Origin: Phycisphaerae bacterium
Lineage (GTDB): Bacteria > Planctomycetota > Phycisphaerae > Phycisphaerales > SM1A02
Assembly (NCBI GenBank): GCA_002700845.1
Contig: PAFA01000016.1
Coordinates: 1-38,727 of the forward strand
Direction: 5' to 3'
DNA: 38,727 nt
The notes beneath the pieces are model-generated. The model was not told where the DNA came from. It saw nothing but the letters and a program-made list of their open reading frames with translations, and did no database searches. A program made the position numbers and the translations under genes. Each line of letters opens with the position of its first letter. The first letter of the stretch is position 1. Below, piece after piece: positions 1 through 38,727 of the stretch.

Positions 1-76
1 GAGATTCCGTGTATGCCGTGCCCCGAACCATTGCGGGTTGGATTTTCCCTGGAGCTCACCCGGGTGGTTGAATTTC

Positions 77-796
77 TCAGTCCCTCAGAAGCCGCATGAG
101 ATCCTCGCCATCTTGGTGATCGGTTGGCGTGGTGCCAGGCTGAAAAACTCGGGCCGCACTTCCTACAACTTCAACGGAGCTTCCGTCGCATCGCAACAGT
201 CCGCCCTCAAAGAGGCCGACAACTGGAGCACTGTTTTCTTCGTGGAATTCCCGAATGCGATCGTCGCGGGTCTCACCGTAGTGCGGATGCAGTTCGCCAT
301 CTTGGTCGTAATGAATGCCTCCTGGGTGGTAGTGGGCATTGACTTGGAATGGCACCAGGCCGAGGGCATCAAAGCTGGGCGGCTGCACAATGGGCATATC
401 GTTGGTGGTGCGCATGGTGGGGCAGGCAACGTTGGTTCCAGCACTCACTCCAAGATATGGAATCCCATCTGCCAGAATTCGATTTTGAATGGCCTCGACC
501 AAGCCGAGTTCATGCAGTTGCTTGATGAGCCGAAAGGTGTTTCCGCCACCCACGTAGATGCCCTGGGCCGAACGCACGGCCGCGACTGGATCAGATGTTT
601 GATGAATCCCTTGCAGGGTGTATCCCGCGTGCAATCCCCGGTCGTTTAAAGCGGCAACGTAGCCATCGTGGTCGGCCAAGGCATAAGGCACAAACAGGAT
701 GGAATCGATCTCACCGAAGTGAGCACGCATTTCGGCCACCAAGGTGGCTTTTCGAGCATCGGTACGGAAACCGCCGGAACCAAGAAGAACTTTCAT
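77..796 (-). CDS. pepE: Dipeptidase E-like peptidase (family S51)
   Basis: A 239-residue cytoplasmic protein that matches the S51 alpha-aspartyl dipeptidases, which cleave N-terminal Asp-Xaa dipeptides. The N-terminus MKVLLGSGGF is followed by the family's glycine motif YVGGGNTF near residue 81 and the nucleophile elbow GVSAGTN with Ser118. Asp133 in TTNDMP and a His in NAHYH (155 or 157) complete the likely triad. The length is close to the usual 230 residues. The ATG begins at 796. It stands divergent from the secreted thioredoxin-fold gene with about 100 bases between the starts, so both promoters should lie there. The peptidase fold is clear; substrate specificity is taken from the family. 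Confidence 0.85.
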   Translation of the reverse strand: MKVLLGSGGFRTDARKATLVAEMRAHFGEIDSILFVPYALADHDGYVAALNDRGLHAGYTLQGIHQTSDPVAAVRSAQGIYVGGGNTFRLIKQLHELGLVEAIQNRILADGIPYLGVSAGTNVACPTMRTTNDMPIVQPPSFDALGLVPFQVNAHYHPGGIHYDQDGELHPHYGETRDDRIREFHEENSAPVVGLFEGGLLRCDGSSVEVVGSAARVFQPGTTPTDHQDGEDLMRLLRD

Positions 797-896
797 CCCA
801 TGAATCTAGCCGGAGTCGGCACAGTTTGGTGAACCCTTGCCTCTTCATCTGGGTAGCATGGTTTTCTCGCAAACCGGCTTCTTCGAAGGAGATTCC

Positions 897-2201
897 ATGA
901 AATATGTCCTGATCGCTTCTGGCCTGTCGGCCCTTCTTGCTTCCCATGCTTCCGCGGACGAGCGGGGGGACAAACTCCTTCGGGAATTTTTGACGTATCA
1001 GTCCAAGCTGGAGGCGTTCAGTTGTGAATTGTCTTTGAGCATGGAAATTGAAAGCCCATTTGGCCCCATGAACATGGACCAAAAGTTCTCCTTCGCCGTG
1101 CAGCAGCCCAACAAAATGGCCTTGCGCGGCAAAGGTGGCGGCATGATGAGTGTTGACATGGTGAGTGATGGCGAGAGCATGACCACCTATCTTCCGATGC
1201 TGTCCGCCTACATGGTGGACGAGGCACCCAAGTCGTTTGCAGAAATGAATGATCCTGATGAGTCTGACCCCATGGGCGGGGCTGGCCTTCCGGGACTGGA
1301 TTCCAAATTTTTGATGGTGGCTGCCGAGGACATTGAAAAAGTCCTGGCCGCGGTGGAGTCTTGCGAATTCGTGGGTGAAGAAACCGTTGAAGACACAAAA
1401 GTCATGCACCTCAAGATCACCGAAAAGGGTGAGGCTGACTTCCCCGGAATGACCACAGAGCTGTGGTTAAGCGAGGATGGCAAATGGCCCTTCCGTCTGA
1501 AACCAGATATGGACAGCATGATGGCGGCCGCCGAAGCTGAGGGTGGGGAAGAGGCCGACATGATGGAAGGCATGGAAATGAATGTCACCTTGGATATGCG
1601 TGACTGCAAGTCAGAGATCCAAGAGAATGTTTTTGCCTTCGTAGCACCCGAAGGAGCCCGCAAGGTCAATGATTTCTCGGAAGCCATGGGCGGCATGATG
1701 GAGATGGAAGCCCCGGCAGAAGTTGTTCCCGAGGTCGAAGGTGAGAAGAAGGGTGGTCCCCTCGAAGGCGAACCCGCACCAGCGGTCACTTTGACCATGC
1801 TCGATGGCACGCAAGTCGCTTTGGCTTCTCTGAAGGGCAAAGTTGTCGTGATGGATTTTTGGGCGACCTGGTGTGGTCCTTGCAAGCGAGGCATGCCTGG
1901 TCTTTCCCGCATCACCTACGCGCGTCGTGATCAAGGTGTGGTTTTCATGCCAGTCGCGATTGCCGATCGTAAAGAAAAAGTCGAGAAGTATGTGAAGGGG
2001 TTCCCCGGCGCAAACGAAGGTCGTCCCCTCCCCACCGCGTTTGATGAGAAAAATGACATCGCATCATCATTCAAAGTTGGACCTATTCCTCATACCCTGA
2101 TTATTGATAAGAAGGGTGTAATCCGTCACGTCCATATTGGCTTCTCGCCAGATCATGAAAAGACGATGGCGGCCGAACTCGACGCTCTGATCGCCGAGTA
2201 A
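897..2201 (+). CDS. Secreted two-domain protein: LolA/DUF2092-like region plus TlpA-type thioredoxin
   Basis: A 434-residue exported protein. The ATG at 897 is preceded by AAGGAG at 886-891 and opens a signal peptide (MKYVLIASGLSALLASHASA). An in-frame start at 837 would add 20 residues ahead of the signal and has no such site. Residues about 25-260 form a beta-rich region that resembles DUF2092/LolA-like periplasmic carriers. Residues about 300-434 are a thioredoxin fold with FWATWCGPCK (CxxC near residue 325) and a cis-Pro at VGPIPHT. A Met- and Glu-rich linker with MMEGMEM and MGGMMEMEAP joins the domains. It probably works as an extracytoplasmic thiol-disulfide protein. The partner or substrate is not evident. 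A hairpin terminator follows 29 bases after the stop. Confidence 0.82.
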   Translation: MKYVLIASGLSALLASHASADERGDKLLREFLTYQSKLEAFSCELSLSMEIESPFGPMNMDQKFSFAVQQPNKMALRGKGGGMMSVDMVSDGESMTTYLPMLSAYMVDEAPKSFAEMNDPDESDPMGGAGLPGLDSKFLMVAAEDIEKVLAAVESCEFVGEETVEDTKVMHLKITEKGEADFPGMTTELWLSEDGKWPFRLKPDMDSMMAAAEAEGGEEADMMEGMEMNVTLDMRDCKSEIQENVFAFVAPEGARKVNDFSEAMGGMMEMEAPAEVVPEVEGEKKGGPLEGEPAPAVTLTMLDGTQVALASLKGKVVVMDFWATWCGPCKRGMPGLSRITYARRDQGVVFMPVAIADRKEKVEKYVKGFPGANEGRPLPTAFDEKNDIASSFKVGPIPHTLIIDKKGVIRHVHIGFSPDHEKTMAAELDALIAE

Positions 2202-2230
2202 ACCACATCCGGAGTTGTGTTTTTCTTGCA

Positions 2231-2258
2231 GACCCGGCCTTCGGCCGGGTCTGTTTTG
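2231..2258 (+). terminator. Rho-independent terminator after the thioredoxin-fold gene
   Basis: GACCCGGCC (2231-2239) pairs perfectly with GGCCGGGTC (2243-2251) across a three-base loop, followed by TGTTTTG. The position, 29 bases past the stop at 2201, fits termination of that gene. It also separates it from the sugar kinase. Confidence 0.75.
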
Positions 2259-2279
2259 AAATCCCACTTGCAGCTCATA

Positions 2280-3233
2280 ATGAAGTCGTCACAATGCAGA
2301 ACTGTGGAAGAGAGTGCCAACGGTTCAATTTGCGAAGGTCCCATCGTTCTCTCCTTTGGTGAGTTGGTGGTGGACCAGGTGGGTGGTCAAGATCGTCCCG
2401 GTGGCGCTCCACTGAACTTTGCGTCGGCCCTCTGTCCTCTGCTCAGGGCCATCAGTGGGGATTGCTTGGTTGCATCCCGGGTTGGACAGGATGCCGATGG
2501 CGAACTGCTCCGCGCTGCCATGCGGGGTCATGGAATTTCAGAAGCCCTTTTGCAATCCACGTCAGACTGTTCAACAGGTCTCTCACGGGCTGAAATTTCT
2601 CCGGATGGCGAGGTCTCTTTTCGACTGAATCCTGGCGCATGGGATCACATCGCTTTCACGGGTGAGCTCCAAAACCGTGCCAAGCACTGTTCGGGTCTTT
2701 TGGCTGGATCTTTGCCACTTCGGAGTCCGGAATCAGCGGCCACCATGTTGAAGGTCTTTGCTGAAGCCTCATCCGCGATTCGTATGTTTGATATCAATCT
2801 TCGTCACGAGCCGGAAGCCAATGTGCTGACGTCTGTTATTGAGTCAGCGACGCATGTGAAGGGCACGGCTGACGAATGGAACCGAGTGAGCGGCATCTTG
2901 TCCGAAAAATCTGACCGGCCCTACGACGTCGCCACCCATTTGCGGGAGCGTTTCAATTTGGTCTCCTGTTTGGTGACCAATGGGCCTGGTGGTTGTGTCC
3001 TTATTGATCACGAAGGTGCGATTGGCGGTCTTCCGGTTGGATTTCCACTGGAGGAAGGGGCCGATCCAATTGGGGCCGGAGATCATGCTGCCGCTGGTTG
3101 GATGTTTGCCATGCTGAAGCAACGATCACGTATCGATCAAGTTGCGGCGGCTGACATCTTGGGCGCCTGGGCGGCTTCCAAGCGAGCATCTGCACCTGGT
3201 GTCCCTCCGGCGGTGCGTGACCTTCTCGTTTAA
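2280..3233 (+). CDS. PfkB-family carbohydrate kinase (fructokinase-like)
   Basis: A 317-residue ribokinase-fold sugar kinase. It has the N-terminal substrate glycine motif GGAPLNFASAL near residue 41 and the mid-protein FDINLRHE motif. The C-terminal ATP/anion-hole motif reads DPIGAGDHAAAGW at residues 262-274, with Asp268 as the catalytic base. The usual DTxGAGD Thr is Pro here. Closest in style to bacterial fructokinases, but the sugar cannot be read from sequence. The ATG at 2280 is chosen because the upstream start at 2217 would run through the terminator hairpin. No strong ribosome-binding site is visible. The next gene starts 12 bases downstream, so the kinase and the two amidohydrolases may be co-transcribed. 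Confidence 0.8.
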   Translation: MKSSQCRTVEESANGSICEGPIVLSFGELVVDQVGGQDRPGGAPLNFASALCPLLRAISGDCLVASRVGQDADGELLRAAMRGHGISEALLQSTSDCSTGLSRAEISPDGEVSFRLNPGAWDHIAFTGELQNRAKHCSGLLAGSLPLRSPESAATMLKVFAEASSAIRMFDINLRHEPEANVLTSVIESATHVKGTADEWNRVSGILSEKSDRPYDVATHLRERFNLVSCLVTNGPGGCVLIDHEGAIGGLPVGFPLEEGADPIGAGDHAAAGWMFAMLKQRSRIDQVAAADILGAWAASKRASAPGVPPAVRDLLV

Positions 3234-3245
3234 CCTTTTGCCACG

Positions 3246-4529
3246 ATGACATCACTTTTGCTTCTTGCCGTCACGCTGGTTGGTCAACCTTTGGCCTTCA
3301 CCAACGCTTACATCATCCCGGTCGAAGGTCCTGAAATACAAGGCGGGACTCTTCTTGTGCAGGATGGACGAATCGTTGCCCTGGGTAGGAATGTCAGTAT
3401 TCCTGCCGACGCCGTCATCCAAAATTGTGCAGGCCAGGTGATCATGCCCGGACTGGTGTGCACCCACAGTCACATCGGTGGCTGGGGCGGCGCGGACCGC
3501 TCGGGGCCGATTCAACCGGACGCCCGGATCATCGATGCCCTCAACCCTCGGAGCAGTGGTTGGAAGCGTGCATTGGCCGGCGGCCTGACCACCCTGAACG
3601 TGATGCCTGGCTCGGGGCACCTTCTTTCTGGTCAAACGGTGTATCTCAAACTTCGTCCCGGCGTGGACACGATCGGTGAGATGGCGTACCGCTTCCCTGA
3701 TGGTTCACCTATGGGGGGGATCAAAATGGCCAATGGCACGAATCCGCAGGGCGATCCACCATTTCCCGGCACACGGTCCAAAGCGGCTGCGTTGGTACGC
3801 CAAAAATACTTAGATGCGCAGAAGTACCAGCGAGAACTTGCAGCGGGGGCCAATGGTGGAAAGTCCCCGGACCGAGATCTTGGTCTTGAGGCGATGGTGG
3901 AAGCATTGGAGGGCAAACGTGTTGTTCACCATCACACCCACCGTGCCGATGACATTGTCACGGTGCTTCGCCTGGCTGATGAGTTCAATTTTCGTTTGGT
4001 TCTTCATCACGTGAGTGAAGCCATGATGGTGGCCGAGGAAATTGCTGAAGCCAATGTTCCATGCTCTGTCATCATGATCGACAGTCCGGGGGGGAAGCAG
4101 GAAGCTGTCAATCTGTCCTTCGAGACTGGCCGAATTTTGGACGAACACGGGGTCAAGGTTGCGTACCACACTGATGATTACATCACCGACAGTCGATACT
4201 TTTTTCGTTCCGCGGCACTTGGTATTCGAGCGGGCTTGTCGCGATCGACTGCGTTTGCATCCTTGACACTGCACGGTGCGGAGATGATTGATTTGGGCAA
4301 ACGGGTCGGTTCCTTGCTCCCCGGGAAAGATGCAGATTTTGTGATTCTCTCGGGCGACCCATTTTCAATTGATACTCGCGTCCACCAGACCTGGGTGGAA
4401 GGTCAGTTGGCCTTTGATCTCGCGCGACCAAGTGACCGACTGTTCGCGGAAGGCGGATTCGGCGCGAGCAACGAGGTCGATCCATACATGTGCTGCACTA
4501 AAAATGAATGCGAGGGGTGTGCCCAATGA
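3246..4529 (+). CDS. Amidohydrolase, imidazolonepropionase-like, metal site intact
   Basis: A 427-residue amidohydrolase-superfamily enzyme. After a short hydrophobic N-terminus (signal-like, TSLLLLAVTLVGQPLA) comes the small beta-sandwich segment, then the metal-binding HxH in VCTHSHIGG (His74, His76). Further candidate ligands are His230/232 in VVHHHTHR, His254/255 in LVLHH, and Asp310/311 in YHTDDY. The C-terminal PGKDADFVILSGDPF is the family's usual beta-sandwich return. These enzymes hydrolyse cyclic or peptide-like amides; the substrate is unknown. The last 12 residues carry a cysteine cluster (Cys416, 417, 422, 425) that is unusual for the family. Its stop overlaps the start of a paralogue, so the two are translationally coupled. 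Confidence 0.82.
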   Translation: MTSLLLLAVTLVGQPLAFTNAYIIPVEGPEIQGGTLLVQDGRIVALGRNVSIPADAVIQNCAGQVIMPGLVCTHSHIGGWGGADRSGPIQPDARIIDALNPRSSGWKRALAGGLTTLNVMPGSGHLLSGQTVYLKLRPGVDTIGEMAYRFPDGSPMGGIKMANGTNPQGDPPFPGTRSKAAALVRQKYLDAQKYQRELAAGANGGKSPDRDLGLEAMVEALEGKRVVHHHTHRADDIVTVLRLADEFNFRLVLHHVSEAMMVAEEIAEANVPCSVIMIDSPGGKQEAVNLSFETGRILDEHGVKVAYHTDDYITDSRYFFRSAALGIRAGLSRSTAFASLTLHGAEMIDLGKRVGSLLPGKDADFVILSGDPFSIDTRVHQTWVEGQLAFDLARPSDRLFAEGGFGASNEVDPYMCCTKNECEGCAQ

Positions 4530-5731
4530 AATTCATCCAAAAGTTGATTCTGTTGTTTGTGGTTGCCCCAGTGGGCGCGGTGGCTGCGGATGTGACGTTT
4601 GTCTGCGGCGAAAAAATTTATCCCGTCGCCCAGCCCGTCATCCAAAATGGTGTGGTCGTGATCGAGGACGGAAAGATCAAGGCCCTTGGCCCTGCGTCCT
4701 TGGTGGATGGCCAGAGCCCCGACCAAGTGATTCGAACGAGCGTCGTCGTACCTGGATTTGTGGATGCCCGGGCAACCGTGGGTCTGACTGGGCAGTTCAA
4801 TCATGATCAAGATCAGGATCACCGGGATGCTTCGGAAGCCATGCAGCCAGAGTTGCGAGCCATCGATGCTTACAACTGGAAGGAACGTTTGGTGGAATGG
4901 GTTCGGGGTTTCGGTGTGACCACCGTCCACACCGGACATTCACCGGGGGAATTGATCTCGGGTCAGACCTGCATTGTCAAGACGGCGGGTCGGGGGCTGA
5001 AAGAAGATCTTGTGCAAACGTGCTGGGGGGTCAGTGCAACTTTGGGTGAGGGGGCTCAGCGCTCTGGCGGGTCCCCAGGCAACCGTTCAAAAGCCGTCGC
5101 CATGTTGCGTCAAGCTTTGATTGCTGCGGAGGAGCGATTGATCAAGCGGTCAGAGAATGAGACTTTGTTCCGCAATCTCCGCGAGGAGATGCTTGAATCC
5201 ATCGCTTCGGGGCAAAGGCCACTCATCGTCCACGCCGATCGTGCTTTTGATATCTCCGCGGCATTGCGTTTGCAGAAAGAGTTTGGTCTGGACATGGTGT
5301 TGGAAAGCGCCGCCGAATCGCACGGCATGATTGACGCGATCAAAGAGGCGGGCGTTTCAGTCTTTCTTCACCCAACAATGGCCCGTGGCTCTGGAGAGAG
5401 GTTAAATATGAGCTTCACTACGGCGGCGAAATTACGTGAAGCAGGCATTCCGGTCGCATTCTCTACTGGTTACGAAGCCTACGTTCCCAAAGTTAGGGTT
5501 TTGGTGTTCGAGGCGGCGATGGCCATTCCCTATGGACTGAGTCGAGAAGATGCGCTGGCCATGATCACGATCGAGCCGGCCAAAATTTTAGGAATCGACG
5601 ACCGTGTCGGCACAATCGAACCGGGTAAAGATGCTGACTTGGCATTCTTTGACGGCGACCCTTTTGAGTGGACGACCCACTGTGAGGGTGTGCTGATCGA
5701 TGGACATGCCTTCACCCAAACTCCGCGCTGA
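4526..5731 (+). CDS. Amidohydrolase paralogue lacking most metal ligands, exported
   Basis: A 401-residue protein with a clear signal peptide (MKFIQKLILLFVVAPVGAVAA). The ATG at 4526 overlaps the preceding stop as ATGA and has a GAGGGG site about 9 bases upstream. A start at 4508 would put six extra residues ahead of the signal. It aligns along its length with the upstream gene, including the turn PGFVDARATVG and the C-terminal PGKDADLAFFDGDPF. Where the partner has HxH it has Arg82 and Thr84. Where the partner has LHH it has Glu260-Ser261, and where it has HTDD it has STGY. Only His236 is retained. A binuclear or mononuclear metal site looks impossible, so it may be a non-catalytic partner or binding protein. 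Confidence 0.8.
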   Translation: MKFIQKLILLFVVAPVGAVAADVTFVCGEKIYPVAQPVIQNGVVVIEDGKIKALGPASLVDGQSPDQVIRTSVVVPGFVDARATVGLTGQFNHDQDQDHRDASEAMQPELRAIDAYNWKERLVEWVRGFGVTTVHTGHSPGELISGQTCIVKTAGRGLKEDLVQTCWGVSATLGEGAQRSGGSPGNRSKAVAMLRQALIAAEERLIKRSENETLFRNLREEMLESIASGQRPLIVHADRAFDISAALRLQKEFGLDMVLESAAESHGMIDAIKEAGVSVFLHPTMARGSGERLNMSFTTAAKLREAGIPVAFSTGYEAYVPKVRVLVFEAAMAIPYGLSREDALAMITIEPAKILGIDDRVGTIEPGKDADLAFFDGDPFEWTTHCEGVLIDGHAFTQTPR

Positions 5732-6739
5732 TCAAACGCCGTAGTACGCGCGATACCACTCCACAAAGCGGGGGACGCCGATTTCGACTGGGGTTGTTGG
5801 GGTGTAGCCCACTGCGTCATGCAGAGCTTGGACATCTGCCTTGGTGTGACGCACATCTCCAGGTTGCATGGGTAAGAGGTTTACCCTCGCTTTTTGGCCC
5901 AAGCAGGTTTCAATGCATGAAATGAAATCAAGCAGTGGGACAGGTTGTCCACCCCCGATGTTGTACACCCGCCATGGGTCGGAACTTGAGCCGGGATCTG
6001 GAGATGCAGCATCCCAGTTGGGATTTGGAGTGGCTGGTTGATCAAGTGTGCGGAGGATGCCTTCGACGATGTCGTCGATGAAGGTGAAGTCCCGAGTTTG
6101 TTGACCCTCTCCAAAGACTGAGATGGGTTCTCCGTTCAGAACGGATTGGACAAACTTAAAGAGCGCCATGTCAGGGCGGCCCCAGGGTCCGTAGACCGTA
6201 AAGAATCGAAGTCCGGTACTCGGTACGCCAAACAGGTGGGCGTACACATGGGCCATTTGTTCGTTGGACTTCTTGGTGGCGGCGTACAGCGAGATGGGGT
6301 GGTCAACGCTGTCTTCCACTGAGAAGGGCAACTTCTCGTTGCTGCCGTACACGCTAGAACTGGAGGCATAGACCAAATGCTTTATGGCATGGTGCCGACA
6401 TCCTTCCAGAACCGTGAGGAAGCCATTGAGATTCGCCTCAAGATAAGCGAATGGGTGGTCAAGCGAATAGCGAACGCCAGCTTGCGCGGCCAAATGAATC
6501 ACGGAATCAAAATTCCCCTTTTGGAAAAGGGTGGCCATGTCGGTTTGGTCGGCGCAATCCATCTTGATGAATTCAAATCCACCTTTGGTCGACAACTGCT
6601 GTACTCGAGCTGATTTGAGAGTTGGGTCGTAATAGTCATTGAGGTTGTCAATCCCAATGACTTCATCACCTCGGTCGAGGAGTCGATGGGCGGTGGCCGC
6701 ACCAATGAATCCAGCGACGCCAGTGACAAGAACTCTCAT
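5732..6739 (-). CDS. NAD-dependent nucleotide-sugar epimerase (UDP-glucuronate 4-epimerase-like)
   Basis: A 335-residue extended SDR. It has the Rossmann motif GVAGFIG at residues 7-13, the acidic IDNLNDYYDP stretch typical of UDP-glucuronate 4-epimerases, and Ser/Tyr/Lys catalysis in ASSSSVYG and YAATKK (Tyr152, Lys156). The C-terminal GDVRHTKAD and GYTPTTPVEIG motifs also fit. The product would be UDP-galacturonate for surface polysaccharide, which matches the polysaccharide operon about 1 kb away. Its stop abuts the convergent amidohydrolase stop (TGA then TCA at 5729-5734), with no space for a terminator. The ATG begins at 6739. The ApbE-like gene lies 9 bases upstream on the same strand, so the two probably share a transcript. 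Confidence 0.87.
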   Translation of the reverse strand: MRVLVTGVAGFIGAATAHRLLDRGDEVIGIDNLNDYYDPTLKSARVQQLSTKGGFEFIKMDCADQTDMATLFQKGNFDSVIHLAAQAGVRYSLDHPFAYLEANLNGFLTVLEGCRHHAIKHLVYASSSSVYGSNEKLPFSVEDSVDHPISLYAATKKSNEQMAHVYAHLFGVPSTGLRFFTVYGPWGRPDMALFKFVQSVLNGEPISVFGEGQQTRDFTFIDDIVEGILRTLDQPATPNPNWDAASPDPGSSSDPWRVYNIGGGQPVPLLDFISCIETCLGQKARVNLLPMQPGDVRHTKADVQALHDAVGYTPTTPVEIGVPRFVEWYRAYYGV

Positions 6740-6748
6740 GACGTCATG

Positions 6749-7669
6749 CTACGGGGCACGTCTTTGGGATGTGCGGATGAGGGTGATGTTCGGCTGAGGC
6801 TTTTTTTCCGGGGCCACGCTCAAAGCGGTTGCCCATGCATCGGCTTCGGTCGCACTTGGGGCGACCACGAAGATCAACTCTTGATTTCGAATGGCTTGAC
6901 CAGTCCTCGGATCAATAATGTGTGAGAGTCGTTCATTGTTGCTGAGAATAAATTGGTGCTCATCCCCTGAACAGGCCACGGCATGATCGGCAGGGACCCG
7001 AATGATCAGTCCTTCAATCGGAGTGGAAATGTTCCACTCTGTTGCCGAACCAATTGGAGCCCCCAAGAGCAGATCACCGGAACAGTCCACCTGAAAATGG
7101 CGAAAGCCTCGTGATCGCAAAATGTCCCCAGCAACATCAGCCGCCATTCCTTTTCCGATCCCCCCGAAATCCAAGCGATTGTTTGGGGCAAGACAAAGCA
7201 CGCCATTTGCGTCCAAGGTGGCGGAGGGGAGACTGGCCAATTCCCGTGCTTTTTCTGAATCGAGCACTTCACCGTTTGCACGATGCTCTCTCCAAGCCAA
7301 ATACAACGCACCCTTTTCAAAGTCGAAGGCGCCGCCAGTGACCTCTACCAGTTGTCTCGCGGTTTGAAATGCGTCTCTGAGATCTGGTGAGATATTGAGC
7401 TCGCCAAGTTTGTTGAGCTGGGCGACCTCCCCGTGGGGATTCCAATCGGTTAAGACCAGCTCAAGTGCATTCATGGATTCCCATGCAGATCGCATTGCAT
7501 CAAAAGCTTCTTCTTCGTTGTTTCCCCAAACCGTGATCTGACTTTTGCACCCCATAAGCATGGATTCACTGGTGAACAATTGAAGGTCAAGGCGTGCTTG
7601 GTCAGCATGCTTGGCCGGAGAACATCCAGCAAAAATCAACGCAAAGCAGATGACAACGGTACGATGCAT
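6749..7669 (-). CDS. apbE: ApbE-like FAD:protein FMN transferase, lipoprotein
   Basis: A 306-residue protein. The start at 7669 gives a lipoprotein signal MHRTVVICFALIFAGC with the lipobox Cys at residue 16. A longer frame starting at 7888 would run antisense through the divergent gene and bury this signal. ApbE features include the GGIGKGMAADVAGD motif, then DCSGDLLLG where the family normally has NxGGD, and SHIIDPRTGQ near the C-terminus. ApbE proteins transfer FMN to Thr residues of flavoproteins such as the NQR or RNF complexes outside the inner membrane. No such target gene is visible here. The start-to-start gap with the divergent Tat-signal gene is only 28 bases. Confidence 0.82.
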   Translation of the reverse strand: MHRTVVICFALIFAGCSPAKHADQARLDLQLFTSESMLMGCKSQITVWGNNEEEAFDAMRSAWESMNALELVLTDWNPHGEVAQLNKLGELNISPDLRDAFQTARQLVEVTGGAFDFEKGALYLAWREHRANGEVLDSEKARELASLPSATLDANGVLCLAPNNRLDFGGIGKGMAADVAGDILRSRGFRHFQVDCSGDLLLGAPIGSATEWNISTPIEGLIIRVPADHAVACSGDEHQFILSNNERLSHIIDPRTGQAIRNQELIFVVAPSATEADAWATALSVAPEKKPQPNITLIRTSQRRAP

Positions 7670-7697
7670 ATTGAAAGAATAGGCCCGAGGTACACCA

Positions 7698-8651
7698 ATG
7701 CCGAGTTCACTTGATCGACGAACGTTCCTTGGTGCGAGTTTGGGTACTGGGCTCACCACAAGCCTGACCACTTCTGCGATCTCGCCCGCCTCCGCGGCCG
7801 CCCCACCTCCGACGGTGGCGGCCGTGGCGGGCACTTCATACCGCGAGGGTGCCAAATTCAAATATCGCAAGGCATGCAAGTACGGCATGACGAAGGGCAG
7901 ATCCCTTCGAGAACGTTTTCAAAGTGCGAAGGATGCTGGTTTCGATGGCGTCGAAATGGATTCCCCCAACGGCATGTCAGTACAAGACGTGGTCAAGGCT
8001 GCCCAAGAAGTTGGTATCCGAATCCCGGGAGTGGTGGATTCTGTCCACTGGCGGATCACACTGTCCGATGCTGATCCGGCCAAGCGTGAAGAAGGTCGGC
8101 AAGCTCTTGAGACCGCTATTCGCGATTCACATGCTTATGGCGGGACTTCGGTGTTGCTCGTGCCCGCCGTTTGTGGAGGTTCGGTTTCCGAAGCCGACGC
8201 ATGGTCCAGATCTATCGAGGAGATTCGGAAGACTTTGCCATTGGCCGCAGAACTTGGGATTCATGTTCTCATTGAAAATGTCTGGAATCGGTTTCTCTAT
8301 GACCACGATGGACCGAACACCCAATCAGCAGAAAAGTTTGCGGCGTATCTTGATGCCATCGATTCGCCATGGGTTGGGGCCTACTTCGATATTGGCAATC
8401 ACCAGAAGTACGGACGACCTTCTGACTGGATTCGTACCTTGGGATCACGCTTGGTGAAGTGTGATGTCAAGGACTGGGGTATCCAAAGCGGCTGGGCACG
8501 AATCGGAGATGGCGACGTGGATTGGTCAGCCGTGAATCAGTCGTTGTCTGATATTGGATTTACCGGGTGGGTGTCCGCCGAAGTGGGCGGTGGAGATACC
8601 GAGTACCTTCGCACAGTGGCTGAGCGCGTGGACCGCGTGTTTTCCTTGTGA
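7698..8651 (+). CDS. Tat-exported sugar phosphate isomerase/epimerase-like TIM barrel
   Basis: A 317-residue protein of the xylose-isomerase-like AP-endonuclease-2 fold. The N-terminus DRRTFLGASLG with a following hydrophobic stretch and a cleavage-like ASA is a Tat signal. Barrel landmarks include GFDGVEMDSPNG, IHVLIENVW (metal Glu), AYFDIGNHQ (Asp and His) and VSAEVGGGD (metal Glu), so the divalent metal site looks intact. Family members include hexulose and hydroxypyruvate isomerases and 3-keto sugar enzymes; the substrate is unknown. Its stop overlaps the next gene's GTG start (GTGA at 8648-8651). This ties an apparently exported protein to cytoplasmic nucleotide-sugar enzymes, which is unexpected. 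Confidence 0.82.
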   Translation: MPSSLDRRTFLGASLGTGLTTSLTTSAISPASAAAPPPTVAAVAGTSYREGAKFKYRKACKYGMTKGRSLRERFQSAKDAGFDGVEMDSPNGMSVQDVVKAAQEVGIRIPGVVDSVHWRITLSDADPAKREEGRQALETAIRDSHAYGGTSVLLVPAVCGGSVSEADAWSRSIEEIRKTLPLAAELGIHVLIENVWNRFLYDHDGPNTQSAEKFAAYLDAIDSPWVGAYFDIGNHQKYGRPSDWIRTLGSRLVKCDVKDWGIQSGWARIGDGDVDWSAVNQSLSDIGFTGWVSAEVGGGDTEYLRTVAERVDRVFSL

Positions 8652-9937
8652 GCGAATCAGCACGACAAACAGTTGGCATTGTTGGGCTCGGTTACGTCGG
8701 TTTGCCGCTTGCTGGTGCGTTTGAAGCGGCGGGTCATCGTGTCGTCGGTTTCGATATTGACTCGGCGAAACCTCAAAAGTTGGCCAGAGCAGATTCATAT
8801 TTGCCGCACCTTGGACAGAGCCTGTTCGATCGATTGGCTTCATCCGACCGGTTCCGGGCAACGTGTGAAGAAGCGGATTTGGCAGAATGTGATGCCATCT
8901 TGGTCTGTGTCCCTACCCCTGTAGATGTCGATCGGCAGCCCAATCTAAATTTCGTCCGGACAACTTTTGAGATGATTCGACGTGTTCATGCCCCAGGCTG
9001 CTTGGTGGTGCTGGAGAGCACAACTTGGCCGGGGACCACCCGTGAAGTCTGTTTGCCCATTCTGTGCCGCGGTGGTCGTACTTTGGGAGAAGACTTCTTC
9101 TTGGCCTTTGCGCCCGAGAGGGAGGATCCGGGCCGGGAAGAGCCGATGCGATCTGTACCGCGATTGGTCGGTGGGCTTGATGAGGCTTCTCAAGGACGTG
9201 CCGTGGCTTTGTATGAGCAGGTGTGTGATGCGGTTGTCTCTGTTTCAAGTGCTGAAGTGGCCGAGGCCGCCAAGCTGCTTGAAAACACCTATCGCGCGGT
9301 GAATATTGCTTTGGTCAACGAATACAAAATGATTCTTGAGCAGATGGGCATCGACATCCATGAGGTGGTTGATGCCGCGGCCACCAAGCCATTTGGATTT
9401 TCTCGATTTGATCCCGGTCCGGGATTGGGAGGTCACTGCATTCCGGTTGATCCCTGGTATTTCGCTTGGGCGGCGAATCGAGCGGGACATCCAAGCCGGT
9501 TTGTAGAACTGGCTGGTGAGATCAATGCTCAAATGCCAAAGCATGCCGTGAATGCTGTTGTGTCGATCTTGGCTGAAGATAGGGTTGATATCCAAGGCGC
9601 ATCAGTACTTATCCTCGGAGTGGCGTACAAAAAAAATGTGGGCGACGTTCGAGAAACACCCGCGGCGCCAATCGTTGAGGATTTGCGTGGCCAAGGCGCG
9701 ACGGTGATGTACCACGACCCGCTGGTTCCCGAATTTCCCAAAATGCGTCGCTTTGATGTGGGTCTTTCTTCTGTTCCTTTGACTGAGACGTTGTTGCGTC
9801 AAGTCGATGCTGTTCTCATCGTGGCAGATCATGACCTAATCGATTTTGATTTGGTTGCCGAGCATGCATCTCGCGTGGTGGATACACGATGTGCTCTCTC
9901 TCCTGGGGATGTCAAGGGGACGTATCGACGTGCTTGA
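8648..9937 (+). CDS. UDP-sugar 6-dehydrogenase (UDP-HexNAc dehydrogenase type)
   Basis: A 429-residue NAD-dependent nucleotide-sugar dehydrogenase starting at a GTG that overlaps the previous stop. The N-terminal Rossmann motif is GIVGLGYVGLP (residues 10-20). The central helix AEAAKLLENTYRAVNIALVNE contains the conserved Lys209, and the catalytic cysteine is Cys264 in GLGGHCIPVDPWYF. FAPERxxPG and the C-terminal ILGVAYKKNVGDVRETPA are also conserved. The FAPERxxPG and HCIPVDP forms favour the WecC/WbpA group, which oxidises UDP-N-acetylhexosamines to uronic acids, over UDP-glucose dehydrogenase. It supplies an acidic sugar for the polysaccharide made by this operon. The downstream gene starts inside its last bases. 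Confidence 0.88.
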   Translation: MSESARQTVGIVGLGYVGLPLAGAFEAAGHRVVGFDIDSAKPQKLARADSYLPHLGQSLFDRLASSDRFRATCEEADLAECDAILVCVPTPVDVDRQPNLNFVRTTFEMIRRVHAPGCLVVLESTTWPGTTREVCLPILCRGGRTLGEDFFLAFAPEREDPGREEPMRSVPRLVGGLDEASQGRAVALYEQVCDAVVSVSSAEVAEAAKLLENTYRAVNIALVNEYKMILEQMGIDIHEVVDAAATKPFGFSRFDPGPGLGGHCIPVDPWYFAWAANRAGHPSRFVELAGEINAQMPKHAVNAVVSILAEDRVDIQGASVLILGVAYKKNVGDVRETPAAPIVEDLRGQGATVMYHDPLVPEFPKMRRFDVGLSSVPLTETLLRQVDAVLIVADHDLIDFDLVAEHASRVVDTRCALSPGDVKGTYRRA

Positions 9938-10784
9938 TCATCTTGATCTCTTAGGACGGGACCTCATTTCATTTGGTGGTGACCCCGGGGCATTCCGCGG
10001 CGAGCATGTTTTGGTAACTGGAGCTGCCGGAACCATTGGCGGTGCCCTTGTTCGCTCGTTCCAGAAATTTGATATCTCGGTTTGCGGTGTAGATCGAATC
10101 CCTTCAGAAGAAGTGGATGTGGTTGGTGATCTCTGCGATCCCGACGTATTGACAACGGTGTTACAAGGATGCGGCGTAATTTTTCACGCCGCGGCTCTGA
10201 AGCACGTTGATCGGGCCGAGTTCGACCCTGACCTGACGTGGAAAATCAACCGTGACCTGGTTGGTTCGATCTGTAACCATCGGCCACAGGGCAGTCGGCT
10301 CCTTTTTGTCTCGACGGATAAGGCCGCATTTCCGGCGGGAGTGATGGGGAAGAGCAAAAGAGAGGCTGAGCGTCTGGTCCTCGCGGATTCAGCTCAAGGA
10401 CCGGCTTTTGTGGTGCGCTTTCCAAACATCTTGGGGTCATCAGACTCGGTCTTGCCCATATGGTCAGACCAGCTGTCGAAGGGGGGAGCGCTGACCTTGA
10501 CCGATCCCACCGCGACCCGGTGGTTTTTAACGGAGTCTGAAGCGGTTGACCTTTTGCTTGCGGTTTGTTCCTCTGGAACGCCGGGGGCGATCCATGTGCC
10601 GCGGCTTGGCGATCCGATTGTGATTGGGGACTTGCTGAATCGCTTTCTTGTGGGGCATCACTGTCCAGATCATCCGGTTGAAATTATTGACCTGCGTTCC
10701 GGCGAAAAGAAACATGAAGTTCTGTTCGAACATCCCCCAGGAGCGTCCTGCAAGGTCCCAGGCGTCGGATTGGATCAAAAGTGA
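9930..10784 (+). CDS. CapD/FlaA1-like SDR, soluble short form
   Basis: About 284 residues of extended SDR. The Rossmann motif is TGAAGTIGG; AALKHVDRAE and STDKAAFPAGVMGKSKREAE are hallmarks of the CapD/FlaA1 nucleotide-sugar dehydratase/epimerase group, in which Met replaces the catalytic Tyr of YxxxK. RSGEKKHEVLF near the end also fits that group. It lacks the N-terminal membrane region of long CapD proteins. I chose GTG 9930 because AAGGGGA (9914-9920) lies 9 bases upstream. ATG 9909 is a possible longer start. It overlaps the preceding gene by 8 bases and the next by 4. It probably makes a modified or C4-epimerised UDP-HexNAc. Confidence 0.78.
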   Translation: MLDHLDLLGRDLISFGGDPGAFRGEHVLVTGAAGTIGGALVRSFQKFDISVCGVDRIPSEEVDVVGDLCDPDVLTTVLQGCGVIFHAAALKHVDRAEFDPDLTWKINRDLVGSICNHRPQGSRLLFVSTDKAAFPAGVMGKSKREAERLVLADSAQGPAFVVRFPNILGSSDSVLPIWSDQLSKGGALTLTDPTATRWFLTESEAVDLLLAVCSSGTPGAIHVPRLGDPIVIGDLLNRFLVGHHCPDHPVEIIDLRSGEKKHEVLFEHPPGASCKVPGVGLDQK

Positions 10785-11947
10785 AAGACTTACGAACACC
10801 TCACCGCATATTGGCCGCAGCCTTTTTGTGTTCTCTTCCACTCAGTACAGCTTTCTCCAATGTCTTTTTTTTGATGTTGGCGATCGTGACTCTGATCCAG
10901 CGCAGGACCATGTGGCCGATTTTTGTCGATCGATTGCGGAGCCCGTTTGCATTTGCCGCCATGCTTTTTGTGGCATGGAATGCGTTGACCTTGCTGTGGA
11001 GTAAAGATGTTCCGGGTGGGGTTGAAGCGTTATCCGCACAACGCGTTCTTCTCTTGCCACTGTTCTGGCCCTCTTCAGCGCATCATTCATGGCGGTATGG
11101 ATTGGTTTTCGGAACAGCCGTTGCTGGTCTTTGTTCGGTATTCACTCTCATCGGTATGGAGATCCCGGGTGTTCAGGTGTTCGAAGGTCGAATCATCCCC
11201 TTCCAGCACCCGATTGTTCTGGGTTCGCTGTGCGCGGCGGGATTGTGCTTGTCGGTTGATGGATGGTCGCTGGCTTCGTACAAGATGCGAATCATCTTGA
11301 CGATTGCGGTGGGTCTGACACTCTGCGCGCTGTTGATGAGTGGATCCCGCTCTGGTCTTTTGGCCAGTATCTTTGGGGTCGCGATCTGTGGGGTAGTGAG
11401 TCATCGGCAAGTGCGTTTTGCGTTGGTGATCGGAGCAATTTTCGCCGTGGTGCTTGCGCTGACGCAGTACAGGATGATCGAACAGCGATGGTCCAGCGCA
11501 TGGCATCAAGCCGCTCAGTGGCGCGAAAGTCCAGAGTCGAGTGCTGGTTGGCGTATCGCGGCGTTGAATGCTGCTTGGGAAGTGGGTTCCACCCGTCCCT
11601 GGACTGGAGCGGGTTATGGCGGTGTACGGTCAGTCATTTCAGAAGACCATCCGGTGCGTGCACAAAAGGAGAGGTTCTCTCCTGAGCGTGAAGGCACGCC
11701 ACTGAATTTGCATAACGTTTGGGCCAATGCTTTTGCCCGAACTGGAATTCCGGGCATAGCCCTGCTGGTCGGTATGTGCGTTTGTGCACTCGTAAGCCTC
11801 CGTCATACGGCCTCAATTCATCAGGCTTCTGGGTTCGGTTTGTTGGCAGTTTGGGGAATGCTTGGGTTGTTCGATACGGCCTTGGGCACGGGGGTGACAT
11901 TGTCCATCCTCGGTTTGGCAATGGCTCGCAGAGCGACGCCAAATTGA
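10781..11947 (+). CDS. O-antigen ligase/polymerase-like membrane protein
   Basis: A 388-residue polytopic membrane protein with about ten hydrophobic segments. It has the layout of WaaL/Wzy-type proteins: a large soluble loop in the C-terminal half (residues about 230-315) and a motif GAGYGGV followed by NLHNVWANAFARTG, whose His is the conserved ligase-type residue. These enzymes transfer lipid-linked glycans to lipid A-core or another acceptor, or polymerise repeat units. Start GTG 10781 overlaps the previous TGA as GTGA. Sequence alone cannot separate ligase from polymerase. An ABC exporter lies downstream in the same operon, so a ligase fits better than a Wzy polymerase. Confidence 0.8.
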   Translation: MKDLRTPHRILAAAFLCSLPLSTAFSNVFFLMLAIVTLIQRRTMWPIFVDRLRSPFAFAAMLFVAWNALTLLWSKDVPGGVEALSAQRVLLLPLFWPSSAHHSWRYGLVFGTAVAGLCSVFTLIGMEIPGVQVFEGRIIPFQHPIVLGSLCAAGLCLSVDGWSLASYKMRIILTIAVGLTLCALLMSGSRSGLLASIFGVAICGVVSHRQVRFALVIGAIFAVVLALTQYRMIEQRWSSAWHQAAQWRESPESSAGWRIAALNAAWEVGSTRPWTGAGYGGVRSVISEDHPVRAQKERFSPEREGTPLNLHNVWANAFARTGIPGIALLVGMCVCALVSLRHTASIHQASGFGLLAVWGMLGLFDTALGTGVTLSILGLAMARRATPN

Positions 11948-11966
11948 CCTACACTCTGCCTCAGCA

Positions 11967-12635
11967 ATGACACCTCCTCCCGCCGAAAGTCTGAAGGCCA
12001 TTCGGTCGACGCGTCCGGTGGAGATTGACGTCGCCCAGCCAGCTTCTGCAGTTCCAGAGATCCGTTGTGCTTCAGGTTTGCCTGAGTTGGTCCAGCGATT
12101 CTTCGCGGCGATGTTGCTGATCCCTGCGGCGGCTATTTTGTCCATGGTCCGGCTTGCCTGGCTGGTTCGTGGTGTTCCCGGTCCATTCTTTTACCGTCAA
12201 GATCGGGTGGGCCATCAGGGCATCCCATTTTCCATCGTCAAAGTACGCACGATGAACAATGAAGAGGGACCTGTTTTTGCTGATATTGATGATCCAAGGG
12301 TGATTCCACTTGGTTCATTCCTGCGTCGGACTCACCTTGATGAACTTCCACAACTCTGGAACGTGGTCTGCGGTGAGATGATGCTGGTTGGCCCCCGGCC
12401 TGAACAGCCAGGACCCTACATGCTTCTGGCGAAGCACTTGCCGGGCTATTCAGCTCGGGTGATGGTGAAGCCCGGGATGATCTCTTTGTCCAATCTTCGG
12501 GACGGTTACGCACGATCCATACTCGAGCATCGGCGACGTGGAGTTTGGGACCGTTGGTACATCCGCCGAAGAACAATGAAATTAGACTTTTTCTTGCTCG
12601 TCCAGGGTGTGATGAAAATGTTTAGACGTGGTTGA
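11967..12635 (+). CDS. Initiating sugar-phosphate transferase (bacterial sugar transferase family)
   Basis: A 222-residue monotopic phosphoglycosyl transferase. Residues 1-35 are a variable cytoplasmic leader. Residues about 38-62 form the single hydrophobic re-entrant helix (RFFAAMLLIPAAAILSMVRL). The catalytic part has FYRQDRVG, FSIVKVRTM, RRTHLDELPQLWNVV with the Asp-Glu pair, and GEMMLVGPRPEQP. These enzymes move a hexose- or HexNAc-1-phosphate from a UDP-sugar to undecaprenyl phosphate, starting the chain. It lacks the large N-terminal membrane domain of WcaJ/WbaP. It starts 19 bases after the ligase-like gene and the ABC permease follows within 8 bases. Confidence 0.87.
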   Translation: MTPPPAESLKAIRSTRPVEIDVAQPASAVPEIRCASGLPELVQRFFAAMLLIPAAAILSMVRLAWLVRGVPGPFFYRQDRVGHQGIPFSIVKVRTMNNEEGPVFADIDDPRVIPLGSFLRRTHLDELPQLWNVVCGEMMLVGPRPEQPGPYMLLAKHLPGYSARVMVKPGMISLSNLRDGYARSILEHRRRGVWDRWYIRRRTMKLDFFLLVQGVMKMFRRG

Positions 12636-12642
12636 TTGACCA

Positions 12643-13500
12643 GTGCCTGGTGACGCTCATCCATTGTCAAAAAAATCTTCTGAGCCGCCGTATGGCGAGC
12701 CGGATGTTCAGATTGCTGGACGGGTTGAACACAAGGACCTTGTTCGGCTGGCTTGGGCGAGGGCCAAAACACAATTCGGCTCGGAATACGCCGGAAGTGC
12801 TCTTGGTGGCGTGTGGCATCTGCTTCAGCCATTGGCGATGATCGGTATTTACACCTTGGTGTTCGGTGTCGTTATTCGTGTTCGGTCTGATATTGAAGGT
12901 GTGGCCTACGGTCTGTATTTGTGCAGTGCTCTGGTGCCCTGGTTGGCATTTCAGGAATCGATCACCAAGGGTTCAACGTCCTTCACGCGGAACCAACATT
13001 TTCTTCGCAAGCTCAATGTCAACGAACTGGTGTTTCCCCTTGAGTCTGGTCTTCAGGCATTTGTTGGACTGATGCTTGGATACGTTGTGGTCAGTGCATT
13101 CGGCTTGGTCACCGGGGTGCCGGTGCAGGGAAGTTGGTTCGCACTCATTCCGATCTTTCTGCTGCTGATTGGCTGTGGGAGTGGAATTGGTTTGGCGTGT
13201 GGTTCAGTGGTTCCATTCTTTCCCGATTTCACCAACGTGGTGCAAATCATTCTCCGACCCATGTTTTGGTTGACTCCGGTGATTTACCCGCTGTCTCAAG
13301 TGGGTGACGGGCCGCTTCGGTGGGTGGTGCTTGCCCAACCGATGACTCCATTTGTCCTTGCGACGCGTCAAGCGTTTTTCGAGGGGACTTTTCCGGAAAT
13401 ACAACTTTGGCTGGCGATGGGGGCGTGGACATTCGGGACCATTGCCTTTGGGTTGTTGATCCTTCGAGTCCTTCGACATGAACTGCGAGATGTGCTGTGA
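12643..13500 (+). CDS. ABC-2 type polysaccharide export permease
   Basis: A 285-residue inner-membrane permease of the Wzm/KpsM group. The N-terminal amphipathic segment (DLVRLAWARAKTQFGSEYAGSALGGVWHLLQPL) precedes six predicted membrane segments. The FWLTPVIYPLSQV motif near residue 208 is typical of ABC-2 exporters. The GTG at 12643 is the assigned start; TTG 12664 is an alternative and neither has a strong ribosome site. The ATPase gene follows with a GTGA overlap. The two would form the transporter that moves the lipid-linked polysaccharide across the inner membrane. Confidence 0.85.
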   Translation: MPGDAHPLSKKSSEPPYGEPDVQIAGRVEHKDLVRLAWARAKTQFGSEYAGSALGGVWHLLQPLAMIGIYTLVFGVVIRVRSDIEGVAYGLYLCSALVPWLAFQESITKGSTSFTRNQHFLRKLNVNELVFPLESGLQAFVGLMLGYVVVSAFGLVTGVPVQGSWFALIPIFLLLIGCGSGIGLACGSVVPFFPDFTNVVQIILRPMFWLTPVIYPLSQVGDGPLRWVVLAQPMTPFVLATRQAFFEGTFPEIQLWLAMGAWTFGTIAFGLLILRVLRHELRDVL

Positions 13501-14252
13501 GGGTTCGAGTGAAATCGACAGATGATGAACCGGTTGTCGAAGTGTCCAACCTGACAAAGTCTTACCGTCTGTATCCGAAGCCAATTGACCGCGCAAAAGA
13601 GTGGTTGTCTCTGGGCCGGATCTCGTACGCCTTCCCAAAGCCGGCCTTACAAGGAATTTCATTTCGCCTCAATACCGGTGAATGCCTGGGTGTTGTTGGT
13701 CGAAACGGCTCCGGGAAAAGCACCCTGTTGAGTATTTTGGCGGGGGTGCGTCAGCCAACTTCGGGCAAAGTTCATGTTCGCAAACGACCATTTGCGTTGT
13801 ACGAGATTGCTTCGGGCTTTCACCCCCGACTTACTGGCGCACAAAATATGGTCTCGGTCACACGATTGCTGGGTTTGCCTCCAGAACTTCTTGAGCAGCA
13901 GCGCGAGGCCATCCTTGCCTTTTCTGAATTGGGAAGTGACTTGCACCGCCCGATCCGTGAATACAGCACTGGGATGAAGGCACGTCTTGCGTTTAGTCTT
14001 TTTTCACACTTGGAACCAGACCTTTTGCTTATTGACGAAGCATTAAGTGTTGGCGATGCGGCCTTCCAAAAGAAGAGCGCCAAGCGACTTCGTCAATTGA
14101 TACAAGAGAACCATCGGTCGGTCATTTTGGTGAGCCACGGTTTATCCGCGATTCGTCAGATCTGCGATCGGGCCCTTTGGATTGATCGTGGTGTTCAAAA
14201 AGCGATTGGACCAGTAGATGAAGTTTTAGAGCGGTACCAGCAGTCGAACTGA
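13497..14252 (+). CDS. ABC polysaccharide exporter ATPase (KpsT/Wzt-like)
   Basis: A 251-residue ATPase. Walker A is GRNGSGKST, the signature is YSTGMKARLAFSL, Walker B is LLLIDEALSVGD, and the switch His is in ILVSHGLSA. The signature form STGM and the EALSVGD Walker B are characteristic of the teichoic acid/O-antigen/capsule exporters. It lacks the C-terminal carbohydrate-binding domain of the Wzt proteins that recognise capped chains, so it is closer in architecture to KpsT. GTG 13497 overlaps the permease stop. It is the last gene of the polysaccharide operon: the convergent histidine kinase stop codon begins four bases after its own. Confidence 0.88.
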   Translation: MRVRVKSTDDEPVVEVSNLTKSYRLYPKPIDRAKEWLSLGRISYAFPKPALQGISFRLNTGECLGVVGRNGSGKSTLLSILAGVRQPTSGKVHVRKRPFALYEIASGFHPRLTGAQNMVSVTRLLGLPPELLEQQREAILAFSELGSDLHRPIREYSTGMKARLAFSLFSHLEPDLLLIDEALSVGDAAFQKKSAKRLRQLIQENHRSVILVSHGLSAIRQICDRALWIDRGVQKAIGPVDEVLERYQQSN

Positions 14253-14256
14253 ACAC

Positions 14257-15633
14257 CTATCGTTCTGGAAGCAGAATTCGAAATACGCTGCCTTTTCCCA
14301 GCTCACTGGAGACACTCGCTTCACCAGCGTGGTGCAGAGCAATGTGCTTCACGATGGCAAGGCCAAGTCCGGTTCCGCCCATCTCACGACTTCTGGCCCG
14401 GTCAACTCTGTAGAAGCGTTCAAAGAGTCTTTTTTGGTGTTCGAGTGAAATCCCTGGGCCTTCGTCTTTGACTCGCAGTTCAATTTGCCGATGGGGCAAT
14501 TGACGTGCCTCCAGCGTAACCGTGGTGCCTTCGGTCGCGTACCGAAGTGCGTTTTGATACAGGTTCCCCAGTGCTTGCTCAATAAACCTCGAGTCTGCAC
14601 GAATCATCAGATCCCGATCAACGTTGATCTCGGTTTTTATATCGCGGGCAGAAGCCAAATCTTTGTGCAGTTCCACCAGCCGAGTGAATATTGCTTTGGT
14701 CTCGAGAGGATCCAGTCGATCTGGATCCACCTCGGCGGCGTGTTCAAGTCTCGAAAGTTCCAGGAGATCGTTGATGATATTGCTGACGATTTCGGTATTT
14801 CGAAAAATCACTTGGGCACAGTGTCTTTTGGTCTCTTCGTCAAGACCTTCTTCCAGAAGAGTCTCCGCATATCCGCGAACGGACGTGATGGGTGTTTTCA
14901 ATTCATGGGAGACATTTGATGCGAAATCCGTTCGCATGGACTCAAGCTTTCGAATCCGAGTGACATCGTCAAGAAGGATGACCAGCCCGACGCGGTCTCC
15001 GGATTTCGAGTCGATGATCGGATGGCCAACGGCGTTGATCTCTCGGCCCCCTCGTCGGTAGATCCGAATGTCACGGTTGAGGTCGTCATCACACGCAAGA
15101 CCATCGGTAACGAAGCCTAAAAGTTCTGGTTCTCGAAGAACTTCGCCCAGCTTTCGGCCTCGGTCCTCTGGGAGCAATCCAAGAATCGAAGAGGTGGCTT
15201 CGTTGCTGTTTAGGATCCGCTGCTCATGATTGACCGCAATGATGCCCGAGGCGATTGATTCCATGAGGGCTTGTTGTTCAAGTTGGTCTGTTCGCAGCTG
15301 GTGCATGCGGTCGTCGAGCAGATTGGCCATTCGATTCAGTGCCTCTGCCAGATTGTTGTGGTCCACAAAGCCTGGAGGACGGATTCGGCCTCGAAGGTCG
15401 CCCCGGCCAAACTGACGAGCGGTATCGGTGAGCACCCTCATCAATTTCCAGTGCATTTGAGTGGCAACAAAAATGATGGCCGCAGTGAAGGTAATGAGTC
15501 CAAGAAAAACCGCCACGACTTCAGCCGCTTGAATTGGTTCTTTTGCTGCTCTCTGAATCAGAAAGACTCCCGCAAATACTTGCAGGAGAAGAATGACCAA
15601 ACCGGACCACCAATGGAGAGATCTCTTGTGCAT
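14257..15633 (-). CDS. phoR: PhoR-type sensor histidine kinase
   Basis: A 458-residue membrane kinase. Two membrane segments at about residues 10-27 and 37-58 are separated by a loop of only about ten residues, so there is no real periplasmic sensor, as in PhoR. A HAMP-like linker (60-115) and a PAS domain (about 118-228) follow. The H-box FASNVSHELKTP carries His243, and the ATPase boxes are NLYQNALRYA, DEGPGI and GGTGLGLAIVKH. It would phosphorylate the response regulator encoded just upstream. The regulator's stop overlaps this ATG by one base (TGATG on the coding strand). The phosphate role is assumed from family resemblance; no pst or pho genes are nearby. Confidence 0.87.
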   Translation of the reverse strand: MHKRSLHWWSGLVILLLQVFAGVFLIQRAAKEPIQAAEVVAVFLGLITFTAAIIFVATQMHWKLMRVLTDTARQFGRGDLRGRIRPPGFVDHNNLAEALNRMANLLDDRMHQLRTDQLEQQALMESIASGIIAVNHEQRILNSNEATSSILGLLPEDRGRKLGEVLREPELLGFVTDGLACDDDLNRDIRIYRRGGREINAVGHPIIDSKSGDRVGLVILLDDVTRIRKLESMRTDFASNVSHELKTPITSVRGYAETLLEEGLDEETKRHCAQVIFRNTEIVSNIINDLLELSRLEHAAEVDPDRLDPLETKAIFTRLVELHKDLASARDIKTEINVDRDLMIRADSRFIEQALGNLYQNALRYATEGTTVTLEARQLPHRQIELRVKDEGPGISLEHQKRLFERFYRVDRARSREMGGTGLGLAIVKHIALHHAGEASVSSELGKGSVFRILLPER

Positions 15634-16346
15634 CAGGCTCCGTCAGGGTTTTCGCTTAGTCGGTAACCAACCCCGCGTACCGTTTCAATTATCCGGCCAG
15701 CCCCTTCGAGCTTTCGCCGCAGAGCGGTAACGTGAACGTCCACGGTGCGGCTCGAGAGGATCGTATTTCCTCCGTGCACTGAAGCGATAATTTGATCTCT
15801 GGTTCGTACGAAGCCAGGTCGCGCGGCCAGGTACTTCAGAATGCTGAATTCAGTAATGGTGAGACTCAATGGTTCGCCACGTACGCTTACGCGGTGCCTC
15901 TCAGTATCAATCTCAAGTTCGTTGGCCAAGGTGATGACCCCATTCGCCTTCTCTTGAGATTCTGCAGGGGATGTGCGACGAAGTACGCTTTTGACTCTTG
16001 CCACCAATACCCGAGGGCTGAACGGTTTGGCGATGTAATCGTCTGCTCCGAGTTCGATACCGGCGACGACGTCGGCTTCCTCACCCTTGGCTGAAACGAT
16101 AATGATCGGCAGATTTTCGGTCTTTGGTGCTCGGCGTAGGCGTCGGCAAACTTCAAGACCATCGAGATCTGGGAGCATCAGATCAAGGAGTACGCAGTCA
16201 GGCATGTTTTGTTCAATTTCCACAATGCCGGCTTTTCCAGAGTGGACCGTGTCTGCTGCAAACCCATTGCGATCCATGTGCAAACGGATCAGATTGGCAA
16301 TCTCGGGCTCATCTTCAACAATGAGGATTCTTTTTTTGGTGCTCAT
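15633..16346 (-). CDS. phoB: PhoB-like OmpR-family response regulator
   Basis: A 237-residue two-domain regulator. The receiver domain has the acidic pair EDE at residues 11-13, phospho-acceptor Asp55 in LLDLMLPD, and the conserved Lys in YIAKPF. The C-terminal winged helix carries TITEFSILKYLAARPGFVRTR and SRTVDVHVTALRRKL, very like PhoB. ATG 16346 is preceded on the coding strand by GGGAGAG about 10 bases upstream; a longer frame to 16550 would run antisense through the start of the SDR gene. About 118 bases separate it from the divergent SDR gene, which may share regulatory sequence. I found no convincing tandem Pho box there. Confidence 0.87.
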   Translation of the reverse strand: MSTKKRILIVEDEPEIANLIRLHMDRNGFAADTVHSGKAGIVEIEQNMPDCVLLDLMLPDLDGLEVCRRLRRAPKTENLPIIIVSAKGEEADVVAGIELGADDYIAKPFSPRVLVARVKSVLRRTSPAESQEKANGVITLANELEIDTERHRVSVRGEPLSLTITEFSILKYLAARPGFVRTRDQIIASVHGGNTILSSRTVDVHVTALRRKLEGAGRIIETVRGVGYRLSENPDGA

Positions 16347-16464
16347 TGATTCTGCTCTCCCAGGGGATAGGCGTTGAAGATAGGTCAGAAAGATATCTGT
16401 TTCATAAAGATTTGGTTCAGACTGCGCGTCCGGTGTCATTGTCTTTATGTGTACGATTTTTGTG

Positions 16465-17268
16465 ATGGCCACACCGCACAATTCAGTAAAAAATATCTTT
16501 TGTCCTACAGCTCTCCATAATCGGAAGGCTTTGGTTGGTGGTGCATCCAAGGGGCTTGGTCAAGCCATTTCGCATGCATTGGCGGCGGCCGGTGCCTCGG
16601 TGCATGGTCTCGCGAGGGATAAAGAGACTCTGGCAGCGGCCATGGAGGCTTTGCCGGGATCGGGTCACTGTGCCACTGCGATTGATTTTGACCACAGTGA
16701 AGCCCTGACTGGCTTGGTGTCAGAAAATGACCACTACGACATTTTCATCCACAATACCGGGGGTCCGGCGGCTGGTCCGCTGCTCGAAGCAGACCCTGAT
16801 GACTTGGATGCAGCTTTCCGGCGTCATGTTCGCTCTGCTCATCTGTTGATGCAGCAAGTGGTCCCTGGCATGCGAGATCGTGGATTTGGTCGGATTGTGT
16901 TGGTGGTTTCGACAAGTGTCATCACCCCAATTCGAGGCCTTGGCGTTTCCAACACCATCCGAAACGCCATCGCCAACTGGGCCCGCACACTTGCGGTGGA
17001 GTTGGCGTCAGATGGCATTACGGTGAACTGTGTATTGCCGGGCTTCACCGACACTGACCGGCTGACCTCCCTTATCTCAGGTCGGGCCAATCGCCAAAAT
17101 TGTTCCACAAAAGAGGTGCGGGACGCGATGATTGCCAGCGTTCCGGCAGGGAGATTGGGTAACCCCGGTGAGTTGGCGGCGCTCACAACCTTTTTGTGTT
17201 CCGAAGCTGCGGGGTACATCAATGGCACGGTGATTCCAGTTGATGGTGGCCGGGTGGTTGCAGGATGA
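16465..17268 (+). CDS. Atypical SDR oxidoreductase, first gene of the aminomuconate operon
   Basis: About 267 residues (273 if ATG 16447 is used; neither start has a clear ribosome site). The cofactor motif is GGASKGLG, the NNAG motif is NTGG, and the C-terminal GYINGTVIPVDGGRVV is standard for classical SDRs. The catalytic Ser is in VVSTSV. The expected YxxxK is replaced by S-N-T-I-R, so both the Tyr and the Lys are gone, as in a known FabG-like subgroup with an SNxxR signature. It overlaps the dehydrogenase gene by ATGA, so it probably acts in tryptophan or aminomuconate breakdown. No step of the textbook pathway needs it. Function unknown. Confidence 0.8.
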   Translation: MATPHNSVKNIFCPTALHNRKALVGGASKGLGQAISHALAAAGASVHGLARDKETLAAAMEALPGSGHCATAIDFDHSEALTGLVSENDHYDIFIHNTGGPAAGPLLEADPDDLDAAFRRHVRSAHLLMQQVVPGMRDRGFGRIVLVVSTSVITPIRGLGVSNTIRNAIANWARTLAVELASDGITVNCVLPGFTDTDRLTSLISGRANRQNCSTKEVRDAMIASVPAGRLGNPGELAALTTFLCSEAAGYINGTVIPVDGGRVVAG

Positions 17269-18713
17269 TGGATCTTCGGCATTGGATTCATGGTGAATCA
17301 GTATCAGCGAGGGATCAGGGATGGATCTCGGTCACTGATCCTGCGACGGGACAGGTGTTTGCGCGGTGCGTTGCGGGGAACTCTTCGGATATCGAACTTG
17401 CGGTCCAATCGGCCAAATCAGCTTTCCCGGCTTGGTCCCAAACCGCAACCGCCGAACGGGTGGCCGCGCTTGAGCGCTTTGCTTCTGTGGTTGATGCGCA
17501 TCGCGATGAACTGGCCACACTTGAGTCACGCGATGGCGGCAAGCCGATCACTCGGGCGAGAGAGGTTGAAATTCCCCGTGTTGCCGAGAATTTAAGATTC
17601 TTTGCATCGGCTTTGCGGCACGAACACAGTGATGCTTTCACCAGCAGCCCGGAGGTGATTCATTGGACGCATCGCCGTCCCCGCGGTGTGGCCGGTTGCA
17701 TTTCACCTTGGAACCTCCCGTTGTATTTGCTTTCTTGGAAAATCGCCCCTGCTCTTGCAGCGGGATGCACGGTGGTTGCCAAGCCCAGTGAAATCACACC
17801 AGCGACCGCAACACGATTTGCAGAACTGTCTGGCGAAGCGGGATTGCCACCGGGGGTTTTGAATATTGTCCATGGCCGCGGCAGCGAAGCGGGTGCGGCT
17901 TTGGTGGAACACCCTGATGTCCCCACAATCTCTTTCACCGGAGGAACGGCCACCGGAAAAGCCATTGCGAAGGCCTGTGGCGAACAGTTCAAGCGAGTTT
18001 CGCTGGAACTTGGCGGTAAAAACCCCTTTGTGGTGTTTGCGGATGCCGACTTGGATCAAGCTGCCACCGAAGCCGCTCGTGCGGCATTCAGCAATACCGG
18101 CCAGATCTGCTTGTGTGGCTCACGCATCTTGGTGGAGCAATCGGTACTGCCAGATTTTCAGGAGAAGTTGCTCAAGGCCACCGCGGCCTTGCGGGTGGGC
18201 GACCCTGCTTCGGAGGAATCACAAATTGGTTCGATGGTCTCGGAGCCTCATTACCAAAAGGTGAAGCAGGCCATCGAGTCCGCTCCCGGAACGGTTCTGT
18301 GTGGAGGAGGTCGTCCGGCCGATCTCCCAGAGCGATGCCGGGAGGGCTGGTTCCTCGCCCCAACCATCCTCACTGATTTGCCAGAGACTTGCTCAACCGA
18401 GCAGGAGGAGATTTTTGGTCCCGTTGCAAGTTTGCGAGGGTTTGTAGATGAGGCCGATGCCATTCGTTTGGCCAACGCGACGTCGTATGGTTTGGCGGCA
18501 AGTTTGTGGACCAAGGATTTGGATCGTGCCCATCGGCTGGTTCACCGTATTGAGGCAGGAGTGATCTGGATCAATGCTTGGATGATTCGTGATCTGCGCA
18601 CTCCATTTGGTGGAGCCAAGCAATCTGGGCTGGGTCGTGAAGGTGGGATCGAATCGGTACATTTCTTCCAGGAGCCTGCCGGGGTGACCTTGCGTTTGGG
18701 GAGTTCTTCATGA
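17265..18713 (+). CDS. nbaE: 2-aminomuconate 6-semialdehyde dehydrogenase
   Basis: A 482-residue aldehyde dehydrogenase. The active site shows ISPWNLPLYLLSWK with Asn150, the general base Glu248 in LELGGKNP, and Cys282 in NTGQICLCGSR. The GQICLC form and the C-terminal WMIRDLRTPFGGAKQSGLGREGG are typical of the 2-aminomuconate and 2-hydroxymuconate semialdehyde dehydrogenases (ALDH8A1, AmnC, NbaE). It would oxidise 2-aminomuconate semialdehyde, made by the decarboxylase of the facing operon, to 2-aminomuconate with NAD+. The start ATGATGG at 17265 overlaps the SDR stop, and its own stop overlaps the RidA gene by four bases. The pathway context makes the amino substrate more likely than the hydroxy one. 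Confidence 0.87.
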   Translation: MMDLRHWIHGESVSARDQGWISVTDPATGQVFARCVAGNSSDIELAVQSAKSAFPAWSQTATAERVAALERFASVVDAHRDELATLESRDGGKPITRAREVEIPRVAENLRFFASALRHEHSDAFTSSPEVIHWTHRRPRGVAGCISPWNLPLYLLSWKIAPALAAGCTVVAKPSEITPATATRFAELSGEAGLPPGVLNIVHGRGSEAGAALVEHPDVPTISFTGGTATGKAIAKACGEQFKRVSLELGGKNPFVVFADADLDQAATEAARAAFSNTGQICLCGSRILVEQSVLPDFQEKLLKATAALRVGDPASEESQIGSMVSEPHYQKVKQAIESAPGTVLCGGGRPADLPERCREGWFLAPTILTDLPETCSTEQEEIFGPVASLRGFVDEADAIRLANATSYGLAASLWTKDLDRAHRLVHRIEAGVIWINAWMIRDLRTPFGGAKQSGLGREGGIESVHFFQEPAGVTLRLGSSS

Positions 18714-19168
18714 GTATTGAGTCCGATCGTGCACCTGAGCCGGTGGGGCCATACCCCCACGCTCGTTGGGCTGGTGATTTCTTATATGTCTCTGGTGTAG
18801 GTCCCCGAAAACGTGGTACCACCGCGATCCCTGGTGTGGCATTGGATGCCGAAGGCAACATTGTCTCCGCCGATATTGAGGCGCAATGTGAGTCCTGTTT
18901 TGCCAACGTAAAAGCAGTGGTGGAAGACGCCGGCGCGGAATGGTCAGATGTTTTTGATGTGCTGGCATTCCTGACCCACATGAAGCGTGACTTTTCGGGT
19001 TACAACAAGGTTTACGCGGACTGGTTTGCCGGTCCCAAAGGGCCACGCCCGACGCGCACTACCGTCGAAATTGGTGCGCTTCCGACACCAATTGCTGTGG
19101 AACTCAAGGTGGTGTGTTACCGCCCCGGGGGGCCGATCAAGACCGCCCGTACGGGCGACGCGTCGTAA
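18710..19168 (+). CDS. nbaF: RidA-family 2-aminomuconate deaminase
   Basis: A 152-residue RidA/YjgF protein. It has PVGPYPHARWAGDFLYVSG at the start, QCESCFANVKAVVEDAG in the middle, and the signature RPTRTTVEIGALPTPIAVEL with the conserved Arg that binds carboxylates. The 2-aminomuconate deaminases AmnD and NbaF belong to this family, and the gene is coupled by ATGA to the semialdehyde dehydrogenase. It therefore probably converts 2-aminomuconate to 4-oxalocrotonate with release of ammonia. A general enamine deaminase role is the alternative. Its last 52 bases overlap the 3' end of the convergent formamidase gene. Confidence 0.83.
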   Translation: MSIESDRAPEPVGPYPHARWAGDFLYVSGVGPRKRGTTAIPGVALDAEGNIVSADIEAQCESCFANVKAVVEDAGAEWSDVFDVLAFLTHMKRDFSGYNKVYADWFAGPKGPRPTRTTVEIGALPTPIAVELKVVCYRPGGPIKTARTGDAS

Positions 19169-19770
19169 CCTGCCAGCGGGAGAGGGAAGGCGATCAGGTG
19201 CCACAGCCCGGTCGAGATTGCATCCAACCTCAGTTGTTCAAGAATCCAGAGCCCGTGGATTCCTGCCCGATGGTGCGCGACAAGTACCTTTGCATCGGCG
19301 GCATCAATACTCGGGGTATCCACGCCGATCAGTTGCACGCCGCGACCGGCGATCGCATCCATGAACTCTGGACTCAATGATCGATACTTTGGTTCGAAAA
19401 CTGTCGGATCAGGGTAGGAACGTGTACGAACCAGCAGCCGCGGTGGGAGATCGCCATCCGGAAGAACCGAGGCTGGCACCGGACCGTCACCTGGTGCATC
19501 AATAAGCAGTGCGGTCCCGTACCCCAACGACAATGGCATGGTCTCGACTCCAGCACCGTCTTTGACGTAGTGGCAAGGCCCGTCGATGTGTGTTCCGAGA
19601 TGCACGGTGCTGTGCAAGGTGGAGAGTGTCAGGTGCGCGCCTTGTTGCATATCCAGCAACAGTTCCCGCGTTGGGGGTGTATCCCCAGGGAAAACCGCAA
19701 CGTCTGGAGTCAGCGGCATTGAGATGTCATGGATGTCCATGCGTGGATTTTCTGAACTCTTGTTGGACAT
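19117..19770 (-). CDS. kynB: Kynurenine formamidase (cyclase family)
   Basis: A 217-residue protein of the bacterial KynB/cyclase fold. The zinc motif is HLGTHIDGPCHYV (HxGTHxDxPxH), the N-terminus has DISMPLTPDVAVFPGDTP, and the second half has GVDTPSID and a His cluster VAHHRAGIHG. It hydrolyses N-formylkynurenine to kynurenine and formate, step two of the pathway. I chose ATG 19770 because AGAAGG lies 8 bases upstream on the coding strand; a GTG at 19779 would sit inside that site, and ATG 19740 has none. It is separated from the tryptophan dioxygenase gene by about 256 bases holding a palindrome. It may therefore have its own promoter. Confidence 0.88.
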   Translation of the reverse strand: MSNKSSENPRMDIHDISMPLTPDVAVFPGDTPPTRELLLDMQQGAHLTLSTLHSTVHLGTHIDGPCHYVKDGAGVETMPLSLGYGTALLIDAPGDGPVPASVLPDGDLPPRLLVRTRSYPDPTVFEPKYRSLSPEFMDAIAGRGVQLIGVDTPSIDAADAKVLVAHHRAGIHGLWILEQLRLDAISTGLWHLIAFPLPLAGYDASPVRAVLIGPPGR

Positions 19771-20026
19771 CCGGAACACCTTCTGTTCACAGAGTACACA
19801 GGTTGAGCAAGGCCCAGACCTGAGTACAACCCATCATCAAGTACCATCTCCCAGCCGAGTCTTCGGTGGGCTTCGTTCTGTCTGAAGTAACAAGTAGCTG
19901 TTACCTAGGAGCGGGGCCCACCGTGGGCTTGGCCAATGCTGGAGACCGAGGTGGGGGTGGGTCAGCAAGGCTCGAAGTGCCCTCCGCGTCTGACTGGGAA
20001 GAGTCGCCCCCGGCATAGCCGGCCCC
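19771..20026. other. Noncoding gap between tryptophan dioxygenase and formamidase genes
   Basis: About 256 bases with no convincing gene. The part next to the dioxygenase stop is GC-rich and contains a short hairpin CCGGC-ATA-GCCGG (about 20010-20022) without a T-run. A dyad lies at 19887-19904. I recognise no known riboswitch. This is the only large break in an otherwise fully overlapping operon. Confidence 0.6.
19887..19904. promoter_or_regulatory. Palindrome upstream of kynB, candidate operator
   Basis: GTAACA (19887-19892) and TGTTAC (19899-19904) are perfect inverted repeats separated by six bases. They lie about 117 bases upstream of the kynB start. Size and spacing suit a dimeric regulator. 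Kynurenine-responsive Lrp/AsnC proteins (KynR) control kyn genes in some bacteria, but no regulator gene is present here and I do not see the same dyad ahead of the other operon starts. Confidence 0.35.
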
Positions 20027-20812
20027 TTAGAAGCGGTGGCGGATTTCCCAAAGGTCAGGAAAGAACGGGTGGAACAAACTCTTCTTCAGGAACTCCACAC
20101 CGAGTGAACCTCCGGTGCCTTCTTTGGTCCCGATGGTTCGGGAAACCAGCTGAACATGGCGATAGCGCCACTCCATGAATCCTTCATCCAAGTCAATCAT
20201 GGTCTCGAACATTCCAATCAGGTCAGGCCGATCGGTATACAACTTGAACAATGATTCTTGGACGCGTTCATCCGGCTGTGATGGCTGGGTGACATCACGC
20301 TCCAGGATGTCCTTTGGAATTTCTGCTCCGCAATCAGCCAAGAATTGATGGAAGGCGTCGCGGAGGGTGGGTGCGGCCAGCCTGGCTTTGAGTTGATCCA
20401 AACCTTCGAGGTGTTCTGGCCAATGCTCCAGCATTCCGGGTCTCTTGTACCCAAGGAACGTTTCAATTTCTCGAAATTGCACCGATTGAAAGCCGCTGCT
20501 GGTTTCAAGGCGGTCGCGGAATGAATTGAACGACCGGGGGGTCATGGTTTCCAAAATGTCCAGTTGGCCGACCAGCGTTTTTAAAATCGTTCGGGATCGA
20601 CCCAAGGTTGCATGGGCGCCCCACTGGGCTCCACTGCGAAAATCAGATTCAACTTTTTCCAGCTCGTGCAACAAGAGTTTGAACCAAAGCTCATACACCT
20701 GATGGATCACGATGAAAAGCATCTCATCGTGTTCAGGTGGATCACTTCGTACTTTTTGCAAGTCGAGGAGTTGGTCCAGCTCAAGGTATCGCGGGTAAGT
20801 CAAATCCGACAT
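20027..20812 (-). CDS. kynA: Tryptophan 2,3-dioxygenase
   Basis: A 261-residue heme dioxygenase, close to the usual length for bacterial enzymes. Family motifs are FIVIHQVYELWFKLLLHE (active-site His37), SSGFQSVQFREIE with Arg114, MEWRYRHVQLV with heme-ligand His219, and GTKEGTGGSLG. The C-terminus FHPFFPDLWEIRHRF is also conserved. It opens the indole ring of L-tryptophan with O2 to give N-formylkynurenine. The ATG is 12 bases after the monooxygenase stop, the only non-overlapping junction in the upstream five-gene block. Although it catalyses the first step, it is placed fifth in the transcript. Confidence 0.93.
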   Translation of the reverse strand: MSDLTYPRYLELDQLLDLQKVRSDPPEHDEMLFIVIHQVYELWFKLLLHELEKVESDFRSGAQWGAHATLGRSRTILKTLVGQLDILETMTPRSFNSFRDRLETSSGFQSVQFREIETFLGYKRPGMLEHWPEHLEGLDQLKARLAAPTLRDAFHQFLADCGAEIPKDILERDVTQPSQPDERVQESLFKLYTDRPDLIGMFETMIDLDEGFMEWRYRHVQLVSRTIGTKEGTGGSLGVEFLKKSLFHPFFPDLWEIRHRF

Positions 20813-20824
20813 AGGAAGGGGATC

Positions 20825-22078
20825 CTAACGGGCCAAGCCGAGGCGTTGGAGACCGCGCAAGAGTTGATCTTGGCGGCGTCCTCGCCGAAGTGCGTCGGCG
20901 TAGGACTGATTTGAGAATGAAACACGGTCGTACAGCGGGGTGAATAGTCCAGGCATCCAGCGACCAAGTCGCCGCTCGAGCGCTTTGCGTTTCAGGAACA
21001 TGGGGTCCCCCACATGATCGCGCATTTCAATGAAATTCATCAGCGCCATCTCTGCGATAGCGTCAGCATTTGCTTTGCGCTCTTGGAACAATCGTTTGGG
21101 AAGATCAGTTTGTCCGGAAGCATGGAGTTCATCCAGACGTCGAACATCTTCAAACGATGCGTTCATGCCTTGTCCGTAAAAAGGGACAATGGCGTGGGCT
21201 GCGTCGCCAACCAGAACAGTGTTCCCATGGTGCCATTGATCAACCCGCAAGGTCCCCAGGAAGCCAACTGGGTTTTCGGACCACTGCTCTTCGAAATTTG
21301 GAACACACGAAAGCATGGACCGGTAGTGCGTTTGCAAATGATTGCGAGCGGCCGTGGGATCACGAAGACTCTTAAAAGTGTCATCAGCAAAAAACAGTGT
21401 TCCGGTGAAGGTGCCATCAGGATTGGGAAGGGCGATAGCCATCTCACCACCACGCGGCCAGATATGCAGCGCGGCGGGATCAAGCGCATGTCGACCGTCA
21501 ACTGGAGGAAGTTCAAGCTCTTTGTAGGAATGCCCAAGAGGTTCTGTAGTGCTTTGGCAGTACCCATGATTTTCTAGAGATTGTCGAACAATGCTGCCCG
21601 CGCCATCGGCGCCCACAATGAGGTCGGCTTCAATGGATTGCTCGCCAAGAAAAACCGCTTGACCGTTTGCGTGTACACCCGTGACACTTTGCTCAAACTG
21701 CACGTCCACAGACTTGGTTTGCTCGGCCGATTCGAGGAGGGTGGCATTGAGGAGGCCGCGCCCAACCGACAAGATGGCTTGCTGTTCGTCTTTGGCATAT
21801 GGCTGACGGGTCAGTTGACCCAGGGCGTCATGCATCAGGCGAGCGGACATCGGCATCGCATCAGCCACAACCTGATCTTCAAGGCCTGCTCGTGCCAGCG
21901 CGGTACGTCCCCGGGTGGAGAGGGCCAGGTTGATCGATCGTCCACCTTTGTTGCCGTGCCGCCGGGGATCGGGACGTGCTTCGAGCACCAATGTTTTGAT
22001 CCCACGTTGACCAAGGAGAGTGGCGAGCAAACTGCCAGCCAGTCCCGCGCCAACGATGATGACTTCTGGTCGCTTCAT
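20825..22078 (-). CDS. kmo: Kynurenine 3-monooxygenase
   Basis: A 417-residue FAD monooxygenase. It has the dinucleotide fold IIVGAGLAGSLLATLLGQRG, the KMO-specific segment RRHGNKGGRSINLALSTRGR, and the second FAD motif VLVGDAAHAIVPFYGQGMNASFED. It hydroxylates L-kynurenine at C3 using NADPH and O2. The C-terminal part (ERRLGRWMPGLFTPLYDRVSFSN) follows the family pattern but lacks a long membrane anchor, so the enzyme is probably soluble or peripheral. The ATG at 22078 overlaps the kynureninase stop as ATGA. Confidence 0.93.
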   Translation of the reverse strand: MKRPEVIIVGAGLAGSLLATLLGQRGIKTLVLEARPDPRRHGNKGGRSINLALSTRGRTALARAGLEDQVVADAMPMSARLMHDALGQLTRQPYAKDEQQAILSVGRGLLNATLLESAEQTKSVDVQFEQSVTGVHANGQAVFLGEQSIEADLIVGADGAGSIVRQSLENHGYCQSTTEPLGHSYKELELPPVDGRHALDPAALHIWPRGGEMAIALPNPDGTFTGTLFFADDTFKSLRDPTAARNHLQTHYRSMLSCVPNFEEQWSENPVGFLGTLRVDQWHHGNTVLVGDAAHAIVPFYGQGMNASFEDVRRLDELHASGQTDLPKRLFQERKANADAIAEMALMNFIEMRDHVGDPMFLKRKALERRLGRWMPGLFTPLYDRVSFSNQSYADALRRGRRQDQLLRGLQRLGLAR

Positions 22079-23340
22079 GAGTTCAATCCGGAATCTTTGG
22101 CCAGCGTCAACGCCCGTACCAGTCGAAACGCATCTTCGTAGGTGTTGTAAAGCGGGGCTGGAGCAGCGCGAATGATGTCTGGCTTTCGAACGTCACAGAC
22201 CACCCCTTCTTGATGCAGGTGGGCCTGCATCGCTTCGGCATTAGGAACACGAAGAGAAAGTTGTGCTCCCTGTGCATCTTTTGGAGTCATTACTTCGACC
22301 CAAGCAGGAAGAGCATCTCTGAGCCAGCCGGTCAGCCTTCGGCTTCGAGCTCGCAGGGCAGCCATACCGATGTCATCGAACAGGGCCAGCGCGGAACGAA
22401 GGGGGGCGAGGGCCATAATGGGGGGATTCGAGAGTTGCCAAGAGTCGGCTGATGGCACGGGGTGGAACTCAGGGATTTGGTGCATCTTGAATCGAGTCGT
22501 GGGATCGTTGCCCCACCACCCGCCAAATCGGGGGCGGCTGGTGTCTTTGCCGTGTCGTTCGTGGATGAACACGCCTGAAAGACCGCCTGGCCCACCGTTG
22601 AGGTACTTGTATGAGCACCAGGCGGCAAAATCCACGTTGTCGTTGTGCAGTTCCAGTGGGATGTTCCCGGCGGCATGGGCAAGGTCCCAGCCGGCAAGCG
22701 CGCCCACACTGTGCAAGGCTTTGGTGATTCGGCGAATGGGATGCACCTGGCCGGTGAGGAAGTTCACTCCAGCAATCATTCCCATGCACAGCGAATCTCC
22801 AGCCGCATGGATGGCCGCTTCCAACTGTTCGGGCTTCGTGGTTCGATCCCCACCAGGATCCACGACGATCAGATGCTCATCAGGATCAAAGCCGCGTTGT
22901 CGCATGTGTGACTTGATGGCATAGGTATCACTGGGAAAGGCCGGGGCATCCATCAAAATTTTGGTGCGTGAACCGTTTGGTCGCCAGAAGCTTGCCAGCA
23001 GCAAGTGCAAATTGACGGTGAGCCCATTCATCCACACCACTTCATGAGGCTGACCGCCAACCAAGCGTCCGCCAGGCTCAGCAAGGGCAAGGTGGGCGTC
23101 ATACCAGGGGTGCGTGGCTTCAAAATGCGCGTCAACAGCCAGGCGGCTCCAATCATCAAGTTCAGTGGTCAGTTCTTGCCGAGTTTGCTTGGGTAGAGGG
23201 CCCAGGCTGTTCCCCGTGAGATAGGCCAGTGTGCCCTGGGCATTCTTGGGCAATTCAAAAGCGTCTCGCTTGGGTGCGGGATCTTCATCCTCAAGTCGGA
23301 GGGCTTCGGCGTGGATGATTTCGAGGGAGGGTGCGGTCAT
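22075..23340 (-). CDS. kynU: Kynureninase
   Basis: A 421-residue PLP enzyme of aminotransferase fold type I. Landmarks are YLTGNSLGPLPK near residue 40, GWDLAHAAGN with Asp219, and SYKYLNGGPGG with the PLP lysine Lys245. RFGGWWGNDP and the C-terminal DVRKPDIIRAAPAPLYNTYED are also family motifs. It cleaves 3-hydroxykynurenine to 3-hydroxyanthranilate and alanine. ATG 23340 overlaps the decarboxylase stop as ATGA. A longer frame reaching 23430 would lie inside the upstream gene. Confidence 0.93.
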   Translation of the reverse strand: MTAPSLEIIHAEALRLEDEDPAPKRDAFELPKNAQGTLAYLTGNSLGPLPKQTRQELTTELDDWSRLAVDAHFEATHPWYDAHLALAEPGGRLVGGQPHEVVWMNGLTVNLHLLLASFWRPNGSRTKILMDAPAFPSDTYAIKSHMRQRGFDPDEHLIVVDPGGDRTTKPEQLEAAIHAAGDSLCMGMIAGVNFLTGQVHPIRRITKALHSVGALAGWDLAHAAGNIPLELHNDNVDFAAWCSYKYLNGGPGGLSGVFIHERHGKDTSRPRFGGWWGNDPTTRFKMHQIPEFHPVPSADSWQLSNPPIMALAPLRSALALFDDIGMAALRARSRRLTGWLRDALPAWVEVMTPKDAQGAQLSLRVPNAEAMQAHLHQEGVVCDVRKPDIIRAAPAPLYNTYEDAFRLVRALTLAKDSGLNS

Positions 23341-24392
23341 TCGATCGGCGGGGAAGGTGATGCGGGCAAAAAATGTGAATGCAATCGTTTCTTCGCGCGA
23401 CCGCCAAGAAAATCGATGGCATTGTCCCACATTATGCGTTGTTGCTCCGCTTCGGTCAGTTGTTGTGACTTGATCACGGATTCGCCCGGGATTGCTTCCC
23501 CAAGAGGAAATGGTGCGTCAGAGCCAGTGCAAATGCGTTCGGACCCAAACCGATCCACCAAGAATCTCAGCGCATCGTCATCGTGCACACCAGAGTCCAC
23601 CCAGAATCGATCCAAGAGGGAACTGGGGAGCGATTGACTCGCCGTGGCAACCAGGTCAGGTCGCATACGGAATCCATGATCGATGCGCCCCAATATGAAT
23701 GGGAATGCACCGCCACCGTGGGCAAAGCAAACCCGAAGATCAGGATGCTTTTCAAAGACGCCGCCGAGGATCATGGAAGCTACGGCAAGGGCCGTTTCGC
23801 TTGGCATGCCCACCAGCCATCGCAACCAATGCCGACTCATCCGATCGGCACCAACCATTTCCCAGGGATGAATCAAAATGGGAAGGTCAAGTCGAACGCA
23901 GGCCTCCCAGAAAGTGTCGAAGCACGGGTCGTCCAATTCTCGACCGCCGGCGTGAGTGCCAATCTGTATCCCGACAAGTCCGAGTTCCGCAATGCGATGC
24001 AACTCTTGAGTGGCCAAGTCGGGGTCCTGCAGGGGTACGGTCCCCAAGGTGAGGAAGTGATCTGAGTGTTGATCTTGGACTTCGGCAAAATGATCATTCA
24101 GGTAGCGGTGAAGATGCAGAGCATCCTTTGCCGGGGCAAAGTCGGAAAAAAGTACGGGAACAGTTGAGAGAACTTGGACGTCAACCCCATGAGCATCATT
24201 GAAGACCCTTCGGCGGTCCGCACAGCAGCATTCGGGCTCGACGGTCCGGAACACTCGCTCGCCTTGTCGCATGGTGACCCGCCCGCCATCGGCAGGATCG
24301 AGGGCGATCCAGCCGGAGCGACCAGTAATTGCTTCCATGTCTGGAAGTTTGGGTGGAAGCAAATGAGCGTGAACATCAATCAGCCGGCTCAC
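23337..24392 (-). CDS. nbaD: 2-Amino-3-carboxymuconate semialdehyde decarboxylase (ACMSD)
   Basis: A 351-residue zinc-dependent non-oxidative decarboxylase of the amidohydrolase superfamily. All expected metal ligands are present: His8 and His10 in DVHAHLLP, His175 in LIHPWEM, and Asp292 in CTGSDAPFPLGE. His225 in FAHGGGAFPF is the catalytic His, and Arg51 and Arg236 match the substrate arginines known from the Pseudomonas enzyme. It removes CO2 from ACMS, so the pathway is pulled away from quinolinate and NAD. The start is GTG 24392, overlapping the dioxygenase stop by four bases. Confidence 0.93.
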   Translation of the reverse strand: MSRLIDVHAHLLPPKLPDMEAITGRSGWIALDPADGGRVTMRQGERVFRTVEPECCCADRRRVFNDAHGVDVQVLSTVPVLFSDFAPAKDALHLHRYLNDHFAEVQDQHSDHFLTLGTVPLQDPDLATQELHRIAELGLVGIQIGTHAGGRELDDPCFDTFWEACVRLDLPILIHPWEMVGADRMSRHWLRWLVGMPSETALAVASMILGGVFEKHPDLRVCFAHGGGAFPFILGRIDHGFRMRPDLVATASQSLPSSLLDRFWVDSGVHDDDALRFLVDRFGSERICTGSDAPFPLGEAIPGESVIKSQQLTEAEQQRIMWDNAIDFLGGRAKKRLHSHFLPASPSPPIE

Positions 24393-24982
24393 TGAACGGC
24401 CTCGCGAATAATTTTTACCTCTGGCTCAAATTCAATTCGTTTGATCGGCTGTGCTGGAACCACTCGGACACCGCAATGGCATGTTGATCTTTCCTCGTCG
24501 GCCCAGAATGCCAGCATCGCTTCCCGAAAGTGTTTCACGATGTCGGCGCAGTCAAATTCCAAATCCTCGACAACAGCGCCACATGACTCGCACAGAAATC
24601 GAAGTCCTTCACGTTCGCCGGGAGGTCGCCGACGCTCAATCACCAAGCCAAGCGTGTTGGGTGGTCGCTGCGGGGCGTGTGGGACGCCGCCTGGGATCAT
24701 GAAGGTCTCTCCCTCGCGGATCCTGACGTGTCGAGGGCCATTTTCTTCGAGCAACGTGACCACAATGTCGCCTTGCAGTTGAAGAAAGAACTCTTCGCTG
24801 TCGGTGATGTGAAAGTCGTTGCGAGCGTTTGGCCCGGCAATGCACATGGCAAAAAAGTCTTGGCCGTCATACAGGTATTTGTTCGAAACCGGTGGCTTCA
24901 TGTCAGCACGGTTTGCTTGAATCCAGTTCAACAGGTGTTCGGGTTCTGGGGCCACCATCCCGTGTTCGATGCTGTGGGACAT
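24389..24982 (-). CDS. nbaC: 3-Hydroxyanthranilate 3,4-dioxygenase
   Basis: A 197-residue cupin dioxygenase, first gene of the minus-strand operon. The catalytic iron ligands are His58, Glu64 and His102, with Arg54 in the RNDFH segment for substrate. The bacterial-type C-terminal rubredoxin-like iron site is present, with Cys131 and Cys134 in CESCG and Cys168 and Cys170 in CHCG. The second pair is CxC, where I expect CxxC. It opens 3-hydroxyanthranilate to ACMS. The ATG at 24982 is preceded by a strong GGAGG seven bases upstream (24990-24994 on the plus strand as CCTCC), which is better than the TTG at 24988. Confidence 0.93.
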   Translation of the reverse strand: MSHSIEHGMVAPEPEHLLNWIQANRADMKPPVSNKYLYDGQDFFAMCIAGPNARNDFHITDSEEFFLQLQGDIVVTLLEENGPRHVRIREGETFMIPGGVPHAPQRPPNTLGLVIERRRPPGEREGLRFLCESCGAVVEDLEFDCADIVKHFREAMLAFWADEERSTCHCGVRVVPAQPIKRIEFEPEVKIIREAVQ

Positions 24983-25213
24983 CGTCAATCCTCCTCGGCC
25001 ATGGGCATAATTGTGTCAAAATACGTCACGCTGGGTTGATTCTCGGACACTCTACAGCGTGTTGACGGCCAACTCGTTCATTTGTGTCATGAATTCTGCG
25101 GTGATGCATCCTGTACGCCCCGAGTGCGTATAGATATGTTGACATGTCCCGATTTGGGGCCCTTATTGATGTGGTAAGCCAAAAGGCCTGCCCTTTTGTT
25201 GAACGGAGTGACC
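24983..25213. promoter_or_regulatory. Divergent control region between the kyn operon and the metallopeptidase gene
   Basis: About 230 bases with no gene. It should hold promoters for both directions. For the plus strand, TTGACA at 25139-25144 is a good -35 box, with CTTATT or TTATTG near 25162-25168 as a weak -10. TTGTGTCA occurs twice, at 25011-25018 and 25082-25089, and TGTTGAC twice, at 25060-25066 and 25138-25144. Repeated words like these may be binding sites. None of this matches a consensus I can name. Confidence 0.4.
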
Positions 25214-28057
25214 ATGCCATTTTTGTCCACCTTGACTGCAAGTCTTGTCTCAGGAACGATCCTGTCCGCTGAAATTCAGAACACCGGACCAATCATTGAT
25301 TCCTTTGAGTTGCAAAGGCTCCAAAATGTCTTCCCTGGTGTGGGCACATGGAATGCACCCGATGGCCGTTTGAACCGCATCTTTGGTCGACCCATGGTGA
25401 CCGGGGGCTCCCCGCAAGATACGGCCATGAACTTCATTCGTGAATGGTCTGGTGTCTGGGGGCTCAGTCAGAAGGACTTCATCTTGGCCGGCCCGTTCCC
25501 GGGTGATGACCGAACCCAGCAGCCACTCATGTGGGATCAAGCGACCGGGACATACAAGTTCACTTCTGTCTACTTCAAGCAAAATGTCCAAGGTGTACCG
25601 GTTTACAACAGCCGCCTGCAAGTTCTGGTTCGCAACGACTCCGGATTCCCCGCGGTTTCGATCGGTACTGATCTTCGCAACGTCAACGCTTTGCTTGGCG
25701 AGCAAAAGCCCGCAGGGATTGATCGAAATTTAGTGAATGCACGTGCCGAGGACTTCTTGGGCAGTGATTTTGTGATGGTGTCTCAGCCTGAAATGGTGGT
25801 CTATGCCGGCTATGACTTTGAAAGTGTTCCCGCGACCTTCGCGTACGCATTTGATGCAAAAGTTGGCGGCCCCGAAAATGTAGACACGTACCAGAAGGCT
25901 CGTTACATCATCGACGCGGCTTCTGGCGAACTCCTCCGCAAAGAAAATCTCATTCTGAACTGCACCCACAACGAGCGAATCGCCAGTGCCATTTTCGCCT
26001 CGGCAACCGCGGTTGATGGAGTGATTACGGGTGCGAATACCATTACAAGCCGGGCCGAAGCTTGTGACCCAGAGGTCCAGGTGGGCGCACCTTATTTGGC
26101 GATTCCCGACAGCGTTAGCGGAACGATCTACACCGATTACGAAGGCAACGCTACAGGCGTTTCTCCTGGCTCACGGACCTTGACCGTGGATGGCCGCTTC
26201 TTTGATGTGAACTATTTCTCTGGTTCCGCCTACAGCCAATCGGTCAACATTGAGTCTGGGCTCCCTTTCAACCTGGCGTTGAACCCCACGGATGAAACTG
26301 GCAAGGCCGCAATGAATGCCTACATTGAATCCAATGTGGTCCGCGATTTTTCGCTTGCTCGCAACCCCTCGTACCCCGTAATTGGTGGCCAGCAAGATTG
26401 GGACATCAATATTGGTGTCTCCGGAAGTTGCAATGCGTTCTATGACGGCTCTTCCATCAATTTTTACAACACTGGCGGCGGTTGCAACAACACCGCATTC
26501 TCGGTGATTGTGCATCACGAGTATGGGCACCACTTGGTGAACACCGGCGGTTCGGGTCAAAATGAATTTGGTGAAGGTTCTGGTGATGTGATGGGCGTTC
26601 TGATTGAGCGTGACTCTCGTTTGGCCAGAGGCTTCTTCCAGAACGACTGCAACAACGGTATTCGTAACGCCGACAACACCTGCACCTTCCAGTCAGATTG
26701 CTCTTCATGCGGGTCTACGATCCACTCTTGTGGGCAGTTGATTTCTGGTTGTGTTTGGGACACGGTTGCAGCGTTTGAAGACAGCGGTATGTCCCCAGAT
26801 GAAGCCAACTTCTACATGGGCGATTTGTATCTCAACATGATCCCGCTTCACTCTGGTGGCTCGATCCAGCAGGATATTTTGATTGACATCCTTACCCTGG
26901 ATGACAATGACGGCAATCTCAACAATGGGTCGCCGAACTACTTCGAAATCGCCGCAGGCTTTGCCGTGCATGGTTTTGATGCTCCTGAGCTCTCTGGACT
27001 CGATTTCCAATTCCCCAACGGCACCCCATCTGCAATCAACCCATTCGACGGCGTTGACCTTGCGATGAATGTCTCCGGCTTGTCCTTCCAGCCGGTGCCA
27101 AATACCGGCACGCTTTACATTGGTCGTGCGAATGGCTCTGTAGACGCCGTGGCGATGCCACAGGTTGCGAACAACCAGTACGCCTTGACGTTCTCAGATA
27201 TTGAGTGCGATGAAGCCATTTCGTACTACTTCTCATCCGAAGCCACGACTGGCGACGTCTTTTACTGGCCTGGTGGTCAGACCTCCGCGCCTGCTCCAAC
27301 GGCGCGGTTTACAGGGATCGGGGCGACCGGAGAAATCATTGCCTTCGATGACGACTTCCAAACCGATACTGGTTGGACGGTCAGTGGCGCCGCCACCGAC
27401 GGTCAGTGGGACCGTGGGGTTCCTGTAGGTTGTGATCGCGGTGATCCCGGGATCGATGCTGATGGTTCGGGTTCCTGCTTCCTAACCGACAACTCCACCA
27501 ATGGCGGCGACTGCAACAGTGATGTTGACGGTGGGCAAACCATTTTGACTTCTCCTCCCTTGAATGCTTCCGCACCAGGTTCCGTGATCTCGTACTGGCG
27601 TTGGTTTGACAACTCTTTTGGCGCCTCGCCCAACCAAGACACCATGCTCGTGCAAATGTCTGGTGATGGCGGTCTGAGCTGGGTTGGTGTTGAGGTGGTT
27701 GGCCCGGTGAACGAAGCCACCGGTGGTTGGTACCAAAAAGAGTTCTTGGTGAGTTCATACGTTGCCAACAGCACGAACTTCCGAATTCGGTTTATCGCCC
27801 AAGACACCGATCCGGGTTCCGTGGTTGAAGCAGCGATTGATGGCGTACGCCTTCTGGCGACAGAGTGCATCGACGATGGGCCGTCTTGCCCAGGTGATGT
27901 CGATGACGACAGCGATGTTGATTTCAACGACTTGGTGTCCTTGCTCGCAGCCTGGGGCGATACCTGCTCTGGGTGCCCAGAGGATGTCAACGACTCCGGA
28001 ACCGTCAACTTTGATGACCTCGTTGCCCTTCTGGCTTCCTTCGGACCCTGCCCGTAA
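25214..28057 (+). CDS. Secreted M36/M4-like zinc metallopeptidase with dockerin-like tail
   Basis: A 947-residue exported protein. ATG 25214 has GGAG at 25205-25208 and opens a signal peptide (MPFLSTLTASLVSGTILSAE). Residues about 60-240 resemble the FTP propeptide of fungalysin and thermolysin relatives. The zinc site is HEYGH (His435, Glu436, His439), followed by the ExxxD helix with Glu454 and Asp458, the third ligand region. Residues about 710-885 form a jelly-roll, MAM-like region starting at FDDDFQTDTGWTV. From about 892 come two EF-hand-like dockerin repeats, DVDDDSDVDFNDLVSLLAAWG and DVNDSGTVNFDDLVALLASFG. It probably degrades external protein. The function of the dockerin tail in planctomycetes is not established. 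Confidence 0.87.
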   Translation: MPFLSTLTASLVSGTILSAEIQNTGPIIDSFELQRLQNVFPGVGTWNAPDGRLNRIFGRPMVTGGSPQDTAMNFIREWSGVWGLSQKDFILAGPFPGDDRTQQPLMWDQATGTYKFTSVYFKQNVQGVPVYNSRLQVLVRNDSGFPAVSIGTDLRNVNALLGEQKPAGIDRNLVNARAEDFLGSDFVMVSQPEMVVYAGYDFESVPATFAYAFDAKVGGPENVDTYQKARYIIDAASGELLRKENLILNCTHNERIASAIFASATAVDGVITGANTITSRAEACDPEVQVGAPYLAIPDSVSGTIYTDYEGNATGVSPGSRTLTVDGRFFDVNYFSGSAYSQSVNIESGLPFNLALNPTDETGKAAMNAYIESNVVRDFSLARNPSYPVIGGQQDWDINIGVSGSCNAFYDGSSINFYNTGGGCNNTAFSVIVHHEYGHHLVNTGGSGQNEFGEGSGDVMGVLIERDSRLARGFFQNDCNNGIRNADNTCTFQSDCSSCGSTIHSCGQLISGCVWDTVAAFEDSGMSPDEANFYMGDLYLNMIPLHSGGSIQQDILIDILTLDDNDGNLNNGSPNYFEIAAGFAVHGFDAPELSGLDFQFPNGTPSAINPFDGVDLAMNVSGLSFQPVPNTGTLYIGRANGSVDAVAMPQVANNQYALTFSDIECDEAISYYFSSEATTGDVFYWPGGQTSAPAPTARFTGIGATGEIIAFDDDFQTDTGWTVSGAATDGQWDRGVPVGCDRGDPGIDADGSGSCFLTDNSTNGGDCNSDVDGGQTILTSPPLNASAPGSVISYWRWFDNSFGASPNQDTMLVQMSGDGGLSWVGVEVVGPVNEATGGWYQKEFLVSSYVANSTNFRIRFIAQDTDPGSVVEAAIDGVRLLATECIDDGPSCPGDVDDDSDVDFNDLVSLLAAWGDTCSGCPEDVNDSGTVNFDDLVALLASFGPCP

Positions 28058-28090
28058 AAGCAAGACTCAGCAACAAAAAGTGCAACATCA

Positions 28091-28118
28091 CCCCTCGACT
28101 CCGGTCGGGGGGTTTTTT
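28091..28118 (+). terminator. Terminator after the metallopeptidase gene
   Basis: CCCC-T-CGAC pairs with GTCG-GGGG across a short loop (28091-28110, one bulged base), followed by GG and six T residues. It lies 34 bases beyond the stop at 28057. Confidence 0.85.
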
Positions 28119-28290
28119 GTGATGTATGGAATATGCGGGCTGGTCAGAGCATCATTTGTTGCGGATGTTTTCGCAGATGCAACCTGACGTCAGTCTTGTG
28201 CCATGAGGTACGGATCGACATCCCATACTTTCTGCTGTCGGCTTCTGTGTTTGGTGCTGATTTTGTCCGGGGTGGTTGGACCACGGGTTG

Positions 28291-28307
28291 CCGTGACATT
28301 GTCACGG
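28291..28307 (-). terminator. Hairpin just after the GT-C-like gene, possible terminator
   Basis: CCGTGAC (28291-28297) and GTCACGG (28301-28307) form a perfect seven-pair stem with a three-base loop, eight bases past the minus-strand stop at 28316-28318. There is no T-run, so it may be a stabilising 3' hairpin or a weak terminator. The remaining bases between 28119 and 28290 show nothing I recognise. Confidence 0.4.
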
Positions 28308-28315
28308 GGTTCAGA

Positions 28316-29578
28316 TCATGCCGATGGGTTCAGCCAAGTACTCGCCGACCAGAGGGTGAGTGTGATCCATATGACGCCTTGGGCAAGCGTTGCCCATCCG
28401 GGGGTATGGCGCACGAGCAGGATGGGTAGTCCAGCGGCAAAGCAAAGCAAATAGCGGTCGTAGACCGCACCACGCGTGGCCACGTACAGCAAGCATCCAA
28501 AGAAGAGCAGATACCAGGCGTAATGCCCGAACCCGTCTTTGGCCGCGAATCTCTGACTGGGCAGGCATCGGTTGAGTCCCATCAGCCCCATAGCGCCGGC
28601 CGCCGCACCAAGAGCCAGTGCTATGGGCTGAACACTTTGGGGCAAGGGCAAAAGTGCACTGGCCATAAGCCCCTGATATCGACGTACGGAGCCACCATCG
28701 AGGCTCATGAGGTCTGGTGTTGCCCAGAGCGCGGCGAGTGCAGTCAAGCCGCCAATCCAGAGCAAGAGGCGAGGTGACCGCTGCAAACCGAGTGGTATTC
28801 CAACCAGAACGAATGGTGTGAGTGCGCCAAGCAAGTAGACCACAGACTCTGGGGAGAATCCGAGACCGTATCGGTCGGCATACATCGGGCTGACCAGACC
28901 ATCCCATTCGATATAAAGCGGCAGTCGCAAAGCTCCGGCAATGCATCCGGCCATGGCATACCGCCAGCTTGGCGAACCATCACGTTGTAGCGCGACCAAG
29001 ATGGCGGCGGCAGCCGGCACGACGGCGTGCGCACGGTGATGCAAAAGCACCGTGAGAACCAACCCGAAAGCGACCGGTCGCCAAATTCCAGGTTCTCCTC
29101 GTGGACCGGTGGTTGCGATGGTTCCCAAGATGATGCTTCCCAAGACAAAGGAAGGTTCACTCATAAACAAGTGGCTAAGGACGGTGTGGTATGGAAGTAC
29201 AGCGAGCAGTAACCCAGTGGCAGCTGCCGCTCGCCATCCTTTTTTTGCCACGATTCCAAGAATCCCGGCCGAGCACATGCTCAGCATGAGATTGGTCAAG
29301 CGGAGTCCCTCGAGGCCTACGCCCCAGCTTGAGAGGATCGCTGCGGGAACAAAGAAGCCAGGGCCTTTGGTGTCCTCGAAGTCCCACAGAATTGACCAAT
29401 CCGGCCACAGGGACGACAGACGATCTACGACCGGGATCATGAACCTTTCATCGAACGTCAATTCGGCTGGTGCCGCAAACCCGATGAGCCAAAGCAGGCC
29501 CCAAAAACCGCATGCACCGGCGGCGGCCATCAAGCCGGAGAGCAGCATGGGACGGAGTTTTGGAGCCACGGTCTGCAT
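28316..29578 (-). CDS. GT-C-like polytopic membrane protein (PMT/ArnT style)
   Basis: A 420-residue inner-membrane protein with about ten to twelve hydrophobic segments. In the first external loop TFDERFMIPVVDRL carries an acidic pair, and FEDTKGPGFFVPAAIL resembles the KGP segment of dolichyl-phosphate-mannose and ArnT-type glycosyltransferases. These transfer a sugar from a polyprenyl-phosphate donor to lipids or proteins outside the membrane. The remainder is low in recognisable motifs, so the assignment is fold-level only. It is flanked by secreted-protein genes that might be acceptors, though that is speculation. The ATG is assigned at 29578 with no clear ribosome site. Confidence 0.6.
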   Translation of the reverse strand: MQTVAPKLRPMLLSGLMAAAGACGFWGLLWLIGFAAPAELTFDERFMIPVVDRLSSLWPDWSILWDFEDTKGPGFFVPAAILSSWGVGLEGLRLTNLMLSMCSAGILGIVAKKGWRAAAATGLLLAVLPYHTVLSHLFMSEPSFVLGSIILGTIATTGPRGEPGIWRPVAFGLVLTVLLHHRAHAVVPAAAAILVALQRDGSPSWRYAMAGCIAGALRLPLYIEWDGLVSPMYADRYGLGFSPESVVYLLGALTPFVLVGIPLGLQRSPRLLLWIGGLTALAALWATPDLMSLDGGSVRRYQGLMASALLPLPQSVQPIALALGAAAGAMGLMGLNRCLPSQRFAAKDGFGHYAWYLLFFGCLLYVATRGAVYDRYLLCFAAGLPILLVRHTPGWATLAQGVIWITLTLWSASTWLNPSA

Positions 29579-29666
29579 CTGATCAACTATCGGTCCTTCT
29601 CAGGCTCAGAATTGCTCAATTCCGCCTCGTGATCCGGTGATTTGGCCGTATCTTGGTTTCTGGAGA

Positions 29667-29689
29667 ACCACACACTTCTCAGGTGTGGT
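29667..29689 (+). promoter_or_regulatory. Inverted repeat ahead of the P-domain/TSP3 protein gene
   Basis: ACCACAC (29667-29673) and GTGTGGT (29683-29689) are perfect inverted repeats around a nine-base loop, 23 bases before the start codon. It could be an operator or a 5' mRNA hairpin that limits access to the nearby GGAG site. No known element matches. Confidence 0.35.
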
Positions 29690-29712
29690 GACTGTAGATC
29701 TTGGAGAAGTAC

Positions 29713-32343
29713 ATGAATCTTGCACATTTCACCGCTGTTGCGGCTGCCAGCGTTGCCTCATTGGCCTCAGCTCAGCTCATTCCTTTTGACATTACGGGAT
29801 CGGGTGGTGATTCGTTCAACTACCCCTTTAATGCAACGGGAGTCCCCAACACGATCACCATGGACACTTTTTTCGTCAATGGTGGTGCGGGTACGCAAGC
29901 GGGGGATCTCCAGGTCATTTTGACTTCTCCTTCGGGCACTTGTCTTGAACTGGGCGGTCGCGACCTCGCCTTCGGTTGCCCAAACGGTGGTGATTTCCCT
30001 GGGTCATGGAACTCCCAAAATCCCGATCAATATCTTCACACGTTTGATGTGAATGGCTCGTTTGGTTTGGAAGATGGCGAGTACATCTTGACCGTGCGTC
30101 ACGGTTTTTCCGGGGGCGGGAACGACACGTGGATCGGCTCTGCGTCCATCACATTTGGTGACACGGTTGACTGCAACGCCAATGGCATCGACGACGCCGA
30201 AGACATCGCCAATGGCACCTCGGAAGACTGCAACTTTAATGGTCTGCCTGATGAGTGCGAAACCGACCCGGCCAACGACTGCAACGACAATGGCGTTCTT
30301 GATTCCTGCGAAGAACTCCCAGACTGTGATGACGATGGCATTACCGATTGTGATGCCCTCGCTCAGGGTGCGGCCGACTGTGATTCCAACCAGATTCCTG
30401 ATGTTTGCGAACCAGGTGCGGGAGTTCCCAACGATCTCTTTGAAGACGCCATCGAAATTTTCTCCGGTGTTATCGATGGAAGCACGGAGTGCGCTGGCCA
30501 AGAGGACACTTGGACCTGCGAGGGCAATCTCTTTACCGGAACGGGGCCAGACATTTGGTACGTGTTCACCATCTCCGAGACTTCCACGATCGCAATGACA
30601 ACCTGTGATTCAGACTACGACACTGACTTGTCAATTCACTCTCCAAGTGGATCCATCTTGTTCTGTGACGGTGACTCTGGTGACGACGATGCCAGCCAAG
30701 GATGTGTCATCTTTGCGTCTGAGCTCGAGGCTTCGCTGCAGGCCGGCACCTACTACGTTCGTGTAGGTGGATACAACGGTGCGGTTGGCAATGTGACACT
30801 TGATGTTCTTATTACCAACGGTGCGGACTGCAATGGCAATGGCATCAATGATGAAGAGGACATTGCGAACGGAACATCTGAGGATTGCAACAACAGCACC
30901 ATTCCTGACGAATGTGAAGCCAGCCCAATCACTGATTGTGATGGCAACGGTGTCCTTGATTCCTGCGAAGATCTTGCCGACTGTGATGACAACGGCATTT
31001 CTGACTGCGGCGAAATTGCTGGTGGTGCTGCCGACTGTGATGCCAACGGTATTCCGGACAGCTGCGAATCAGGCGGTGGTGAATCCAACGAAATTGGTTT
31101 GGCATTCGATTCTGGTGTTTTGGACGGCACTGGAGCCAGCGCCCCATACTCCGTCCAGGCCAATGGCGCGTTGACATCGATGGCAATTGATTTGACATAC
31201 ACCAACGTTGATGCTGATGGTTCTTGGGCCGGTGACTTGTTGATTCAAATCACCGATCCGCAAGGGACCTGTGTTGAAATCGGCGGATTTGATGTTGACC
31301 TTTGCACAGAAATTGACGACTTCCCCGCGGAGTGGGATGTGGCCGCCTCGGGTGACTACTCCTACAACGTTGATTTCTGTGGTACGGACCTCAGCGGCGA
31401 TGGCGCCTGGACCTTCGTGTTTGTGCACGGCTGGGCCACAGGAAGCCAGGACCAGTGGGCCGGCACGTTGACCTTGAATGTTGTCGGCGAAGGCGGCTTC
31501 TCGGATTGCAACGGTAATGGCATCGAAGATGTTGAAGACATTGCCAACGGCACCTCGGAAGACTGCAATGGCAACGATCGTCCTGATGAGTGTGATCTTG
31601 GTCCTTCCACCGACTGCAACAACAACGGTGTGATTGATGCTTGCGAAACACTTCCAGACTGTGACAACGATGGTGTGTCCGACTGTGCGGCCATCGCTGG
31701 GGGTGCGACCGATTGCAACGCTGACGGCATTCCTGACTCCTGCGAGTCTGCCGGTGGCGGTGAGGACATCGATCTCACCTTTGATACCGGAGCCCTGGAT
31801 GGCAACGGTACAACTGCCGCGTATGAGGTTGAATTTGACGGCGTCTTCGCCAGTCTTGGTGTTGATTTGACCTACACCAATCTTGATGCTGATGGGACAT
31901 GGGCAGGTGACCTGATTATTCAGATCACTGATCCCAATGGAACTTGCGTTGAAGTTGGTGGCTACGACGTGGACTTGTGTGAGGAGCTTGACGACTTCCC
32001 TGCGGAATGGAACGTGGCGGCCTCTGGTGATTACACCCATACGTATGACTTCTGCGGTCAAGGGTTGGTCGGAAGCGGCACCTGGTCACTGGTCTTTGCT
32101 CACGGTTACGGCACTGGTACACAGGACCAGTGGGCCGGAACATTGACCTTGAACGTCTTGGGTGACAACCCACCGCCGCCATGCCCGGCCGACTTTGATG
32201 GCGATGGCTCGGTTGGCTTTACGGACCTCACTGTCCTGCTTTCTTCCTACGGCATCAATGACGCCGCAGACCTTGATGGCAATGGTGAGACTGGGTTTAC
32301 GGACCTGACCATCCTGCTTTCTGCCTACGGTTCCTGTCCGTAA
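29713..32343 (+). CDS. Large secreted repeat protein: P-domain-like modules, TSP3-like calcium repeats, dockerin tail
   Basis: An 876-residue exported protein. ATG 29713 has GGAG at 29703-29706; the signal peptide ends near ASLASAQ. Modules by approximate residue: P-domain-like 25-150; calcium repeats 152-233 (DCNANGIDDAEDIANGTSEDC and similar); PPC-like 236-370; calcium repeats 371-453; P-domain-like 456-593; calcium repeats 596-676; P-domain-like 680-816; two dockerin-like repeats 820-876. The last two P-domain units are close copies, as are the repeat blocks, so the gene grew by internal duplication. The protein is very acidic and cysteine-rich, with the Asp and Asn spacing of calcium loops. 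No catalytic motif is visible. A structural, adhesive or cell-surface role is likely. Confidence 0.8.
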   Translation: MNLAHFTAVAAASVASLASAQLIPFDITGSGGDSFNYPFNATGVPNTITMDTFFVNGGAGTQAGDLQVILTSPSGTCLELGGRDLAFGCPNGGDFPGSWNSQNPDQYLHTFDVNGSFGLEDGEYILTVRHGFSGGGNDTWIGSASITFGDTVDCNANGIDDAEDIANGTSEDCNFNGLPDECETDPANDCNDNGVLDSCEELPDCDDDGITDCDALAQGAADCDSNQIPDVCEPGAGVPNDLFEDAIEIFSGVIDGSTECAGQEDTWTCEGNLFTGTGPDIWYVFTISETSTIAMTTCDSDYDTDLSIHSPSGSILFCDGDSGDDDASQGCVIFASELEASLQAGTYYVRVGGYNGAVGNVTLDVLITNGADCNGNGINDEEDIANGTSEDCNNSTIPDECEASPITDCDGNGVLDSCEDLADCDDNGISDCGEIAGGAADCDANGIPDSCESGGGESNEIGLAFDSGVLDGTGASAPYSVQANGALTSMAIDLTYTNVDADGSWAGDLLIQITDPQGTCVEIGGFDVDLCTEIDDFPAEWDVAASGDYSYNVDFCGTDLSGDGAWTFVFVHGWATGSQDQWAGTLTLNVVGEGGFSDCNGNGIEDVEDIANGTSEDCNGNDRPDECDLGPSTDCNNNGVIDACETLPDCDNDGVSDCAAIAGGATDCNADGIPDSCESAGGGEDIDLTFDTGALDGNGTTAAYEVEFDGVFASLGVDLTYTNLDADGTWAGDLIIQITDPNGTCVEVGGYDVDLCEELDDFPAEWNVAASGDYTHTYDFCGQGLVGSGTWSLVFAHGYGTGTQDQWAGTLTLNVLGDNPPPPCPADFDGDGSVGFTDLTVLLSSYGINDAADLDGNGETGFTDLTILLSAYGSCP
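30169..31750 (+). repeat. Three TSP3-like calcium repeat blocks with high DNA similarity
   Basis: Blocks near 30169-30410, 30826-31070 and 31503-31745 each encode DCNxNGIxDxEDIANGTSEDC, then DECE, DCNxNGVLDxCE, CDxDGIxDC and CDxNxIPDxCE. Identity persists at the DNA level: GGCACCTCGGAAGACTGCAA occurs in the first and third blocks. Such repeats can recombine, so block number may vary between strains. Confidence 0.75.
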
Positions 32344-32371
32344 TCGGGAACCAGGCCTCTTTGACTTCCTT

Positions 32372-32401
32372 AAACCCCCGCTTCGTGCGGGGGTTTTTTT
32401 G
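32372..32401 (+). terminator. Terminator after the P-domain/TSP3 protein gene
   Basis: CCCCCGC (32375-32381) pairs with GCGGGGG (32387-32393) across a five-base loop. The A residues before and the run of T residues after it are typical of a bacterial intrinsic terminator, 31 bases past the stop. Confidence 0.9.
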
Positions 32402-32441
32402 TGCCTATGCAAAAACACTCAGGATCGTTCAATATGATCTC

Positions 32442-34184
32442 ATGATGATCTCCGAGCTGCTCATGGTGTCTTTGTCGCAAACGTTCACGGTCATTGGCCT
32501 TCCGGACACACAGAACTACAGCCAGTCGTTCCCCCAAATTTTTCGTGCGCAAACCCAATGGGTATCGGATCAGAAAGATGATCGAGATATCCAATTCGTG
32601 TCGCACTACGGGGACGTGGTTAATTGTGGTGACCAACTGGATCAATGGGCCAATGCCAAGTCCGCCCTTGATTTGTTGGATGCCACCGGGATTCCATGGG
32701 GCGTCTCTGCAGGCAACCATGACATCAAGCCCTATTGCGGGGGGGATGATCAGTACATCCCCGAATTTTTTGCTGAGCGGTATGGTCCCACCAAATGGGA
32801 CGACCAGCCATATTTTGCCGGATGTTCGCCCAGTGGTATGAGCAACGCTCAAGTCTTCAGTGCTGGTGGCTGGGATTTTCTTTGGTTGCATTTGGAATGT
32901 GATGTCCCCACCCGAGAAATGGTGTGGGCGCAAGCTCTTTTGGATCGACATCGTGATCGTGTGGCGGTTGTGACAACCCATCGATACATGCAAGATGCCG
33001 AGGACTACACCGCTGGAGTACCCTTGGTGCCGAGTGGGCGCTTCCCAGATATCTGGTACATCTTTGAAGGGATTTACTCCGATGGTGGCAACCAAGCGGA
33101 AGAGATTTACCGCTGGCTGGTGCGTCGAAACCCTTCCATCTGCATGGTGAACTGCGGGCATTTCCACGAAGAATTTCGACAAACATCGACCAATGTGAAT
33201 GGTTTGCCGGTGCATGAAGTCTTGGCGGATTATCAGGATGACCCCAACGGTGGTGATGGTTGGCTTCGAATTATGGAGTTCGACACGGAACTGGAAGAAA
33301 TCCGAGTGGAGAGTTACTCCCCGACCCTAGATCAATATCGAACCGCCGATGAGTCGATATGCACACTTCCGGTGACCTTCGGTGCGTATGTTCTTCCGCC
33401 AGAGCAGGCCTTTGTTGCTTTTCAAGAAGGCATCAATGGTTATGACGGCACCAAGGACACTTGGATCAATGAAGACGAACCAAACTCGAGTTACGGCGGG
33501 GACGACACCCGAGAATCAGACGATGACACATCGAATTCCATTTTTACGGACGATCAAGGGCAAGCCCTTCTCCGGTTTGACGACCTGTTCACTGAAAATG
33601 TTGTGGTTGGAAAGATCCCGTTGGGCTCATCGATTGCTCAGGCCCGCTTGGTCCTGGAACTGCAAGATGATGTCGATACCCCATTTGCCAACCCAGACTT
33701 TTACGTGCACGAAGTCATGGTCCCTTGGGAGGAATCCTCCACCTGGAATTCGCTGGGCAATGGCCTTTCGATTCCCGAGGACTTGGGCGACCGGATCGCG
33801 ATATTCCCGGGAGACAACAGTCCATCATCTGATTTCGGTCGCAGTATGGATCTCACGGCATTGGTGCAGCGCTGGAGCGACGGTCAGCCAAACTGGGGGG
33901 TGGCCATCTTGCCCGAGATCGTGACGGGCAACGATGATGGCATCTCGATTTGGACCAGTGAAGCATCCAATGGGATGGTTCGTCCCCGACTCGAAGTGAC
34001 CTATGTCGTTGACACCACTCCGCCGAGCCGTCCGGGAGACCTTGATGATGATGGCCTGGTCGGCGTCAATGATTTGATTTTGCTCTTATCCGCATGGGCA
34101 ATGACCGATTCCCCATTCGATCTGGACGGAAATGGAACCGTTGATACTGGTGATCTCATCTTCTTGATCTCCGCTTGGGGCTGA
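32442..34184 (+). CDS. Calcineurin-like metallophosphoesterase with DNRLRE domain and dockerin-like tail
   Basis: About 580 residues. Residues about 8-300 carry metallophosphoesterase motifs in order: GLPDTQ, HYGDVVN, SAGNHDIK, TTHRYM and NCGHFHEE. Residues about 325-520 match the DNRLRE/CBM96-like fold (KDTWINEDEPNSSYGG, ALLRFDDL, RPRLEVTYV). Residues about 528-580 hold two dockerin-like repeats (GDLDDDGLVGVNDLILLLSAW, DLDGNGTVDTGDLIFLISAWG). The domain style implies an extracellular phosphatase or nuclease, yet the N-terminus has only a short hydrophobic stretch. ATG 32442 is 41 bases past the previous terminator, with TATGAT at 32433-32438 but no ribosome site, so the mRNA may be leaderless. 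ATG 32445 or 32463 are alternatives. Confidence 0.8.
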   Translation: MMISELLMVSLSQTFTVIGLPDTQNYSQSFPQIFRAQTQWVSDQKDDRDIQFVSHYGDVVNCGDQLDQWANAKSALDLLDATGIPWGVSAGNHDIKPYCGGDDQYIPEFFAERYGPTKWDDQPYFAGCSPSGMSNAQVFSAGGWDFLWLHLECDVPTREMVWAQALLDRHRDRVAVVTTHRYMQDAEDYTAGVPLVPSGRFPDIWYIFEGIYSDGGNQAEEIYRWLVRRNPSICMVNCGHFHEEFRQTSTNVNGLPVHEVLADYQDDPNGGDGWLRIMEFDTELEEIRVESYSPTLDQYRTADESICTLPVTFGAYVLPPEQAFVAFQEGINGYDGTKDTWINEDEPNSSYGGDDTRESDDDTSNSIFTDDQGQALLRFDDLFTENVVVGKIPLGSSIAQARLVLELQDDVDTPFANPDFYVHEVMVPWEESSTWNSLGNGLSIPEDLGDRIAIFPGDNSPSSDFGRSMDLTALVQRWSDGQPNWGVAILPEIVTGNDDGISIWTSEASNGMVRPRLEVTYVVDTTPPSRPGDLDDDGLVGVNDLILLLSAWAMTDSPFDLDGNGTVDTGDLIFLISAWG

Positions 34185-34210
34185 ACCGGTTTCCTTCCTA
34201 TGCTCAATAT

Positions 34211-37200
34211 GTGGGATCGCCTTCACCAGATCTGACTCTCGCGGCTGCACTGCCCATTGCGGCCCATGCGGATGTCATTGCATCACACCTCAAAGAGCGT
34301 GGAGTGGTGATTGTTTGTGGGGAAACCGGATCGGGCAAGAGCACCCAGTTGCCCAAACTTTGTTGGTCCCTGGGCAAGCCTGGCGGAGGCATGGTGGGGC
34401 ATACCCAGCCCCGACGTATTGCCGCCCGATCGGTGGCGTCTCGCGTTGCAGAGGAAGTCGGCGTTGAACTGGGAAGAGAAGTCGGATGGTCCGTGAGGTT
34501 TACGGATCGAACGCGACCGGAAACCAAACTTCGAGTCATGACCGATGGCATTTTGTTGGCGGAAGCGCAAAGGGACCGTCATTTTTCGCGGTACGACACA
34601 ATCATCGTGGACGAAGCCCATGAGCGATCGCTGAACATTGATTTTCTGCTTGGTCTGCTTCAGCGGGCCCGTGAGCGTAGGCCTGAGCTACGTGTGATTG
34701 TGACGAGTGCGACCATTGATCCAGAACGCATGGCCCGTCATTTTGATGACGCTCCAATCGTCACCGTCGAAGGTCGTATGTATCCCGTCGAAGTGCGATG
34801 GCGTCCTCGTTCCGAACAAGATGCTTCGCTGGAGTTGGAGTCCGCGGTGTCATCTGCTTTTGATGAAATTCGAAGTGAGATGCCATCGGGCGATGTCCTG
34901 ACCTTTCTTTCGGGTGAACGAGAAATTCGAGAACTCAGCACTTACATGCGTGGGCATTTGCAGCGGCATCGTTTGGCCGATCGGTGGGAGATTCTTCCGC
35001 TGTACGGTCGACTTTCGGTCGAAGACCAAGCCAGGGTCTTTGCTTCAGGAGAGCGTCGGCGCATGGTGCTTGCGACCAATGTTGCCGAAACCAGTGTGAC
35101 TGTCCCGGGTGTCCGTGCGGTTATCGATGTTGGAATGGCTCGGGTCTCGAGATTTCACGCCAAAACTCGCGTACTGCGCTTACCGGTCGAAGCCATCAGT
35201 CAAGCCTCGGCAAACCAACGTTCAGGCCGTTGCGGACGGGTTGGTCCCGGTTTGTGTCTTCGTTTGTACGACGAGAAGGAGTTCGCCACTCGACGTACTT
35301 TTACGGAACCCGAGATCCGGAGGACCAATTTGGCATCGGTCCTGCTGCGAATGCGCGCGATGCGTTTGGGATCGGTGAAGGAATTTCCTTTTTTAGAAAC
35401 ACCAAAGCTTTCGGCGGTGCGTGAGGCTGAATTGAGCTTGCGTGAAATTGGTGCTCTTCGTCAAGATGGAAAGCTCACCACTTTGGGACGTCGATTGTCA
35501 CGACTTCCCGTCGATCCGAGATTGGGACGTCTGATCTTGGAAGGCATCAACCGTGGTGCGTTGCGGGAGATGCTGACGCTGGCGGCGGTGCTGTCATTGC
35601 CGGATCCCCGGGAGCGATCTGCAGAGCATCGAGAAGAAGCTGATGCGGCCCGAAGAAAGTGGCGACGATCAAGTTCCGACTTCTTGTCACTCCTAGCGCT
35701 GTACGAAGATTGGAAGGTGGTCAGGGAGGAGGGGACCCGAGGGGACGTCCGACGATTCTGCAAAAGCCATTATTTGCATGCGCTTCGCATGCAGGAATGG
35801 ACCGATCTACGTCGCCAGCTGGAGGAGATGGCGGTCCGGGCTTTAAAGGCAACCCCCAATACCGCTCCGGCCACTTCTGAATCAATTCATCGCTGCGTAC
35901 TGACGGCCTTTCTCGGCAACATCGGACGTCTTGATAAGCGTGGCGAATACCGAGGTATTCGGGATGCCAGGTTTGCCATCTTTCCAGATTCTGGTTTGTT
36001 TAAGAAAGACCCCAAGTGGATCGTGGCCGCGGAAATTGTGGAGACCAGTCGGCGGTGGGGACGTTTGTGTGCCAAAGTCCAGCCATCTTGGATTGAGGGG
36101 GTCGCGGGTGAGCGCATGTCTCGCAGTTGGGATCACCCCGAATGGGATCCAGATCGCGGAGAAATGGTTGCCCGCGAGCGTGGAGAGTTTCTCGGCTTGG
36201 AGTTGTATGGTCGTAGACGAGTGGCTTTGGCGCCACGGGATCCTCGGCTGGCTCGAGAACTTTTTATTCAACACGCGTTGGTCGAGGAGGGTTTGCCCGG
36301 CCGAGAAGATTTCTTGGTGGCAAACCGAGAGTTGGTGCTGCGTCTTCGAGAAATGGAAGCTCGGCGGAGGCAGCGAGATTTGCTGGCCGGCGATGCACGC
36401 CGCCACGCGTTTTATGACCGCCAGCTTCCAGACCACGTGGTGGGGACCAAAAGTTTTCGCAAGTGGTTTCGCAAAGCACACAAGAGGAACCCTGAGTTGC
36501 TGCGGATGACTGAGGCGGAGGCGCTACGGGATGAAGAAGCCTCCGACCGGCTTCATTCCATTGAGTCTCAGCACGTTGATTTCCCTTCCGACTTTTTGAC
36601 CGAAGCCGGTCCCGCGAGGGTTCGGTACGCCTTCCATCCAGGGGAGGAGGTTGACGGCGTGCGCTTGCAGCTTTCCCCTCAGCAAGTGGCGGTTTTGGAG
36701 AAGCATCGCGCTGACTGGTTGGTCCCGGGAAGACTGCCGGATCGCATCGAAGCTTTGTGCCGAACCCTTCCCCGAGAAGTTCGGCGGGGGCTGATGCCTC
36801 TGGCCGACACGGCACGAGAAATCGCCTCTGAACTCACCTTTGGTCAAGGTGATTTACTGCATGCGTTGACAGAATCGTGTCGCTCCAGAGGGGTGCCCGT
36901 TCGAATAGATCAATTTCAACCCGATCAGGTCCCAGAAGAACTCAAAATGTTGCTCGAGGTGGTGGATGAGCAGGGTGAAGTGATCGCGCGTTCACGTGAT
37001 CTTATGACTTTGCGTCAGCGCCTCGGAGATCGGATTGCGGAAGCCAGCGTGGCGATGGCCGATGCATTCGAGGTCAAGACTGGGCTTCGCCATTGGACTG
37101 TTGGTTCGGTCGGGGAGGTCCGGCGTACGGTACGCAACGGCGTTTTGGTCGAGGCTTGGTCGTCACTGGTACCGGAGCCGAATGGCGAAACCGTTGCCCA

Positions 37201-37939
37201 TCAACTTGTCTTTTCAAGTGATGCCGCTGATGCGGCCACGCGTGCCTCGTGCGCTCGATTCCTGGCCAATGATCTTTCGGATGATCTCGATCGCCAGTTG
37301 CCGCTTCTGCCGGGCAGTGAAATTATCAATGATCTTGATGCATCCACAGTGGGTCATGTCCGTGAGGCCATTGTGAATCTTGCTGGGTTACAGGATTCAC
37401 CGACTCCAAATTCTCCCGAAGCATTGCAGGCCAGATTCGACTTTGCTTGGCGCGGACTTTGGAATGCAGCCGAGCAAGTTCTTTCGGCAATGCAGATGCA
37501 CCGTGAGTTGGCAAGTCAGGTGGCGGCCCGACTGGTCGGTTTTGATAAGGCCGTTTGGGATGATGTTCGCGATGACCTAAGGCGTCAACATATTCGTGCC
37601 CTTCCAATATTGGATTGGTCGCCAACTCATTTAAATCGTGTGAACACACGACTCCAAAGCCTGCTTTTGCGCATGGATCGATTGAAGTCTCCCAATGGCA
37701 TCCCTCGTGATTTGATGGTGCAGAAGGAAATCAATGCCCACCGCCGGACGGTGGATCTGTTGCGGCAGAGCGCGGGCGAGCCGTGGTCTGCGGCATCACA
37801 TGCGGTCCGGCACTTGGATGAACTGGTGGAAGATTTGGCTGCAGCCCGTTGCATGGTGGGTGAGCGGGCCGCACCAGTTGTTCATCCTGAGTGTTTGGCA
37901 GAGGCAGTCCGTCAAGCCGAGTACACCAGCGGTCGGTAG
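34211..37939 (+). CDS. hrpA: ATP-dependent RNA helicase HrpA (DEAH family)
   Basis: About 1,242 residues, near the roughly 1,300 of E. coli HrpA. Motif I is CGETGSGKST, motif II is VDEAHERS, motif III is TSATID, and motif VI is QRSGRCGRVGPG. HA2 and OB-fold-like regions follow, and the long C-terminal part fits the DUF3418 domain of HrpA. HrpA unwinds RNA and has been linked to mRNA processing and to rescue of stalled ribosomes. GTG 34211 is chosen because it leaves the upstream gene intact; TTG 34175 would overlap that gene by ten bases, and neither has a clear ribosome site. Unrelated in function to the secreted-protein genes before it. Confidence 0.9.
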   Translation: MGSPSPDLTLAAALPIAAHADVIASHLKERGVVIVCGETGSGKSTQLPKLCWSLGKPGGGMVGHTQPRRIAARSVASRVAEEVGVELGREVGWSVRFTDRTRPETKLRVMTDGILLAEAQRDRHFSRYDTIIVDEAHERSLNIDFLLGLLQRARERRPELRVIVTSATIDPERMARHFDDAPIVTVEGRMYPVEVRWRPRSEQDASLELESAVSSAFDEIRSEMPSGDVLTFLSGEREIRELSTYMRGHLQRHRLADRWEILPLYGRLSVEDQARVFASGERRRMVLATNVAETSVTVPGVRAVIDVGMARVSRFHAKTRVLRLPVEAISQASANQRSGRCGRVGPGLCLRLYDEKEFATRRTFTEPEIRRTNLASVLLRMRAMRLGSVKEFPFLETPKLSAVREAELSLREIGALRQDGKLTTLGRRLSRLPVDPRLGRLILEGINRGALREMLTLAAVLSLPDPRERSAEHREEADAARRKWRRSSSDFLSLLALYEDWKVVREEGTRGDVRRFCKSHYLHALRMQEWTDLRRQLEEMAVRALKATPNTAPATSESIHRCVLTAFLGNIGRLDKRGEYRGIRDARFAIFPDSGLFKKDPKWIVAAEIVETSRRWGRLCAKVQPSWIEGVAGERMSRSWDHPEWDPDRGEMVARERGEFLGLELYGRRRVALAPRDPRLARELFIQHALVEEGLPGREDFLVANRELVLRLREMEARRRQRDLLAGDARRHAFYDRQLPDHVVGTKSFRKWFRKAHKRNPELLRMTEAEALRDEEASDRLHSIESQHVDFPSDFLTEAGPARVRYAFHPGEEVDGVRLQLSPQQVAVLEKHRADWLVPGRLPDRIEALCRTLPREVRRGLMPLADTAREIASELTFGQGDLLHALTESCRSRGVPVRIDQFQPDQVPEELKMLLEVVDEQGEVIARSRDLMTLRQRLGDRIAEASVAMADAFEVKTGLRHWTVGSVGEVRRTVRNGVLVEAWSSLVPEPNGETVAHQLVFSSDAADAATRASCARFLANDLSDDLDRQLPLLPGSEIINDLDASTVGHVREAIVNLAGLQDSPTPNSPEALQARFDFAWRGLWNAAEQVLSAMQMHRELASQVAARLVGFDKAVWDDVRDDLRRQHIRALPILDWSPTHLNRVNTRLQSLLLRMDRLKSPNGIPRDLMVQKEINAHRRTVDLLRQSAGEPWSAASHAVRHLDELVEDLAAARCMVGERAAPVVHPECLAEAVRQAEYTSGR

Positions 37940-37966
37940 TCCCGTGCCAAAAAGGTTGCAAAACAA

Positions 37967-37997
37967 CAAGTGGGGAGGCCGGAAGCCTCCCCACTTG
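37967..37997 (-). terminator. Strong 13-pair hairpin between hrpA and the PEP-CTERM-like gene
   Basis: CAAGTGGGGAGGC (37967-37979) and GCCTCCCCACTTG (37985-37997) pair perfectly around a five-base loop. On the minus strand it is followed by TTGTTTTG, so it should end the PEP-CTERM-like transcript. It may also block read-through from hrpA on the other strand. Confidence 0.85.
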
Positions 37998-38021
37998 GGT
38001 GTTGCGGGTTGTGGTTGAAAA

Positions 38022-38648
38022 TCAACCGTTGCGGCGGCGGCGACCGAGGCCAGCGAGGCCAAGGAGTGCCAGTGCACCAGGTGCAGGGATGGCAACACCA
38101 CCAACAAAGATGGAGGCGTTGGCATTGCTGGAAGAGACGCTCAAGTCGTCGATCCAGATTTGGTTGTCAGCACCGCCGTCGTAGGCATAGATTCTTGCCT
38201 CGATGATCAATGCGGTTTCCCCTTCAGCAACGGTCCAGGTGTGATTGGTGGATTCCCATCCGCCATCACGAGCGACGATGCCGCTGGGGCCTGAAGCACT
38301 GCCGTTGTAGCTGGTGAGATCAGAGCCGTCGAAGTAGTGGCCCCAAAGTCGGCCACCTGCGTGGCCCCCATCTAAGTCACCATCAAGACCCAAGAACCAG
38401 GCAGACGCATCGACCGTGTCGCCGGCTTCCAGTCCAGTTATGTAAGCGACGAAGACCTGAGGGGTTCTGCCGATGGGATCTTCGATCATCGTGAGGCTGT
38501 AGTCGCCGGAATAAGACTCTGCGTCGGTGTACTCGACAGATCCAACATTGCCATAGGTACCGAAGTAACCCAAGACAGATGGGTCTTCCCAAGACGTTGA
38601 AGCTCCCACACCGTTTAAGGCGCTTGCGAGGATCATTGATTCAAACAT
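38022..38648 (-). CDS. PEP-CTERM-like sorted exoprotein
   Basis: A 208-residue beta-rich protein ending in a sorting tail at about 187-208: a Pro-rich start IPAPG, a hydrophobic helix ALALLGLAGLG, then RRRR. Tails of this type are recognised by exosortase-like enzymes, and this form is common in Phycisphaerae. The body (SWEDPSVLGYFGTYGNVG, then GWESTNHTWTVAEGET and NQIWIDDLSVS) looks like a carbohydrate-binding-style jelly roll. ATG 38648 has GGAG seven bases upstream. There is no clear N-terminal signal peptide from this start, and the frame stays open to the window edge, so a start beyond the window is possible. No exosortase gene is present here. Confidence 0.75.
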   Translation of the reverse strand: MFESMILASALNGVGASTSWEDPSVLGYFGTYGNVGSVEYTDAESYSGDYSLTMIEDPIGRTPQVFVAYITGLEAGDTVDASAWFLGLDGDLDGGHAGGRLWGHYFDGSDLTSYNGSASGPSGIVARDGGWESTNHTWTVAEGETALIIEARIYAYDGGADNQIWIDDLSVSSSNANASIFVGGVAIPAPGALALLGLAGLGRRRRNG

Positions 38649-38727
38649 TTGTGAACTCCATAGAGATAGAAAAAGATAGGTCAGGCCAATCTCTCTCTTC
38701 TCCAGGATGTCACTCTCAATCCTCGCC

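Follow-up and report, generated by a model that had tools for sequence, protein, structure and literature searches.

Two fates of 2-oxo-3-hexenedioate (4-oxalocrotonate) are set out in the relevant passages of PMC7842363, namely decarboxylation and hydration, or reduction to 2-oxoadipate and then conversion to glutaryl-CoA. In the bacterial Nba/Amn/Dmp lower pathway, this compound is reached after 2-aminomuconate semialdehyde dehydrogenase (AMSDH) and RidA, and the described continuation is by DmpH, DmpE, DmpG and DmpF, with decarboxylation, hydration and aldol cleavage (PMC10470539). In the mammalian and fungal route, 2-aminomuconate or 2-oxo-3-hexenedioate is reduced to 2-oxoadipate, those passages naming no gene for the step (PMC7842363), and the figure of the human pathway in PMC12899273 likewise shows an "oxalocrotonate reductase" with no gene given. 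A gene for aminomuconate reductase was not found in the open-access literature. To our knowledge, no gene is known for the conversion of 2-aminomuconate to 2-oxoadipate that is drawn in mammalian tryptophan textbooks.

Some members of the SDR family work without the YxxxK motif. AerF of Microcystis (PDB 6jh7, 6jha and 6jhb), a biosynthetic enzyme with a cyclic substrate, is called an alkenal double bond reductase in the title of a work cited in PMC10143770, and NADPH and the aryl-pyruvate 4-hydroxyphenylpyruvate are bound in its structures. NADPH-dependent BacG (YwfH) of Bacillus (3u49, 3u4c and 3u4d) reduces the conjugated 2-oxo acid H2HPP to H4HPP in the bacilysin pathway, according to the part of PMC9147277 that deals with it. 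The SNxxR-bearing SDRs of Burkholderia (5va8, 5vps and 5idx/5idy), whose function is not known, bind NADP(H), as seen in 5idy, 5va8 and 5vps. The reaction of AerF and BacG is taken here to be reduction of a C=C bond conjugated to a 2-oxo acid.

The stretch of DNA analysed here (the window, 38,727 nucleotides from a Phycisphaerae bacterium) carries the whole kynurenine pathway, its genes forming two groups of opposite orientation (Table 1), SDR-AMSDH-RidA on the plus strand (16447-19168) and HAAO-ACMSD-KYNU-KMO-TDO-KynB on the minus strand (24988-19117). Genes were identified by blastp, Pfam and PDB matches and not by ORF length; ORF calls in high-GC loci contain antisense shadows. The SDR ORF is intact and has 273 codons counted from the ATG at 16447, although similarity to the family starts at about residue 22, so that either this ATG or the in-frame one used in an earlier, sequence-only reading of this DNA might be the start. 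ATGA overlaps join the SDR stop (17268) to the AMSDH start (17265) and the AMSDH end (18713) to the RidA start (18710), and the response regulator gene upstream is divergent, which makes the SDR the first gene of the plus-strand operon. The coordinates thus bear out the operon of SDR, AMSDH and deaminase proposed in that reading. The divergent genes (14257-16346, minus strand) encode this response regulator and a PhoR/PnpS-like sensor kinase (14257-15633). Beyond the minus-strand group, a large predicted secreted protein (25196-28057, plus strand) shows, as read directly from its sequence, a metalloprotease-like motif (HEYGHH) and a dockerin-like repeat at its C-terminus.

Table 1. Kynurenine genes of the window, with positions counted from its first nucleotide
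Feature	Position	Strand	Remark
SDR of the AMSDH/RidA-linked clade, HSSR and not NSYK active site; proposed 2-oxo-3-hexenedioate/2-aminomuconate reductase	16447..17268	+	alternative start 16465
AMSDH (2-aminomuconate semialdehyde dehydrogenase), aldehyde dehydrogenase family	17265..18713	+	best model HpaE, under its cut-off; role from context
RidA-family protein, probable 2-aminomuconate deaminase	18710..19168	+	
KynB arylformamidase (cyclase family)	19117..19779	-	convergent with RidA gene
TDO tryptophan 2,3-dioxygenase	20027..20812	-	
KMO-like FAD monooxygenase	20825..22078	-	
KYNU kynureninase	22075..23430	-	above NCBIfam cut-off
ACMSD-like amidohydrolase	23337..24392	-	name from context and relatives
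HAAO 3-hydroxyanthranilate 3,4-dioxygenase	24389..24988	-	above NCBIfam cut-off

The SDR assignment is given by Pfam (PF13561/PF00106 above cut-off) and by the predicted fold (pLDDT 90), for which Foldseek returns SDRs at a TM of about 0.9. As the sequence-only reading had it, and as the alignment confirms, a TGxxxGxG-type Rossmann motif (with G32, G36 and G38 conserved) and Ser155 are kept, while Ser168 and Arg172 (numbered from 16447) occupy the Tyr and Lys positions. In addition, the Asn position of the Asn-Ser-Tyr-Lys tetrad is changed to His127, and the set of His127, Ser155, Ser168 and Arg172 is constant in the clade described below. Together with Ser157, Asn169 and Arg205, these four are invariant in 92/92 pathway-linked SDRs. 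Such constancy of Ser155, Ser168 and Arg172 among linked homologues is not due to chance, and that of the replacement residues argues against a decayed enzyme. His127 marks the clade, outside which this position reads Thr, Cys, Asn, Leu or Lys. SNxxR was rejected as a clade marker; it is also found in the unlinked PDB entries 5va8, 2z1n and 1o5i and in planctomycete paralogues.

By sequence and predicted fold, the closest solved structures include 5va8, 5idy, 5vps, AerF and YwfH/BacG, the last two being, of the characterised SDRs that have no YxxxK, the nearest in form. The Burkholderia proteins resemble the SDR in fold (TM 0.90-0.93) and share Ser155, Ser168, Asn169, Arg172 and Arg205, but they are 34-37% identical to it, have Asn at 127 and belong to a separate, neighbouring clade. 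AerF has the same fold (TM 0.88-0.91) and Ser at the Tyr position, although it shows 26-27% identity, Gly at 155 and Asn at 172. BacG has other residues at 155, 168 and 172 (27% identity). The KEP motif at residues 159-161 is common to AerF, BacG and most of the clade; the window lineage has ITP there. Like AerF and BacG, the window SDR combines the absence of YxxxK with this fold and an NADPH site, the cofactor being presumably NADPH. In a maximum-likelihood tree of 158 rows (a quick tree, with long branches flagged), all 92 pathway-linked SDRs fall into one clade of 119 sampled rows (SH-aLRT 99, stem 1.18), with the 5va8 relatives as the neighbouring clade and AerF and BacG paired elsewhere (98). 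The window lineage has a long stem branch.

This clade is linked to kynurenine genes across phyla. The best 80 loci of a scan of GTDB species genomes come from Planctomycetota, Bacteroidota, Pseudomonadota, Gemmatimonadota and others, and within 10 kb of the SDR they encode AMSDH (67/80), RidA (59/80), ACMSD (57/80), KMO (55/80) and KYNU (54/80). Kynurenine genes are near the clade SDR in 92 sampled loci. Among the 111 sampled clade loci, some of which duplicate a genome, AMSDH is found in 87 and RidA in 76, and in 73 the AMSDH gene is the immediate neighbour of the SDR, in the same orientation. A relative at E <= 1e-40 is present in 55 of 294 sampled planctomycete genomes; a close relative was not found in the plasmid collection. 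In Mangrovimonas, Tamlana, Aequorivita and other flavobacteria, the SDR lies within compact kynurenine operons of the order KYNU-KMO-RidA-AMSDH-SDR-HAAO-ACMSD, the very linkage that had been mentioned in the sequence-only reading. Three flavobacterial loci (L105, L108 and L136) have neither AMSDH nor RidA within 10 kb, and there the SDR remains with HAAO/ACMSD. The neighbourhoods of SNxxR-bearing homologues bear out the link to kynurenine genes for the clade, but SNxxR by itself proved not diagnostic: the nine planctomycete paralogues that have SNxxR but fall outside the clade are without any pathway neighbour (0/9). The inspected neighbourhoods of the 5va8-type sister clade likewise show neither kynurenine linkage nor a common pathway. 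In one of them (L267:7061-10233, genome G488), the SDR adjoins an ACMSD-like amidohydrolase, which hints at a ring-cleavage product as a possible substrate of the sister clade as well. No pathway genes were found near four basal clade SDRs of Phycisphaerales (L035, L036, L059 and L060, in G034, G095, G002 and G172), which may have an older or different role. The single clade, the residues kept in all linked members and the linkage across phyla strongly support the view, anticipated in the earlier reading, that the SDR is a conserved member of the lower kynurenine pathway. It is apparently undescribed; a search of the open-access literature gave no account of it as part of kynurenine operons.

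Another set of loci places the SDR more precisely. In nine loci (eight from planctomycetes and one from a proteobacterial MAG, some ending at contig ends), the SDR occurs with a luciferase-like monooxygenase, and the complete ones add an asparaginase-II-like protein, AMSDH, two LigB proteins, RidA and often TDO and KynB. The LigB proteins are the beta and alpha subunits of 2-aminophenol 1,6-dioxygenase (PDB matches 8ihg_A, E 1e-106, and 7txy_A, E 3e-54), and none of KMO, KYNU, HAAO and ACMSD was found within these nine loci. Two ring-cleavage routes, both accompanied by AMSDH, RidA and the SDR, thus converge on 2-aminomuconate semialdehyde, which puts the SDR step at or after this compound. 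The arrangement, TDO-SDR-luciferase-like monooxygenase-asparaginase-II-like-AMSDH-AmnB-AmnA-RidA-KynB (L052:8007-16468, L044:1475-11128 and L087:4988-13411; also L043, L046, L050, L051, L058 and L062), is apparently a new operon for tryptophan degradation. It is predicted that kynurenine undergoes Baeyer-Villiger oxidation to a 2-aminophenyl aspartyl ester, which is hydrolysed to aspartate and 2-aminophenol; this route would bypass KMO, KYNU, HAAO and ACMSD.

The SDR-bearing genomes tested lack the Dmp lower pathway. No match to the DmpG communication domain (PF07836) or to DmpH (TIGR03218) was found in SDR-bearing genomes (0/47). As a positive control, 24 HAAO-bearing Pseudomonadota of a 299-genome sample were examined: DmpG is present in five, none with the clade SDR, and the clade SDR (E <= 1e-104, the next class being at 1e-65) in seven, none with DmpG. 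The Dmp genes lie in or beside the HAAO/ACMSD cluster in G503, G548 and G556. An independent ACMSD profile gave nine strong matches in 398 Pseudomonadota, with the SDR in six and Dmp in the other three. By Fisher's test, which ignores kinship and here covers few genomes, the exclusion has a p of 0.012 in the nine ACMSD-bearing genomes and is not significant in the 24 HAAO-bearing ones (p 0.27); G716 was left out of the DmpG search in these counts. Linkage with AMSDH and RidA and the absence of the Dmp branch from the tested SDR-bearing genomes are consistent with an aminomuconate/oxalocrotonate reductase.

From the family, clade, active-site conservation and linkage, the absence of Dmp in the tested genomes and the presence of glutaryl-CoA dehydrogenase in most (see below), all seen directly, we infer the substrate, reaction, residue roles and cofactor of the SDR. 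It is probably an NADPH-dependent conjugate (C=C) reductase that converts 2-oxo-3-hexenedioate (or 2-aminomuconate) to 2-oxoadipate. Conjugate reduction is proposed because 2-oxo-3-hexenedioate has a conjugated 2-oxo-3-enoate unit, as in the chemistry of AerF and BacG. AMSDH would yield 2-aminomuconate, which RidA would deaminate to 2-oxo-3-hexenedioate; the SDR would then transfer hydride from NADPH to C4 of the 2-oxo-3-enoate, or of 2-aminomuconate as its not yet hydrolysed 2-imino tautomer, and the resulting enolate would be protonated at C3 to give 2-oxoadipate, which would proceed to glutaryl-CoA. The invariant His127, Ser155/157, Ser168, Arg172 and Arg205 would bind the dicarboxylate and stabilise the enolate. 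Tyr and Lys would be dispensable, since the proton goes to carbon and there is no alkoxide for Tyr to protonate. The proposed reaction equals the step drawn in PMC7842363 and PMC12899273, in the portions of them that treat this pathway, whereas the Nba/Amn/Dmp pathway starts from the same compound but does not reduce it. The statement in the sequence-only reading that no textbook step needs an SDR therefore does not hold, as the described reduction to 2-oxoadipate needs a reductase.

Some other functions of the SDR were considered. The same product would be obtained in another order if the SDR reduced the 2-imino-3-enoate tautomer of 2-aminomuconate before RidA, which would then hydrolyse 2-iminoadipate. 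This order agrees with the mammalian enzyme, a reductase of 2-aminomuconate, and with L105, L108 and L136, where RidA is missing beside the SDR; however, it is rather unlikely, as RidA accompanies the SDR in most clade loci and the substrates of AerF and BacG, as far as the cited accounts go, are oxo acids. Action on 2-aminomuconate semialdehyde, by reduction or as rescue of an unstable intermediate, had been an option in the sequence-only reading. Although AMSDH is the commonest immediate neighbour of the SDR (73/111), this function is improbable: it leaves unexplained why the SDR occurs in the absence of the Dmp lower pathway, a pattern that favours a step after AMSDH and RidA, aldehyde reduction would work against AMSDH, and the SDR has no Tyr to protonate an alkoxide. 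A catalytically dead protein with a structural or regulatory role, such as a channelling partner of AMSDH and RidA, might be suspected from the loss of three of the four tetrad residues, but this is very hard to reconcile with the invariance of their replacements, the retained cofactor site, the NADP(H) bound by SNxxR relatives and the co-occurrence of the SDR with loss of a catabolic branch. Equally implausible is the chance presence in the operon of an unspecialised carbonyl reductase of the FabG kind, for which the fold (TM 0.83-0.87 to FabG structures) and generic SDR family matches might speak, since all NCBIfam SDR models listed score far under their curated cut-offs (best 182 vs 339 bits; FabG models 112-144 vs 222-333), Tyr, Lys and the tetrad Asn are all missing, and conservation is clade-wide with linkage in several phyla.

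The product of the preferred reaction, 2-oxoadipate, would lead to glutaryl-CoA. An orthologue of glutaryl-CoA dehydrogenase (above 50% identity to a query identified against PDB) is present in 55/56 SDR-bearing genomes outside Phycisphaerales versus 5/13 planctomycetes without the SDR. A glutaryl-CoA branch in flavobacteria, Lysobacterales and planctomycetes other than Phycisphaerales is thus well supported. No orthologue was found in six Phycisphaerales (0/6), among them the genome of the window, which is 78% complete, and its relatives, and two near-complete Phycisphaerales genomes have just one acyl-CoA dehydrogenase, which belongs to a different type, so that 2-oxoadipate may have another fate there. 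Two planctomycetes have a glutaryl-CoA dehydrogenase gene on the contig that carries the SDR, at a distance of about 11-12 kb (L251:4881, G149; L252:5700, G178).

Taken as a whole, it is tentatively suggested that the clade of His-Ser-Ser-Arg SDRs provides the first gene for aminomuconate/oxalocrotonate reductase and defines a branch of tryptophan degradation through glutaryl-CoA that is widespread in bacteria; some planctomycetes would add to it a new upstream route, in which a luciferase-type Baeyer-Villiger monooxygenase and an asparaginase-like ester hydrolase convert kynurenine to 2-aminophenol. If so, a bacterial gene for the reductase step would allow a direct assay, make the intermediates accessible by enzymatic preparation and serve as a query in the search for its eukaryotic equivalent. 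Hundreds of genomes that now list the gene as a generic SDR could be annotated correctly, and it would become clear how flavobacteria, planctomycetes and Lysobacterales complete tryptophan degradation without a Dmp-type lower pathway.

The flavobacterial loci have two further features. The ACMSD-like protein encoded there (L078:11439-12527 and others) is about 26-30% identical to the ACMSD of the window and represents a distinct subfamily. An O-methyltransferase gene (PF01596) follows the kynurenine operon at L078:12515-13168 and in 31 other flavobacterial loci.
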